From Gonapodya prolifera JEL478 (lineage: Eukaryota; Monoblepharomycota; Monoblepharidomycetes; Monoblepharidales; Gonapodyaceae): a stretch of 64,000 nt of DNA. Made by a program: the position numbers and the translations under genes. The stretch covers positions 1 to 64,000 of the forward strand of contig KQ965865.1 in assembly GCA_001574975.1 (NCBI GenBank). Reading direction: 5' to 3'. The notes beneath the pieces were generated by a model. That model saw only the letters and a program-made list of their open reading frames with translations, was not told the origin of the DNA and did no database searches. Of this stretch, positions 1 to 64,000 are shown in pieces (position 1 is the first letter of the stretch; every line of letters starts with the position of its first letter).

Positions 1-1800
1 TGGAGGTACGTGCCCTATTGATGTTTGCCCTGATTTGTATCTTATAAGTTTTTCTATAAGCATATTCAACTTTCGCAGTATGATTCTGCTCTCAGGGACT
101 TTTCCGACTTTGGAGCCCAGTACATCTCCCTCATCCATCTCGCATTCCAGCCCCGCACGGGTCGATCTAAGAAAGAGGCCAGCAACGACGGCACAATCTT
201 CAGTGCAACCAACGCCATGGCCCAATTTGTGGTGGCATCCAAGTCACTATCTCCCATCAACTGGTCTGAGGGATCTAAGTGGCGGCGCACATGGGCCTCC
301 ACAAACTTTCTGGGTCCCCACACAGTGCCTGATGCAGATGTCTTGGTGAGTTTCTCAAACAATTTTACTTGCTTTTATTTTCTGATACACCAGAGCCTTG
401 TTCTATCCACACAGACCTATGCCGCTCCGCAGGACTCAAAAAAGGCACCAAAGAGCATCCCATTTTTTTCTGGTCAAGTCCCAAGTGCACTCTGGATGGA
501 GGTCCTGACCCTTCTAACCAATGCCAGCAACCACGTCGTGATTCCAAGTGTGGGAACTGGGAGCGCAGCAACTGCATGTGCACTTCTTGGTAGGAGGTGC
601 ACATCGTGGGTGTTTGATACCTCCCTGCATTCTNCACTTGATAACCACCTGATTGGTCTTGAGGCGCAGTCTGCTGAAGATGCATCAAAGGTATTTGCGA
701 AGTGAGTTTTTTGATCTTGCTATTTGCAGTGATGCACTTTCACCATCTCTTTTGTAGATTAATTCATGACCGCGATTTCCTCAGCTATGCTGTTGCAACA
801 TTCTGCAAGTCTAAGGCTACCAAACCCATGCCAAAGGGGTCACTCTCTGACACCATGGTTGTGGAGGATGATTTGGAGGACTTGGTCACGTTTGACATTC
901 CTCCAGAAGGTGAGTGTAATGTGACATTGCATTGTGGGAACATGCTGCACTTTAAATTTCTTTTTGAGACCCCTCTCCAGGAGGTCCATCTGGGGTTAAT
1001 ATCCTGCACAACTTGCGAGGAGTTCCACTAGGTGAGTAGCAGTGGAACACTACTTATTAATGAAAAGAATTACTAATAAGTTTTTTGAAGATGTCGCTCA
1101 ATTCATAGATGACAAGGCAGAAGTTGACGATAGTGCTGATGATGGTAAGTAAAATAACATTATTTTTGTTTCTGTAACACACAATACTAAACAAAGGAAC
1201 ACTTTGTAGAGTCTGAAGAGAACGAACTTGAGGAGCATGCGGAGTCAGAACCCCTCATGGATCCTTCCCTCAGTGAGGCGTTGGAAGAGGAGGCCAAAGA
1301 GACTGAGACTGAAGATGTAGGTGAATCTTTGCATTTAAATTTAAAAGGCAGAATTGCAGGGCTGATCCTTTTTGATTTTCAGAACCAACACCAAGTNGCC
1401 GGAGACATATTCCCAAGCCAACTCCAGCTTCACCCACCTCTGCACCATTGAAAGGCACAGTGGAGGAAGGTGANNAAGAAGGATCTGAAGGTGAGTTAAC
1501 ATCTAGTCACATCTGGACTTTGGCCTGTCTCTAACATTCTTTGAATTAGAAGTACCTTCTACTTTGGTGGACACCCAACCTGCACCGCCACCAAAAACTC
1601 AAGGCAGAGGTCATNGCCGACCACTACCACCGTCTCAAGAAGGTCAGTGTGTGTTGTGTTTGCTTTCACTAATCTACATTCTAACACTTTCTGTTCTATG
1701 CAGAACCTGCTTCTAAGTGCCCCAGACTTGCCCGCTTGGTCAAGACGTCAGTGAGCCAAGAGGTGGCAGGCAGAGGTCGCAGGAGAAGTAGAAGGGCCTA
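1..1800 (+). CDS. Multi-intron gene with methyltransferase-like motif (5' end outside window)
   Basis: Only the 3' part is visible; it enters through an intron (about 5-78) and ends at TAG 1798-1800. At least nine short introns can be placed (for example 346-414, 702-757, 910-980), and those after 900 fall in the same codon phase. The exons join into one frame. The segment around 470-640 reads as a hydrophobic helix, then IPSVGTGSAATACALLGR, then a strand ending in Asp. This resembles the SAM-binding motif of DNA N4/N6 methyltransferases (DPxxGSGTTxxAAxxxGR...D/E), but the first Asp-Pro of the usual motif is not present. The rest is an acidic, Ser/Pro-rich tail ending in a basic Arg-rich stretch. 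The gene lies in an AT-richer repeat island with several ambiguous bases, so it is probably carried by a mobile element. The methyltransferase call is a fold-level guess. Confidence 0.5.
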
Positions 1801-2000
1801 GTTATATTATTGCTTTTGCATGACTTGGAATACATTGGATACAATATATTATTAGAAAAACATGTGGGGGTCTTGATTCACAGGGTGGGTGTCCTGTCTT
1901 GCATGGGTGGTGTAAAAAACGTGACAACTCTTTGCACCCTTGTCTCTCCCTGTCCTACCCCTGCCCCTCATCTTTCTGTGTGCTCCATGTCCTACCTGGG

Positions 2001-2245
2001 TGTCACACTGACATCCATTAATGTGGAGTATATAGTGAGTGTTGGGTATTAGTTGCTGTGCCACTACTGTGGCCACGGGTTAGATGTGCACACCTGCAGG
2101 ACATGCCCCAAGTTTGGCATTACATTCCTGTAGGTGAGTTCTATGTAAATTACATCTTGCTATGTACATCTGATCATATATACATGTTCCTGTAGATTAT
2201 AGGCTCATGCAGCTCACTTAGGTTGTGTAGCATTATGCCAAACTT
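2001..2245 (+). repeat. Direct repeat copy 1, containing a zinc-ribbon-like exon
   Basis: About 245 bp, closely matched by a second copy at 4221-4472; both begin tgtcacactgacatcca. After an acceptor-like tattag near 2052 there is an open segment with CxxC, then HxCxxC (CHYC...HTCRTC), ending at a donor-like gtgagt near 2133. A second acceptor-like tag follows near 2195. This looks like a small zinc-binding exon in an intron context. The two copies differ by scattered substitutions and small indels. Confidence 0.65.
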
Positions 2246-2339
2246 CCTTCCCTGTTTTTAGCTGACTGCAAGGTTCAGAAGCTAGGCAGGGACATGATTT
2301 TTAGTAGGCATGCGCCCAATTACAATATCTATTGAGGTG

Positions 2340-3840
2340 ATGCATTGCTTTCCGAATTGAATCACTCAGTGAGCAGTAATCTCTCCTGGAGTAATTTTGA
2401 AAACAGGATCAGTGACACAGAACAAATCCACATATTGCAATTCAAGCACAACCACTTGTTGCAAATTACAATCTTTAATGCACTTTTGAATTTTCACTTT
2501 GATTGGACTACTACTCATCAAGTTATTCACAGAAGTGTCAGCAGATTTTTATTCTCAGTATTCAGCTGATTGCAAGACATAGAAGCTCTGCAGAGATGAG
2601 ATCTTCAGCAGACTCATACTTCCATGCAATGTCTAACAGGGCCCCATGCTTTTGTTGAATTTCAAACGCTGAGTGAGCAGACATCATTGCCAGTGTAATT
2701 TTAGTCATGGGGCCAATGATGCAGAATGACATGCAATATTGCAGTTTTAGCAGTGTCACTCTTTCCACATTATAATTGATGCTGCATCCTCAAAATTTCA
2801 CTTGATTTGAACTGCTTCTTGTGGAGTTATTCACACAATTTCAGCAAAATTAGTACTCTCAGTATTCAGCTTATTGCAAGACGCAGACGCTATTCTGGTA
2901 TCCAAATTATTGTGCACGAATACTTCATTACTATATCTATCAGAGACGCACATTGTTGTTACATGTGAATTGCTCAGTGAGCCACTATCTTGATTGACAA
3001 GGTTTCAACCTCAGGACCAGAGACACAGACCAAAACACAATAACACAGCGTTCTCAGTGAGATTTTATGCTCAATGTATGTGATATTGCACCCTCAAAGA
3101 TTCATTTGAATTGGACTACTCCTTGTGGAGTTATTCACAGCTTTGTGTGCAATTTCCATCAGTACAAGACTGCAGCAGCATCCTCTTGTTTTAGCTCACT
3201 GCAAGGCTCAGAAGCTATTCAGAGATGTGAAAATTTGCTGACACATACCCATTATTACATCCTTTAGGGCCACTTACTTTTGTTAAATTTCAACCACTGA
3301 GTGGGCAGATATCTTTGCCAGCATAATTTAATTCATGGGGCCAACAATGCAGAACAAAGTGTAGTATTGTGGCTTCAGCAACATTAGTCTTTGCACATTA
3401 TTATTGATGTTGCATCCTCAAAGTTTTGCTTGAGTTGGACTGCTTCTTGTGGAGTTATTTACGCAACTTCAGCACAATTGGTACTCTCAGTATTCAACTG
3501 ATTGCAAAATGCAGATGCTATACTGGGACTCAAATTTTGCACACACATACTTCAATACTATATATATAGGGACGCACACTGTTGTTGCATTTCAAACGTT
3601 CGGTGAACCACAATCTTGATTGACAAGGTTTCAATCTCAGGAGTGATGACACAGATCAAAGTGCAATAACGCATTGTTCTCAACCCTATTCAATACTAAA
3701 TTAATTCAATAGTGCAACTTAGAAGTTTTGTTTGAATTGGACTCCTCCTTGTTGAGTTATTCATGACTTTGAGGGCAACTTATATCAGCTCATATATTAG
3801 CAGCCTCTGCTGTCACAAGATCTTTCCAAATGCAATCAAC
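2340..3840 (+). repeat. Tandem array of five diverged ~310 bp repeat units
   Basis: A core of the form ttggactnctncttgtggagttattca recurs near 2501, 2803, 3107, 3430 and 3735, giving spacings of about 302, 304, 323 and 305 bp. Other landmarks repeat with it (gcatcctcaaa..., actctcagtattcagctgattgcaa). Units 2 and 4 resemble each other most (about 2655-2900 and 3284-3535), and units 3 and 5 share gattgacaaggtttcaa at 2991 and 3616. The array is therefore really a ~627 bp two-part repeat. It is non-coding: every frame is closed by stops. Confidence 0.8.
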
Positions 3841-4220
3841 CAGCAATTCACATACTCAAGCTATATCTATCACTCAAAATTGCTTGACAAATGCAGCTGT
3901 AGATGACATTTCAGCCCTCTTTGTCTGCACATTCATAAATCTGCACCCCAACCTATCCTTTCTTCTTACTTTTCCAACAGCAACTTTAACTTTTTCATGA
4001 TGCTATTGCTATGTTCAAATGGATCTTCAGACTGTATTAGTAACCTTGAGGAGATGGTACCACTTTGCACTCTCAGGTCGAGGAACTTGAGAGCTAGGAC
4101 CAAGAACTCTGCCAGGCACTTGCAGCTGTTTCTAGATTAGGACACTGTAATACTTTCTGTCTGGCTAAAGCTGACTGATGGGAGGAAGAAGGAAGGGGAG
4201 GGTAAAGGAGGGGAGCACAA

Positions 4221-4472
4221 TGTCACACTGACATCCACTAANGTGGAGTATATAGTGTAGTATGAGTGTTGGGTATTAGCTACTGTGCCACTACTGTGGC
4301 CGCGGGTTTAGATGTGCACACCTGCAGGACATGCCCTAAGTTTGGCATCACGTTCCTGCAGGTGAGTTCTATGCACATTACGTCTTGCTATGTACATCTG
4401 ATCACACATACATGTTCCTGCAGATTACAGGCTTGTGCAGCTCACCTAGGTTATGTAACATTGCTGGCCAAC
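4221..4472 (+). repeat. Direct repeat copy 2, matching 2001-2245
   Basis: It matches copy 1 over essentially its whole length, including the gttgggtattag lead-in, the Cys-rich segment, the donor-like ctgcaggtgagt and the tacatgttcctg segment. Together the two copies bracket the ~310 bp tandem array. One ambiguous base lies at 4242. Confidence 0.65.
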
Positions 4473-5080
4473 TCCATGCCTTCTTCTCACAGTTCCCTCA
4501 TGATGTAATGCATGAGTCTTTACTGTGCTCTTCAAGATTTTGGTTGAGTGATCTGACAATCTACTTTGGGTTCCATCACTATCTCATTTGAGGCTGTCAA
4601 TCCCTCAACCTATTCATGCAGAAGAGAATGGGTAGGAGCAAGCTGGAGATATTGAAACCCACTGTTTCCAATACTATCTGAAACAACTGGTTGGTGCAGG
4701 AACCATCCCTAGATACTTACAGTGCACCATTGTTTGTATTACATATGTACTCAAAATCAGGAAAGTGTTGGTTAAGATGCCAAGGAAATTGGCCACCAAG
4801 GCAAAAGATGCTCCAATTCAATGGGCAAAAGACCCTGAGGCCAACATATAGTGTTCAGTTGACATTCAAACCTCAGCTACTGATTGTCCATGTCACAGGT
4901 TGCTCCTCCAACATTTGTTTCTGTGCCTCTTCAACCAAAGGGCTTTTACATGTTCCACTTGTCCAAAAGTCCAGTTCTGCAAAGCTGCCCTCCAACGTGG
5001 ACGTAAAATGTGGGAACAAAATATTCAACCCAAATGCTGAACAACGCGGAGCCATCCATCTCAGCATTACCATAGGATGA

Positions 5081-5592
5081 AATACCGGCTCTGATCAATT
5101 TAATTTGCATCTTTTTTGCTCAGGCGCTGAGGTGGCATTTCTAAATAATAATAAAACACAAAATCAGGAAGATTACAGAATAAGAAAGCCAAAGTGTGGA
5201 TTGCAAAAACGTCTCATCTTATGGCTTGCTGTTTTAAATGCGATCAAAACGCGTGCACAAGAAAGAGAAGCGAGATGGCGTCCACTCTCCAGCAAATGAG
5301 GCGGACATCATCTTGCCTCTTCTTGTACCGCCAGTTGAAGAACAAGTTGGACAAACAACGGGCGTTTTTGATGGCGTTGGCTGGACCGCCGGCAGAGAGC
5401 AGCAGTGACACAGAAGCATCGACATATTTGAGGCTTTGCGAGTGATGGAACGACTTGTTCGATCAGAGTGGAGAGTTCGCGGCGTGGAGAGGGATGGAAT
5501 TTTCATTGTTTTTACACCCGACGAACAAGATTTCCTGGCAAATGCACCGTGCACGCACGGACTTCCCATGATTTGCCCCAATTTCACCCTGA
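5081..5592. other. Junction between repeat island and first host gene; no confident gene
   Basis: Short open frames exist on both strands. One on + starts at ATG 5275 and runs 56 codons; another on + covers 5436-5642. A minus frame covers 5234-5617 and contains one CxxC pair. None shows a recognisable domain or clear splice partners, so I do not call a gene. The stretch probably holds the promoter and 5' leader of the gene starting at 5593. Confidence 0.4.
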
Positions 5593-8500
5593 ATGAGCAA
5601 CAAGGCTGCGGTACCACGACCCCCGGCGCAGACGTCGCCTAATCGGCCACCACGGCCTCCCCAAACCCAACGACCCCCGGTCGTGCAACCCCCTCCGCTT
5701 CCACGCTCAACACCTTCCCAGCCTCTCCATCTTCCTCTACCCCAGCGCTCTGTTCAGCAGTCGTTGCTTGCTGATGTAGGATCTCCGCTGGACGACGAGC
5801 ATGGGGATCCCTTTGAGACGCAGGGGGACAATCAAGTCGACCCGGAGAAGGAACTGGCGCAAATTGCGTCGCAGACAGAAACAGTGATCAAAGACATTGA
5901 GGTGCGTCGGGAATCTGTTTTATTACTGCAATCGCATTTCCTGTCTCAGGCGAAGGAAGTGCGCTTACAAAGTGGCAAGATTCTTGTCGAGTTGGTGAAC
6001 CAAGTAAAACTCGCGATGCAGACGCGGATTGGGGGAGCAGCGGGAAGGGTTTGGAAAGCCAAGTCTCCAAAAGATGGTAGGGAATTGACTCGGAAGCCGA
6101 ATGCGTAAACAGAATGAATTGAACTGGTGGATAACCACGATCACCGCCAAGCCGAACGCAATCGTCAGCAGTTTTGCTTCCTCGCGGATGATGAAGACAA
6201 TCGCACTCAAGCCAAACACCGTCGACCAAAGTTTGCTCACCTCATGCCTTCGCCTAGTCCCTCGAGCGAACCTTCAAAGACCTCGTCCTCACTCGCCGGT
6301 TGTCGCACCTTCCCCATAAAATCTTCCCCTCAGCTGCCCCACCCACCTCGACCCTCGACCCATCGGATGATCTCACATCTCTCGCTCGGGAGGACTTTGC
6401 TCGCGTCCGCGCCGCAAGTGCGGCAGCTGCGGAGGAGACGCGAAGGCAGCAGATGCGGGACGAGGAAGGCGTCGAAAAGAGGCGGAAGATTGTCGATGGG
6501 TTCTTCGAATGGAGAAGAGAAGTCTCCCGTAGACTCGAGGGTATCGTGAGCGGAAGCTTCGTGGCTTTGTTGGGCAATGTGGTGGGCATCGAGCGGGTGG
6601 CTGCGGAGATCGTGGTCGTTATTGGTGAAACCTGTGCAGGTTTGTGTTTTTGAACTCCTTGGGGAAAAGATTCAGCTGGATATTGAGGTGAAACCGCTCT
6701 GTGGCTCAGCTTGTTTCGCTCAGAGCTTCAGCTACCGTGGATCGATGCACTCTGATTGCCGACCTCTTTGACCGTATTCCTCTGCTCCCACAGAGATTTG
6801 GCACATCCCTTGCCTCAACTCGGCTCATTCATCGTCTAATCCCCACTTCGATTCTCCGTCCTTTCTCTGCCTCGACCATATGCCGCAAGAGTTCCCTTCA
6901 GAAAGTTCCCGCCGCCCGTCAAAAGCCTCCAACGCAGCGGCTACCTCCAGGCCTCAAGCTCGCCTCCTGGACATCCTCCCCTGGCCCCAGAACATTGACC
7001 CGGTAACCTGCGCCGTTCGGGTGGGGACCACTGCGTACACCCCTCCCGCATCTCCCGATGGATCGTCCTCCTCAACCTTTCAAACTCCGCACGCCACCAC
7101 CGCATCTTTTACTGGCCCGGCTGGCATGTCCCTCGCTCACCCTCCCGCCATCACCGTCTCACCGCCATCCGCCACTCCTGTGCCTCTTGCGTCGACTCAA
7201 AATCAGTGTCGTCGGCCGTCGATAGCAGGTCGCCGGGGCTCAATCGCTACCAAACCTTCGGCCCCAAATCCTCCAACCCAACTCAAGTCTTCGCCAGTGC
7301 CACGCGCTCCCCCGGTATCTCTGAGCGCCGCCGACACATTCGCCCCCGGTCCTCCAGGGGCGCGTCAGTACTTGGTGGCACAAGCACCTGCACCCGCGCC
7401 ATCTCAGGTACAGAAACAAGGTCGCCGACGGTCATTGGCGCCTGGCGTTCCTTCAGGTCCTTCGTCTCCGCCTGGAGGCGCGACAAACACAGGCTCGCCA
7501 CATGATCGACTTCGATTGAGCTACGTTGTGGCGACGCAGATGGGTCTGGCTTGCGCCCTGGATCTGGTTGCGCAAGAAGTCACGGGCGATGCGGCTGGGA
7601 CCGGGACAGCGAGTCCTACAGGTGAACTGGCCTGGCGATGCGAAGTAACGACAAAGAAAAGAGTCTCGGCTGGTCCGGTGCTTGTGGGGTGTGCGTGGTG
7701 GCCTGGAACTGGTGAGGCAGAAACTGACGCAGGTACGTCGGTATCAAGCAAGGTATCAAAGGGAGCCGCCTCGGGCACTACAGGTTCTGGAGACGCTACA
7801 GGAATTGCAGCGGCGCAGGCGACCTCTCCTGGTCATGTTGCCCCGTGTGTTACTCTGGTGGTTTGTCACGGTGACGCCGCAGCGCTGGTGGACCTCGCGC
7901 TTCCGGCACTGACGGAGCGGTGGAGGATTTCCTTGGCGGATATGCGATACATCGGCAGGGCCAGACGGAGCAAGGTCATACAAATAGGAGCAAATGTCCC
8001 AGCCACGGTAGTGAGTGGGGCATCGATGGATTTGATGGTGCCATTGCCAGCGATGCCGACAGCAAAAGCACCGCCGCTGGGCGTGTCGAAAGCAGTTCAA
8101 GGTGGCGGTCAGCCAGCAAGTCGAAAGGACGGTGCCAACACTGCGGGAGGGGCAAACTCGGCGTGGCAGTTGTCGATGGAAGGTTTAGCCGCTTTATGCG
8201 CCGTCACTGCTCTAGTGACTGATGGCACGCGGAGTGGAATTGTGGTGGGACTTGACGATGGGGCAGTGTTGAGGGTTGGAAAGCGGGCAAAGAAGAAGAA
8301 GGATGATGGGAAGGGGAAGACCAAAGGAACGGGCAAGGATGGCGAAGCGAAAAATGACACGAAAGGCCCCGGGGAACCGAAGAACGTCGTGAAGGAAAAG
8401 ATTTCCAGCAGAGATGGCAGCGCACAGGTTGGACTTGAGACGGCCAATGAAGTGAATGAAGCCCGTGGTCACGAGAATGTGAATGATCGCACGGGTAGCA

Positions 8501-9720
8501 GTGGATCTGTCAAAGCCATCATTAGTAAAGAAGCGACGTCGACCGAGGCTGAGCATGCCAAGAGCGTTGACGATGTAACGGTGGCCGAAAGAAAAGTCGA
8601 GAATGCGATTGTACTCGAAAAGGAAGAAGAGAAAGAAGAAGTCGACATTTCTTATCTCTTTTCGGTAGGTCTGCTTTATCGATGGGACGCTGTAAACACC
8701 AATCAACTTTCTTTTGTTCTCAATGACATAATTACACGTCAGCTTGCGGACATTCCGATCTACCAAGACCCGAATGCAGTACAATCTGCGCGAGGTGAAT
8801 TGCGGGAAGGACGACCTGATACTGTCGCACGAAGGATGGCGGTGAGCGTTCATAGTATGAAGACAAGATTTTCCGCAATGTTTGATCACGTACAAACAAT
8901 TCACTCCTTAATTGCAGCACGCTGTCTCTATTACACCCTTCATCGATGCGCAGCACAAACCTTGTCTTCTAGTCGGTTGCTCAGATGGTACAGTCCGTTC
9001 GCACCATGTGCCGCCAGCTCCCTCGCCAGCCTCTGCGATGGCAATACATCGGGTGAGCCCTGCCCGAGAGGAGCGCCGAGTCTGGACTGGTGAAGCCGCA
9101 GGACTGGACGCCCCCCGTGGCGCGGAAGTTTCGGGAGAAGAAATGGATGGAGAAGTTGTTGCAGCAGCTGTGCTCAATGGAGGAGGGGAAGGTGCGGATG
9201 TTTGTGTGAGCGTAGGGGAGGAAGGTGAGTTGGATAGTTGTATTGTCATTGGGGCATTTTGGGACATCGCATCTAATGTTCCACATCTTGCTGCCGAAAT
9301 TTGCGCTGCGCCTCCGTAATCAAATTCGGCAATTTTTGACTACGCCATGAAGGTCGGTTACATATCATCCATCTTTCCGGTGTTTCTCCACTGGTCCACT
9401 CGCTTCGTATCTCCTGCCACGAGCGACCCAAAGCGCCGGCTACGGTAACAAATGGCAAGCCTGCAACAGGAGGGGGAAAGCCCGGAGCTCCTGCGAGCAG
9501 TGGGGTTGGTACAACTTGGGACCCTGAAACGAACAATGCAGTTACTGCGGTACTGCGGCGTCATTTTTCGCGAAAGAGGGTTATTGGGGTAGAAGGCGAC
9601 GGGAGGAGTGTCTGCGCTGTGTTTGGGAGAGAGTGGACGTTATTGACATTGGAGAAGGCGCTTGCAGTGGTCATCTCGCGGGAGGTAGCCGAAAAGAGCG
9701 CCAGGAGTTTGTATGGGTAA
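5593..9720 (+). CDS. Coiled-coil plus beta-propeller-like protein, function unknown
   Basis: The chosen ATG (5593) opens a Pro-rich N terminus, followed by a charged helical region (exon about 6258-6639, rich in Glu/Arg/Ala and likely coiled coil). A long exon from 6794 to 8664 follows. Introns placed by phase are 6640-6793, 8665-8742, 8842-8917 and 9225-9352; the first intron (about 6077-6257) is less sure. The second half contains WD40-like strands (LVVCHGDAAALVDL, GIVVGLDDGAVLRVG, CLLVGCSDGTVRSHHV), separated by low-complexity Lys/Glu/Gly and Ser/Pro linkers. It ends at TAA 9718-9720. The length is about 1,170 residues. I do not recognise an orthologue; a scaffold role fits the architecture but is inference. 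It could be two genes, split near 6650-6880, although the matching intron phase argues for one. Confidence 0.6.
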
Positions 9721-10781
9721 TTCAGATATTGCGACAATAGAAGGCGCTGTACGGGATGTGGAACAATGACGCCCGGGGAGGGGGGGGGGNGGGGTGGGGT
9801 GCGGTGAAGGTATATGTGTGATGGAAATGACTTAGCCATCATTTTCAAGAGACATTAAAGAGATTGATATTGTATTCGTGGAGTTAATGGTAATGACGCC
9901 AGACTGTGATTGTCCAAATATAGAAAATGGCTTGCAAGAGTTCCTTTGTTGCCTGAGCCTGGTCCCTTCACACCTGTGGGATTTTTGATTTTCCAAATAC
10001 ATAAGAAACAATTAACGGCATACACGATCTGTAAATGGGAGTTGAGAAAAGAATGCAAGAGCAGGCAGTCATGAGCGCATCGACAGGCACCCCGAGGGCT
10101 GGGATATGAGGATGCGGATGCCAAATATTCTGCCGAGAGTCTCTAAACTGTGTTTATTGCGAGAGCCCAGGAAGAGACAAAGGAAGGCAGAGGAATTCCG
10201 GGATCTGAAGCCGAGATAGTAAGTGATCGCGAGACGCAAAGGTCGTGTAACGTTGGTGGTGCTACCGAAAGAGAAGATGACGGAGGAAGGAAGCACGGAG
10301 ATGGCGATTGCTTGATCGATGAGGCGACCAAGAGAAGGATGGTGTGATGCAGTGATGTCGATTGGGTGTGTGAGTGTCTGGAGAGGTTGATGCTTTTGAG
10401 GGCGGATGTTCCTGTGCAAGAATTGTTACAAAGGTCGCTATATTCGTGGATTGCACCACCGGTTATATTTTTAGTGGTATGTGGTGGCTTGGACTTGGCG
10501 TGTAGGGCTGTGACTACGTCGGTGGTGCTGCTATCCACTACCAAACGGTCGGGTTTCAGGGTTTACTCAAATGTGGCTTTCGATTGATTACGCGGGTGCA
10601 AACGAAGATGCATTGCGCTATTCGCTTCTTTCTGCACAGTACGCGTTGTACGAGTCGGTGGACATTTGTTCGCGTACTCCCTGAAAGTTGCACCACTTTG
10701 GTGATGCTTCGCTATTTTATCTAATCCCCCTTCCCATTTTCATTCCTGAAGTTATTTCGGGCCATCATCACTGCTTCTTAA
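9721..10781. other. Intergenic region of 1.06 kb, no confident gene
   Basis: It contains a G-homopolymer tract with one ambiguous base (9779-9800) soon after the preceding stop codon. Several short open frames lie on both strands (for example minus 10143-10544 and plus 10366-10587), without recognisable domains or consistent splice joins. The last ~100 bp is presumably the promoter of the gene at 10782. Confidence 0.5.
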
Positions 10782-13700
10782 ATGCACAGATACGCCCAGT
10801 CTGTGTTCTTGGTAGCCCTTCTGCTCCTCCTTCCCTCCAGTATCGCCCTCGCTCCGACCCCCCTCCCGCGATCTCCCGTCTACCCTCGCTATGCACCCCT
10901 CCCAACGCCGACCGCCCCGACCTGGCCACACCCGCAGTATCCTCTGTCCTCCGCGGGCAATACCCCACAGCCCGCTCAACGCCAAGCGGTCCCTCCCCAA
11001 CGTCATCTAACACCACGGGACCCCGTTCTTGTAGACCCTTTTCTTGCCGACTCGCTTGTGCCCCGAGACCTGAACATGGTCTCCGACAGGGCCCCCGGGA
11101 GTATGCATCAGCTCCCGCCTCCGCCTTCGGCTGACACGCTCGCTCCAAGCGTCCGAGCGGTAGCGTCGGTGATAGTGACGGCATTTTTTATCATGCTGTT
11201 TTTGGCGGTGCTGGCGAGCGCGTTCATGATATCCGTCAAAGTTAGTAGACCTGCTCCGTCGAGGAATCGACCTCGCGCATCACATCATTCTGACACAAAT
11301 GCCGTCTTGGTATCATTTCCCCACCCTTCCAAAACAGCGCCGCGCTCGTCTTACCACCGCCGCTGCTGCACACATTTTGCAGCTTTTCTCTCGGCCAACA
11401 GCAACGGCTACCTCTCTTGCCACTTTGCCTACCTTTCGCTCCCTGGCGAGACTCTTCCGCAGCCCTCCGAGAGCGTTCCCTGACGACGCTGAAACACCGA
11501 GGATGCCACAGGGCGGGAGACGACACCAAACCCAGGATTGGCATGGCTCTGGGGGCGGTGTGAAGAGATCTAGATCACCGATGCCTCCGGGAAGGCATGC
11601 GAGGGGTCAAGATGGCGGAGGAAGATTGTTGGGTGGGGAAGGGGCCACTGGGCGTCCTGCATCGCCGTTCCCTAGCGGAGGCAACTCCGTTCACCAGAGC
11701 TACCTGTCCTCAAATCACACCTCGCAACACACCCAAGTTCCTCCTGCAAGCTCGTCGCCTGACCCATCAGGCCACGGCTGGGAACTCGTGGAGTCCAAAG
11801 AAGACCGCCGGCGCCATCGCAAGACCGATTCAGGGCAGCTTCCGCCTGCTGAGCGTGCTGCCCTCGTGGCTGACGCGCTACCTGCCCCGGCACCAGGCAC
11901 ACCAAATCTCTCCTGGAGGCCCTTGCCACCTCAGTCGCCGTCTCGGCAGCCCCCAAGCTCTGCCCGGTCGCCTCAACAAGGGACATTGCAGTTGGACGTG
12001 CCGCTGGACTTTTCGACGGTAGCGGCAATGGCGGAGAGGTCGGCAGCGAGAAGGGCGAGTCATAGGCCCTCGCCGTCGATAGGGGCTGGAACAGGTGTCA
12101 ACCAAGTTGGGGTTGGAGGAGCATCATACTCTAAGGCGCTGACCGGGGAGCGCAGGGGAAGCGGAGGTACAATTACTTCCACTGCTTCAGGAAAGTCAGT
12201 GCCGCAGACATCAGGAAGGCAGGATATTGCGGCGGCCCCCGTTGCCGCCACGCGGTCAGGTGTGCAAGTACCATGGAGTCCTCTCCGAGATGGGACAAGG
12301 CTCCCGCGATCCACGCCTGACTCGGGCGGTGCTGGGGGACCGGAGCGACGGAATGCTTTGCTACCTACGCCGCCTATGACACCTGGTTCTTCACAAAGCG
12401 GTCTTTCTGGTGGTACGAGCACGGAGGATGTCGGGGGTATGGTATCTGGTACAACATCTACGGTTTCGGCGTTAATCACACCCCTTCTGACGATTACACC
12501 GAGTGAAGATATTGCGGGTGGAGAGGGGGGGAAAGGTGACCGGACGAGGAGGAGGAGGCACAGACGGACAGGCAAATCAGGATCAGGCTCACACCCAGTC
12601 GCTATGGGGAGGAAAGGACCACCATCGGATCTCTCCGGCGTGTATCGGACTGACGATGTTGTAGATGGTGAAAGCACAGGGAAGGCTGCAACAGTTGAGG
12701 TCACGACGTCTGGACGGTCCCACATGTTGGAGCATTCGAGCGGTGCACCAAGAAAGGCAGGCGCCGCCATTAAGCCGAGATCCGTTTCCATGTCCGCTGG
12801 CCCGAGGGCTGCCAAGCCTCCGTACGCTGGTCGTCACTTTGAGGACAGCTCGATGCAGCGATTGCAACCGACGCCTCCCCCGTCTCCTCCTTCTGCAAGT
12901 GTGCGAGATCGTAGGAACTCTGCGGGACAGGTGTTAGTGAAAGGTCCCATGGGCGTGAACAATTCTTCCTGGGGGTGGCAAGGAGATGAACCCATGGACT
13001 TCATCGAAGAGCCTCCGCATGCGATGTCACAATCATTTTCTTTCGGGAGGAGCGACGTTTGGCCCAACCACCACTTCTTGTCTGAGGATCTCAACGATTA
13101 TCGCACGATGGTCCCTGAACACACACCCCGCCGCTATTTGCTCGGATCAGATCACGCTTTACTTGCAGCGTTGGAAGTTCCTCACGAGCCTGAACGTGGT
13201 CGGAGTACCTACTACTCACCATTCGCAACCGGAGTAGACTTCGGTCTTGGCCCCTCAGGATCTGTGGAAGAGAAGAAAATGTGGGATGACGGACTGATGT
13301 CACTGGATACCATCCCTGTGGATATTTATGGACGAGACATTGCGGGGGGGACTGTCGCCGAGACGGTTCCAGTACCCTCTCGCTATCCTGGCTCTCCTGG
13401 CCGCTTTCGGGCGTCGCACGGTCAACCCATCGGATCCCCTGCCAGGTCCCCCCCATCACAGCAAAGCATGTATCCTGCATCACCTGGGAGGCAAGCCCCA
13501 GGTCAAACGTGGAACACATCGCTGTTGCTTGATGTTACTGCCCCATCTTCGTCTTCGGGTGCCGCAGGCGGTGCTCGCTCCCCTGAGCTCCGAGCCCGGC
13601 AACAGCGGCCTTTAAATATACCCATGATTGACACGTCAGGAGGATCGCCAGTGGATGATGTCTCCTTCTCGTATATCAACAACCTACTTTCTTCGCCGGT

Positions 13701-13992
13701 GACGGCAAATGCGCCGTCAGGCTTTTTTGATGGATTGGGACAGCAATTGAACGGCGGCGGCGGAGCTGGCAATTTTGAAAAAGGTGCACTCAGCCATCAC
13801 CCACTCCTTCTTGAGGAAAGGTCATCAGAACCCGCGCGAAGCTGGGCTGGGACGTTGTTGCAGAGAGTCTCGGGAGCAAGTGGCGGTGCGTCGAGGTCTG
13901 GTGCTACGTTTGAACCTCCATTGATGATGGGAATGAGGAGGTCGTACGATGACCCAAACAGAACAGAGCAAGGATATAGTTTATTCGGGTAG
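10782..13992 (+). CDS. Large single-pass membrane protein with long disordered cytoplasmic tail
   Basis: The ATG at 10782 gives an N-terminal signal peptide (residues 3-23, a run of Leu/Val/Ala). A Pro-rich outer segment of about 100 residues follows, then one strong transmembrane helix (about residues 128-150, ending AFMISVK). An intron at 11241-11382 joins phase 0 to phase 0 and carries the frame into a continuous 870-codon tail. That tail is rich in Ser, Pro, Gly and Arg, with many SP/TP sites that could be phosphorylated. Total length is about 1,020 residues. No enzymatic domain is visible. The topology (type I, short ectodomain, large intracellular disordered region) resembles fungal wall-stress or surface-sensor proteins, but there is no diagnostic domain, so function is open. 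Confidence 0.65.
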
Positions 13993-14062
13993 CAGCCCAC
14001 AAAATGTACAGTGCGGAAATGGCATCCAGAATATCCTATCCTAAAGCAGTTCTATTGTTGGT

Positions 14063-16384
14063 TCAGACGAGCCACACCGTCCAAGAGTTCACAAGACGCT
14101 TCCAGAGAGTCTGCGGTTCGCTGGCGGGCACTGACACTGACTGGCAATCGCGTGCCTCATCGTAGCCTATCTTCTCCCTCTCCTCAGCGGTCAAGTCCAT
14201 TTTCGAATCAACCAGCCCTTCCCTTCCGCGGTCCGACACCACCCGCCGACGTAGCCCGTCAGTCTCGCTGAAAGATGGTCTCGATTGTTCTGGGAAGATC
14301 AGCGACGTGATGCCTGACGGCATGAGCCTTGTGCGGTGAACGGTCGTGACGGTTTCTGGGGAGGCGAGGCACACGTGAGAGTTTTGTTTCTTCCAAGTGG
14401 CGCCATGGTGAGCAACGTCGTCCCATTGATCATCAAAATTGTCAAAGATCGTTGTCGAAGGAACAACAGTGCGGGATCCTGTTCGGACGCCATCACTGGA
14501 AGCGTTCATTTCGATAGACGGAGGAGGTTTGGGCGTGGGATATTCCACGGATCGGGAAGACATCCTGACAAGAGTGAGAGACGATTTGGAGCTTTCTTGT
14601 CTTGCAAGAACATTTTTCGCCACCGCCACTTGGCGTGGCGTAAAAGACGACGACTTGGGAGCAGGCAGGGGCAGGGGATAGTCGTCCACAGAAACGTCCA
14701 AGAGGCCATTGCCAAGATCCGCTTCGGGAGGGCAAAAGACAGCCTTGGCCGTGAGAGTCCCTGAGTATTGGGGACCCGATTGCGTATTGAGTTGAGAAAC
14801 AGATGTCCGGACAGGGATCTGACCGGTGGGTAACACCTCGACTGTCGCCAAGAGAGGTGAGGATTCAACGCTCTGAAGAGGATTCGCCGGCGAGGATGGT
14901 CGAGGAGTAGTATTTGAAAACGGGGCAGCGGCGGCTCCGTTTTCGTCCTTTTGAACCAAATCGGAGAATCGTTTACGAAACCGCGTTGCGATCGAGTCTG
15001 GGATTTGCGACTGGAATCCGAAATAGGGTCTCGACACTTTTTTTGAGTCTTGATGCACCAGATCGCCATCCTCGGGGCTCACAAGAGTATCCGTGATGTC
15101 GTTTCGCAGTTTGCTGTGACCCCTGTACTTGGAAACTCGAGTAGCCGCTCGGACGCCGTGCACCTCGAGCTCCTTGAGACGCTTGTCCGAGACCTTGACT
15201 TTGCGCTCGGGTGCTGCGGAACAGGTAGACGACGTGAGGAATCGGTAAGCGTCGCGCAGGTCCGCGAGGCCCTTTTGCGAAAGCGGGAGCGAATGGAGTG
15301 ACGCCACTTTGGCGACCAAGTTCCCAGGTCGCCGATGTTGCGACTCGATGAAAGACCTCGCGTGGGGAGAGGTTTCCAGTGTCTTGCGTGCCTTGCGCGC
15401 AAGATGGAGCCATGAGATGGCCCGACGTTCGATTTCATTGCGTTCCTTCTTGCGCCGCCTGAACGGGTTGGATCGCGGGCGATACCGGCGGTGCAACACA
15501 GCAGACCCTGTTCTTTCAAAGTAGGGAACAAGTTGAGACGGGTTGTGCGTCTGATGTCGAGTGTGCACAAGTGGGGATGGCGGCGAGGGCTGCTTGGAGT
15601 GGAGGGTTCCCGACGACACGAGAACGGTGAAAATGTCAACGATTTGGTGGGCGTCCAACGGTTGCCCTGGTGCACGCAACGCAGAAAAAGGAAGGTGAGG
15701 TGCTCGTGTGTACTTGAGCGGGGGACCGTCGTACGCTATGGCGCGGTGTGCGAATTTTGTCTCGTAGACACGCTGGGGGGACAAAACAGTGATTGAATAT
15801 AGTGACTGAAAGGGCGTTGAATCTTTCCACAGCATCACAATCCAATGCGATATGGACTGATAGTCATAAATTTTCTCATTTCTCCATTCCATCTGGCGTC
15901 CAGTTGCTGACAGGAAGAGGAAGACAAAACTGGACCGGCAACTCACTCGGAACACCAACTGGCCTTGCACTTCCAGCACAGCTGCCGGCGCCATTGCTCT
16001 GCAGCACTCCATGTGTGCCCTTCGCTCGTCCTCTGACGCCGGGACGTTGCTGAGGCAGAACTTCGTCGCGGCGATAGTTGAGTGCACCTGAACCTCTTGC
16101 GACGATCCTTCAACCCGGGATCGACTGTTCACGGCAGCAGCAAAATCGAGTGGGTTCGGTGTGTCGGTGGGTTCGCTGTCTGCGCCTTGAAACTTTGACT
16201 TCCGTAGCGAACCCGATCGAATGCCCAGCGGCCTTGCGGAAACCAAGGGCGACATTTCGGCAGCTCTGGCTGGTGATTGACGCTGGATGATGCGACCCTT
16301 GGAGAAGGGACGAAGGCCCGTCCGGAGCATGCGCGAAGTGGGATGTGATCGAACGTGATCGGGGGAAGCTAAGTATGAACCCAT
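14063..16384 (-). CDS. Uncharacterised protein, 773-codon continuous frame
   Basis: A long uninterrupted frame starts at ATG 16384, 64 bp downstream of the p28 dynein light-chain gene on the same strand. It ends at 14063, tail-to-tail with the membrane-protein gene (stop 13992). The middle (about residues 150-300) alternates hydrophobic strands and helices (e.g. SISHWIVMLWKDSTPFQSLY) and may be a folded domain. A basic helical patch (RRRKKERNEIERRAISWLHL) follows near residue 330. The C-terminal third is Ser/Pro-rich and probably disordered. A possible donor/acceptor pair lies near residues 150-165, but removing it would break the frame, so I leave the frame intact. I do not recognise the family. 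Confidence 0.6.
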   Translation of the reverse strand: MGSYLASPDHVRSHPTSRMLRTGLRPFSKGRIIQRQSPARAAEMSPLVSARPLGIRSGSLRKSKFQGADSEPTDTPNPLDFAAAVNSRSRVEGSSQEVQVHSTIAATKFCLSNVPASEDERRAHMECCRAMAPAAVLEVQGQLVFRVSCRSSFVFLFLSATGRQMEWRNEKIYDYQSISHWIVMLWKDSTPFQSLYSITVLSPQRVYETKFAHRAIAYDGPPLKYTRAPHLPFSALRAPGQPLDAHQIVDIFTVLVSSGTLHSKQPSPPSPLVHTRHQTHNPSQLVPYFERTGSAVLHRRYRPRSNPFRRRKKERNEIERRAISWLHLARKARKTLETSPHARSFIESQHRRPGNLVAKVASLHSLPLSQKGLADLRDAYRFLTSSTCSAAPERKVKVSDKRLKELEVHGVRAATRVSKYRGHSKLRNDITDTLVSPEDGDLVHQDSKKVSRPYFGFQSQIPDSIATRFRKRFSDLVQKDENGAAAAPFSNTTPRPSSPANPLQSVESSPLLATVEVLPTGQIPVRTSVSQLNTQSGPQYSGTLTAKAVFCPPEADLGNGLLDVSVDDYPLPLPAPKSSSFTPRQVAVAKNVLARQESSKSSLTLVRMSSRSVEYPTPKPPPSIEMNASSDGVRTGSRTVVPSTTIFDNFDDQWDDVAHHGATWKKQNSHVCLASPETVTTVHRTRLMPSGITSLIFPEQSRPSFSETDGLRRRVVSDRGREGLVDSKMDLTAEEREKIGYDEARDCQSVSVPASEPQTLWKRLVNSWTVWLV

Positions 16385-16448
16385 CTGAATTGAATTGAAT
16401 GAAAAGGGGCAAAGATAAGAATATCCCCATCTTACAAAAGCCTAAGAT

Positions 16449-17785
16449 CTACTTCTTCTGCGGGCTGAGAATTCCTTCCAGCTGGGTCTGTTTGTTTACT
16501 CAGTGTCAGCGATCAAGGACGCACACCCACACACAACTGCAACCCAGACACACATACCTTGAGCTGCACGTTGGTCTTCTTCAGGAACTGAATCTCCTCC
16601 GCGTGCTTCCTTTCCTCCATCTGTCTGCGCTCAGTCTCCCTCTTCTCGATCGCCTCGCACTTGGCTTTCAATTCGAGGACCTGTGTGTCAAGCTGACGTT
16701 TTTCATCTTCGAGTGATTTGATCTGCGTTCACGATGAGATGAGCAATGCGGTTGGTATCACTGGTATGGTTCACATTTGGAGACAAAGTGTCGCCCCAAC
16801 CTTGTTCTCCATGTCGGATTTGCCCTGCTCCGCCTGGAGTGCTTTCCGCATTCCAAACGCCACGGAGCTTTCGTACAGTGTTTGGTAGGCTGCCAGAGTC
16901 ATTCGGATCTCGTCGCGCACGCGAAGCAGCAAGAGACCGCGCTCCTGACACGAGATTGTCACTTGGCGAATAATTTCATCTTTGAAAAGCGCCAAATACG
17001 TCAATTAGGCAAACTGACTCATCGACTCGCAGGAGTACTCACCAAAGCATTGGTTGTAGAGCTCTCTTCGGACGGGGCAAATTCCTGTTTCTCGCGCCTG
17101 ACGCTTTTGCAGCATCTGATCAAGTTGTTCCTGTACAACTTTTGAGTGAGCCCACAGAACTCCGCCAAATAGAAAGAATGTCGTCTTTACCTGGAGGTTT
17201 ATGACATCTAAACGGGTCGCGGGTGTGCTGGAGACCTTTTGCACCCACAACTGTCCTTGTTCTTCCCAGCTCCTGTAGTTCGTTGGGGGGGTTAGATTTA
17301 GAAGATAGTAGATGTGGATAAAAGCATTCTGGTCAATCCCAGAAACTCTTCGTTGATGGAGGTGTCGACCTCCAACTTGACATTCGTCGCGACTTGTGGA
17401 GCCTTTGACACATTAACCGTCTATCCAAGACTCCAAGCAGACATCCTCGAACAAAAATCCTGTCAAAAATAAGCCTCCTTCGTCGAGCATATTCTCACCG
17501 CGGGGGAAGAATCGAGTTCAACACATCTTCCGTCTGGTTCGGCGTCGTAGCCCTCCCTTTGCTCTCTACTGGCGGGAGCTGTTTTTTCCCCTGTGTCGAT
17601 AGTGATCCAGGCTGCGTTCCCGTTCCCGACTGGAGCGGTCCCCCCGACGCGGACGCGCCTTTTGCGCCAGGCGTAGGCGAGGGCGACTTGTGCCGGCCAG
17701 GAGAGCCCGGAACCTGCTGCGCGGACGAGTCGGTCTTTGAGACGAGCACGGGATTCTCGTATCGAAGCAGCGATGCGCGGTTCAT
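16449..17785 (-). CDS. DNALI1: Axonemal inner-arm dynein light chain p28
   Basis: This is the light chain of single-headed inner-arm dyneins, needed for flagellar beating. Spliced exons give family hallmarks in order: N terminus MNRASLLRYENPVLVSK, a Pro/Ser-rich linker, EDVLNSILPPR, WVQKVSSTPATRLDVINLQ, QLDQMLQKRQARETGICPVR, a near-invariant block (ERGLLLLRVRDEIRMTLAAY ... FGMRKALQAEQGKSDM) and a C-terminal coiled coil ending QLEGILSPQKK. Stop is at 16449-16451 and start at 17785, by homology with the animal and algal start. Six or so introns interrupt it. It is head-to-head with Ku80 across about 120 bp. Its presence shows the organism makes a motile flagellum. The linker after residue 20 is longer and more Gly/Ser-rich than in animals. 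Confidence 0.93.
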
Positions 17786-17904
17786 TTTGGTGGATGTGAT
17801 GAGTTCGATGTCTTGTCCGCAGCCGAGGGACGACGGGTGGGCAAGGCGTTGCGTGAGGCCACGGGTTCGGGTTGCGAAGCCAGTAACTGTGAGACAACAC
17901 ATGA
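17786..17904. promoter_or_regulatory. Shared divergent promoter between p28 and Ku80
   Basis: Only 119 bp separate the start codons of the two oppositely oriented genes, so both promoters must lie here or overlap the 5' ends. There is no clear TATA box. Confidence 0.6.
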
Positions 17905-20900
17905 ATGGCAGGTGAGCAATTCTCCTACCGAAACGGCACTTGCAATCTTTCCTGACTGATCGTGGACTTGGTTCTACTCTGCGTCTTGGCGACGTTTTCA
18001 CCACACCGTACACACTCATAGCCGTCCAGAAAACAGCGACATTCTATGTAATCGATGTGGGCCCCACGATGTGGAACGGCGGGGCTGAGGATGCGGACGC
18101 GAACGGGAAACTCAAGCTTGAAAGAGCAGCCGAGTACATCGACCTGCTCGTGCACCAAAAGGTGATCTGATTCTCATTCAAGACCGCGCGATGCCACATG
18201 AAATTGCACATTTTGCATTCTTTTCTACCATGTTGTCAATCATTTTTTCGTGGAAAGCTTGTTGAAGGGAGGAAGCGGGACGTCGGGGCTCTTCTCGTGT
18301 ACGGGTCCCCCGGTAAGCGGACACTTGAGGCGGAGCACTTATCCATGCAAGTGGTTTCAACACTCTCCTCTCAGAAACAAACAACAAGCTCGCCGACGAG
18401 GATGAAGAGCAATACAAGACGGTGAACTTGATGCGCGAGCTCGGACCGTTCGACCTGGACTTTCGGTACATTCTCGAGCGCGCCCTTCCTCGCGGGGATG
18501 AGCCTGGAGACTGTAAGTTCCTTTTAAAACACCTGGCTACAATGAAGTTCGTCTCCCAGACTCATCCGTGTTTACAACAGTCTTCGATGCCTTGGTGGTT
18601 GCCATCGAGGAGATTAAGGTATTCTGCAGGGAACTCAAGTACGACAAGCGAATTCAGCTCGTGACAGATGGAGAGTCCTTTATCAACCCAGAGGGTTATG
18701 AGGCGATTGGGAATATGCTTCTCAACTCGGGAATCGCTCTTGACGTAATGTGAGTGATGCCAAGTGTCGGGAAAGAGGAGAGTCCTAAAAGGTGCCCCTG
18801 ATATCTGTTACTAGTGGTTTGGACTTTGACGATCCGATGGCAGATCCTCCTTTCGTCCAGGAAAAGAAAAGTAACACCAAGGTACAACTCGGAATGTCAC
18901 AATTGGCTTTTTGCTCTAAGCATCCTCCGTTCACGTACCTAAGCGCACCAACGAGGCTTTTCTCGAAGAGTTTTGCAACAAGTACGGTGGCAACTTGTAC
19001 CCGTCTGTCTCCGCCGACCAAGACTTGCGGGGCTTCCAGTCCAAGAAGACCAAACCCGCTGCCACATTCAATGGCCTCATCACCTTGGGCGACCCAATAA
19101 GCTCGCCTGACTCGTCGCTGCAAATTCAGGTGAAAGGGTATCTCAAGACAGGCGAGCTCAAAATTCCGTCGGCCAAGAAGCACTCGGCGATACCAACTCC
19201 TGCGGATTTCGAAGGCGTGCGCACGCACATTGTGACGATGAAGAGGACGTACTCTCGTGCGATGGAGGAAGGAGAAGACCCAAATATTCCCGCAGGAGAC
19301 ATCAAGACGTTCCAAAAGGAAGACCTCCTTTCGGCATATCGATATGGTCGGCAACTTGTTCCACTCTCGCTTGCAGATGCCGAGGCGATGAAATTGCAGA
19401 GTAATAAAGGGATGGAGGTGGTGGGATCGTTGAGGGTGGAGGACGTGAGAATATTTTCTGCTCTTCTGTCTTTTTTGATGTATGTGGTCACATTACGCCT
19501 TTGTTACCCCTTCGGTTCCATTCAATAGCTCCGATCGATTGAATTCCTGTTGATGAACCAAGTTCTCATGCTTGTTCCCGCAAGCGAAGGGCTCGAAGTC
19601 GTATACCCATACCACGCCTTACGCGTGGCGCTTGAAGCGTCCAAGAGTGTTCTCATCACTCGCTACGTTCGCATAGACGATTCTCAGCCGAAGATGGGTG
19701 CCCTGTGGGCGGATCTCGTCGACAAGTGCCTGTACTGGTGCCAGCTTCCGTTCGCGGAGGATGTTAGGGAATTCCAGTTTGAGAGCATGACTGCACTTTT
19801 CCAGGAAGTTGGCGCTGTGAATGATAGCGACGTTGCGACAGGGCTTTCTCAATTGTCGCCCTCGAACCCGAGCGGGACGCCGAGCGCGTCGGGGTCCAGA
19901 GGAACCTCACACGTGACAATGTCCTCCACTCCAATTCCCGCATCAGCGCCTCCAACTGGTGCGACCGGAATGTCTTCGTTCGGTAGAGGCAAGCGGGCGA
20001 GGTTCGACCGACGGAAGAAGCTCAAGGCCGAAGTCGATGCTGCAATGGACGATTTAATAACTGCGATGGATTTGACGAAAGCAGGGGGGATCGATGAGAA
20101 TGGGTAAATTGCTCACAGTTGATCTACCTATCTTCACTCACTGATTTCTTCCCTGGGGGAACGACACAGCGAGCGCACAGAGGCGTTACCCCCGTCTAGC
20201 GTATTCAACCCTGGTTATCAACGGCTCTGGGCGGCTGTGGGATTCCGCGCAATGCATCCGGACGCTCCACTGGAGCCACCGAATCCGGAGCTTTTAAACC
20301 CTTTCTTGCCCCGGGAAGATATCACAGAAGCTGCGCGAGAAGCTGCGAAGCGGGTCGCAGAATGCTTTGACCTCAAGTTCGCGGAGGAATCGGCGGACGG
20401 AAGGCGCAAAGCCAAAGGGAAGCGTAAGCGTGATGTTGCGCCTGCTGGTGCACAAGGCGATGGTGGTGCAGGCGCGGGGGTGGATGATGTTCGACACGCT
20501 GACGACGGTATGGGCAATGAACTTGACGATGCGGATGCCACTGCAAAGCGATCAAGGGTTGTCGGAGCTGCGTCGGATGGCATGAAGGCCGAGCCTTCGT
20601 CCCATGGAAATGGCTCGTTCTCAACAGTGGCGGCCTCAGGAACGGAGGATATGTCTTTCGAAGACATGTTCAGGGAACCCGTTGTCGGCCGAGTCACTGC
20701 GGCAGATCCTGTCACAGAATTTGAGGCTATTGTCCAGTCAAAGCTTGGTGGAGAGCAGGGCTTTAAGACAGGTGAGAATTTCTTCTCCACTTGCATTTCG
20801 AGACCTACACAAATTGTAACCAAAGTGGGTGTGTTCCAGCCATTGAGCAGATGCAAAATGTTATTCGCGAACTGGCTTTCTATGCCTTGGACTCGAGCGA

Positions 20901-21483
20901 TTTCGTCAAGCCCATCTCAGCTCTCAAATCCCTCCGCCGGGTATCCAAAATCGAACAGGAGTTTTCGTCGTTTAACTCTTTCCTTGCATCGTTCAAGGAG
21001 GATTTGACAAAGTCGGGAGCAACGCAGATGCGAAAGCGATTCTGGGAGGAAATGAAGAAGGAACACATTGACCCAATAAAGTCAAGCGAAGTCGAGGAGG
21101 GCTACTTCGGCGAGGCAATGAATGATGAGGTTAGGCAGTCTTTTCCGACTTCTAACTGGTATTAATCTCGTCATATTGACTCGTCCCATGTCTCGATCTA
21201 CCTGTCGATTTTGTTTATCGCGTTCAACAATTGCGCTGGTTGTATTTTAGGACGCCGATGTCTTCATGGAGCGCAAACCATCCTCAGACAAACTTTCTTC
21301 TATGTCTGGTGCGGACAATAATTCAAGTCCATTCAAGCTGGGAACGACCAAAAGTTCGGGCTCTGGAAAGCCTGGCGAGGACGACGAAGAGGAGGACTTG
21401 GACCCCGACGCTTTGGTGAGTAATGCAAACATTAACTTCTTGCGTAATTCACTAAAACAATATTGTAGTTTGATAGAATGTAG
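17905..21483 (+). CDS. XRCC5: Ku80 subunit of the Ku DNA-end-binding heterodimer
   Basis: Ku80 pairs with Ku70, threads onto broken DNA ends and recruits end-joining factors in the nucleus. The first coding exon is only 7 nt (17905-17911, ATGGCAG). It splices to 18022 to give MAAVQKTATFYVIDVGPTMW, the usual start of the N-terminal vWA-like domain. Then come that domain (DKRIQLVTDGES, ALDV), the DNA-encircling barrel (IQVKGYLKTGEL, FQKEDLLSAYRYGRQLVPLS, LMLVPASEGLEVVYPYHALR), a basic NLS-like linker (RRKAKGKRKRD) and a helical C-terminal domain of the PK-binding type (about 20650-21130, IEQMQNVIRELAFYALDSSD). A last 15-nt exon (21469-21483) completes an acidic-hydrophobic tail, EEEDLDPDALFDRM. 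About ten introns. It looks complete, at about 760 residues. Confidence 0.93.
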
Positions 21484-21617
21484 TTATTTCAAATAGTCAC
21501 AGTAACTGCAAAAATAGTTTGCATTTGGTGTTGGACCGAGCGTGCACAAAAATATTTCTGGCATGTGGCGCGGCGACGGTCTTGAATTTCCAAACAAACT
21601 GCAATCCAATCAATCCG

Positions 21618-23586
21618 ATGCTTTCAAGCGACAATACATTCGCTTCCGCACGTCCACCCTCGCGGGCATCGCAGGCATCGCGCACGTCTTCCCAGCCTCC
21701 GCTGCCCATGACTGCACCACCAGAAACCCCAAAGCGGCCATCCGCACCAGCCCTAAACCGAGCTATATCTACCCGCAAAACGCCTTCCAAGACTTCAGGA
21801 AAGCACAGTCTTCCGATTTCCTCCAAGAAATTTCCATCGGCTTCGCGATCGCCGGGAACAGGCCCACTGACGCCGAGTGCCGTTGCTAATTCACCATCAC
21901 GACATTCACCCAAATCCACGTACAAGACTTCACCATCGCCCAAGCCAAAAGCTCACAATCACAAAGGTGGCGCCACCCAGGTTGATGGTAGCATTCTCAA
22001 CCTTCTTGGTAGCCCTACATCCCGCAAAACAAAGCAGAAGACGACCAAGGTAAGCTTACTCAGAATGCTACAGCAGTCGCGACGCTTTTTATCGATACAA
22101 TGCTGATGCTTTTCATTTTTCTCATCTTTCATGATTGCCTCATCAAGTATGATCGTTTCATCACAAGTCATGCCTCTATGCCTGTCGCTTCTTCCCAGTT
22201 CAACCTATCCCGAAAAGATGGTGCGAATGGTGGAATGGGCCTGCCAATACTCCCATCCTCTTCTTCAAATCCTTCGTCATCACAATTTATGGATCCGAGC
22301 TCGCTAGCGTATCAGGAAGAGGTTGCTCGAGCATGTGGATTGGCACTCGATAAGCGAATACTGGCATTTGCATCTGAGCCGCCCCCATCGGAGCACCCAA
22401 CCGACCTTCGATCCCACTGGAACCGGCCACTTCGTCCACCTGTGAATCCTGCTGCCCGGCGTAAAGTAGCAACGCAGCCTGAACGGGTTCTTGACGCCCC
22501 GGGATTGGTGGATGACTATTATCTAAACCTGTTAGACTGGTCACCGAACAATACTCTTGCTATTGTTCTTGGACGAACGGTGTACTTGTGGTTCGCTGAA
22601 ACAGGAGATGTGGTGGAGTTTTGCAGCGTTGGGGCGGACCCTTCCACATCGACCGCAACACCAACTGCCGGTTCACCTGGCGACTCCGTTACGTCGGTTT
22701 CCTGGACTCAGGATGGTGCATATCTTGCAGTCGGCACTAATGAGGGTGATGTTCAGATCTGGGATGTCGAACAATCCAAAAAGGTGCGCTCCATGCCAGG
22801 TCATCAGGCACGCGTCGGAGTTTTGGGCTGGCGAGACCACCTCCTATCGTCGGGATGCCGTGACGGCTCAATACACCACCATGATGTCCGCGTGGCTAAC
22901 CATCGCGTGGCTGAGTTGACATCACATACGAGCGAAGTCTGTGGACTGAAATGGAGAGGGGATGGTGCGGCATTAGCAAGTGGAGGGAACGACAACCTCG
23001 TGCATATTTGGGATGCAAGGAGCAGCACTCCGAAGTTCACAAAATCGGAGCATAACGCAGCAGTAAAGGTGATTAATTCTCTTCGACGGAAATGGCCTTA
23101 TTTCTAATATTTGCAAAACAGGCACTCGATTGGGCTCCTTGGCAGCTTAACCTTTTGGCCACTGGAGGGGGTACCCACGATCGCCATATCCACTTTTGGA
23201 ACTCAACAACCGGCGCGAAGCTCTCATCGATTGACACAGGCTCGCAGGTCACATCATTGATCTGGTCTCGGGATTATCGGGAGATCCTCAGCGCTCACGG
23301 CTTCCCAGACAACCAACTTACACTGTGGTCATATCCGAGCCTGGGAAAAGTAGTTGATTTGACCGGACACGATGCCCGAGTGCTTCACACTGCAGTGAGC
23401 CCGGACGGGATGGTTGTTGCCACCGCAGCAGGTGACGAATGCCTCAAGTTCTGGAGGGTGTGGGAGCGAAAGAAGGTGGATAAGTCCCGGGAAGCGGACG
23501 CACATACGTCGAGGCCAGCTGATAAGGCGGCAGTCTCTGACGACGGACTCTCCTCCGCATTTGAGAGGAAATTGAAAATTCGCTGA
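21618..23586 (+). CDS. CDC20: Cdc20-type activator of the anaphase-promoting complex
   Basis: Cdc20 binds APC/C and presents mitotic substrates for ubiquitination; it is also the spindle-checkpoint target. ATG 21618 is the first Met in frame. The N terminus is a basic Ser/Pro/Thr-rich region, followed by a C-box-like YDRFITSH. Seven WD40 blades then run from about 22500 to 23470 ([81 protein letters not shown]). The protein ends in the Ile-Arg tail that docks on APC3. IHHHDVRV and [13 protein letters not shown] favour Cdc20 over Cdh1. Introns are near 22048-22147 and 23069-23122. It follows Ku80 in tandem after 134 bp. The C-box departs from the usual DR[FY]IPxR. Confidence 0.93.
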
Positions 23587-23686
23587 ACCTTGTATTCTTT
23601 AGTATCCTAGTGCAAAACCAATACCATTGAAGTGTCCCTATTATTTGACATGACACAGAAGCTCTAAGAATGGAATAATGATGCAG

Positions 23687-26600
23687 CTATACCGTCATGA
23701 AATCATCCGCCATTTTCTCCATGAAAATTTGAATGGCGGAGCGTAGATCATCTCGCTCCGAAGACATACACTTTATCGCGTGACGGAAATATCCACGCAA
23801 ATGATGCCTCATTTTTACGTGTGTTGTAGTGGTGGTGTCCTGTTCAGAGCCTTGGGGGACCTTGGATCCATAGTACTCCGTCAACATGACAAGTCCCTGG
23901 TAAACTACCACAACAACTGGTGCCCATTGTACCAGTTCTCGATGGTATCTTTTCGTATCAGTCATAAACCGGGAGTAGTCTTCGAGAACTTTGTTCACCT
24001 CCCGAACCAAAATGTCGACCAACAAACCCTCGTCGGTATACTCTCCAGAAACAATATTAACATTGATCGAAGATTGACGGTTCAACGGTGCATCAAATTC
24101 CCTCCAGCGGAGCCGTTCTTCATCCCCTCCAATAGCGTAACACACAAACATCAGGCGCAACCACGCTGCCATTGATGTTGCCTCTTGCTTAGACAAATTT
24201 GGCATCTGCGGCACATAGCCCTTGCGAAATATGGCCTGCCGGCGTTGGGTATCCGTGTTGAAAGTGTGTGCAAAATCCCAGGACTCGTTAAACAAGTGCA
24301 GCCAGTAACAGCGGACATCCAGGGGAAGGGACGAGATTAGAGTACCAGAAGGCGAAGTCATATCAGAGGGTTGTTTTGTAGGTGAGCGAGCGTTCGAAGA
24401 TGCTTGGGATGGTGTTGGTGGGTTGCCTGAGGAGGATAGCGCGATATCACGGAGGGTTTGAACTATTTCTAAATGCACGGCTGCACGCAGCACAACCAGC
24501 TCGAAATCCAAAGTTGTCGACGTCCTCCGCAAAGACGCCGGCTTTGAGGTCCGTGGAGTATCACGGGATCCATCCCCAGTCCTCTGCTCATTGGAAGTCC
24601 CTTCATTCCCATTGTTTGACATCTGTATTTCCAATCCCGACAGAGATGAAGCAGATGCTTGCTCCGTTTGTGAGATCACCGAAGAAGTACTTTCATCTTT
24701 TGGCACCTCACTCGTCATCCCGTTATCGACAGGTCCGCTAGCGAATTTTGAGCCCTCAATGTCAGAAACTTTCGGTGCATTGAAAATTTTTGGCGCCTGT
24801 ATCGCGTAGTCCCACTCCATGAGTTCTCGCGGTAAACTCATATGGAACGCTCGCGCCACACCAGAGGTCACGACAGCCCAGGTCTGATGATTATCCCCGA
24901 ACTTCTCTACGTTCTCACGCAAAAATCTTTGCAAGCATATTGCTCCAGTGCTTGCAATATTTTCATTTCTTTGTTCGACGAATGTTGCAATCAAATCCAT
25001 CACCATATCAACAAGTTCCAAAGGATCAGCGAGAGTCCCAAATAATGAGGTTGTGAGATCAACAATCTCCCTCAATCCTTGGATCCAAATAGAAGACTCT
25101 GTGGGTGGAATCATTGACATTTTTCGTGCTTTGGCCAATTTTGCATTGTCGTCGTCTTCGTCATAGACGCTGAGTTGTCGATTGAGCGTTCCAAGACCTT
25201 CAAACAACGGTAGTATCACGCTCCGTTTTATATTGCGCCAAAACACTGGGCTAAAGAGATGGCCAGTGGTCGCAAGGACCTCGGACAGCGATTCCAGAGC
25301 TGAAGTCCGAACACTCTGCGCGGTAGAATCAATCACTAATCTCGAGAGAGCAGACAAAATTGGAAACCACATGAGGTAGAACTGTTGTTCCGTTGCCATT
25401 CCAGGGATCTCCGCGTCGCCATCCCGCCACCCTTCCCAACCGTCACTGGAAGGTTCTGGCTTGGTAGAAAGCCGAGAAACCTTATCATTTGCGCCAGACT
25501 CTGCGGAAACTGGCAGCTGACCAAGCGATGTTGCTCCACGTGGAATGATCAGAAGTCTCGCCGATGGCCCCAGCTCATTTAACTTTAGAGCACAACCCCG
25601 GAGAAGGCGTATACTGCCAACCACTGTTTCATCACTTTGCGTCTGAGCAAAGTCTTGGGAATAGTATCAGAGGTTATAGAATAGTTCGATTAGAGTTGAC
25701 ATGAAGTCACTCACCTTTTAGACATGCAATATAATCCGCAAAACCACCGGCGTTTATGACAACCTCCAGCGACTCGCTAAAAACCAATTCCAACACACTG
25801 AACGCGGATTTAATCAACGGAAGGTCTTCATCGTGTGTTGCTCGGGAAAGAACATTCCAGATCGATCTCCACCCAGATCGAATATTTCGTGCCCTTGAGG
25901 CCACCATCTGATGAACGCTCTGCACTATGAGCTCTCGTATCGACGCGTTCGTTGTATGTCTCATAACATGCTCAAACGATCGAAGGAATTCGGATTGGGT
26001 ATTGTAGTGTGACAGTTCATCCCTCTCCAAGAACTTGTAGGAGAGCTGTCGCAAAGAATCCACAGCAAAAGTTGCGACAGCAATATCCGGATGAGTTCCC
26101 ATGGCGTTGAAATACGGTTGGAGAACCTTCCAAAGCCTGGAAAACTCGAACCGAATGCGAGACATATTGTAGGACGCTACTTCCACAACCTTCTGGAGGG
26201 AGTACATCCTCACGAAACCCCCAGCAAATGATGCGGACCCTGTAGGGAAGAGAGACCCCATTGATTGAGCATTGCCTCCGGATGACGCCGAAGGTCGTCG
26301 TGAGGATGGTGTTGCGTCTGAAGATGCATTTGTCGCACCACCCGGGCTTAAAGGAACCAGTCCCGACGAAACAGCTATTGCGGTGGCATCCATACCAACT
26401 TCATCGGCAGACACGGCACACAAACTTTTGACAAAGAAGAGCAAGGCGTCGCCCGAGAGGCCCACGGTACCACTGAACAAACGATCAATGGCGACGACAA
26501 GCTCCTGGTTCTTAAACTCTACAAGAATTCTGCCATGAGAAGTGTCAGACTCGGTTGAAGAACTGAGGCTGTTGACCGAACTTCCAGGTATCGACCAGTC

Positions 26601-29600
26601 TGCACCATGAGATGAACCAGGTGCTTCAATTTGGGAAGAACCACGTGCATTCGAGGCATTTTGGTTTTCTAATGAAAGCTGGTTTGCTGGAATGCTTCTG
26701 GGAACAGTAAGGGCTCCTCGTGACCCCCCCGCATCTATCAACTGCGCCTTCTCCAACAAACTGACAGCCATCAACACATCAAGCCAAGATCCGTCAAGGT
26801 ACTCCCCTAAAACGTTGCCTATCACAATAATTGTTCTCACCACCTTTGCGTTCTTTGGCTTCATCGAAGATACCTGGTTCAGGGAGGCCATTTTCAGGAG
26901 AGCAGAAACCCAAGCGTGCCGTTCTGTTTCGAGTCGAAAGACCGAAGCCAGACGCACACATGAAGTGAAACCGAGGAGACACAATTCTGCAACGCCAAAG
27001 GGATCCAGAGAGAGACGGTTTTTGACCGCACCAGATGCCAGCTCTTTCACGCGCGATTCAAGCAAAGCAATAGTGGAGCTTTCATCCTCCCAAACTTCAA
27101 CGCCCTCGGCTTCAAATAACAGACTGAATGTTGCTAACAAGTTCCAGCACACTGACCGAAACATTACGCGAGCGAGCTCGGGGTTGTCTGCCGACTTAAA
27201 TGTCGACGCGACAACACTGTAATCTAGCGTCGATCCAGGTAGGACTCCCACTCTAGGAGTTGTTGTAGGTGATCCAAACGTGGGTCCCAGCCAACGTGCA
27301 TCCTCCCTAGCCTGCTTCATCAGGGTTTGCGATCTCTTCTGCATCTGGGTCATCTCCCTTCTGTACATTTCAGTTCGCTCCCGATCGCTCCTGGCGAGTT
27401 CCCGTCGTTTCGCTTCCGCGTCAACCCTAATGTCAGTCAGGATTGTTCTCATAAAGTGACAAAGAGAAAGGTGAAAACAACGTACCGCTCCTCCTCCAAC
27501 ACAATCTCGTCAGAAGCGATCTCGTCAAAAATGCGAGAAAGAAGATCCTCCGGTAAATCTCCACCAGCATTAATGCCTCGATTATTCTTGATGAATGCAG
27601 ACTTATCCATCCGGGTTTTTACCTTCACTGAATGCTGGTCGACATTCAGCATTATCACAGAGAAGGCTAGTGTATACACCGTATCGGCTGACGCAAAGGA
27701 TTCAGGATTGCTTTTGAAAAGCACGTACGATTAGAAATCTTCTAAGCCGCCACACGTCATTGGACACTCACCACTCAAGGTAGCGATCGGCAAACTTTTC
27801 CACGATTCTGTCAATTTTTTGGGCCTCCCCAGGAAGCCTGAATGTTTGCAGCATGGTGCGAAGAGCGTCGACAAATTCCTTGCCAGCAAAGTCCATTGAG
27901 TCGATCCACGAGTGCATAATTGAAATGTTCTCCTTTTCGCCTCCTCCAAAAATTTCCCCAAGGGCTGTTTTCGTTATTCCCGGCGTCGTTCGGAAGAAAC
28001 GGCACGTGGCCGTCGGGTCGAGCGGGGATGGAACGAAGCCATGAGTCTGGAACAGTTTCAGGCCTTTCTGAGGCCTTTGATTGAATGTGTGAATGACCGA
28101 CTTAAGTAAACTCTTCCTTTGAGCCAGCTGCTCGGGCGTCTGCCTGTCGCTGATATCTTCCGAGATTGTTACGGAGACTTGGCTTGCCGCCGCAACATCT
28201 CCCGGAGTGCTCGACAGTGTTAACGTTTCACTTCCAACGCTTGCGAGGTTCATATTGCTATTACTTCCATTTGGCGACTTGTAGAACTGGCTTCCCATTT
28301 TCAGAGACTCCACGCTCACGGACGCCAGTGGATTGGATGGGTGTATAATAGCAGGTGAGGGGTTACCAGAGGGCATGTTGGGCTTAGATGCAGGTGTCGT
28401 TGATGACGGTCTTGGGGAAGAAGTGGACAATCGTCTCTCATCCAGGCTCTTTTTACCACCACCTGCACCGTTGGAATCAAAGCTATCCCGCTCCTCAGCA
28501 GACACCTGTGCTAACCTTCCTTTGTCACCCGTCAGAATCGTCACACCCTTCTGACCGATAATTCCCGTTGCCGATGGAACGGTGTTCCCCGCCCAGTCCA
28601 CTAGACCCTCGACAACTCTGATTAAAACGGCGAGTGCCTGCTTCCGCAGGCTCCACTCTTCATCCAGAGCTGTACGGCCATCCAAAGGACCAGCCACCCT
28701 TGTTCGTGCTGTCTTGCCACATACTTCCACAATCTTTTCGAAAACTCCTACACTGTCCATTTCACAGTCGTAGTTGAGATAGAGATCCCCCAAAAGTTGC
28801 CCATCCGTAGCAAGTTTTGCGATCCCCGCCAAAACTGTGGCTTTCTGCTTCTGCGAGGAGCTCCCCATATCCAGAACGTGCAAAAAGATATTGTTTGACA
28901 GAACTTCAAGCTCCTTTTTGAGAACAGCGCGGTATCCAAGCATAAGCGAGACATAGACAGAGACGCCGAGCTCAAATAAGTGCGGGTCGTTCGCAACCAC
29001 GGCATTCCGAGATAAACTCAAACAAAGTCCACTTCGAATTGTCCCCAATATGCGATTGTCGGACCGAAATTGGGGACCCCCTGCTCTAAGCATGGCGAAT
29101 ATCAGTTCCAAAGCAAGGGCCCGCGTTTTGAGGACGGATTGCGGGAGATCAGAAGGCGTCAATGCCGTTGCTGGAGTTGGCGAATGCATCGAAAGTTGAA
29201 CGAAGAGTCGAAACAACAGGTATGTGTCCGAGAGGACCAAATTGCGATAATAGTTGAACGGAGGGTCGTACGGGTTCGCGTACACAGTATCTCTCGCAGT
29301 TGCAGCCACACGAAGTGGAGAAATTGGAGCAGAGATTCGTAACGGTGTAGCGTCGGTGTCAGGTCGAACAGATATGGTGTCTTCAGCTCGAAATTGCTGC
29401 GATCCCTCAGCTTCGGAAAGCTCCGCAACGGGTGCGACAGGTGTTGATTCTCCTCGTACTGCGACGTTTTGTTCAACTACGGGTTGTGAGACGCGGTCCA
29501 ACTTCGTGGCGTCACCGTCTCGGACTTCCAATTCATCCGTTGACCAGAAAGTCTCCTTTGACGTCATGGGAGTGGGTACTGCACTCTCGTCCGCATCTTC

Positions 29601-30853
29601 ACTTTGTTCTTGCTTCGTCACGCTACCATCCGCACTGTCATTCCCTGTAACGCTGGCATCCTGATTGACACTCTTTGGTGACACTACAATGTTAGGTTCA
29701 TTTCGAGCAGGGGTGACCAGCTTCGCGCTCAGTGGGAAGTCTTCAATCTTTCCTCCGTTCGAAACAAACTGCAATACTTCCGCGAGTGATGGGTCCACTG
29801 CATGAGGGCTTGACTCAAGCGCTTGCACCAAAGGAAGGTATTTTGCGGTGTACGATTCAGACCGATGAACCACAAGATTGGCAATTTGGGTAAGTCCAGC
29901 TCTACAACATGTGATGAGAACGGATGACCGGTGTGCGGAAACCCAATTTTGACAAACCTCGCAGCATTTTGGTGAACGGGATTTCGGCTGAAACTGGCCA
30001 AGTCGACGAGAGTTTGCGCACATCTGAGGAGGGAGGGTCCGTGGACCTCACATCTCGCACTTGTGAGAATTGTAGTGATACATTTTACCACGGCAAGCTG
30101 AATAGCATCGTCTGTTTGCGAGCCTTGAAAACAAGAGCCTACAATGCTGACAATGTCGTCGATGAGCAAGGGCACGGTGGCATACGTGACACCCGAGGTC
30201 CCGAGGTTCACGGTCCTAGCATTAGGCGATGCAGGTGGGCGAAGGTTTGACGACGGTAGGCCTTCGTGATCCTGGTCAACTATTTCAAGGGGTTCCTGTC
30301 CCGCCACTCGATCACCAGTTACCGTCGACACGGTTGCTGTCCAAGTAGCTGGAGTTGACGGTGACAAGGAAACTGCTGGTGATTGAAGGGGGACGGTTGA
30401 TACCACGGATGAAGTGTTGGAGGTGGTGGCGCCCAGCAGAATGCCATGAGCAATGAGTTTGCTAATGCAATCGAGGGCGACCTCTCGCAGCCGGACTGTG
30501 TGAAACGGCTGACAGGAAAGGTGAAAAGGAGTCCAAAATGAGTCGCCACTTCAACAAAAAAGGTGGGAATTCATCGACAAGAACGGAACACGAACAACAA
30601 GAAGCTCGTCAACGAATCAAAGAAACCGGCAAAACGTAAGAGTCACACCGACTCACAATCCTTCCCATTTGATGTTCGCTCCATCCTTTTCAGCCGTAGT
30701 CAAGTCCGCAAGTGCAGTTTTGAGTACCTCTCGTAGTTCCTTGATTCCCTTCCCAGCAGCTGAGCTACCGTACGACCCGAACACGCCAACAGAGCTCGCG
30801 CTCTCCCCATAGAGCTTTTCCAACGATTGGCGGAGAACGACTCCACCCGCCAT
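23687..30853 (-). CDS. SEC7: Sec7/BIG-family guanine nucleotide exchange factor for Arf GTPases
   Basis: This type of protein activates Arf1 on trans-Golgi membranes. Domain order matches the large BIG/Sec7p class. The N-terminal DCB region carries LREVALDCISKLIAHGIL (about 30490). The HUS region has the HUS-box-like YLNYDCEMDS (about 28760). The Sec7 catalytic domain (28060-27450) includes QRPQKGLKLFQTHGF, the glutamic-finger loop FRLPGEAQKIDR and the NNRGINAGGDLPEDLL segment. Long helical HDS repeats follow to the stop at 23687. The start at 30853 gives MAGGVVLRQSLEKLYGES, comparable to BIG N termini. An open frame continues upstream to about 31240, so the true start could be earlier. At roughly 2,200-2,300 residues it is somewhat longer than yeast Sec7p, owing to Ser/Thr-rich linkers. 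It is convergent with CDC20, 100 bp apart. Confidence 0.9.
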
Positions 30854-32460
30854 CCATAAAATTTGTGGTTGGATCTGTGAGGTGAATGACCGCAGCCACA
30901 CGGCAGAATTCGTGGAACCTCTGCTCCACCCAATTGATTCTTTCCCTACTTTCTTCTCCGCCCCAATTTCCACTGTGGTGACGTGAGTTGGTTCCTCAAC
31001 CCAAACTTTCGCCTCGAGATGGGGGACTTGGAGACATTCAGCTGGCGCCCCACCTGGAAGAGGTGTGAAAGCAAATATGCAGTGATGCATTTTGATATTG
31101 CGTAGTCCGAGCACAGCGTTACAAGAAATCCATCGATCTCGGAACGTCCCTCCTTTCCCTTCCGCTTTCACATTGGGGCGCCACTCTGAGACACGATCAC
31201 ACTTCCGGTGCCCCGAGTTTGGGAGTGAGGCAGCAATCATCACATTTCTTCTGCAAAGGACGACATCAAGTTAGCCGGAAACACGTCAAGAGCACAGCCG
31301 CATGTCAGATTCACCAAATCAAGCTTTGAAACAGCAATCGACTCTATCAACTTAAGACGAATAGCGTATTAAAAAAAAACTCTGCATCGAGAGATCGTCA
31401 GGTCAGTCAGGAATGAATTTTCAAGCACTCACCAAAACACCTTTCGATGTTCCATTACCTGATTGTCGTCGTTAGAACTGGACGAACTCTGTAATGTGAC
31501 GTGGTAATAAGCAAAGAAGAATATGGGTCGTCCCAGAGTGTTCTTTTGGGAAGAGAGGAGGGAGGAACTCGTTGATTAATGGAAGTTTCGATGCCCAGTA
31601 TCTTTCGAGAAGGATTGCCTCACGCTTAGGTGCCCGCGGACCCAGCTAGACAACAAAGGCGTGGACATCAAGCAGGCGAGTCCGCTGCGACCCTCTTCGC
31701 AAAAGGGTGAAATGGTCCACCCCCCTCTGGGCAAAACACACACCCTTGCGCCACGTCTTCCGTACGCGCTGCAAGGCATGCCTCCTATCGCATTGTCTGA
31801 AGAGATTATGTGATGGACCCATGAAGGCCCACTGATCCTCGAACAGTCTGACGCCGTGAAGTTGTCTGTGTAACGTGAAGCAGGTCAGAATCGGCACAGA
31901 CGAGATTAAACGACCGCTTGCGATGGGTGATAGACGGGTGATGCCTGCTTGAGGGGTGTGGCCGTTAATGCTTCAAACGCTAGCAGTTTTGGGTGGTACT
32001 GTCATGGTCCGCGTTCCTGCCCCCCCTGCCAGGAATTATCTCCCTTCCTCCTGTAACCGCCTTTCTTTTTTCCGAGCCTGTAACATTTTGCATAAGCATT
32101 GATTTCGCAGTCTTGATCATTTGTTTGGATGTAAGAATGGGTGTATGCCCCTAAATGAAGTTCCAAAATGATCCCGTGAGCCGTGCTCAATCCGACCCAC
32201 TCGCGTTTTCAAAATGTGAAAGGTCCGTCTTCTGCGGTCGGTGACGTCAAAGCCCCCCACACCCCCAAACTGACACCCCATCGACAACCCCGCACCCTTA
32301 CGGATCTGGATCGGGAGCTCCTCTCATCGATACCACCGCAGCTATACCCCACGGCCAGGAGGCATATATACGCTCCAACACTGCCGATTCACAGGACTTT
32401 TCCGTCATCGGTCACCCATCACCTTTCTGTCATCGATCGCCGACGCTGCGAAAATAGACG
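30854..32460. other. 1.6 kb without a confident gene (promoter side of the Sec7 gene)
   Basis: The part from 30854 to about 31240 is open on the minus strand in frame with the Sec7 start, and may be leader or an N-terminal extension. From 31260 to 32460 I see only short unrelated open frames, a short A-run near 31370, and sequence with no domain signal. An open segment at 32183-32460 on + could be an upstream exon of the zinc-finger gene, but I found no clean splice join. Confidence 0.45.
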
Positions 32461-33847
32461 ATGAGGCTCTGGGGAAGAGATTCTGCAGGATGCCTCGTCT
32501 CTCTCGTCGATGACAGTGTCTCTCATCCTGTCGCCTTTCACAAAGGCCATTCGGTAGAAGGTGGTTTGCTCCAGGATTTTCCTCAACAAGCACCGCTGGA
32601 CTCCGCTGGAGCAAGTGATCTGCGCTCTGATGAGGGAAACAAACTACACCGGTGAGAATCAGCTGGTTTACTTCTCGCGATTGGCGGAACATTCGCCGCA
32701 GACCAGTAGGACAGCGGGGATGATGACAACGATCTTTCATCGACTTCAAATACTGATTTTGTTCCTTTTATACCAGATCGTCGATCGAGGCTGCCAAAAA
32801 ACCCTTTGCCTCTCATACAGACGTCATCACAACGGATCGTCCGAATCCGTCATCTTTTGAGCAGTCGCAGGAGCCACACACCCACTTACCAACACCACCT
32901 CGAAGTGCCAGTGAAATGGTAGTAGCTCTTCCTCCTCTGGCATCGATTTTCGGAGACGTGTGTGCCCCGATGCAAAAGTCGACGATGACTCTCGGGAATG
33001 CATGGGACATACCTCCAATGCTGCTGGAGCTGCAACTCAGTCCTCGACGCACTGCAAGCCACAGTTACGCACGGACTCCATTTGCTACTCCACCTCCGGA
33101 ATCCCAGAGTCATCAAAGTTCTTCACATAGAGGAAGAATCTCAAAACAGATGCCCCGAGCTCCCGAAGAAGCATCGTGGAGCTCGAGCAGCCCAGCAAGG
33201 AAGCAACCCTACCCAGTGCCTGTAATGCTATCGGTGGAAGTCAACGATGAGTTGCGGGAACTCCAACCTGAGGTGTCTAGTTCCCCTTCCCCCTACGTCG
33301 CCGTACACATTCAAGCCGCCAAAGCTCTTTTCGAGTCAAGTAGAGCGACGACGTCAAGTACTCGTTCTACAACTTCCCTCACATCCAGATATGCAGTCTC
33401 GAATGATGATGATATAGATGTTACTGTCGAGCAGCCTGAAAATCGAACGAGAGCCAGAGAAACGACGAAGCTCCGGAGAAGAGATGGGCCCAAAAAGGAG
33501 GCAAATGTCAAGTGCAATGCGTGCGAAAAATTATTCACGACCAAGTGAGTGTCAACGTTTTCGCCACCACACAAACATTCACTCTTTTTCAGAGCGCATT
33601 TATTAAGGCATCAACGGGTACACTCGGGCCTGAGGCCGTACAAGTGCGGGTTGCTGGAGTGTAAGCAGACATTTACAAGGTGAGGCCCAGTTCTTTTTGT
33701 TTCTTTACTTATGTACAAAGGCTCGCACGATTCTGTAGGCGAGATAATGCCCTCCAACACACACGGTCCCACTGGCGGAAAGTCAGAGCAAGCGAGGAGG
33801 CTGTGACTCGGGCTAATCACTTTGAAACGGAGTTTATAAACAATTGA
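32461..33847 (+). CDS. C2H2 zinc-finger protein with two fingers, likely transcription factor
   Basis: The C-terminal exons join (through introns near 33545-33591 and 33680-33739) to give two adjacent fingers: CNACEKLFTTKAHLLRHQRVH and CGLLECKQTFTRRDNALQHTRSH. These are linked by SGLRPYK, close to the classical TGEKPYK linker. The N-terminal ~300 residues are Ser/Thr/Pro-rich, with no other domain. Stop is TGA 33845-33847. Placement of two fingers at the extreme C terminus resembles fungal stress and developmental regulators (Msn2-like), but finger number and linker alone do not fix the family. The start at 32461 is tentative; an intron of about 125 nt follows near 32652. Confidence 0.75.
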
Positions 33848-34168
33848 CATCAGCAAAACCAGAAGTACTTGGAAAGGGAGCTTATAATCAATATAACATC
33901 ATCAGTTTCGTACTCGTATTAATTTTGAAACTTTCGCTTTCGGCTCCTGCTCTTGCCGCCGGAGGCAACCGTGGTCCGGCGGAAGTGCAAGAGGCCAGTT
34001 TCCGAAACACCGTCGAAGATTCTCGCCTTCGGTACTCTTGCGTATTCATCACGTGGTAAGGAGGGCGATTCTAAAATCTGCCTGAACTCCCTGAGGCAAT
34101 GGAGAGCCGTATGGATCTGATCGTTGTGAACCGAACTAGCCTTTCGTCCCCACCGTTTCTATTCCCAA
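33848..34168. promoter_or_regulatory. Intergenic region upstream of the aldehyde dehydrogenase
   Basis: 321 bp with no gene. It carries the end of the zinc-finger transcript and the promoter of the next gene; no specific element is recognisable. Confidence 0.35.
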
Positions 34169-36625
34169 ATGGCTCCCGTCGAATACCTCAAGTTTTACAT
34201 CAATGGGGAGGTGGGTTTCTCCTCCGATGTCCACCTCGGATGTCGGAAGCAGACTGTTGAATCCGTCACTCCAAACCACGAACCGCGCCCCCCCTCGGAT
34301 CCAATCCGACACGAAACACCGCTACGCAAAAATTCAAATTTCTCAATGCGATTTGCAGTGGGTGGACCCCGTGGGACCCATCCGTACCCACGACGTGATC
34401 AACCCCGCGACTGAGGAGGTCTACGCGCGGATTGCTCTAGGCTCAAAGGAGGACGTCGACCGAGCAGTCCAAGCTGCGAAGGATGCCTTCCCCGCTTTCT
34501 CGGTGACCTCTCCAGAGTACCGCGCAGAGCTCCTCGAGAAGATTGTCGTGGCATACAACAAGCGCAAGGAAGCGATCGCTGAGAGCATTTCCAAGGAGAT
34601 GGGAGCGCCCATGGTGTGTATTGGGAGCTCAGTGGAACTTGGGGAGAAGACTTACTTACCCCACGGTGTATCCCCAGTGGTTGGCGAAGACTGCACAGCA
34701 AGGAGCTGGTTCCGGCCACTTCAGAGCTTGCGCCGAAGTTTTGAGAAAGAATGGTAGGTATACCACCCAAGAATTCTCTCAGAACCGCTCCCATTCATTT
34801 CAATGGATCTGTGTAGCGATCAAGTTCACTGAGAATAGGGGTTCCCACATCATCCGTCGCGAGCCCATCGGCGTGTGTGGATTTATGTGAGCTCATTTGT
34901 GATTTTCGCATGAATTCATTGTTCACCCAACGGACCACTTCGACTTTTCTTCTAGTTGCCCATGGAACTGGCCTGCCAACCAGGTACAGTAGCAACGCTT
35001 TCTCGCGCAAGACGCCTCACTATTAATCTTGCCCATGATTCAGATCGGGAACAAGATCGCTCCAGCAATTGCTGCAGGCTGCACTAGCGTCCTCAAACCT
35101 TCGGAATTCACTCCCATTGATGCCATCCTCATCATGGAGGCTATTCACGAGGCTGGTGTGCCCAAGGGGGTTGTAAACCTCGTTAATGGAGACGGTGAGC
35201 AGATGGCGCTCCGAAGGCACGTTTCAGCGGTGATATTTATCCACTCCAACCAGGTCCGGGTGTTGGCCAATGGATCTCGTCTCACCCGGAGATTGAAATG
35301 GTTTCGTTCACTGGAAGCACCAGAGCGGGTATTGAAATTGCGAAGGCGGCTGCACCGACAGTTAAGAGGGTTGCTCAAGGTCCGTCGGGGAGTGTCCTTG
35401 CCCTGGAAGGGTTGCTCACCAGTCCCCTCCTTCAGAGCTCGGTGGGAAGTCTCCCAACATCATCACCCCGGATGCACCTCTTGGTTGGTGTTCAATGTAT
35501 TTGGATGTTACGAATCGCCTCACATTCTATTCATTCTTTCACAGAGGAAGCCGTTACAAAGTACGTACATGTTGTTTGAAGTGCCTTGCTTGAGGCCCGA
35601 CTGACCAATGATTAATCACGAAGAGGTGTCATAACAATGATGAACAACTCGGGTCAATCTGTAAGTGAATCTGCTCCCGTTGCCTCGAAAGTTCACGTGC
35701 CTTAAACTTCTATCCTGTTTCAGTGCAACGCACCATCGCGAATGTTGATCCACCGCCCGCAATACCAGCAGGCGGTCGAGATTGCCGCCAAAGTTGCTCA
35801 GACTATCAAAGTTTCCGACCCAGTCAAATCTGGAAGGGGCGAGATTGGCCCTGTCGCTAACATCAACCAGTTCAAGAAGATTCAGGCCCTTTTGCAAAAG
35901 GGTATCGACGAGGGTGCCTCAGCCGTTGTTGGTGGGCCCGGAAAGCCCGAAGGGTTCGACAAAGGTTATTACATTAAGGTAAGTGAGAGGAATCTCCGTT
36001 TGCTTTCCCTTTAACTTGAACGTTCTTCGTGCAGCCGACCATCTTTGCCAACGTCAACAACAACATGACGATCGCTCGTGAAGAGATCTTCGGGTGAGCA
36101 CAACTTTTATTTCCTTCGGCCGACTCTCGCTAACGTTATTCTTTGATACTTAGCCCTGTTCTGTGCATGAGTACGTAATTGGAAATCTCTTCTTCAAAAG
36201 AATAACACCGATCGTCATTGCTTTAGTCCCATACGACAACCTTGAGCACGCCATCCAAATCGCAAACGACACCCCTTACGGATTGTCCGCTTATGTTTAC
36301 GGTCAGTTTACTGAGTTAAACGATAACCCTGGGCATTGCTAACCCTCTGATAACAGCCAAGGACAGCTTGGCCGCCGCGAAGATTGCTTCAAGGCTGCGT
36401 GCGGGACAAGTGCTCCTGCAAGGAAAAACTTTTGACTCGCACACGCCTTTCGGAGGATACAAGCAGTCTGGAAACGGACGGGAGGCTGGAGAGTTTGGAA
36501 TTCTCGAGTTCTTGTAAGTACCCCGTGAAGTCCCTGCGATTGTGTCTTCTCTCCATTAACCTGATTCGCTGAGTAGGGAGGTCAAGGCTGTCGTCGGTGC
36601 CCCTCCTGAAGCTGCTCGCCTGTGA
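34169..36625 (+). CDS. NAD(P)-dependent aldehyde dehydrogenase, bacterial CddD-like type, with microexons
   Basis: The enzyme oxidises an aldehyde to its acid with NAD(P)+; the substrate cannot be told from sequence. About 12 introns; spliced, it is about 475-480 residues, normal for the superfamily. The markers are complete: FYINGEWVDPVGP at the N terminus, PWNWPANQI (cofactor site), [25 protein letters not shown], catalytic Glu in ELGGKSP, catalytic Cys in NNSGQSCNAPSR, EEIFGPVLCM, and [21 protein letters not shown] near the C terminus. The [12 protein letters not shown] and [10 protein letters not shown] patterns are those of a mainly bacterial subgroup (CddD/SSP0762-like). Exons of 16 nt (35545-35560) and 17 nt (36154-36170) are needed to keep the frame. 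No targeting peptide is seen, so it is probably cytosolic. It is convergent with the PhoD-like gene. Confidence 0.9.
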
Positions 36626-36743
36626 AGTTGCCGAGGCGTGAGCCCACTATGATAGATACACAAATTGGGTTACATGGTCGATCAAATTGTCTTCAATAAA
36701 CTGTCATGCGAGCATTGAGGGTACATATATGAAATGTCACATT

Positions 36744-38676
36744 TTATCGAGAAGAGATGGAAAAGGAGAACATTGGGGCCGACGCCAATCGTTCGTCGTA
36801 CAGATCCCACACAAAATGTGTGAAGTTTGCGGTCACAGCGGCAACTCTCGTAAACCCTTTCGACTCGTAGAGGAGATCCTCTCCAAAATCCTTACTGAGA
36901 GCCGGATTGGTTTTTGACGCAGTTGGAGGGACATGAAAGCCCGAAGCACCGAGCTCGTACAGGTTCGGGCGAAGGCGGACAATGGTTGCGCGATGCTGGT
37001 CGCCCTGCAAAGCGGACTCCAGATTATGGTATGGACGACACTAATAGGGCCAAACAAACAAGTACGAACCGAGAGAATTACGATGTTGGAGGTCATGTTT
37101 TGCATATAACCAAGAAGCTCCTCACGCTCTTGGGGTGCTATTTTCCACGAGAAATCAAACAACGAACCCGGAAGGGAAACAACCAAACGTACCTTCGACC
37201 GCCAATCCGCCTTTGTTTACGGCGTAAGCCCAGGTAAACGAGGTCATGACCACCTTCCACCGAGCACCTGGAGCGGCGAGCCATGCTTTAAACCTGGCTT
37301 TCTGCTGCGCACCAAGTACACTTCCGTTCGTGACGTATACGTGATTATCGAGCACGAAGAAGTCCAAGAGACTTCCGTATGAAAAGGTATAATACGAGAC
37401 CGGTGACGCAGCGTCTTCAAACGGCGGGAATGTAACTGGATTTGCCTTTCCCATGTACGACATCCACGACAAATAGGCGTCTTTGTAAGGTGGAACGAGA
37501 GGCCCTTCGAAGTCGTTTATGAATTCGTGATCATCGTAGATGGAGAACAACGGTGTCGCGGCATTCAAGAACAGCGCACGGGTCCCAGGGTCTGCAAGCA
37601 TGTAGCGATACTTTCGATCATATGCCGCTCTAGAGTACCCCCAGTGGATTGGTACGTCCGCTGTTATGATCCAAAACGTTATACGAAAAGCTCTCTCGAA
37701 CAGTGACACTCTGCTCACAGTAAATGAAGTCACCCAGGTGGATCAGAAATCTAGGGGCGATTTGTGCCATTTTCCAGTATCCGCCTACTTCTGCACGGTA
37801 GGGAAACCCTCGCTGAGCGCATGCACCATATCTGTTGTGGGAACGGGTATTGAAGCGGATGGATCGGCGAACAACCAGAAATAGGTAACCATATCCAGTA
37901 AAACAAAAGAGAAAAGCTGCTTACCCAAAGGTGACAGTGCTATCTCCGAATCCGGGACTGGGAAACGTTGTAGTATTTAGGTCGAAGGCCACTTTCCCTT
38001 CCACTAGCCAACGCAAGTTGTACTGTGTCGCAGCGGTAAGATTGGATAATGTTGCTACAGCAGTATAATCCTCGTCAGCGAGAATCGAAACGTCTATGCT
38101 GGAACGGAACGATGATTCCATTGTAGTTTTCCATTGAAGTGTGGCCCTTGACTCTCCAGTTGGACATCGGAGCCACACCGAGACGCTGGAGTTACTAACT
38201 GCTCCTATTCTCGCGAATCGAAGTGCCGTGTTTGGGTAAATTACGTCGTCCATTATTGCGAACAGGGCCACGGAAAAGAGCACCAGGTTCACAATCGCAA
38301 TGGCACCCAGGCCTATCACAACATAGAAATTTGCAGTTTTCATACGCTCCAAGATTATTGCCCGCGGCGATTTCCCGCTCAGCTCAGGCGATGACGCGAG
38401 ACTTTGTGGTGTCTGTGTTCGCCGTCGTCGCCGGATTTCGAGGGCTACGACGGCGATTGCGGAAATGGCGCACAACATGAATACGACGAGCGTCGCCACG
38501 ATGATTTGCTGTTTTCATCGTGGTTCATTTTCATTTGACTAAGTGATTTCATTCGACCGATGCTCTCTCACAGGGAATCGGTAGGTGTACAGCAGAATCA
38601 CAGAGCAGGCGATGCACGCCGCGCCGAGAAACGCGTTGAGGCCGACTGCCAGACATAGTGGGGTAGGTGACTTCAT
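36744..38676 (-). CDS. Membrane-anchored PhoD-like metallophosphatase
   Basis: PhoD-type enzymes are metal-dependent phosphomonoesterases or phosphodiesterases, typically exported. ATG 38676 opens a protein with three hydrophobic helices: residues about 8-32, a second starting QIIVATLVVFMLCAISAIAV just after the first intron, and a third near residue 110 (VVIGLGAIAIVNLVLFSVAL). A beta-rich domain follows (SVSVWLRCPTGESRATLQWK), the Ig/Fn3-like N-terminal part of PhoD. The catalytic part has LIHLGDFIY, IYDDHEFINDFEG and, near the C terminus, GDQHRATIVRLRPNLYELG, all metal-ligand motifs. Stop is at 36744. Placement of the catalytic domain after the third helix suggests it faces outside or a lumen. 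It is in tandem with the SEC14-GOLD gene, 87 bp apart, with about seven introns. Confidence 0.85.
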
Positions 38677-38763
38677 TGGGGATGTCCTGAAGACCCCAAA
38701 AGCATAAGGCTCACAATATAATAACGTCAATATATCTTGTACAAATGAGTCTACAATTGCTCT

Positions 38764-40352
38764 CTCAAAGGACGGTGACTCTATACGAAACTTGCTTTGC
38801 CGTAAATCTGCTGTAAGTGTTGTCGAAAATCAGTCTCAACTTTCCCGTCTTGTCCGCCTTGATCTTGTTCTTTCCGTTCTCGGCACGCTTCAGCTCAACC
38901 TTGTCGTCAGTCGCAGCATCGTCGGTCACGACGTGTGCTCCAATCGCAATGTCGCCGGCGCCTGTGGGGAGTGAGATAACGATGCAGCCAAGGGGACATG
39001 TGCCACCAAAAGAGAGCGCACCTTCGACGATCCACTCATATTGTATTTCAGATGACTCCTTGGCGATTTGTTGCTCAACGACCTGTTGTAGTGGTCCAAC
39101 GTGTATTAATCAGGTCATTCGCGTGGGACAAAAGCAACACACCAACCTTCTTTTCCCCTGCGGGAATGGTAACGCGCTCCACTCCGGCAGAAGACTCCTG
39201 TGACGTCACTTCGGTGTCGAACTATCCTCAAGAAAAGAAGTTTTTGACAAACAGTTCGGAGCCTCGGGAAATGACTCTACCCACCCCACCGTAGACAGCA
39301 GGAAGTTCCGTGGGGGCAATGAACTGGAGAAGCGTGCTGCGAACGCTGCCTGGACCGACCATGGAGAACTTGGCGAGCGTTCGAGCGCTGGACAGACGGG
39401 ATAGGACGCCGAAAATCCATTCCATCAGAGTCTGTATCAGACTCCAATTAGCAAATTTGTGTGGTAAGTTTGGGTATAAAGCTTTACCGGGATGTGGAGG
39501 AAGAACTTTCGCTCCAAGACTTATGGTGCGCAGATGAATTCATAATGTCAATGAGGTAAAGTCGCAGACGACTGGAAGAATGTCTTACATTCTGGGTAGT
39601 TATCCTGAAACTTCTCGATGATGACCTTGCTCGCTGCTCGAACATCGGCGTTCATGCCGAAGAAGGACACCCCAGAATAATCGTGGACTTGCGTTACGCG
39701 CTCAATGCCGTTCTCGAAGTCCAGTAGGGCAACAGCTTTTTCCATGAGCTGAATGCGCCATCGAATAAACGTGTCCACGCCGCCCTTAAAAATCTGCGAA
39801 CGGTTCGGGGCTGGGTGACGCAACGGTTTCGGACAAAATACAGGTGGTGAGCTTACCACGTCATAGTTGAGCTGGCCATAAGTGTTGTACGTCACGGGAT
39901 GCCCCTTGCGATCCTTTCCGAACAGGTATCCCGCTTGGTGGAATGCTGGGTCAAAGGTTTCCGAAAGCAATCCTTTCATATTGTACTCTTTTCTCCATTT
40001 CAGTGTGGCCAACAGCATGTCTTTCGATTTGTCGATATCGAACTCCCGCTAAACGCCCCTGATGAGGTGGAATGAAATGGAAGCTTGGCGAACTGACTCA
40101 CAGCGCGAAGAAACTTGAGCAGCACGACTTTCTGTGCCTTGGTGGGCTTTGAAAGATCTTTGACGCTGACTTCCCAGAGATCGAGCTGTTGGGGGAAAAC
40201 CTTGAGTGGTGATGGACGCTGGATTGATTACTTGAGCGACTCACATCATCATCGTTCAATCCAGACTGAGGGAGATCGTTTGTCAGTTTCGCGATCAGTG
40301 TTGACAGGCCAGTTTCCTGTTCCGGCGAGAGATCGTCGAGAAAGCCGCTCAT
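38764..40352 (-). CDS. SEC14 (CRAL-TRIO) and GOLD domain lipid-transfer protein
   Basis: Start ATG 40352 gives MSGFLDDLSPEQETGLSTL. A CRAL-TRIO N-terminal helix region follows (KFLRAREFDIDKSKDMLLA, LKWRKEYNMKGLL), then the lipid-binding lobe (GYLFGKDRKGHPVTYNTYGQ, RVTQVHDYSGVSFFGM, FQDNYPE, FAPTELPAVYGG-type ending). After that comes a beta-sandwich C terminus (QYEWIVEGALSFGGTCPLG ... VSYRVTVL, stop at 38764) that fits a GOLD domain. This is the arrangement of plant patellins and animal SEC14L proteins, which bind phosphoinositides or hydrophobic ligands and act at membranes. About six introns. The ligand cannot be predicted. It is divergent from the E2 gene. Confidence 0.85.
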
Positions 40353-40722
40353 GATGCCTGTAAGAGTGTAAGAGAATGTGGATGTGTGCTCCGCCAATCA
40401 TGTCAATGAAGGTTTCTATTAGGTTTACCCGTCGTCGTTCCCTTCTCTTTTATTCCTTTTTTTCCAATTACAAAGACGGCGTGCAGTCGCGAGACCAAGT
40501 CTCACATTTAGAATAGCTGGACCTGAAGACGGGCGACCGTCGGAGCGCAGTGAATTCAAAGGTAGAATTGAATTGAATTTTCTGGAACCGTAACTAGATT
40601 GATAATGTTCAACTTCTGATTCTCTCTGGTTCGCACCTGCGGTTGTGCCACGAACCGTGGCCATTAGTTCGTGGGGCCGACAAGGCCACACGCGAAAGCA
40701 AGTGTTTTCCCCCAATCACACC
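40353..40722. promoter_or_regulatory. Divergent intergenic region between SEC14-GOLD and E2 genes
   Basis: 370 bp between two head-to-head start codons. It contains a T-rich stretch (about 40446-40470) and aattgaattgaattttc near 40568, with no clear TATA box. It must hold both promoters. Confidence 0.5.
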
Positions 40723-43645
40723 ATGGACTCTGATGAAGACTTCGCTCGCAAACTGCAAGAACAGTTTGACCAGGAAATCCAAGCAGCAGGAGTCCCGGCG
40801 GGGAATCTGCTTTCGAATGGGAATGTGAATGCCGGACCTTCCGATGAAGATTACGCGCGAAAGCTCCAACTCCAATTCGATGCCGAGGAGGATCATGGCG
40901 ACTATGGCGTGGACGATTCGGAACCGGCGCCGTCACAGGACTTCGACGATGAGGAAATGGATATAATGGAGGAAGACCCCATGCCCCCGAGTTTTACTCC
41001 CCCCAAATTTTGGTCATTCCCCGGCAGTCTCAAGAGAAAGCAAGAAGAAGAAGAAGCTCCATCAGCACCCTCTCCTAAGCGTCACAAAGCCAAGTTCGAA
41101 GCCTCTGCATTGCTCGACATCTCGCCATCGGTGGTTGTTGATTTCTTTCAACATTACTCCACCAAGCCACGATGCAACGAGTGTGGTGCACAATTTCTTC
41201 AGGCTACGCCCGTGCGCGAAGGTGGCTGTGTCACGGATTCCCTCTCGGCCATCATCTTCCCTTCAGGAGCTGAGGCCATTGCCTGTAAGGACCTGGAGAC
41301 CCATGTAAAAGACGCCGTTCTCCTACACTGCAACTGCCAAGTCCCAGGCGTATGTCTGGGCTGCTTTCAAGTATTGACCCAAGGCGACATCGCAGCCGGT
41401 CCTGTCAACCACTGTGGAGCGGTTAGACTGGTCGCACTGTACGCTGCCCTGCACAAATTGGCAGAGGTCAATCGGGACGACACAAAATACCGGGAGAAGC
41501 CTGCGGGGGCCGCATCTCCTACGTCGCGTGGCCGAGGACGAGGAAGGGGGAGAAAGGCAAGGGGCGGTTCTGCTTCGGGAGTGGGCTACGGAACGGTGAG
41601 CGCTTCGCAACTGAGTCGAATCCCTTCTGGCAGTTGCCTAATACTCATGTCTAGGGCAACGTCTACAATCCCTACGGAGCGCCACATGAAGCAGGAGGAA
41701 CGATTGAAGCGGACGACGCATACAACGCGGAACGAGATATTGACACCTCGCACTGCCTTGCAACTGTATGCGCCTTTCTCCCAAACTCGTCACGACAGAC
41801 CATTTCAGACCTTTTACCTCATGATTGCCTATCGGAGCTGCTGAGGAAGTCTGTTTTCCTCCCCTTGATGATAAGCCTCCTTCGGTAACTATTCACAGGG
41901 CTTCTTGATGGGACCACCTTCTCACGTTTATGATACATTAGGAGCGATTCTCTTTTGGACATCACGTCTCGATTCCCCCTGTACAGCGCAGTCTTACGAG
42001 TGTTGGATGCCCTCACTTGTCACGAGGTTCTGTTTCCTCTTCTGACCGAGTCCTATGACGACCCAACTCAGATGCGAAGAGCCTCTTCCGTTATCAGTCC
42101 ACCAAAAGGGAGGTCCTCGCGCGGCAAGAAAGGCGCGTCATCATCATCGGAATCACAGGCTTCTGCACCTGATGAAGCTGAGAAAACGGTACCCCTCAAG
42201 ACACTTCTCACCTCACTCGTGCAGCAAGCGCAAATCTTCATCAAAGCCGCTTCTACCAACGTTGGAGAAGACCCTCAGGCAATCGAAGCCCTATCGCTGA
42301 CGTTGGATCTGAAGACAATGTCGGAGGACATTTCACGAAAAATCAACGAGTTTCACGAACTGCAGCAGCGCGGGGAGAACGCTGGTGGTGCCGAAGAGGT
42401 TTCTGTCGTCGCAACCCCGCGCCCAGTGGCACCGCCTGAGTACGAAGCGGTTCTGAAGCCTTTGGCGTTTGACCAATGTGATATGGTGGGCGATGAAGTT
42501 GAACCGAAATCTGCAGGCAAGCAAGGAGCAGCATATACGAATTCCGCTCCCTCGAAGCGGGCACTCTAGTACGTACGTCTTTGTGTCGTTTCATGAATCA
42601 AGGCTTTGACCCCCTTTCTCATAGCATTGCGAAGGAGACTGCAACACTGAGCACCTCGCTCCCCATTTCGAAAGCGTCTTCGATTTTTGTGCGTGCAGAC
42701 GAGAACCGGGTAGATCGGATGCGCGCCATGATCTCTGGCCCTGGTGAGGAACAGTTTTACGGTGTTTCACGCTGGCCTGCTGTCTCATTCATTTACCCTA
42801 GAGGGCACGCCATATGCGTGAGTTGCACTCTTATTTATTTCTTTTTGCTTCTTTTGTGCTTCACCCCATCCCTTAGATTCGGGCTCTGGCTCTTCGACGT
42901 CTCATACCCAGTCGAATATCCCAACGTTCCGCCCGTGTTGAAGAACTTGACGACAGGAAATGGCACAGTTCGCTTCAATCCCAACCTGTACAACGAGGGC
43001 AAGGTCTGCCTGTCGCTGTTGGGGACTTGGTCAGGTTCTCCAGAGGTAAGCGATTGGTTAACGGTGTCCGTTTGAGGTCGCTCACATCTTTGCGTGCAGG
43101 AAATGTGGCGTCCGGGTCGCTCAACCATCCTGCAAGTGTTCATCAGCATTTCTTCCATGATTTTTGTGGATCTTCCCTACTTCAACGAGCCAGGGTACGG
43201 AGCGCCGAATGCAAACAATGCACAGTCGCAGCAGTACAACTACAACATTCGTCGCGAGACCATTCGGTGGGCCGTCACGGAGCAGCTTCGAAGGCCTCCA
43301 CGAGGCTTTGAACAAGTGGTTCAGAACCACTTCCGCTTGCTTAAGTCGGAAGTCCTCGCTGTTGCAACACAGTGGGCGGAGGACGATCCCGGCACCAACG
43401 CGTATGGAGTGCCCAATGGAGGATTTCCATTGGCACAATCTTCCACTCGAGGGCGCGGGCGAGGAGGGAAATCGAGAGGAAGGGGTAGGGGCAATACGAA
43501 CGGGTCGTCCTCGGGGTCGGCAACACCAACACCAACGGAACCAAGTAATGGTGATAAGGGGAAAGGCGTGGCCGAGCAGCCAGTTTACAAAGGGGGCTGG
43601 GATGTTATTTTACGGGATCTTCGAGCAGAGCTCGAGAAATTGTAG
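40723..43645 (+). CDS. Large ubiquitin-conjugating (E2) enzyme, BIRC6/UBE2O-like, with N-terminal ubiquitin-interacting-like motifs
   Basis: ATG 40723 begins [18 protein letters not shown]; a second similar acidic helix, [18 protein letters not shown], lies 40 residues later. Both resemble ubiquitin-interacting motifs. A Cys/His cluster follows (CNECGAQF ... [13 protein letters not shown], 41180-41370), then an RG-rich tract. A helical segment comes next ([39 protein letters not shown]). The UBC fold runs from about 42680 to 43190, with the catalytic Cys in [13 protein letters not shown] and NPNLYNEG in place of the usual HPN, as in BIRC6 and UBE2O. A helical tail and a Gly/Arg-rich end run to the stop at 43645. 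About six introns; about 800-850 residues. No BIR domain is seen, so it is not a full BIRC6 orthologue. The family may combine E2 and E3 activity. Confidence 0.85.
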
Positions 43646-43965
43646 CTTTTGATGAATTTGCTGAGATTTTTGAGAAGTATACGTTTCCTAACCCGTTCTC
43701 ACTCACAGAGCGGTACGGGTGTTGCTGATCCCAATCGATGTTGAAACTTTGTAGGCGTTTGTGGTATTATTGGAACGTTTGGCCGAATTACATTACATCA
43801 CCAGAAAGAGAGAGGAAATCCCAAGCGAAAAGCATAAGTGCACCAAGATCGGATGGCGCATCTTGTGCAGACATATTTCGACTTGCCCAAAACGACGGTG
43901 GCTAAACCGATTCATCCACGGCAAGCACCACAGCAGAACCCCTAACACCCCCGCGATTCATTCTC
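43646..43965. other. Intergenic region before ODAD2
   Basis: 320 bp between two same-strand genes. There is no supportable gene and no recognised regulatory motif. Confidence 0.4.
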
Positions 43966-46900
43966 ATGGGGGCGACGTTGTCCACGCGCGTTGAATGGGG
44001 CTTTGGATCAAACACAACTTCATCGTCAAAGCAACCTCCCGTCGGCGCGAACAATCAGCAAGTTCTGCTCGAGCTGTCAAACTTCGTCGCTGAGATTTGT
44101 TCCTCATACCCGGCCGAGGCCAAGGTGGAATTCAAGAAGCCGCTGCAATGGCCCACAACACTGAGGCCTGCAGTCGTGGTGGAGAGTGATTCGGCGGGAC
44201 TCTTCAAATCCGTGACGGGAGAGGGCAAGTGAGTGAACACGATTGGGACGAATCCACATTTACGTGCTCAAACTCCGAGAATAAATTTATTCTAGAACTA
44301 GAGGATATGTTAGCAGCAGTGCGACCCGTGCAGACGGTCAGCCCGTTCTCGTGATTGAGGAGATCTCATTGAATGGATCTGGAACTTCACAGAGCACCGG
44401 CGGATCCGACGATGGACGGCTGTTTATCGCAAAATGCTCTAACTTTGAGTATCTTGGGAAGTGCCTGCATATTGCCGGCGAAGGACGACTGAGAGAAGTT
44501 GCGGAAATTGTTGGCGGTATGGATCGTTCATGTGTCTTGGAGATTTGTAGCTCCCTGATCAAATGAACTTCTCGCAGCGAATCGCGATCCACTGAATACG
44601 GTTTTCGGAATCACGGGAGGACTTCCTGAGAACGACCCCGGGGCGCTCATGGTCAAAGCTGCGGAGGGTCTCGCGTCGGAAGCAGACGCCGGAAAGAGAG
44701 AAGGACTGATGAAATTGTTCAAGCTTCTTCTTCTCGCTGAAGCCTGGGATTTGAAAAGCCTCAGTACCGCACTGAAAGCGGCAGAAAAGTGAGACAACGA
44801 AAACTTATTTTGCCTTCCTACAAAACTCACGTTTCGGGGCTTCCAAAGGGACCGACATCTCGACATGCACTCGATCCAGACAGAAATGCAGCTGTTACAA
44901 TCCTTTTGTGGTCGCGAGCAACGCAATGCACTTGTGTCTATCGACTGGGAATCCGATTACGTTTTCGCCAATGGTTACCGAGCGCCTCCCTGGCGGCAGG
45001 TTGTCGGGGAGCTGTGCTACGTGGAAGTCAAGCCTGTCGATAAGGAAACGGTGGTCGTTGCGGGAACCAAGAAGGGATTCTACACCATCAAGGGCTATGA
45101 GAAAGGGACACAAGGTGAATGGAGGGATACTGATTTCCCATAGTGACCACACCGTGCCCGATGTTTATGATGTTGCTCTTAAAGATGGTGCCATCCGTTT
45201 GAACTATGAGAAAACGTCGGATTTGTTTCCGACGCTTATTGAACTTCTGCGATGGTATAGCCCGCACTTTAACAACACAATCGATCACCAGGATTATCTA
45301 TACGAGCCAAGAGCGGGTGAGAGGGGTGTCGCTCTCGTCCCTCGAAGATAAAGTACCAGAACTTACTTCCTCCCCCTCCAGAACGACATCGACTCGACCC
45401 CACAAGTACCTTAAGTCATGCTCACGAAGTAGGTTTCAGTACTCAAGACCTCTTAAGCATGTCGTGAGAAACTCACCGGTTTGCACGTCTCAAAGGAAAG
45501 TGGCGATGACGCTCCTGGAAGCGCGACAGTGAACGGGGCTTCGAAGGACACCAAGTCTTCAATGAAAGATGGCCCGAAGAAGATGTCATCCCCCACCGAA
45601 AAACGAAAGACGGGTGCCACTGTCGGATCTGGTGACAAGAAGCCGTCCCCTGTTGCCACGAAGCCCAACGAAGGTCCCAGTCTGAAGTGGAAGGCGCTTG
45701 GCCTGACGGAAGATCCACGACCGCCGAAATCAAAGAAGTCGGCACATCGCTCGTCTGGGAGATCGCAAGAACGACGGGACGGACGGTCCAAGACTCCAAA
45801 GAAGTTTGCGAGACAAGGAAGCTGGGAAGAGGACGATTACGAAGAAACGGAAAGTGAGGGAAGCTCTGAGGAAGAGATGATGGAGAAGAGACAGGAAAAT
45901 TGTAAGTGACTTACATGGTCACCCCCCAAGTCTCCGGCTTTTAACTCGTTGTGTTCACAAGCTGAGCTCCCCGCTGAGTACTGGGCCATCCAAAAGCTCG
46001 TCAAATACTTGCGCGTCGGCAACCAAACCGCGACCATCATCGCCATCTGTGCACTTCGGGACTTTGATCTATCGGCCGAGACGAATCAGCTCGCCATTCG
46101 GGATGTCGGGGGTCTTGATCTGCTCATCAACTTACTGGACACGGACGACAATAAGTGCAAGATCGGGGCGTTGGAGATTTTGAGGGACGTTTCGGATAAT
46201 GTGCAGATTCGGCAAGCCGTGGCAGAGCTTGATGGGATGCAACCGCTTGTAGAGCTTCTGAAGGACTCCAACGAGGAGCTCAAGTGCTTGGCCGCCGTGA
46301 CTATCGCCCACTGTGCAAGAAACGGTGAGGATGACAATATGGCCGATCGTACTGTAACGCTCATGATGTTGTTCTAAGCGAGAAATCGACGTGCGGTTCG
46401 GCGATACGGCGGAATAAGAAAACTTGTTCGCCTTCTAAAGATGACCGCTGGGTCAAGCGAAAAAGTGGCTATTTCCGGCGCTTTGGCATTGATGACATGC
46501 AGCAAAAGCGCAAAGAACAAGAGGGCGATCCAGGATGCTGGTGCTGTCCCATTGCTCGCCAACCTGCTCGAAAGTAAAAACGAGGATGTTCTGGTCCCTG
46601 TTGTCGGCATATTACAAGAGTGTGCGGAGGACGGTGGGTACGGCAGTCTTCTTTCTGAACGTATCATCACCACTAACGGTATCACCGAAATCAGAAAATT
46701 ACCGCATTGCTATACGATCGTCGGGTATGATAAAGTTTTTGGTTGGGGATCTCTCAAGTAGCAATGAGGAGTTGAAAAAGCACGCTGCAAATGCTATCTT
46801 CAAGTGTGCAGAAGATGGTATGTCGCATGATCAAAGTGTGATAGTTTTGTATCGCTCAAAGGGGGCATTTTTCCCAGCGGAAACTAGGACGCTTGTCAGG

Positions 46901-48208
46901 AACTACAACGGTCTTGACCCTCTCGTCAAGCTTCTCGACAACACCGCGAACAAGGAATTATTGGCTGCAGCGACAGGAGCAGTTTGGAAGTGCGCCCAAG
47001 ACCTCGAAAACGTCGGTGTATTTAACAAGCTCGCTGCTATCAAGAAGCTGGTCAGCCTCATGGAAAATCAACCAGAGGAAGTCCTGGTGAACGTCGTGGG
47101 TGCTCTTGGAGCCTGCGCACAAACAGGTGCGATATTCGCTTCTTTGTGATTTTTTCTTCTTTGCACGCAATCTGAAAACGAAAACTCTTGACAGCGGAGG
47201 GTCGAGACGCAATAAGGGGTGCTGGCGGCATTACCCCTCTGGTCAATCTTCTGCGAGGTACAAATCAGGCTCTCCTCGTAAATGTCACCACCGCTGTGGG
47301 TGCCTGTGCAAAAGATGGTACGTTCTGATGTTGCTCATGTTTAATGTCGACTTTCTGACACGGGTCTGTATGAAAGGTGATAGCATGGGAATAATTGATA
47401 AACTCGACGGTGTCAGACTCTTGTGGTCGCTCTTGAAGTCTCCAAATCCCCAAGTTCAAGCCAGTGCTGCTTGGGCGATATCACCATGCATCGAGCACGG
47501 TAAGAACTATAGATGTTATGGGAGTCGCACGTCGTGCATCTGAGATTTACATCTTCCTTACAGCCAAAGATGCTGGCGAGATGGTTCGATCATTTGTTGG
47601 CGGTTTAGAGCTGATTGTCTCACTCCTCAAGTCCATGGACGTCCAAGTACTTGCTTCTGTTTGTGCAGCGATCGCCAACATTGCAAAGGACGAGGAGAAT
47701 CTGGCAGTCATCACGGACCATGGCGTTGTTCCTATGCTTGCAAAGCTTACCAACACGAAAAACGATAGACTGCGGCGGCACTTGGCAGAGGCCGTGGCGC
47801 GGTGTTGTAGATGGGGAAATAACAGGGTCGCCTTTGGAACAGCGGGTGCAGTCGCACCTCTAGTTAAATACCTCAAGAGTCCCGACGAAGCTGTACATAG
47901 GGCTACTGCAGGAGCGTTGCACCAGTTGTCAATGGACCGTGAGTACTTGGTGCCAGCGATTTCCTACGATCTTTTTGATTGACGGTGTTGGCTTTTAGCC
48001 GATAACTGTGTAACTATGCACGAGCATGGCGTCGTCCAACTCTTGTTGGGAATGGTTGGGTCACAGGACGCAGCTCTCCAGGAGGCCGCGGCTGGCACTA
48101 TTGGCAATATCAGACGGTGAGTGTAAAAATCTTACACCAGGAACTATATCTAACCGAAGTGAGCGATGCAGACTTGCACTGGCATCCGAGAAGGCGGGTT
48201 TAGTGTAA
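43966..48208 (+). CDS. ODAD2: Outer dynein arm docking complex subunit 2 (armadillo-repeat protein ARMC4)
   Basis: This protein helps anchor outer dynein arms on ciliary doublet microtubules. Start ATG 43966 ([11 protein letters not shown]) parallels the human MGVALRKL start. The N-terminal module has [25 protein letters not shown] and [12 protein letters not shown], matching the human protein. A basic/acidic low-complexity linker follows (about 45500-45900). From [20 protein letters not shown] onward comes a long armadillo array, with highly conserved stretches such as [58 protein letters not shown] and [13 protein letters not shown] just before the TAA at 48206-48208. About fifteen short introns, often one per repeat. 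The array looks complete. It is convergent with a small membrane-protein gene 57 bp away. Confidence 0.93.
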
Positions 48209-48265
48209 AGATGGAGAACAAGTACTATATTGTAGTTTAAGTTTCAAATAATTGTATTCGTGTGT

Positions 48266-48775
48266 TTATGAGGAATCTCCCCCGCCAGAGACTCTGGTTT
48301 CGGTACCCTCTGTCGAGCCGGGACTGGAGCTGGAAGTGACGACTGAGTTTCCAATGGCCATGGGAGGGGGATTTCTCTGGACCGCTGTGCCTTTCAGCAC
48401 CATGACTGCTGTCGCGACGATCGCTGCAATGACGCAGAGTGCAAGGAAAATGCCAGCGATAATGTAATTTTCTAGCACGAGTTGTCATTAGCATAGCGTG
48501 AGTGTGTACCACTGTTCTCAGCTTCTGTACTCACGACGCCGTCTCGATGCAACTGGGTTCTCATCTTCCTCGTCCTCCTCATCATCATCTGAGACTTTGT
48601 TTAACGCTGCTGTTTTGATGGGTGCTGGTTCGCTCGAGGCTGAGGAACGTTTCGGGGCGAGAGCGTCGATCGAGCCAGCATGCTGGGGCACGGGAAGTTC
48701 TGGGACTGAAGAAAGCGACACCTGCGACAGCTCTTGTTCCCTCGAAGGTTGCGCCGCGGCATCAGACGAGGCCAT
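48266..48775 (-). CDS. Small acidic single-pass membrane protein, unknown function
   Basis: Two exons join across an intron of about 60 nt to give roughly 150 residues. There is a Ser/Ala/Pro-rich N terminus, an acidic run (SDDDEEDEEDEN), a basic cluster (ASRRR) and then one strong transmembrane helix (IIAGIFLALCVIAAIVATAVMV). A short Ser/Gly-rich tail ends in DSS at TAA (48266-48268). There is no signal peptide, so the basic cluster before the helix would predict a cytosolic N terminus. I do not recognise the family. Length and composition support a real gene, but no conserved domain does. Confidence 0.6.
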
Positions 48776-49051
48776 TTGAATGGATCGCCTTGTGTGATTG
48801 TGTTGATCGTGTGATCGAACTTTGTCTTCGCACACAATAATTAGTCACGAAAACTTGCATCTTCTTCTTCTTCTACCTTTTTTGGCCTTCAGAGCGTTAA
48901 TACATGTATTTCATACAAGAATGGGTGTCTTCACGGTAACGATCAAAGTATAAATGGTGGAGGTTGTTACGCAACAAGTGCACTCATCCTTGTACGTGAT
49001 TACTATGTGGTGTTGTCAACTATACATGACGGGGAAAGGGATTGCCACTCG
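48776..49051. other. Short intergenic region
   Basis: 276 bp between the small membrane-protein start and the end of the nuclease gene, both on the minus strand; nothing recognisable. Confidence 0.4.
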
Positions 49052-51745
49052 TCAGAGAGAATATCCGGGGTTAGGCCCATCAACCAAAATTGGACCCAGT
49101 AACCCAAATTCCACCCCTACTGCAATCCGCTCTCCGCTCGTACGTTCCTTTTTGAAGACCCCATGCCAAGATGTTACCAGCCGTTCTACTTCACTGCGGC
49201 CCACACTCGCGTTTGGCGAGGCAGGCGTCACTTCATCCAAGGGTGGAAAATCAGGGCTACAGGAACGTTGCCGCTTCTGAGGGAGTTCTGTTTGAGCTGT
49301 CACAGATCCACGGCAGCCATAAAGCTGGTTGATGGATGCTGGAAGAGGGGGAGCGGCGGATTTGGAGGGGGATCGTCCCGACCAGGATTGTGAGTGGCAA
49401 GATGCTCGAAATGTACGGTCAACTCTGCAAGGCGTAGGTGTAGCATTCATCGCCTGATCATTTCGCGACATATGCGAGGCGGCGGAACCTTGTGGGACGG
49501 ATATTCCTGCAAGATTTGGTGCGTTCTCGCAGCGTGCATCAGATTTCCCCGAGGTGGGGTTTCGCTGTTGATGTGACGGGTCCTGCCGAGAACAGTCGGC
49601 TTTCCCGTTTTCAGCGAATCCATCGACTCCCCCTTCAACCGAACTTTCAACGTCATAATGCAGCACAATGCGGTTCTTTTCTTCATTAAGACCTGCTTCC
49701 CCGTGTGCAAGGTCTTGATCTTCACCTCGCCTGACATCCCTCTGCACGTCCTCATCTGATACGTCTGGTTCGGTATCCGACCCATCTGACTGAGACAGAG
49801 CGTCATTCGTCGTTTGGGAATCGATCACCACAACCTCCCCTGAGAAAGCGTCCCGTCCTACCCCTGCCTTCGACTCGGGCTGTACAGTGACGTCATCCTC
49901 ACCGAGCACATCTGACTGTGTGGTTGTTGTGTCCTCCATTTCCGGTTGCGTCCGCTCACTGGAGATACTCTTAGGCGGTGGAGGAGCGTGCAATCGTGCA
50001 AGAAGCTCCTCCACTTCCCGATCAGGAGAGTACTCAACCGCCTTTCTACGGTGCTCGGTACCATCCGCAGTCTCACGTCGACTCGGTGAAGCCCCGTGGT
50101 TGGATTGCACCTGCACCTCGGTTGTTTGTTCCCGGATCCCATCTTTTCTCAGATATGGCGCAAACATCGCTCCCAAGGCGCGCGCGTGGAGATGCGGATC
50201 ACGTGAGTCGAGAACACACGGGTACAGGTGGAGGGGTTGTAAGCGGGAAACAAGGCGGGTGAGCTCTACCGGTGAGGAGTGGTGCGAGTAGAGCACTTTC
50301 TGGATGGTGTTGGCGTTCGAATAGTTCGATGGTTTTGATTGCAATCAGGATTTCTTTCCAAAGAAGTTTCATCCACGAAATATTCACTCACAAAGGAATC
50401 CACCGCAATCCCACCCTTCACGAATTGCCTTCCTTTCTCGAACCACCACTCCGCGCCCTTCCTCATCTTCTCCCCCAATTTACCCTTTCTCCAGCCTCCC
50501 CGCTCCTCCTCGCTAGTCGTCCCCACCATGTCGGCATCGGGCGCATACCCGCCCCACGCCATGGTGGTCGGCTTCACGTGGAGCATCTCTCCACGCTTGG
50601 CGGCATCGGTACATGTAGAGCACCACCCACACGCGTGGATCCGGGCTTGGTGATCCGAAGTGAGGTGGCGAAGGAGATCTGAGGGGAGAGAAGGATCGAC
50701 GAGGGGCGGTTGACGAGTGAGGAGTGTCTTGTAGAGGGATAATGTACCGGGGGAAACGTGGATCTGAAACGGTACGGAATGTATGGCTATTTTGGCGCAG
50801 TTACCGCAATCCTTTCTCACCTTCTCCCCGAGGCCATTACCCAGTGCCTCCCACAATTCTTGGCAACCCAATCCACTCGCTTGCAGGTGAGCAACACGGA
50901 TCCGACTTCTGCTGCCGCTCGATAATGGCGGAGGGTGCAGGAGGGGGCGGAGATGGTTCAGAAGCGATCGAATGGATTGAGACTTGGGGCGCAAGTTGTC
51001 AGTCAAAACCCTGCAAAAACTAAAACCGGATACTCCTACACATGTTGACACTCTCCAATACGACATCCTGTTCGTCCTTTTCCACTCGGTATCGCTGCAG
51101 CCGCGTTGGAAGTACACAAGTTTACGCACCCTTTTTGGAAACTCCCCCCAGCACTTATCTGCGAAACTAGTGTCCAAGTACAGTGCGTCGATACGCCTGA
51201 CCCGTCCGAAGTGGTCCAGAAAACAACCTCCTTCAAGCCCTCCCGAAACGAGTCGTGAAAGAAAGTCGGAGTCGGCTCGGCAGTCACCAGTATAGAGAAC
51301 GGTGACTTCATGGGGTGACGAGCTGGAGGACGGTGTAGGTGCGAGCGTGTCGAGAAGGAACATTGCAGCCCCCGGGCAATGGTTCGCAGAGAAGAGAGTA
51401 AGTGTGGTGTGCCGAGGAAGACCGGGGAGGTCTGTGGGTACGTGTGATGTCGTTCAACAGTGACAATGCTCGCCGATTATCATGCACACCATTATACGCG
51501 ATCCCATACTCCAAGGGTCGCAGCATTTTCCTGGTTTCCGGGCATGTTGCCAACTTCGCGTGCTCCAATAGCGCAGCTGTCACATGTGTGCAGTATATCG
51601 GGACGGTGATGCGCGCAGAGTCAATCCCAGCTGTGTGGTCGGCGTGCGCATGGGAGAGCAGGAAGGCAGTGACAGACTGGGAACGTGCAAAGTTGTCGAC
51701 GCGAATCGAGGGAATCTCCCGTATTCTCCCGTCGAAGGTCGACAT
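49052..51745 (-). CDS. DCLRE1C: Artemis/SNM1-family metallo-beta-lactamase nuclease
   Basis: SNM1 proteins cut DNA ends and hairpins; Artemis opens ends for non-homologous joining. Start ATG 51745 gives MSTFDGRIREIPSIRVDNF, close to the Artemis start (MSSFEGQMAEYPTISIDRF). Motif 2 is SHAHADHTAG (about 51650). After an intron of about 56 nt the next metal site reads LTLFSANHCPGAAMFLLD (about 51390), then VTVLYTGDCRADSDFL and DALYLDTSFADKCWG. The beta-CASP part includes HLTSDHQARIHACGWC and LHVKPTTMAWGG, the latter matching IKPSTMWFG of Artemis rather than PSO2. A C-terminal segment, VLYSHHSSPVELTRLV, carries the last conserved His. A long disordered acidic tail of about 350 residues ends at 49052. 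Divergent from BET5. Artemis is better supported than PSO2, but orthology needs a tree. Confidence 0.85.
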
Positions 51746-51936
51746 CTTCAATCATGTACGTCTCAAAATCCGTAAAAAACGTTGTCAATCGGGGATTGGG
51801 AGATAATCCACAGCAAATCAAATCCTGTGTCCGAGTTTCTCGCATGATCGGCCGGCAAATAACCACCTGACCTATTTTATCCAAAAACTTTGACTGCAAC
51901 GTTCCAGTGATCGGGCAAGCCAGTCCTGCTCGGTGA
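51746..51936. promoter_or_regulatory. Divergent promoter between Artemis-like gene and BET5
   Basis: 191 bp between two head-to-head start codons; both promoters must lie here. No TATA-like element is evident. Confidence 0.5.
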
Positions 51937-52948
51937 ATGATTTACAGCATCGTGAGTTTGCGCGGTTAGCTTCACTGTTACATCACGAAACCTGCTTGTC
52001 TCCAACCGCCGTTGAAATTATGGCCATTTCAGTACATCTTCGACCGCCACTGTGTATGCATATACCATGCGCAGTGGCATCGGCATGCTCACGGCCCCTC
52101 CGCAATCCCCCAAGCCGCAACGAGCTCTGCTCCCTCAACCCCACCCTTGTCTGCATCCAGTTCCTCAGCATCCCGCCTGCAGCCCCCACCTCAACAACCC
52201 AGCTCCCATAGGAACTCTGACGTCGGTGCGGGACCGGGATCTGAACCCATTGGAGGTGGTGGAGCGCAGGCGAATGGAGGGCTTGCGTGGGAGGAGGAGG
52301 CGAAGCTCGTCTACGGTGTCATATTCTCCTTGAAGAACATATGCAATAAGTTGAGAGGGTACGTAATCAAAACTCGGGGGAAAATGCTATCTTGCTGGAG
52401 GGGCGAGCAATGGTGGCCAGAGTCCGGAGCTGCGAGACGGTAGCGCAGCGAGCCCGAGACCTCGGCGCGGTAGCGCCGACCGAGGCTATTCGTCGGAGGC
52501 GAATGATCCAACGCGGAGCGGAATATACTCTCGTAATGAAGCGTTGGACTTGCATCGAGATGTGAACACGCTCTGATATCTTCGTCTCATTCAACGACCA
52601 CAACGCTCATCTGTACACTCAGGTCAGAAGGTGGCTTTATTTGCTATCGGTTGGTACATGTCTTCTCTCTCAATTCCACCTTCTGCTCACTGGCATACAT
52701 CCTGCAGCACCTCTACGTACAAGCTCCACCACCACGCCACACCTACCGGCATTCACCTCGTCCTCCTCTCCGACCCTTCATGCGCGCCACTGCAGTCCGC
52801 GCTGAAAGATATTCACGCTCAGTGCTACGTGGAGCACGTGGCGCGGAATCCTCTTGCACGACGAGAGGGTGAGATTAAGAATGAGGGGTTCAAGATGGCC
52901 GTCAATCGAATAGTTAGGGGGTTGGCAGCATTCGAGAGCCCTGCCTGA
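51937..52948 (+). CDS. BET5: TRAPP complex subunit Bet5/TRAPPC1
   Basis: A longin-fold subunit of the TRAPP tethering complex, the exchange factor for Ypt1/Rab1 at the Golgi. The first coding exon is 15 nt (51937-51951, MIYSI). It splices to YIFDRHCVCIYHAQWHR at 52031, matching MTVYSLYIFDR...EWHR of the family. Next come a Pro/Ser-rich insertion of about 50 residues, LVYGVIFSLKNICNKLRG, a 27-nt exon (52623-52649, SEGGFICYR), and then TSTYKLHHHATPTGIHLVLL and a helical C terminus (HAQCYVEHVARNPL) to the stop at 52948. The insertion between the first strand pair and helix 1 is common in fungal Bet5. One intron (52359-52622, 264 nt) is unusually long and contains a GC-rich inverted repeat. Confidence 0.88.
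52435..52545. repeat. GC-rich inverted repeat inside a BET5 intron
   Basis: Within the 264-nt intron, cctcggcgcgg and gccgaccgagg flank a tagc loop (about 52459-52486) and can pair as a hairpin. The sequence around it repeats GGTAGCGC-type blocks (ggtagcgcagcg, cggtagcgccg). The surrounding intron is otherwise ordinary. It could be a small inserted element or a structured RNA; no snoRNA boxes are evident. Confidence 0.5.
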
Positions 52949-53073
52949 TGTAAATTCGTATGTCATCAGGGAGGTGTGTGTAAGCTCGGCAAATCTGAGA
53001 TTAGCCTTTCAGATCGAATATAGCTCAATCCCATCTCACTTTCGTGGCAACGTTCTAACGGGCGGAGGACAGA

Positions 53074-56000
53074 ATGTCGTGGCGATCAGTCGTGCTACTG
53101 GGGGGCAATCTGCTCGCCTTCTCTCTCCTTGGCCCCGTCGTATCGGTCGTGCTGCAGCTCTTTGCCGTCAATCCACTCCAATTTCTTCTTCTCCGGCGAA
53201 CAAGGGTGTATGGAGAAGCAGCTGCTTTGTTTTTTGACTACAGGGTACGTAGTTAACGGATCATGCATTACTCGCGATCGGAAGTATAATCGATCTGCTC
53301 CATAAGTGGACACGATGGCGGACTTCGAAGATGACCGACGAGGAAAGCCAACCAATATGGGACGCATTGCATGAGAAGAATGCTAAAAGATTGTACAAGG
53401 TGATGACAGAGCTTGAAGGGATTTGGATCAAAATGGGGCAATATGTTTCGACGAGGTGAGACATTGGTCACGAGCTGCTCTTTCCGACCAACACCATCAA
53501 TGGCCGAATGAATTTCCCCAGAGTTGATATTCTTCCAGAGGCCTACATCACGGAATTGAAGCCGTTGCAGGACGCCCTCCCCCCTCGCGACATTGCCGAC
53601 ATTCGCCAAACCATCCTCGAGGAGCTCGGTTCCCCTTCAGAGGAGCTCTTTCGTAAGCACGCTAACTGCACTTTATATCTCCACGCTATAACGCGTGCTG
53701 GTTGTTTGTAGATGAGTTCAACGAGAAGCCTCTGGCGACTGCTTCGATCGCGCAAGTGCATAAAGCTGTTTTACGCAGTACGGGGGAAAACATTGTTGTG
53801 AAAGTACAGCACCGGAATATTGAGCGAAGTATGCGCGAATCAGTTCAGTTGTGGTGCCAACCTCCTCATCACTCTTCCCACGCCTTCTAGTTGTAATGCA
53901 AGACTTGGAGAACATGCGCGAGGTCGTCCGAATTGTCGCGGAGTTTGAGAAGGACTTTGACTTTCGTGTGATATACGACGAGTGGGCGAGCGAGTTGCCC
54001 AAAGAACTGGACTTTGTGAACGAAGCGAGCAACATGGAAACCGTGCAACGAAACTTTGAGAAGTTTACCAGCGATTTGGATGCGCGGGATCCTAAGCTCG
54101 CAGAAGAGTTCGAGGTCTCATCACCGCAACTGAAATTCGACTGTCGTCTGCCTAAAATTGTCCAAAGCGTTCCTCGGTCCAAGAAAGTGCTTTGTCTCGA
54201 GTTTGTTGACGGGTGGAAGTTGAACGATGTCAAAGCACTGAAATCCAACGGTGTGGACTGCCCGAAAATCGCTGGAGAGATATGTCGCTCGTACGCACAG
54301 CAAATATTCCATGCCGGTGTGTACAATGGGTGAGTACCGTGACTTCCACTTCATTGTGGTTCACACTCATTGCGGCTTTCTCATCCAGAGACCCACACGG
54401 TGGCAATTTCGTTGGTACTACAACCTTATTCGCGGCACGTACACTTGCTGACCCAAGATTCATTCCACAGCTTGTCGAGAAGAGCAGCCACCGTCTTATC
54501 CTCCTCGACTTTGGATTGACAAAGCATCTCACCACGACGGAAAGGCGCGGCCTATCAAAAATGCTTGTTGCAGGTGAGTCGACCATTTAGTTTTCAGAAC
54601 TTTATCAGGATCTTGAGGATAGCATCGTTCGGACAGCCGCGGACCTCGACTATATTGCGCTTCTGAGTTCATTGGAGGAGGTAAATGGTAGTCCCTCTCG
54701 CGTCGTGGACATCTATGATTTACGTGGGCATTTTAGATTGGTCTGAAACTGAATATCGATGGTAAGTGTGTGTCTTTTCACCCAGAAGCGCTTGTCTTTA
54801 CTTGCTCTTCCCCTCTCATCTGTAGAGCCGGAAGCGAGTATGAACGTGGTCCGCTTTTTGTTCCGGCGGTCCAAAAGTAAGGAAGAGAACCAGAAAGAAA
54901 TGGAAGGTACGCCGAGGAGAAGTGCTGTTTCCCGTATTGAACTTCATCACACGCACGTTGCAAACTCTTATGCAAAAAGAAATGAACAAAAAGTACGAAG
55001 AAGATCAGGCGAGCCGACCAACAATGCGCAAAGTCGTGGAAGCGTTTCCAGGATGCTTGATTCTCTTTGGAAGGGTGCTGAATTTGCTGAGGGGTTTGTC
55101 GAGCAGTTTGGGCGACACCAAATCTTACTTGGAGGTAGATGATTCACATCCTTTCCTTTCACGTGCACACGGATACTGATTGGAATTGAGTAGATCATGA
55201 CCCCTTTTGCGCGACAATCTCTCCTCGATGATTTTCTCCGGGAGAGCGCCGTTCCCCTCAGCGTTTCCAACGTGTCGATGAACGCAGCTGAAACTAAGCT
55301 GCGTGGCGTCATCAAAACTCTGGCGGACCAGAAACTTGTCCTGGGCATGCAAGTGTTTGTATCCAGAGGCGCGGAGACGGTCGCGAACGTCTCCGAAGGG
55401 TTCATGGGTGTGAGTTGTCGTCGTGTCAAACGGTGCGAACGATGAAGCAAAACCGCACTGTGTTGAAGCCGCTTGACCCGCGAAAATACTCGGAAGATAC
55501 ATTGACCAACGTCTTCTCGGTGACGAAACCGTTTGTGGCAGGTATGTGTTTCTCGGCAAGGTGAATGGGTACGTTGTGCATGTATGACACTCCTCTACAT
55601 AAACCACCAGTCGTTCTGCATCTCTTGGTTCAAGACGGCGTCTTGAAATACGATGACACCGTATCCTCTGTTTGGCCCTCGTTTGCGCAGAAGGGCAAGG
55701 AAAACATCACCGTCGCACAAGCCCTCAGCCATCTCGCAGGACTGCAAGACGCGGGCTCGGACGAGGTGAGCCCTGCCAGCCCAGAAAAGCCGGACGGGGA
55801 CTAACGCAAGCGTGGCCGCTCCGCAGATGATGGGGGACTTGTTCACCCTGACGGATTGGAGCAAGGTGATGGGCTTTTTGGAGCGTGCGGCGCCAAAGAG
55901 TGTCGGGACGTTTGGGTACCATTATTTGGTGTACGGGCACCTTATCGGTGGGATCCTCGAGAAGGTGTGTTTTGGGTGTTGGTTTTGTGGCGGCTTGGTT

Positions 56001-57277
56001 GGGAGAGTGAGCGTACATGACATGTCAACAGTCGTCGGGTCGTGCGTGCATGGATCTTGTGAACGAACGAGTCTTCCATCCCCTTGGGATTCAGAACGAC
56101 GGGTTTATTGGAATTTCACCAAAGGCAAGTCACGTCATAGTTTCCACGAGGATTCATGCTCGGCGGTGTAACTGCTGATAAACAGGTGGAATCCCGGCTT
56201 GCATCTGTCGTGATGGACGTCAAGGGACTGATAAAGTCGTTCGGCGCTAACTTCAGCTCGATCGAGGATCTCGTCTCCAAGGAAGGTGTTACCCTCAAGG
56301 AGGAGCCGCACGTCGTCACCAATGGCGACGCGAATGGCGTCACGAATGGAAATGGCCACACCGCACCAACCCCATCCCGTCCCGCTGCCACGACCGCCCC
56401 GGCGCGTAACCTCCGCGAGCGACTTGCGTCGTCCCCAGGCGCGAGCCAGGCGCTCGTGCTGTCGAACCCGTCCATCTTCAACCACCTGCGCATTCGCCGT
56501 GCGGTGATCCCGGCTGCGAACGGGCACTTCACGGCGAACGCGCTGGCAAAGTTTTATTCGTCGGTCGGGGCGGCGTTTGCGGTTGAGGGAGGAGACAAGG
56601 GCAAGGACAGGGGCAACGTGCTCGGAATCAAGAGCAAGACGGCCGAGTCGATGATGTGGGGGTTCGATTTCGCGGAGCAGTGGGACGATAAGGGAAAGGC
56701 CAAGTCGGCGCGGAGGTTGGTCACGGAGGAGGAATTGAGCGTCTTGAGAGCGTCGGCGGGAGTCGTTCCCGCGATGGGTGGTGGATGTGAGTGTAGTGTG
56801 CAATTTGACTCTGCGCCGTGTGAAGATTCGTTAAGTGACGTGTTGGTCCTGTGTTGTGTGGTGTAGTCTTCCGGTACCATTTCGTGAAGAGGTTGCCTGC
56901 GCCCAAGAGCAGACCGGACGGCGCGTACTATGTCGCGGAGCTGATTGTCGGGCTTGGACATTCGGGGTTCGGAGGATCCGTGGCCATGGCTCTGCCGAGC
57001 GAGAACGTGTCGTTTGCGATCGTGCTTAATAAGCTGAATTTGCAAGGCAAGGCTACTCAGACGGTGATGGACTGTATTGCTGAGGTAGAGGTTGAAACGT
57101 CCTTGTTTCTTCGAGTTTAGATACATGATTCCCCCCCACCCCCACCCCCTGCAGATTCTGGACGTTGGGCACCCCATCCAATATGGCGGAGTCGAGGCTG
57201 GTCGCACTGCGGCTGTAAGTGCGCGGGCGGAGGTGTTTGCGGACATGGAGGTGCGAATGGAGGAGTCACTGGAATGA
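53074..57277 (+). CDS. ABC1/COQ8-type atypical kinase fused to a serine beta-lactamase-like domain
   Basis: The ATG at 53074 opens a hydrophobic segment ([20 protein letters not shown]), a possible membrane anchor or targeting region. The UbiB/ABC1 domain follows: [13 protein letters not shown] (the KxGQ motif), [15 protein letters not shown] (Ala-rich loop in place of a Gly-rich loop), VVKVQH (Lys), [12 protein letters not shown] (ExD/N signature), [15 protein letters not shown] (catalytic loop) and [12 protein letters not shown] (DFG). After about 55200 a class-C beta-lactamase-like domain follows: [10 protein letters not shown] (SxxK nucleophile, about 55517), [26 protein letters not shown] and LGHSGFGGS (HxG/KTG-like, about 56956), ending at 57277. 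About 20 introns. The same fusion is known in plants (an ABC1K protein with a C-terminal beta-lactamase domain). No antibiotic-related role is implied; a lipid or peptide esterase-type activity is plausible. Confidence 0.88.
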
Positions 57278-57613
57278 GGAGGCGAGTGCGGACGGTAATT
57301 GTTAGATTGCATGATTTCGTAGACATGTGATTTAGACGAGAACTTATACAATGCAAATTTCACGAGTTTTAGAGTTTGTGGTGGCTGCGCAACATATTCG
57401 CATTGAGTTCGCAGCCGGTTTCTTCGCCAACACTTCCCACATGCGCCGTTCCAATGAGCGAGAGTCCGAACTAACCCTTAGCTGCTCAGTCGCCCTCTCA
57501 GTCGGACATTCAGTCCCTATGGCCGCTGAGGCAACTCTCCTGCGGCCCCTGTGGACATTCAACCTCTCAAATTTAATTTCATTCAAACCGACACGCGAAA
57601 ACCAACTGCACCA
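57278..57613. promoter_or_regulatory. Intergenic region upstream of the sensor gene
   Basis: 336 bp between two same-strand genes. The open frame across much of it has no domain and ends before the next start in a different frame; I treat it as leader or promoter. Confidence 0.4.
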
Positions 57614-60600
57614 ATGAAACTCGAGCGCCAAATCAAGCTGCGGTGCGTTTATCTCGCCACCCACGCTGTCCCACCTAGCTCACCTGGTCGCCGCAAACTT
57701 CCAGCCTCGTCCTGCCTGTCGTCCTGGGCATGCTCGTGCTGGGTGGGAATGGAGGTCATTTTTTCTGTACCAGAATCCTCCTTACCATTTGCATCAACCG
57801 CAGGCGCTGCCACAGTCGCGCTGATTTACACGCAGTCCTCGTCGTGGATTGACGAACTGGCATCCATCATCGATGACTTACAAGTGCGTCAACCCAAGAG
57901 ATCTTGTCCTCTCCTGTATTCCAACACCTCTAATGTTTGAATTCATGTCGAACCAACATTCATGAATCCTCAACGCACCAGATCGCAGCCGTCCAGTCCC
58001 GTGCATACGGCAAGGCCTCATTCGTCCAGTCGTTTGTCTCTTCTTTCGTCCTCGACGTGCGAGTGCTTGCTCTCTATGCCGCCGCGGCCACTCGGGGGAC
58101 GCTTGGGACAATTGCGCGGTACGTTCGATTCCCACAATCCTCCTCACCGTGTACTCACCTCGATCTCTCCCCCCGCGCTCTTCCCAACCTTGGCGTAACA
58201 CGGTTCCATGCCTCTCGTAACCCGCCCGCCCGACTCCCGCCACCACAGACCCATCCCGTCATTCTTCCAGCTCCCACTGCTCGACTCGCCTTCCGTCGCC
58301 ACACCCATGCCGCCCGAGACGTCACGCCCTCTGTACTCGTCGTACTGGTCCGTCAACATATCTACCTCGGCTGACCTTGCCGCTGCGGCCAGCTCGAGCA
58401 TGAACAGCTCCGTTCTTGATATGGCGTTCAGACCGTTGTTCCTTGACAAGGTGAGTCGGACATTGAGTGTAAACCTTGGAGTGGAGAAATGGGGAAAGAG
58501 GGGATGTGCGTTGATGGTGTGGGGAAGAGGATGCAGGAATTCCACGGAGATGACTATGAAATGAGATGGCCCCTGAAAGGGCATCAAGTTCCACGCATTA
58601 CATGTCCTCTGAGACCAGAGAGACTGAAAGCTCGACCGTCTCCTCTCTTCCTTATCCCACCATAAACCCTCACCTCCCCACAGCCCGGCACGAACCAACT
58701 CTACACCGGCTTCTCGGACACCGGCATGCGGATATTTCCTTACAAATTCGACTCGTCCCTCAACGCCTCCTTCCGCACCCAACGGTTCTGCGACGCGCCC
58801 GATCTGGACCCGTCCGTACGGGGTAAAGTTGGGTTCATCCCGGCGTGTCGCCGGTGGTACAGATCTGCTATTGATGCGGTGCGGAACGCGTCCAGCGCGA
58901 GCGCGAGCACGGGCAGTAGCGTCGATGGTATCGGGCCGTGGGTTGTTGTGTCGCCGTATGTGGACGCGACTACGGGGAAAGTGATGTGAGTACGCACCGT
59001 TCTGGGTCGTTGGAGTACCGGCACCACAAGATCCTGACAATCGCCGTTTCGGGGAATGGGCACTCGTTTGAAGCATCTCGGCATCGCAGGCATTCCTCGA
59101 CGCGCGCGGAGCCGTCGCCGGCGTGGCAGCGCTGGACGCCAACATGGACTTGTTCCTGGCGACGTTTTCGCAGAGCAGCAAGGTGGAGTGTGCGCTCCGT
59201 GTTGGGTCTAGTGCACCCAGTGGTCTCATTTGTGCGCTTCTATAACGCGGGCCACGGGATTGACAGATCTTGGAAAATGGGTACTTGCTGGTTATGGACA
59301 CGACGGGGAATCTTATCGTCTAGTGAGTGCTCCCACAAGTCCACCCAAACACCCTAGCCACCCTCACACCCAAAAATACCCACCCAACCACCCAGCGACC
59401 AGGCCCAAGCCCAATCCAAAAACATCTCCATCTACTCCTCCATCACCAACATCCTCTCCACCGACTTCCCAGGGGACGCGCCTTCCGCTGCGGCCTTCCT
59501 CGCGCTGGCGCAGCAATCGGCCACTGCAGGGACCTCCACGACGTTCCTCCGCGGGGGCCGCCTGTGGCGCCTCGCGGCGACGGGGGTCCCGGACACGTCG
59601 TACCTCGTTGTCGCCCTCGTGCCCATATCCGACCTACGTGCCCTGTCGGACTCCATGCGGGCAAAGACTGCCACATTTGGCGCGGCGGCGACGGGGGTAA
59701 CTGCGGTGCTGCTGGTGGTCGCAGCATTCGTAGCGAATAGGGTCAGCACCTGGATTGCAGAAAGGGTGCTGAAGCCCGTCAAAAATCTTACAGAGTTTGT
59801 CGAGCGCGTCACGTCGGGAAATTTGGATCAAGAGCCTATTGTGAGTGCGGTGTGGTGCGGTTGTATGCGGTCCATTGGTAACGATGACCGTCCTGCTCCC
59901 TAATTCCCACCCCTTGACAACCAGAACTATGGGCCCGTCAATACAGAGATCGACGCCATCGGTAAGAACTTCCGCGAGCTTTTGGTGGCAATGCGGTTTG
60001 GCAACACGGCGTACTACGCGGGTGATCTCAACAAGGCCCTTGACAGCGTGAGTGCTTTGTGTGTGGGGCCTTTTATCGGGAAGTGTGCTGAGTCGCTCTC
60101 TCGCGGGCTCCGCATGCCAGTATCTGGCCGCGGAGAGGGTCATGACGGAATTCAATTCGGAGAGAGGAAAAGGAGTCTGTTGGAACAACCTTGGCAACGT
60201 GTACTCCCAGATGGGCAGGTAGGTTCGCTACTCTCCAGGAATACCTGTAAAGGTTTGTTCGGGAAGTTTTGAAGATCAACGCTCCATAACTGTTAGGTTT
60301 GATCTAGCCCTAAACCATTACAATAAGGCCATTGACAGCGGTAGGTGTTGCGTTTATGATGGCCTCTACCGCAACTTAAAAACCCTGCCTCCCAGCGGAA
60401 CGCCTTCTTGCCGCCGAACAAGACCTCACCAAGCGAAACGATCTGCACAGCACGCTAGCAGAGCGACTCATGAACAAGGGCGTACTTTTCAAGGTCACAA
60501 ACAAGCCACCCGAGCAGTCTGTGGCGTTATTCGAGCGGGCGATAGAGCTACACCGGCATAACGACAGCGTTGATGGAATTGCGCAGGTGTCGGGGAACTT

Positions 60601-61808
60601 GGGCCAGCTGTACCTGGAGCGCAAAACCTTGCCCAAGGCTGAGGAGTGCATTAAGAACGCGTATACCGAAATCAAGGACAGGCAGAGGCCTGTGGCGTTG
60701 CAATACGCGGCAATGAACATGTAAGTGACTCGTGTGACCTGTGGCGTGGGAAGAACGGACTTTGACTGTTGAGAACAGGGGTCTTCTTGCTGACGCTCAA
60801 GGCCTTCAGGAAGAAGCACTAGCGTGGTTCTTATGTGAGCAACCCGAAATGCGGTAATTTGCTTTCTGTTTGCCCTAATTCTCGAAATCAAAACCATGTT
60901 TGAAAGATGTGCTCCAGCGCTTTGAAGTCTCTGTCCATTACGTGCAGAAAAAGTGCACACAGGAAGTGATTCGGCTCTGTCAGGATCCCGCGATCAACAA
61001 GCCCGACATAGCTCAAGCGGTGTATAAAGTTGGCCGATCACTCTTTCCTGACCTTGCCATACTCCCTGGGGCCGCTGGTGCACCAGGACCAAGCGGCTCA
61101 AGCCAAGGAACCACTCACATTGATTCACAAGCTAATGTACGTGTTCATTTATTAACTTGCATCGCTGCCAAAAATCACGGTCTTCGTTTTCGGATGCAGG
61201 CACAGATGCGCATGCTCATGGCGGGGAGCAAGGACCTTGCATTCACCTTGGATGTTTCTGGCTCCATGAGCGGCACGTTCATTCATCAATGCCGCACCTC
61301 TATCAACGAAATCATTGACAGTCACTGCGGACAAAATGATCTCGTGGCGCTTCTTGTGTTCGACAACACAGTAAGGCAAGTGTTCGACTGGACGTTTGCA
61401 ACCGACGGACAGAAAGCAGTCATGCGCAATCTCGTTAACAACGACACCCGAATTGGAGGAAGCACTGCATTCTGGGATGCACTTGTGGCCACCGCTCGGC
61501 GCATGGCGAAAGTTAAAGATCACAAAGGCCGCTCGCTCTGGATCTGCACCCTCACTGACGGAGGCGACAACGCGTCAAGGAGCACGTCTACCAGTGTCAT
61601 CGCGGAACTCAAAAAGTTACCTCAGGTGGGCCTCATCGCCATCACGGTCGGAGTACTCAGCAACGAGGCGGAGATTCGCAGAGTGTGCGAGGCCAGCCGT
61701 AATCGGGGTCTTTTCATTCGCGCCGAAGCGTCTGGGCAGGGCATCCAGACCGCTTTTAGGGCCGCGATTCAACACATGGAGGATTATGCAGTCCAGCAGT
61801 TCACCTGA
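57614..61808 (+). CDS. Transmembrane sensor: dCache, HAMP, TPR repeats and vWA domain
   Basis: The start ATG 57614 gives MKLERQIKLR, spliced to a first transmembrane helix (LVLPVVLGMLVLGG). Next comes an extracellular region of about 450 residues with the dCache pattern: a long N-terminal helix (SSSWIDELASIIDDL), RWYRSAIDA, GPWVVVSPYVDATTGKVMILTIAV, VAALDANMDLF, and LLVMDTTGNLIVYD. A second helix (TGVTAVLLVVAAFVANRV, about 59700) leads into a HAMP linker (VLKPVKNLTEFVERVTSGNL ... FRELLVAMR). TPR-like repeats follow (WNNLGNVYSQMGRFDLALNHY, VSGNLGQLYLERKTLPKAEE). Last is a vWA domain with a complete MIDAS: DVSGSMSG (61251), Thr in GGSTAFWDAL, Asp in LTDGGDN. Stop is at 61808. About 15 introns; about 1,050-1,100 residues. 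It has no kinase, cyclase or methyl-accepting output, so the vWA probably signals by metal-dependent binding. Ligand unknown. Confidence 0.82.
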
Positions 61809-63193
61809 ACATACGTTTTTTATGTGTACATGTGCTCTCTCCCTTCTTCTTTTAATCTTGAAGTACATGAATTTTCTATGGCCTTTCAGAATTCGTCACG
61901 AAAAAGGGGAAGGGGTGACGGGAGAGAGATTTGTTTGGGCACGTGTAATAATGTTCGAAATGAAGGCGCAATCTTTCTTACACTTCATTGCTGCACAACC
62001 GGCATTTCAAAAAAGTGCGACATCGTCGGCGGCGCGTTGAGAGAACGCTGCGATAGATCAACATCCCTCGAAAATCAAAGCAGCAACCTCGAGAGCTGTT
62101 GCTTTGTCGTCAGGACGTATGAGTCGTCGGTAACAACAACATGTTGGAACGCCAACACGCCAGAAAGCACCCCTCGCCGAAAAGGAAGAGTGCCCGGGCA
62201 TCCCCCCTTGCTGAGTCTGCTTGGGGCTTTCCATGCACAGTCAGTCAGCGGGGACCGCTTCATGGCTCTGTCGTGGCGGGATACGGGCTGCAGAGGACGA
62301 CAAGATCCAAGGGAAACCGCGGATTTTAAGACTCTGCGCGAGTCCGCGTTGCTCACAAGGCGACGCGGCTCTCTTTGGGAATGTTTTGGTGGCCTTCAAT
62401 ATCATGTACCTGCAACCCAAACATCTCGGCTTTCAGAGTGATGAGCGCCGCCATCAATGGGGAACATGTTAAAGATGAGTATCACTGTTTGGGGGTGAAA
62501 TCTGCTGCATGTTCGAGGCGACGTTTTCGGTGAGGATTCATGACCGGTAGCACCTGAGTGCGCCGGCGCCGGAGTCGGACTAGATGGTAACTCCCCCTCG
62601 AGGGGTACGCCCGTGGACGCCTCCGCTGACCAAGTCACGTTGGGGTCGGTCATGGATTGGCTGGCTCATTCATGGCCACCACACTGACGATGAAGCCTTG
62701 GATGGCAGCACTGATGGGAGATGGTGTTGCGTTGGTAATTCTTTGCGACAACGTAGCTCTGACCATCCATACTTTTTTTTTTTTTGGTTTTTTTTGGGGG
62801 GGTGGGGAATGGGTGAGGGGCTCCTCTCCCTCTTGTCGTGGACGCGGCTCTCTCTGGAATGTGTCGAGGGAATCATTGCACGCGGGAGTTGAAAAAAGAC
62901 GGTTGAATGTGGATGGAAGACCTGAAAGGGTAAGTTTAATGAAGGTTGGACGTCTTAGGTTGTGATCCTCACTCCATGCAAACTTGTGTTGAAGCGACGG
63001 AGATCATTAATGGATTACATATTCGAGAATGGAATTGAATTATATGGACGCTGAAATAAACGTTCTCATATGCCCTAGGCATGAGTAATAACAGAATGCG
63101 CACAGTCCTCAACAGTGTATGAAGAGCCGATGCTACATATCACCAACAATTGCATTTAATTCGATTACAGTGAAAAGAGAATAAGAACCGACA
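61809..63193. other. 1.4 kb intergenic region between two convergent sensor genes
   Basis: No supportable gene. Open frames on both strands (for example + 61824-62441 and - 62075-62356) have no domain signal, and their codon usage is unlike that of the neighbours. A T-run followed by a G-run lies at about 62767-62805. It contains the 3' ends of both flanking transcripts. Confidence 0.45.
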
Positions 63194-64000
63194 TTAGGCG
63201 GCTGAGCCTGGCGTACCACTCTCTGGCGATTCGGCAGCTTCATAAGACGGGGGTGGGAGGTCGGGCACCTTGTCTACAACGTTCTTCGAGTGGACATTGC
63301 TGTTCCAGTCTGGCATCTCACTGTTCTTGTAAAATGGGTTCGCCTTCCCTGCGGGAGCTTTCGTGGTCGCGCGCAGCGTCTCGATCATGGAGTAGAACCT
63401 CTGCGATAGCTCTTCGGTTTCGTCAATACGTGCAAGGGCGATGCCCTTGCCCCCTCCATTGGTGGGGTCGACACCAGCAAACAGGTCGTTTTCGCCTATG
63501 TTGCGGCTGATCTTCTCGGATTCGTGACTGAGACGGACGAGAGGCTGTGCGGCAGAGTTTGCGAGTATGGCCACGGAGGTCTTGAGAGGAAGAAGGAAGG
63601 AGCGGAGCCGGTGTGTAAGGTCGAGCGATGACATTGTGTGGAACGACGTCATGGCACTTACTGAGACAATGATCAGAACGGCCAAGAATATTCCCACTGA
63701 GATGCCGCTGTATGTTGCCAAGATGTTGTTCATCCGCGCTTGAACGTTTTGGACGGGAATGTTGACGAGAGCCATTGGGAATGCTGAAACAGACACGTAT
63801 GAGGGACTCAACTTCCCGTTGGTAATGTTTAGCACTTTGTAGACCTGAAGTCATTGAGCCATGAGCTCCTGCAAGAACGCGAACTCACGCAAGAACAACT
63901 GCCACTTACAACAAGATAGTTGTCGCCAGAACTTGGGTCCTTGTACACTTCCGACGAGGCAACGCCCGAGCTTGCACTTCTCATCCGATCCCAAAGATCG
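63194..64000 (-). CDS. Cache-like receptor fragment with transmembrane helix and PPxY tail (5' part outside window)
   Basis: The N-terminal part lies beyond the right edge. The visible protein, reading leftward, starts DLWDRMRSASSGVASSEVYK and SGDNYLVVYKVLN, joined across an intron at about 63841-63912. The end of an extracellular alpha/beta domain follows (SYVSVSAFPMALVNIPVQNV), like the membrane-proximal half of a Cache domain. Next are a transmembrane helix (GISVGIFLAVLIIVSVSAMT) and a helical juxtamembrane region (FLLPLKTSVAILANSAAQPL), possibly HAMP-like but not certain. A second helix (ELSQRFYSMIETLRATT) and a disordered tail with DLPPPSYEA end at TAA 63194. PPSY is a PPxY motif, the ligand of WW domains such as those in Nedd4/Rsp5 ubiquitin ligases. 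It has no catalytic output domain and lies tail-to-tail with the dCache-vWA gene. Confidence 0.7.

What the first reader, a model, noticed from the sequence alone, without database searches (positions are those of the whole stretch)
57614..61808. Receptor joining a bacterial-style dCache-HAMP sensor to intracellular TPR and vWA domains
The sequence shows two membrane helices, a large extracellular alpha/beta region, a HAMP-like linker, TPR-like repeats and a vWA domain with a full MIDAS (DxSxS, Thr, Asp). Known Cache-HAMP proteins normally feed into methyl-accepting, histidine-kinase or cyclase domains. The animal proteins that combine vWA with Cache (alpha2delta, CACHD1) keep both outside the cell. 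Here the vWA lies after the second membrane helix and so should be inside, where it could bind partners in a metal- and ligand-dependent way. In a zoosporic fungus this could serve chemotaxis or nutrient sensing. That role is inference.
Basis: partly seen in the sequence, partly recalled or inferred. Interest (0 to 1): 0.8.

Follow-up and report, generated by a model that had tools for sequence, protein, structure and literature searches.

The report
Fungal receptor shared with Asgard archaea
A fungus carries a membrane sensor, with a probable partner gene next door, whose closest full-length relatives outside aquatic fungi are found in Asgard archaea, the microbes thought nearest to the ancestor of complex cells.

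Summary
Window 57614-61808 (+) is one 16-exon gene, every intron GT-AG, for a 960-residue protein: TM1, extracellular dCache, TM2, HAMP, TPR superhelix, vWA with all five MIDAS residues. A Gonapodya protein is 85% identical. Of 56 fetched Asgard Cache-bearing receptor genes, 55 are followed (median gap 12 bp) by a second Cache-TM gene without output domain; the exception ends at a contig edge. In Gonapodya the next gene (63194 onward, minus strand) is also a Cache-TM protein; trees place it with the Asgard partners (99/99, long branch, other placements not excluded). Best reading: a two-gene heteromeric receptor for amino-acid-like ligands that signals by TPR/vWA protein binding, not by an enzyme. 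Architecture, homology and adjacency are shown; ligand, heteromer and output are inferred. Transfer from Asgard or deep inheritance both stay open.

The parts
57614..61808 (+). Receptor gene, 16 exons (57614-57642, 57705-57742, 57804-57883, 57982-58118, 58249-58450, 58684-58985, 59074-59182, 59267-59322, 59396-59840, 59925-60047, 60121-60218, 60297-60340, 60396-60720, 60779-60834, 60907-61136, 61200-61808), 960 aa
   Evidence: GT-AG introns, one open frame; 85% identity over 100% to P0001
57705..57836 (+). TM1, residues about 11-31, preceded by a basic N-terminus (inside)
   Evidence: hydropathy
57837..59670 (+). Extracellular dCache domain, residues about 34-409 (spliced)
   Evidence: relatives above the Pfam cut-off
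58834..59137 (+). Positions equivalent to the amino-acid-binding motif: F213 (Y in the motif), R218, W220, Y221, Y254, D284; Cys pair C198/C217 (C198 lies just upstream)
   Evidence: motif residues as given in passages of PMC10104139
59676..59732 (+). TM2, residues 412-430
59751..59984 (+). HAMP-like linker, residues 437-486 (spliced)
   Evidence: 22.5 bits, under the cut-off; continuous helix
59991..61010 (+). TPR superhelix, residues about 489-715 (spliced)
61233..61727 (+). vWA domain, residues 770-934, MIDAS D776/S778/S780/T847/D878
63194..64000 (-). 3' part of the neighbouring candidate partner gene (exons 63194-63844 and 63910-64623; further exons 64683-64836 and 64902-65098 lie beyond the window, read in L002): 571 aa, TM-dCache-TM and a cytoplasmic tail that looks HAMP-like by eye (Pfam reports no HAMP there) and holds a PPPSY motif near its end; no output domain
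   Evidence: TM helices judged by eye

Best explanation
The gene encodes the signalling subunit of a two-gene transmembrane receptor shared by zoosporic fungi and Asgard archaea. SHOWN: the subunit is dCache-TM-HAMP-TPR-vWA; it is homologous end to end to an Asgard family; in the fetched Asgard loci it is encoded in tandem with a second Cache-TM protein that lacks an output; Gonapodya has a Cache-TM protein right beside it that groups with the Asgard partners in trees. INFERRED: the two Cache proteins form a heteromer through their Cache stalks and HAMP coils; the outer pockets bind amino acids or similar small zwitterions (window protein 5 of 6 motif positions with a conservative Y-to-F, neighbour 6 of 6 by pattern); binding shifts TM2 and HAMP; this changes the TPR-vWA unit, which binds a cytoplasmic target through the TPR groove and a Mg-dependent MIDAS contact. 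Output is thus regulated protein binding, not phosphorylation or a cyclic nucleotide. In fungi this could feed nutrient sensing or zoospore behaviour; that last step is a guess.
For: Gene and domains. Relatives: P0001; 13 fungal proteins including P0001, 12 of 13 with a listed Cache domain (P0128, 545 aa, has none; P0126 has part of one); 157 proteins at E<=1e-5 to P0002 (120 listed; the organism names visible there are all Asgard); 95 of 227 Asgard-phylum genomes match at E<=1e-15 (some only in part). Full-length tree: 14 fungal + 2 unnamed metagenomic rows against 37 rows taken as Asgard, 100/100. Pair: 55 of 56 fetched Asgard Cache receptors (54 genomes) have the partner downstream on the same strand, median gap 12 bp; four Cache-less 575-577-aa copies (L093-L096) lack it (L096 has only 518 bp downstream). 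Gonapodya neighbour: groups with 28 Asgard partners (100/100; 99/99 with 7 bacterial dCache rows added); grouping with fungal receptors is rejected (AU p 0.00024); best blastp match among the Asgard ORFs is a partner (84 bits). A PF02743 search of the own genome found one locus at E<=1e-3, this neighbour gene; falling within 5 kb of the receptor by chance is about 2e-4 of the genome (own arithmetic, 10 kb of 47.6 Mb). Ligand: motif residues as described in PMC10104139 passages.
Against: No transcript, protein or ligand data. The Gonapodya neighbour sits on a very long branch (2.3-2.4); a tree with Asgard partners as a group without it (AU p 0.15) or with it joined to bacterial dCache rows (p 0.10) is not rejected; with bacteria added its place among the partners is unresolved. 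In pairwise scores it matches Asgard receptors nearly as well as partners, and Pfam finds no HAMP in it. The Gonapodya pair is convergent with 1385 bp between, unlike the tandem archaeal pair, and adjacency could not be tested in any other fungus. The amino-acid motif is not constant: the Asp is Gln or Ala in 6 of 11 fungal rows, Trp is Phe in 3 of 11, and the Arg is Glu in the 7 Thor-type rows and in L007 (Asn in P0137), so ligands differ or the pocket is lost in places. pTM 0.46: the domains' relative placement is not reliable. Heteromer, TPR groove and MIDAS binding are untested.
Confidence: 0.6

Rival explanations
1. Origin by horizontal transfer: an ancestor of zoosporic fungi took up the Asgard two-gene block, gained introns and kept the genes side by side.
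For: Receptors lie within the Asgard receptors beside the Heimdall/Hod group when bacterial dCache rows root the tree (94/86, just short of the tool's mark of 95; 90/76 unrooted); named eukaryotic hits are fungi only although source tags include nr; the two genes are adjacent in Gonapodya.
Against: Fungal and Asgard sequences are far apart (about 21-33% identity), with long stems; two unnamed metagenomic proteins branch between them; orientation differs.
Confidence: 0.5
2. Origin by descent: the receptor came with the Asgard ancestor of eukaryotes and was lost almost everywhere except in zoosporic fungi and perhaps unsampled protists.
For: Nearest Asgard rows include Heimdallarchaeota and Hodarchaeales, the group widely held closest to eukaryotes (recalled); P0134 and P0138 sit between fungi and Asgard and share the fungal Cys pair.
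Against: Would need very many losses, and linkage kept or regained since eukaryote origins; no named eukaryote outside fungi was hit, the one word-limited search aimed at them.
Confidence: 0.25
3. Convergent assembly: fungi and Asgard independently joined common Cache, TPR and vWA modules.
For: Each module is common alone: searches list partial matches (Cache-HAMP, TPR or vWA) in 242 of 790 genomes.
Against: Same order and similar length throughout, shared junction R-[FY]-G-N...G-D-L in the 15 rows (looser elsewhere: 10 of 53 tree rows lack the R/QFGN-type motif), full-length match at E 6e-30 in the whole database and E 2e-52 for TPR-vWA to a Heimdall protein, one split in the full-length tree, Cache-only tree agreeing, and the same neighbouring gene type.
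Confidence: 0.04
4. The neighbouring Cache gene is an unrelated chemoreceptor-like gene that landed there by chance; the fungal receptor works alone as a homodimer.
For: Very long branch; AU tests do not exclude placements outside the Asgard partners; convergent orientation; no Pfam HAMP.
Against: 99-100% support for the partner clade; origin as a fungal duplicate rejected; the one Cache locus found in the own genome by Pfam; a match at E<=1e-4 in 1 of 12 control genomes (11 bacterial, 1 archaeal, chosen for vWA or TPR matches and not for Cache content) against 62 of 227 Asgard genomes at the stricter E<=1e-6.
Confidence: 0.25
5. Not a sensor but an assembly, trafficking or adhesion factor, in the way alpha2delta uses Cache and vWA.
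For: The A3 profile matches alpha2delta and CACHD1; vWA-MIDAS commonly mediates complex assembly (PMC9901441 passages).
Against: vWA comes after TM2 and is not extracellular; a HAMP-like TM2 helix is the transmission element of sensors (recalled); the archaeal locus pairs two Cache-TM proteins.
Confidence: 0.15

Closest known systems
Asgard (Thorarchaeota, Heimdallarchaeota, Hodarchaeales and others) proteins annotated 'tetratricopeptide repeat protein' or 'cache domain-containing protein'
   Same: Whole architecture, length about 870-985 aa, MIDAS; adjacent Cache-TM gene
   Different: Single ORFs in tandem pairs; Thor-type rows have Arg-to-Glu at the ligand motif; I found no published function in the searches listed
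Bacterial dCache chemoreceptors such as PctA, Mlp24, PscC
   Same: Extracellular dCache fold with the amino-acid motif positions, TM2, HAMP
   Different: Output is a methyl-accepting signalling domain; here TPR and vWA
Animal alpha2delta and CACHD1
   Same: dCache plus vWA in one protein, MIDAS, profile matches to Cache and, for alpha2delta, vWA
   Different: vWA inserted within the extracellular Cache region; no TPR; no HAMP (recalled)
Cache histidine kinases of fungi (the only fungal Cache proteins reported in PMC4822843 passages)
   Same: Cache sensor in a fungus
   Different: No kinase domain here
Archaeal vWA regulators such as ArnA/ArnB (8s05)
   Different: No Cache or TM (recalled); resemblance of fold only

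Membership tests
Asgard/zoosporic-fungus dCache-HAMP-TPR-vWA receptor family (defined here) | All four modules in this order in one protein, aligned end to end | tested here: met
Asgard/zoosporic-fungus dCache-HAMP-TPR-vWA receptor family (defined here) | Adjacent second Cache-TM gene of the partner type | tested here: inconclusive
   Adjacent Cache-TM gene present; trees favour partner type 99-100% but AU tests leave other placements open
dCache_1 (PF02743) | Score over the Pfam gathering cut-off | tested here: not met
   37.1 bits against 45 for the window protein; relatives score 60.9 and 64.4
dCache_1 (PF02743) | dCache fold | tested here: met
   AlphaFold model of the orthologue P0001 matches 9hvj, 6mni, 6iop, 5ltx dCache domains at E below 1e-6, TM by target 0.61-0.69
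dCache_1AA amino-acid sensors | Y/R/W/Y/Y/D motif (PctA Y121, R126, W128, Y129, Y144, D173) | tested here: inconclusive
   Window F/R/W/Y/Y/D (5 of 6); Gonapodya neighbour Y/R/W/Y/Y/D by pattern
dCache_1AA amino-acid sensors | Binds amino acids | not testable with these tools
   -
HAMP (PF00672) | Score over cut-off | tested here: not met
   22.5 against 25; Heimdall L007 31.2
vWA with MIDAS | vWA profile and DxSxS, T, D | tested here: met
TPR | TPR profile over cut-off | tested here: met
   superhelix
alpha2delta/CACHD1 | vWA extracellular, inserted in the Cache region | tested here: not met
   vWA at 770-934 after TM2 at 412-430; alpha2delta order
Methyl-accepting chemoreceptor | MCP signalling domain | tested here: not met
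   absent among Pfam hits to E 10
Histidine kinase | HisKA/HATPase domain | tested here: not met
   absent among Pfam hits to E 10

The most novel reading that the evidence does not exclude
A complete two-gene receptor, with both subunits still side by side, has been kept from the Asgard-like ancestor of eukaryotes into living zoosporic fungi: a transmembrane nutrient sensor that predates the eukaryotic cell and signals by TPR-vWA binding instead of kinases or GPCRs.
Probability: 0.2. Interest if true: 0.95.

Novelty: new variant of a known kind. Interest (0 to 1): 0.8.

Why it matters
How chytrid zoospores find food and how Asgard archaea sense their surroundings are both poorly known (from general knowledge). 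This family gives one concrete, testable receptor for both. Its sensor half is of a well-understood type, so ligands can be screened; its output half has no known signalling enzyme, so it points to a different way of passing a signal across a membrane. The shared protein and the shared kind of neighbour between archaea and a fungus give a rare case in which transfer and deep inheritance of a whole receptor system can be told apart by sampling more protists.

Tried and rejected
Considered and rejected: (1) two genes fused by mis-prediction: excluded by colinear relatives. (2) Archaeal contamination of the assembly: the gene has 15 spliceosomal-type introns and a Gonapodya orthologue. (3) A giant-virus route: a scan of viral contigs with A3 found no relative (20 stretches matched the pattern, none confirmed). 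(4) Plasmid-borne relatives of the neighbour protein: 2 records with short matches. (5) A second Gonapodya receptor: a vWA piece at G000:C44:215934-216224 (41% to P0122) could not be fetched, so it is undescribed. (6) VIA-align rows covered mostly the vWA, so they say little about the Cache. (7) NCBIfam: 17 families at E<=1, none over its cut-off. (8) Literature: Gonapodya + cache domain 0 papers; at least three of cache domain/vWA/TPR/HAMP 17 papers, 16 listed, none on such a protein by title or abstract start; chytrid + cache domain 1, on GPCRs (passages); Asgard + cache domain 2, listing only; Asgard + von Willebrand + TPR 0; dCache + fungal + eukaryotes + archaea 1, unrelated by title; Asgard + chemoreceptor 14, 10 listed, not read. 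Absence in print is claimed only for these searches of this library. PMC8915833, which defines the amino-acid motif, is not held; the motif is taken from passages of PMC10104139. PMC9901441, PMC3251606 and PMC4822843 were seen as passages only.

Limits of counts: one search lists 120 of 157; searches are word-limited and scored about 8000 candidates each; score only the best few candidates per genome, name no organisms, and the match lists are cut. E-values are for small local sets. In the tree, 15 of 53 receptor rows were dropped for lacking the cutting motif or being short, 6 of 53 were dropped. The 56 receptors are those on loci that I fetched (best matches plus regions picked from its list), two of them broken or cut (L047, L099); the partner profile used was seeded from up to 8 of the downstream genes it then counts. 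Nine further rows under 650 aa (Cache-less or fragments) were left out of the 56: three have the partner gene (L098, L100, L107), six do not (L093-L097, L108). Only one Asgard partner (L004) was scanned with Pfam; neighbouring families were scanned in two copies each.
Full report

Topology. The N-terminus is basic, as is the stretch after TM2; a Cys pair in the Cache is present in all 11 fungal rows that cover it, and sequons are denser in the putative outside part of 13 fungal rows. This is inference from sequence; no experiment was available.

Relatives. The whole protein is 85% identical over its length to HDU93_009324 of Gonapodya sp. JEL0774, which fixes the organism as a close relative and confirms one gene. 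The only other hit of that search, P0002, matches over 93% at 22% identity, E 6e-30. A search with P0002 gave 157 proteins at E<=1e-5; the organism names visible among the 120 listed are all Asgard. Blastp aligns the window protein with these at about 21-25% identity, many from residue 1 to 880-950, others from residue 120-250, and with a Heimdall protein at 27% over residues 125-959.

Spread among prokaryotes. In 227 Asgard-phylum genomes, 95 match at E<=1e-15, many over the whole profile, some only in the TPR or Cache part. In 294 genomes of the phylum of a Methanosarcinales locus, 195 of the phylum of a Corallococcus locus and 301 of the phylum of a Chloroflexi locus, 102, 48 and 92 genomes had matches, but no listed match runs from Cache to vWA: they cover Cache-HAMP, TPR or vWA, a few reaching from one into the next (such as G541, 430-710).

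Tree. A full-length tree of 53 rows splits 14 fungal plus two unnamed metagenomic rows from 37 rows taken as Asgard at 100/100. With bacterial dCache rows as outgroup, the fungal and unnamed receptors lie inside the Asgard receptors, beside the Heimdall/Hod group, at 94/86. That fits either transfer from such an archaeon or descent.

The second gene. Searching Asgard genomes showed that receptor genes are followed by a second gene for a Cache-TM protein of about 490 residues with no further output domain; the one copy scanned has dCache_1 and HAMP over their cut-offs. A count over the fetched loci gives 55 of 56 receptors with the partner on the same strand, median gap 12 bp, the one exception ending at the contig edge. 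Cache-less TPR-vWA copies (L093-L096) have no partner. In Gonapodya the next gene downstream, convergent, stop at 63194, reading back past the window end to 65098 (L002), encodes 571 residues: TM, dCache (36.8 bits, under the cut-off 45), TM, and a tail that looks HAMP-like by eye, though Pfam reports none, with PPPSYEAA near its end. In Cache-only trees it joins the 28 Asgard partners (100/100; 99/99 with bacteria). Joining it to the fungal receptors is rejected (p 0.00024), but placing it outside the Asgard partners (p 0.15) or with the bacterial rows (p 0.10) is not; its branch is long, and in pairwise scores it matches Asgard receptors nearly as well as partners. A Pfam search of the own genome for dCache_1 found only this locus (exon-wise, so a lower bound: the receptor's own Cache was not found that way).

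Neighbours in Asgard. Over 31 loci with flanks, a family of beta-propeller-like proteins, with weak zinc-ribbon hits in the two copies scanned, lies next to or near the pair in 24 and a PLP decarboxylase of the Orn/Arg type in 19. These are leads for the output and the ligand, not proof. The Gonapodya pair instead has pectinesterase genes on one side and a gene with a weak beta-lactamase match, under its cut-off, on the other.

Ligand. Passages of PMC10104139 give residues of the amino-acid motif of dCache_1AA: Y121, R126, W128, Y129, Y144 of PctA and the residue D173, with R126 bonding the ligand carboxylate. The window protein has F/R/W/Y/Y/D and the neighbour Y/R/W/Y/Y/D; among 11 fungal rows that cover the site the Arg is in 11, the Trp in 8 and the Asp in 5; the Arg is Glu in the 7 Thor-type rows and L007. 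So an amino-acid-like ligand is likely for Gonapodya and near kin, and not general to the family.

How it would work. Two Cache proteins pair at the membrane; ligand binding outside moves TM2; HAMP passes this to the TPR-vWA unit; vWA (MIDAS in 27 of 27 rows) and TPR bind or release a cytoplasmic partner. Everything from pairing on is inference.

Compared with the known. Sensor half: known kind. Output half and the two-gene set-up: not found in the library searches listed under Tried and rejected. [quoted passage not shown] Because the sensor type is known, I rate it a new variant of a known kind.

Noticed in passing
L002 5700-10000 (contig positions about 65700-70000, beyond the window): Pectinesterase matches in two gene pieces, and a third similar piece, lie next to the Cache pair.
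   Followed up: partly
P0131 (Podochytrium sp. JEL0797) residues 970-1122: Receptor annotated as Centrin-1: four EF-hands follow the vWA; probably a fused gene model, or a centrin gene next door.
   Followed up: no
P0001 residues about 50-80; window intron 57884-57981: The JEL0774 annotation carries about 31 extra residues where the window has an intron: probable intron retention in the model.
   Followed up: no
G000:C44:215934-216224: A second vWA piece 41% identical to a Nowakowskiella receptor: possible paralogue elsewhere in the genome; could not be fetched.
   Followed up: partly
L093-L096: Shorter Asgard copies with TPR-vWA and no full Cache, 575-577 aa, with no partner gene; L093-L095 have instead a 148-154 aa ORF immediately downstream.
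   Followed up: no
L004, L006, L069-L092, L101-L106: Recurrent beta-propeller-like gene (24 of 31 loci) and Orn/Arg-decarboxylase-type gene (19 of 31) beside the Asgard pair.
   Followed up: partly
neighbour protein (window 63194 onward, minus) residues 552-558: PPPSYEA tail, a PPxY-type motif of the kind bound by WW domains (recalled), absent from the archaeal partner L004 read.
   Followed up: no
window about 62770-62812: Low-complexity run of T followed by G in the spacer between the two genes.
   Followed up: no
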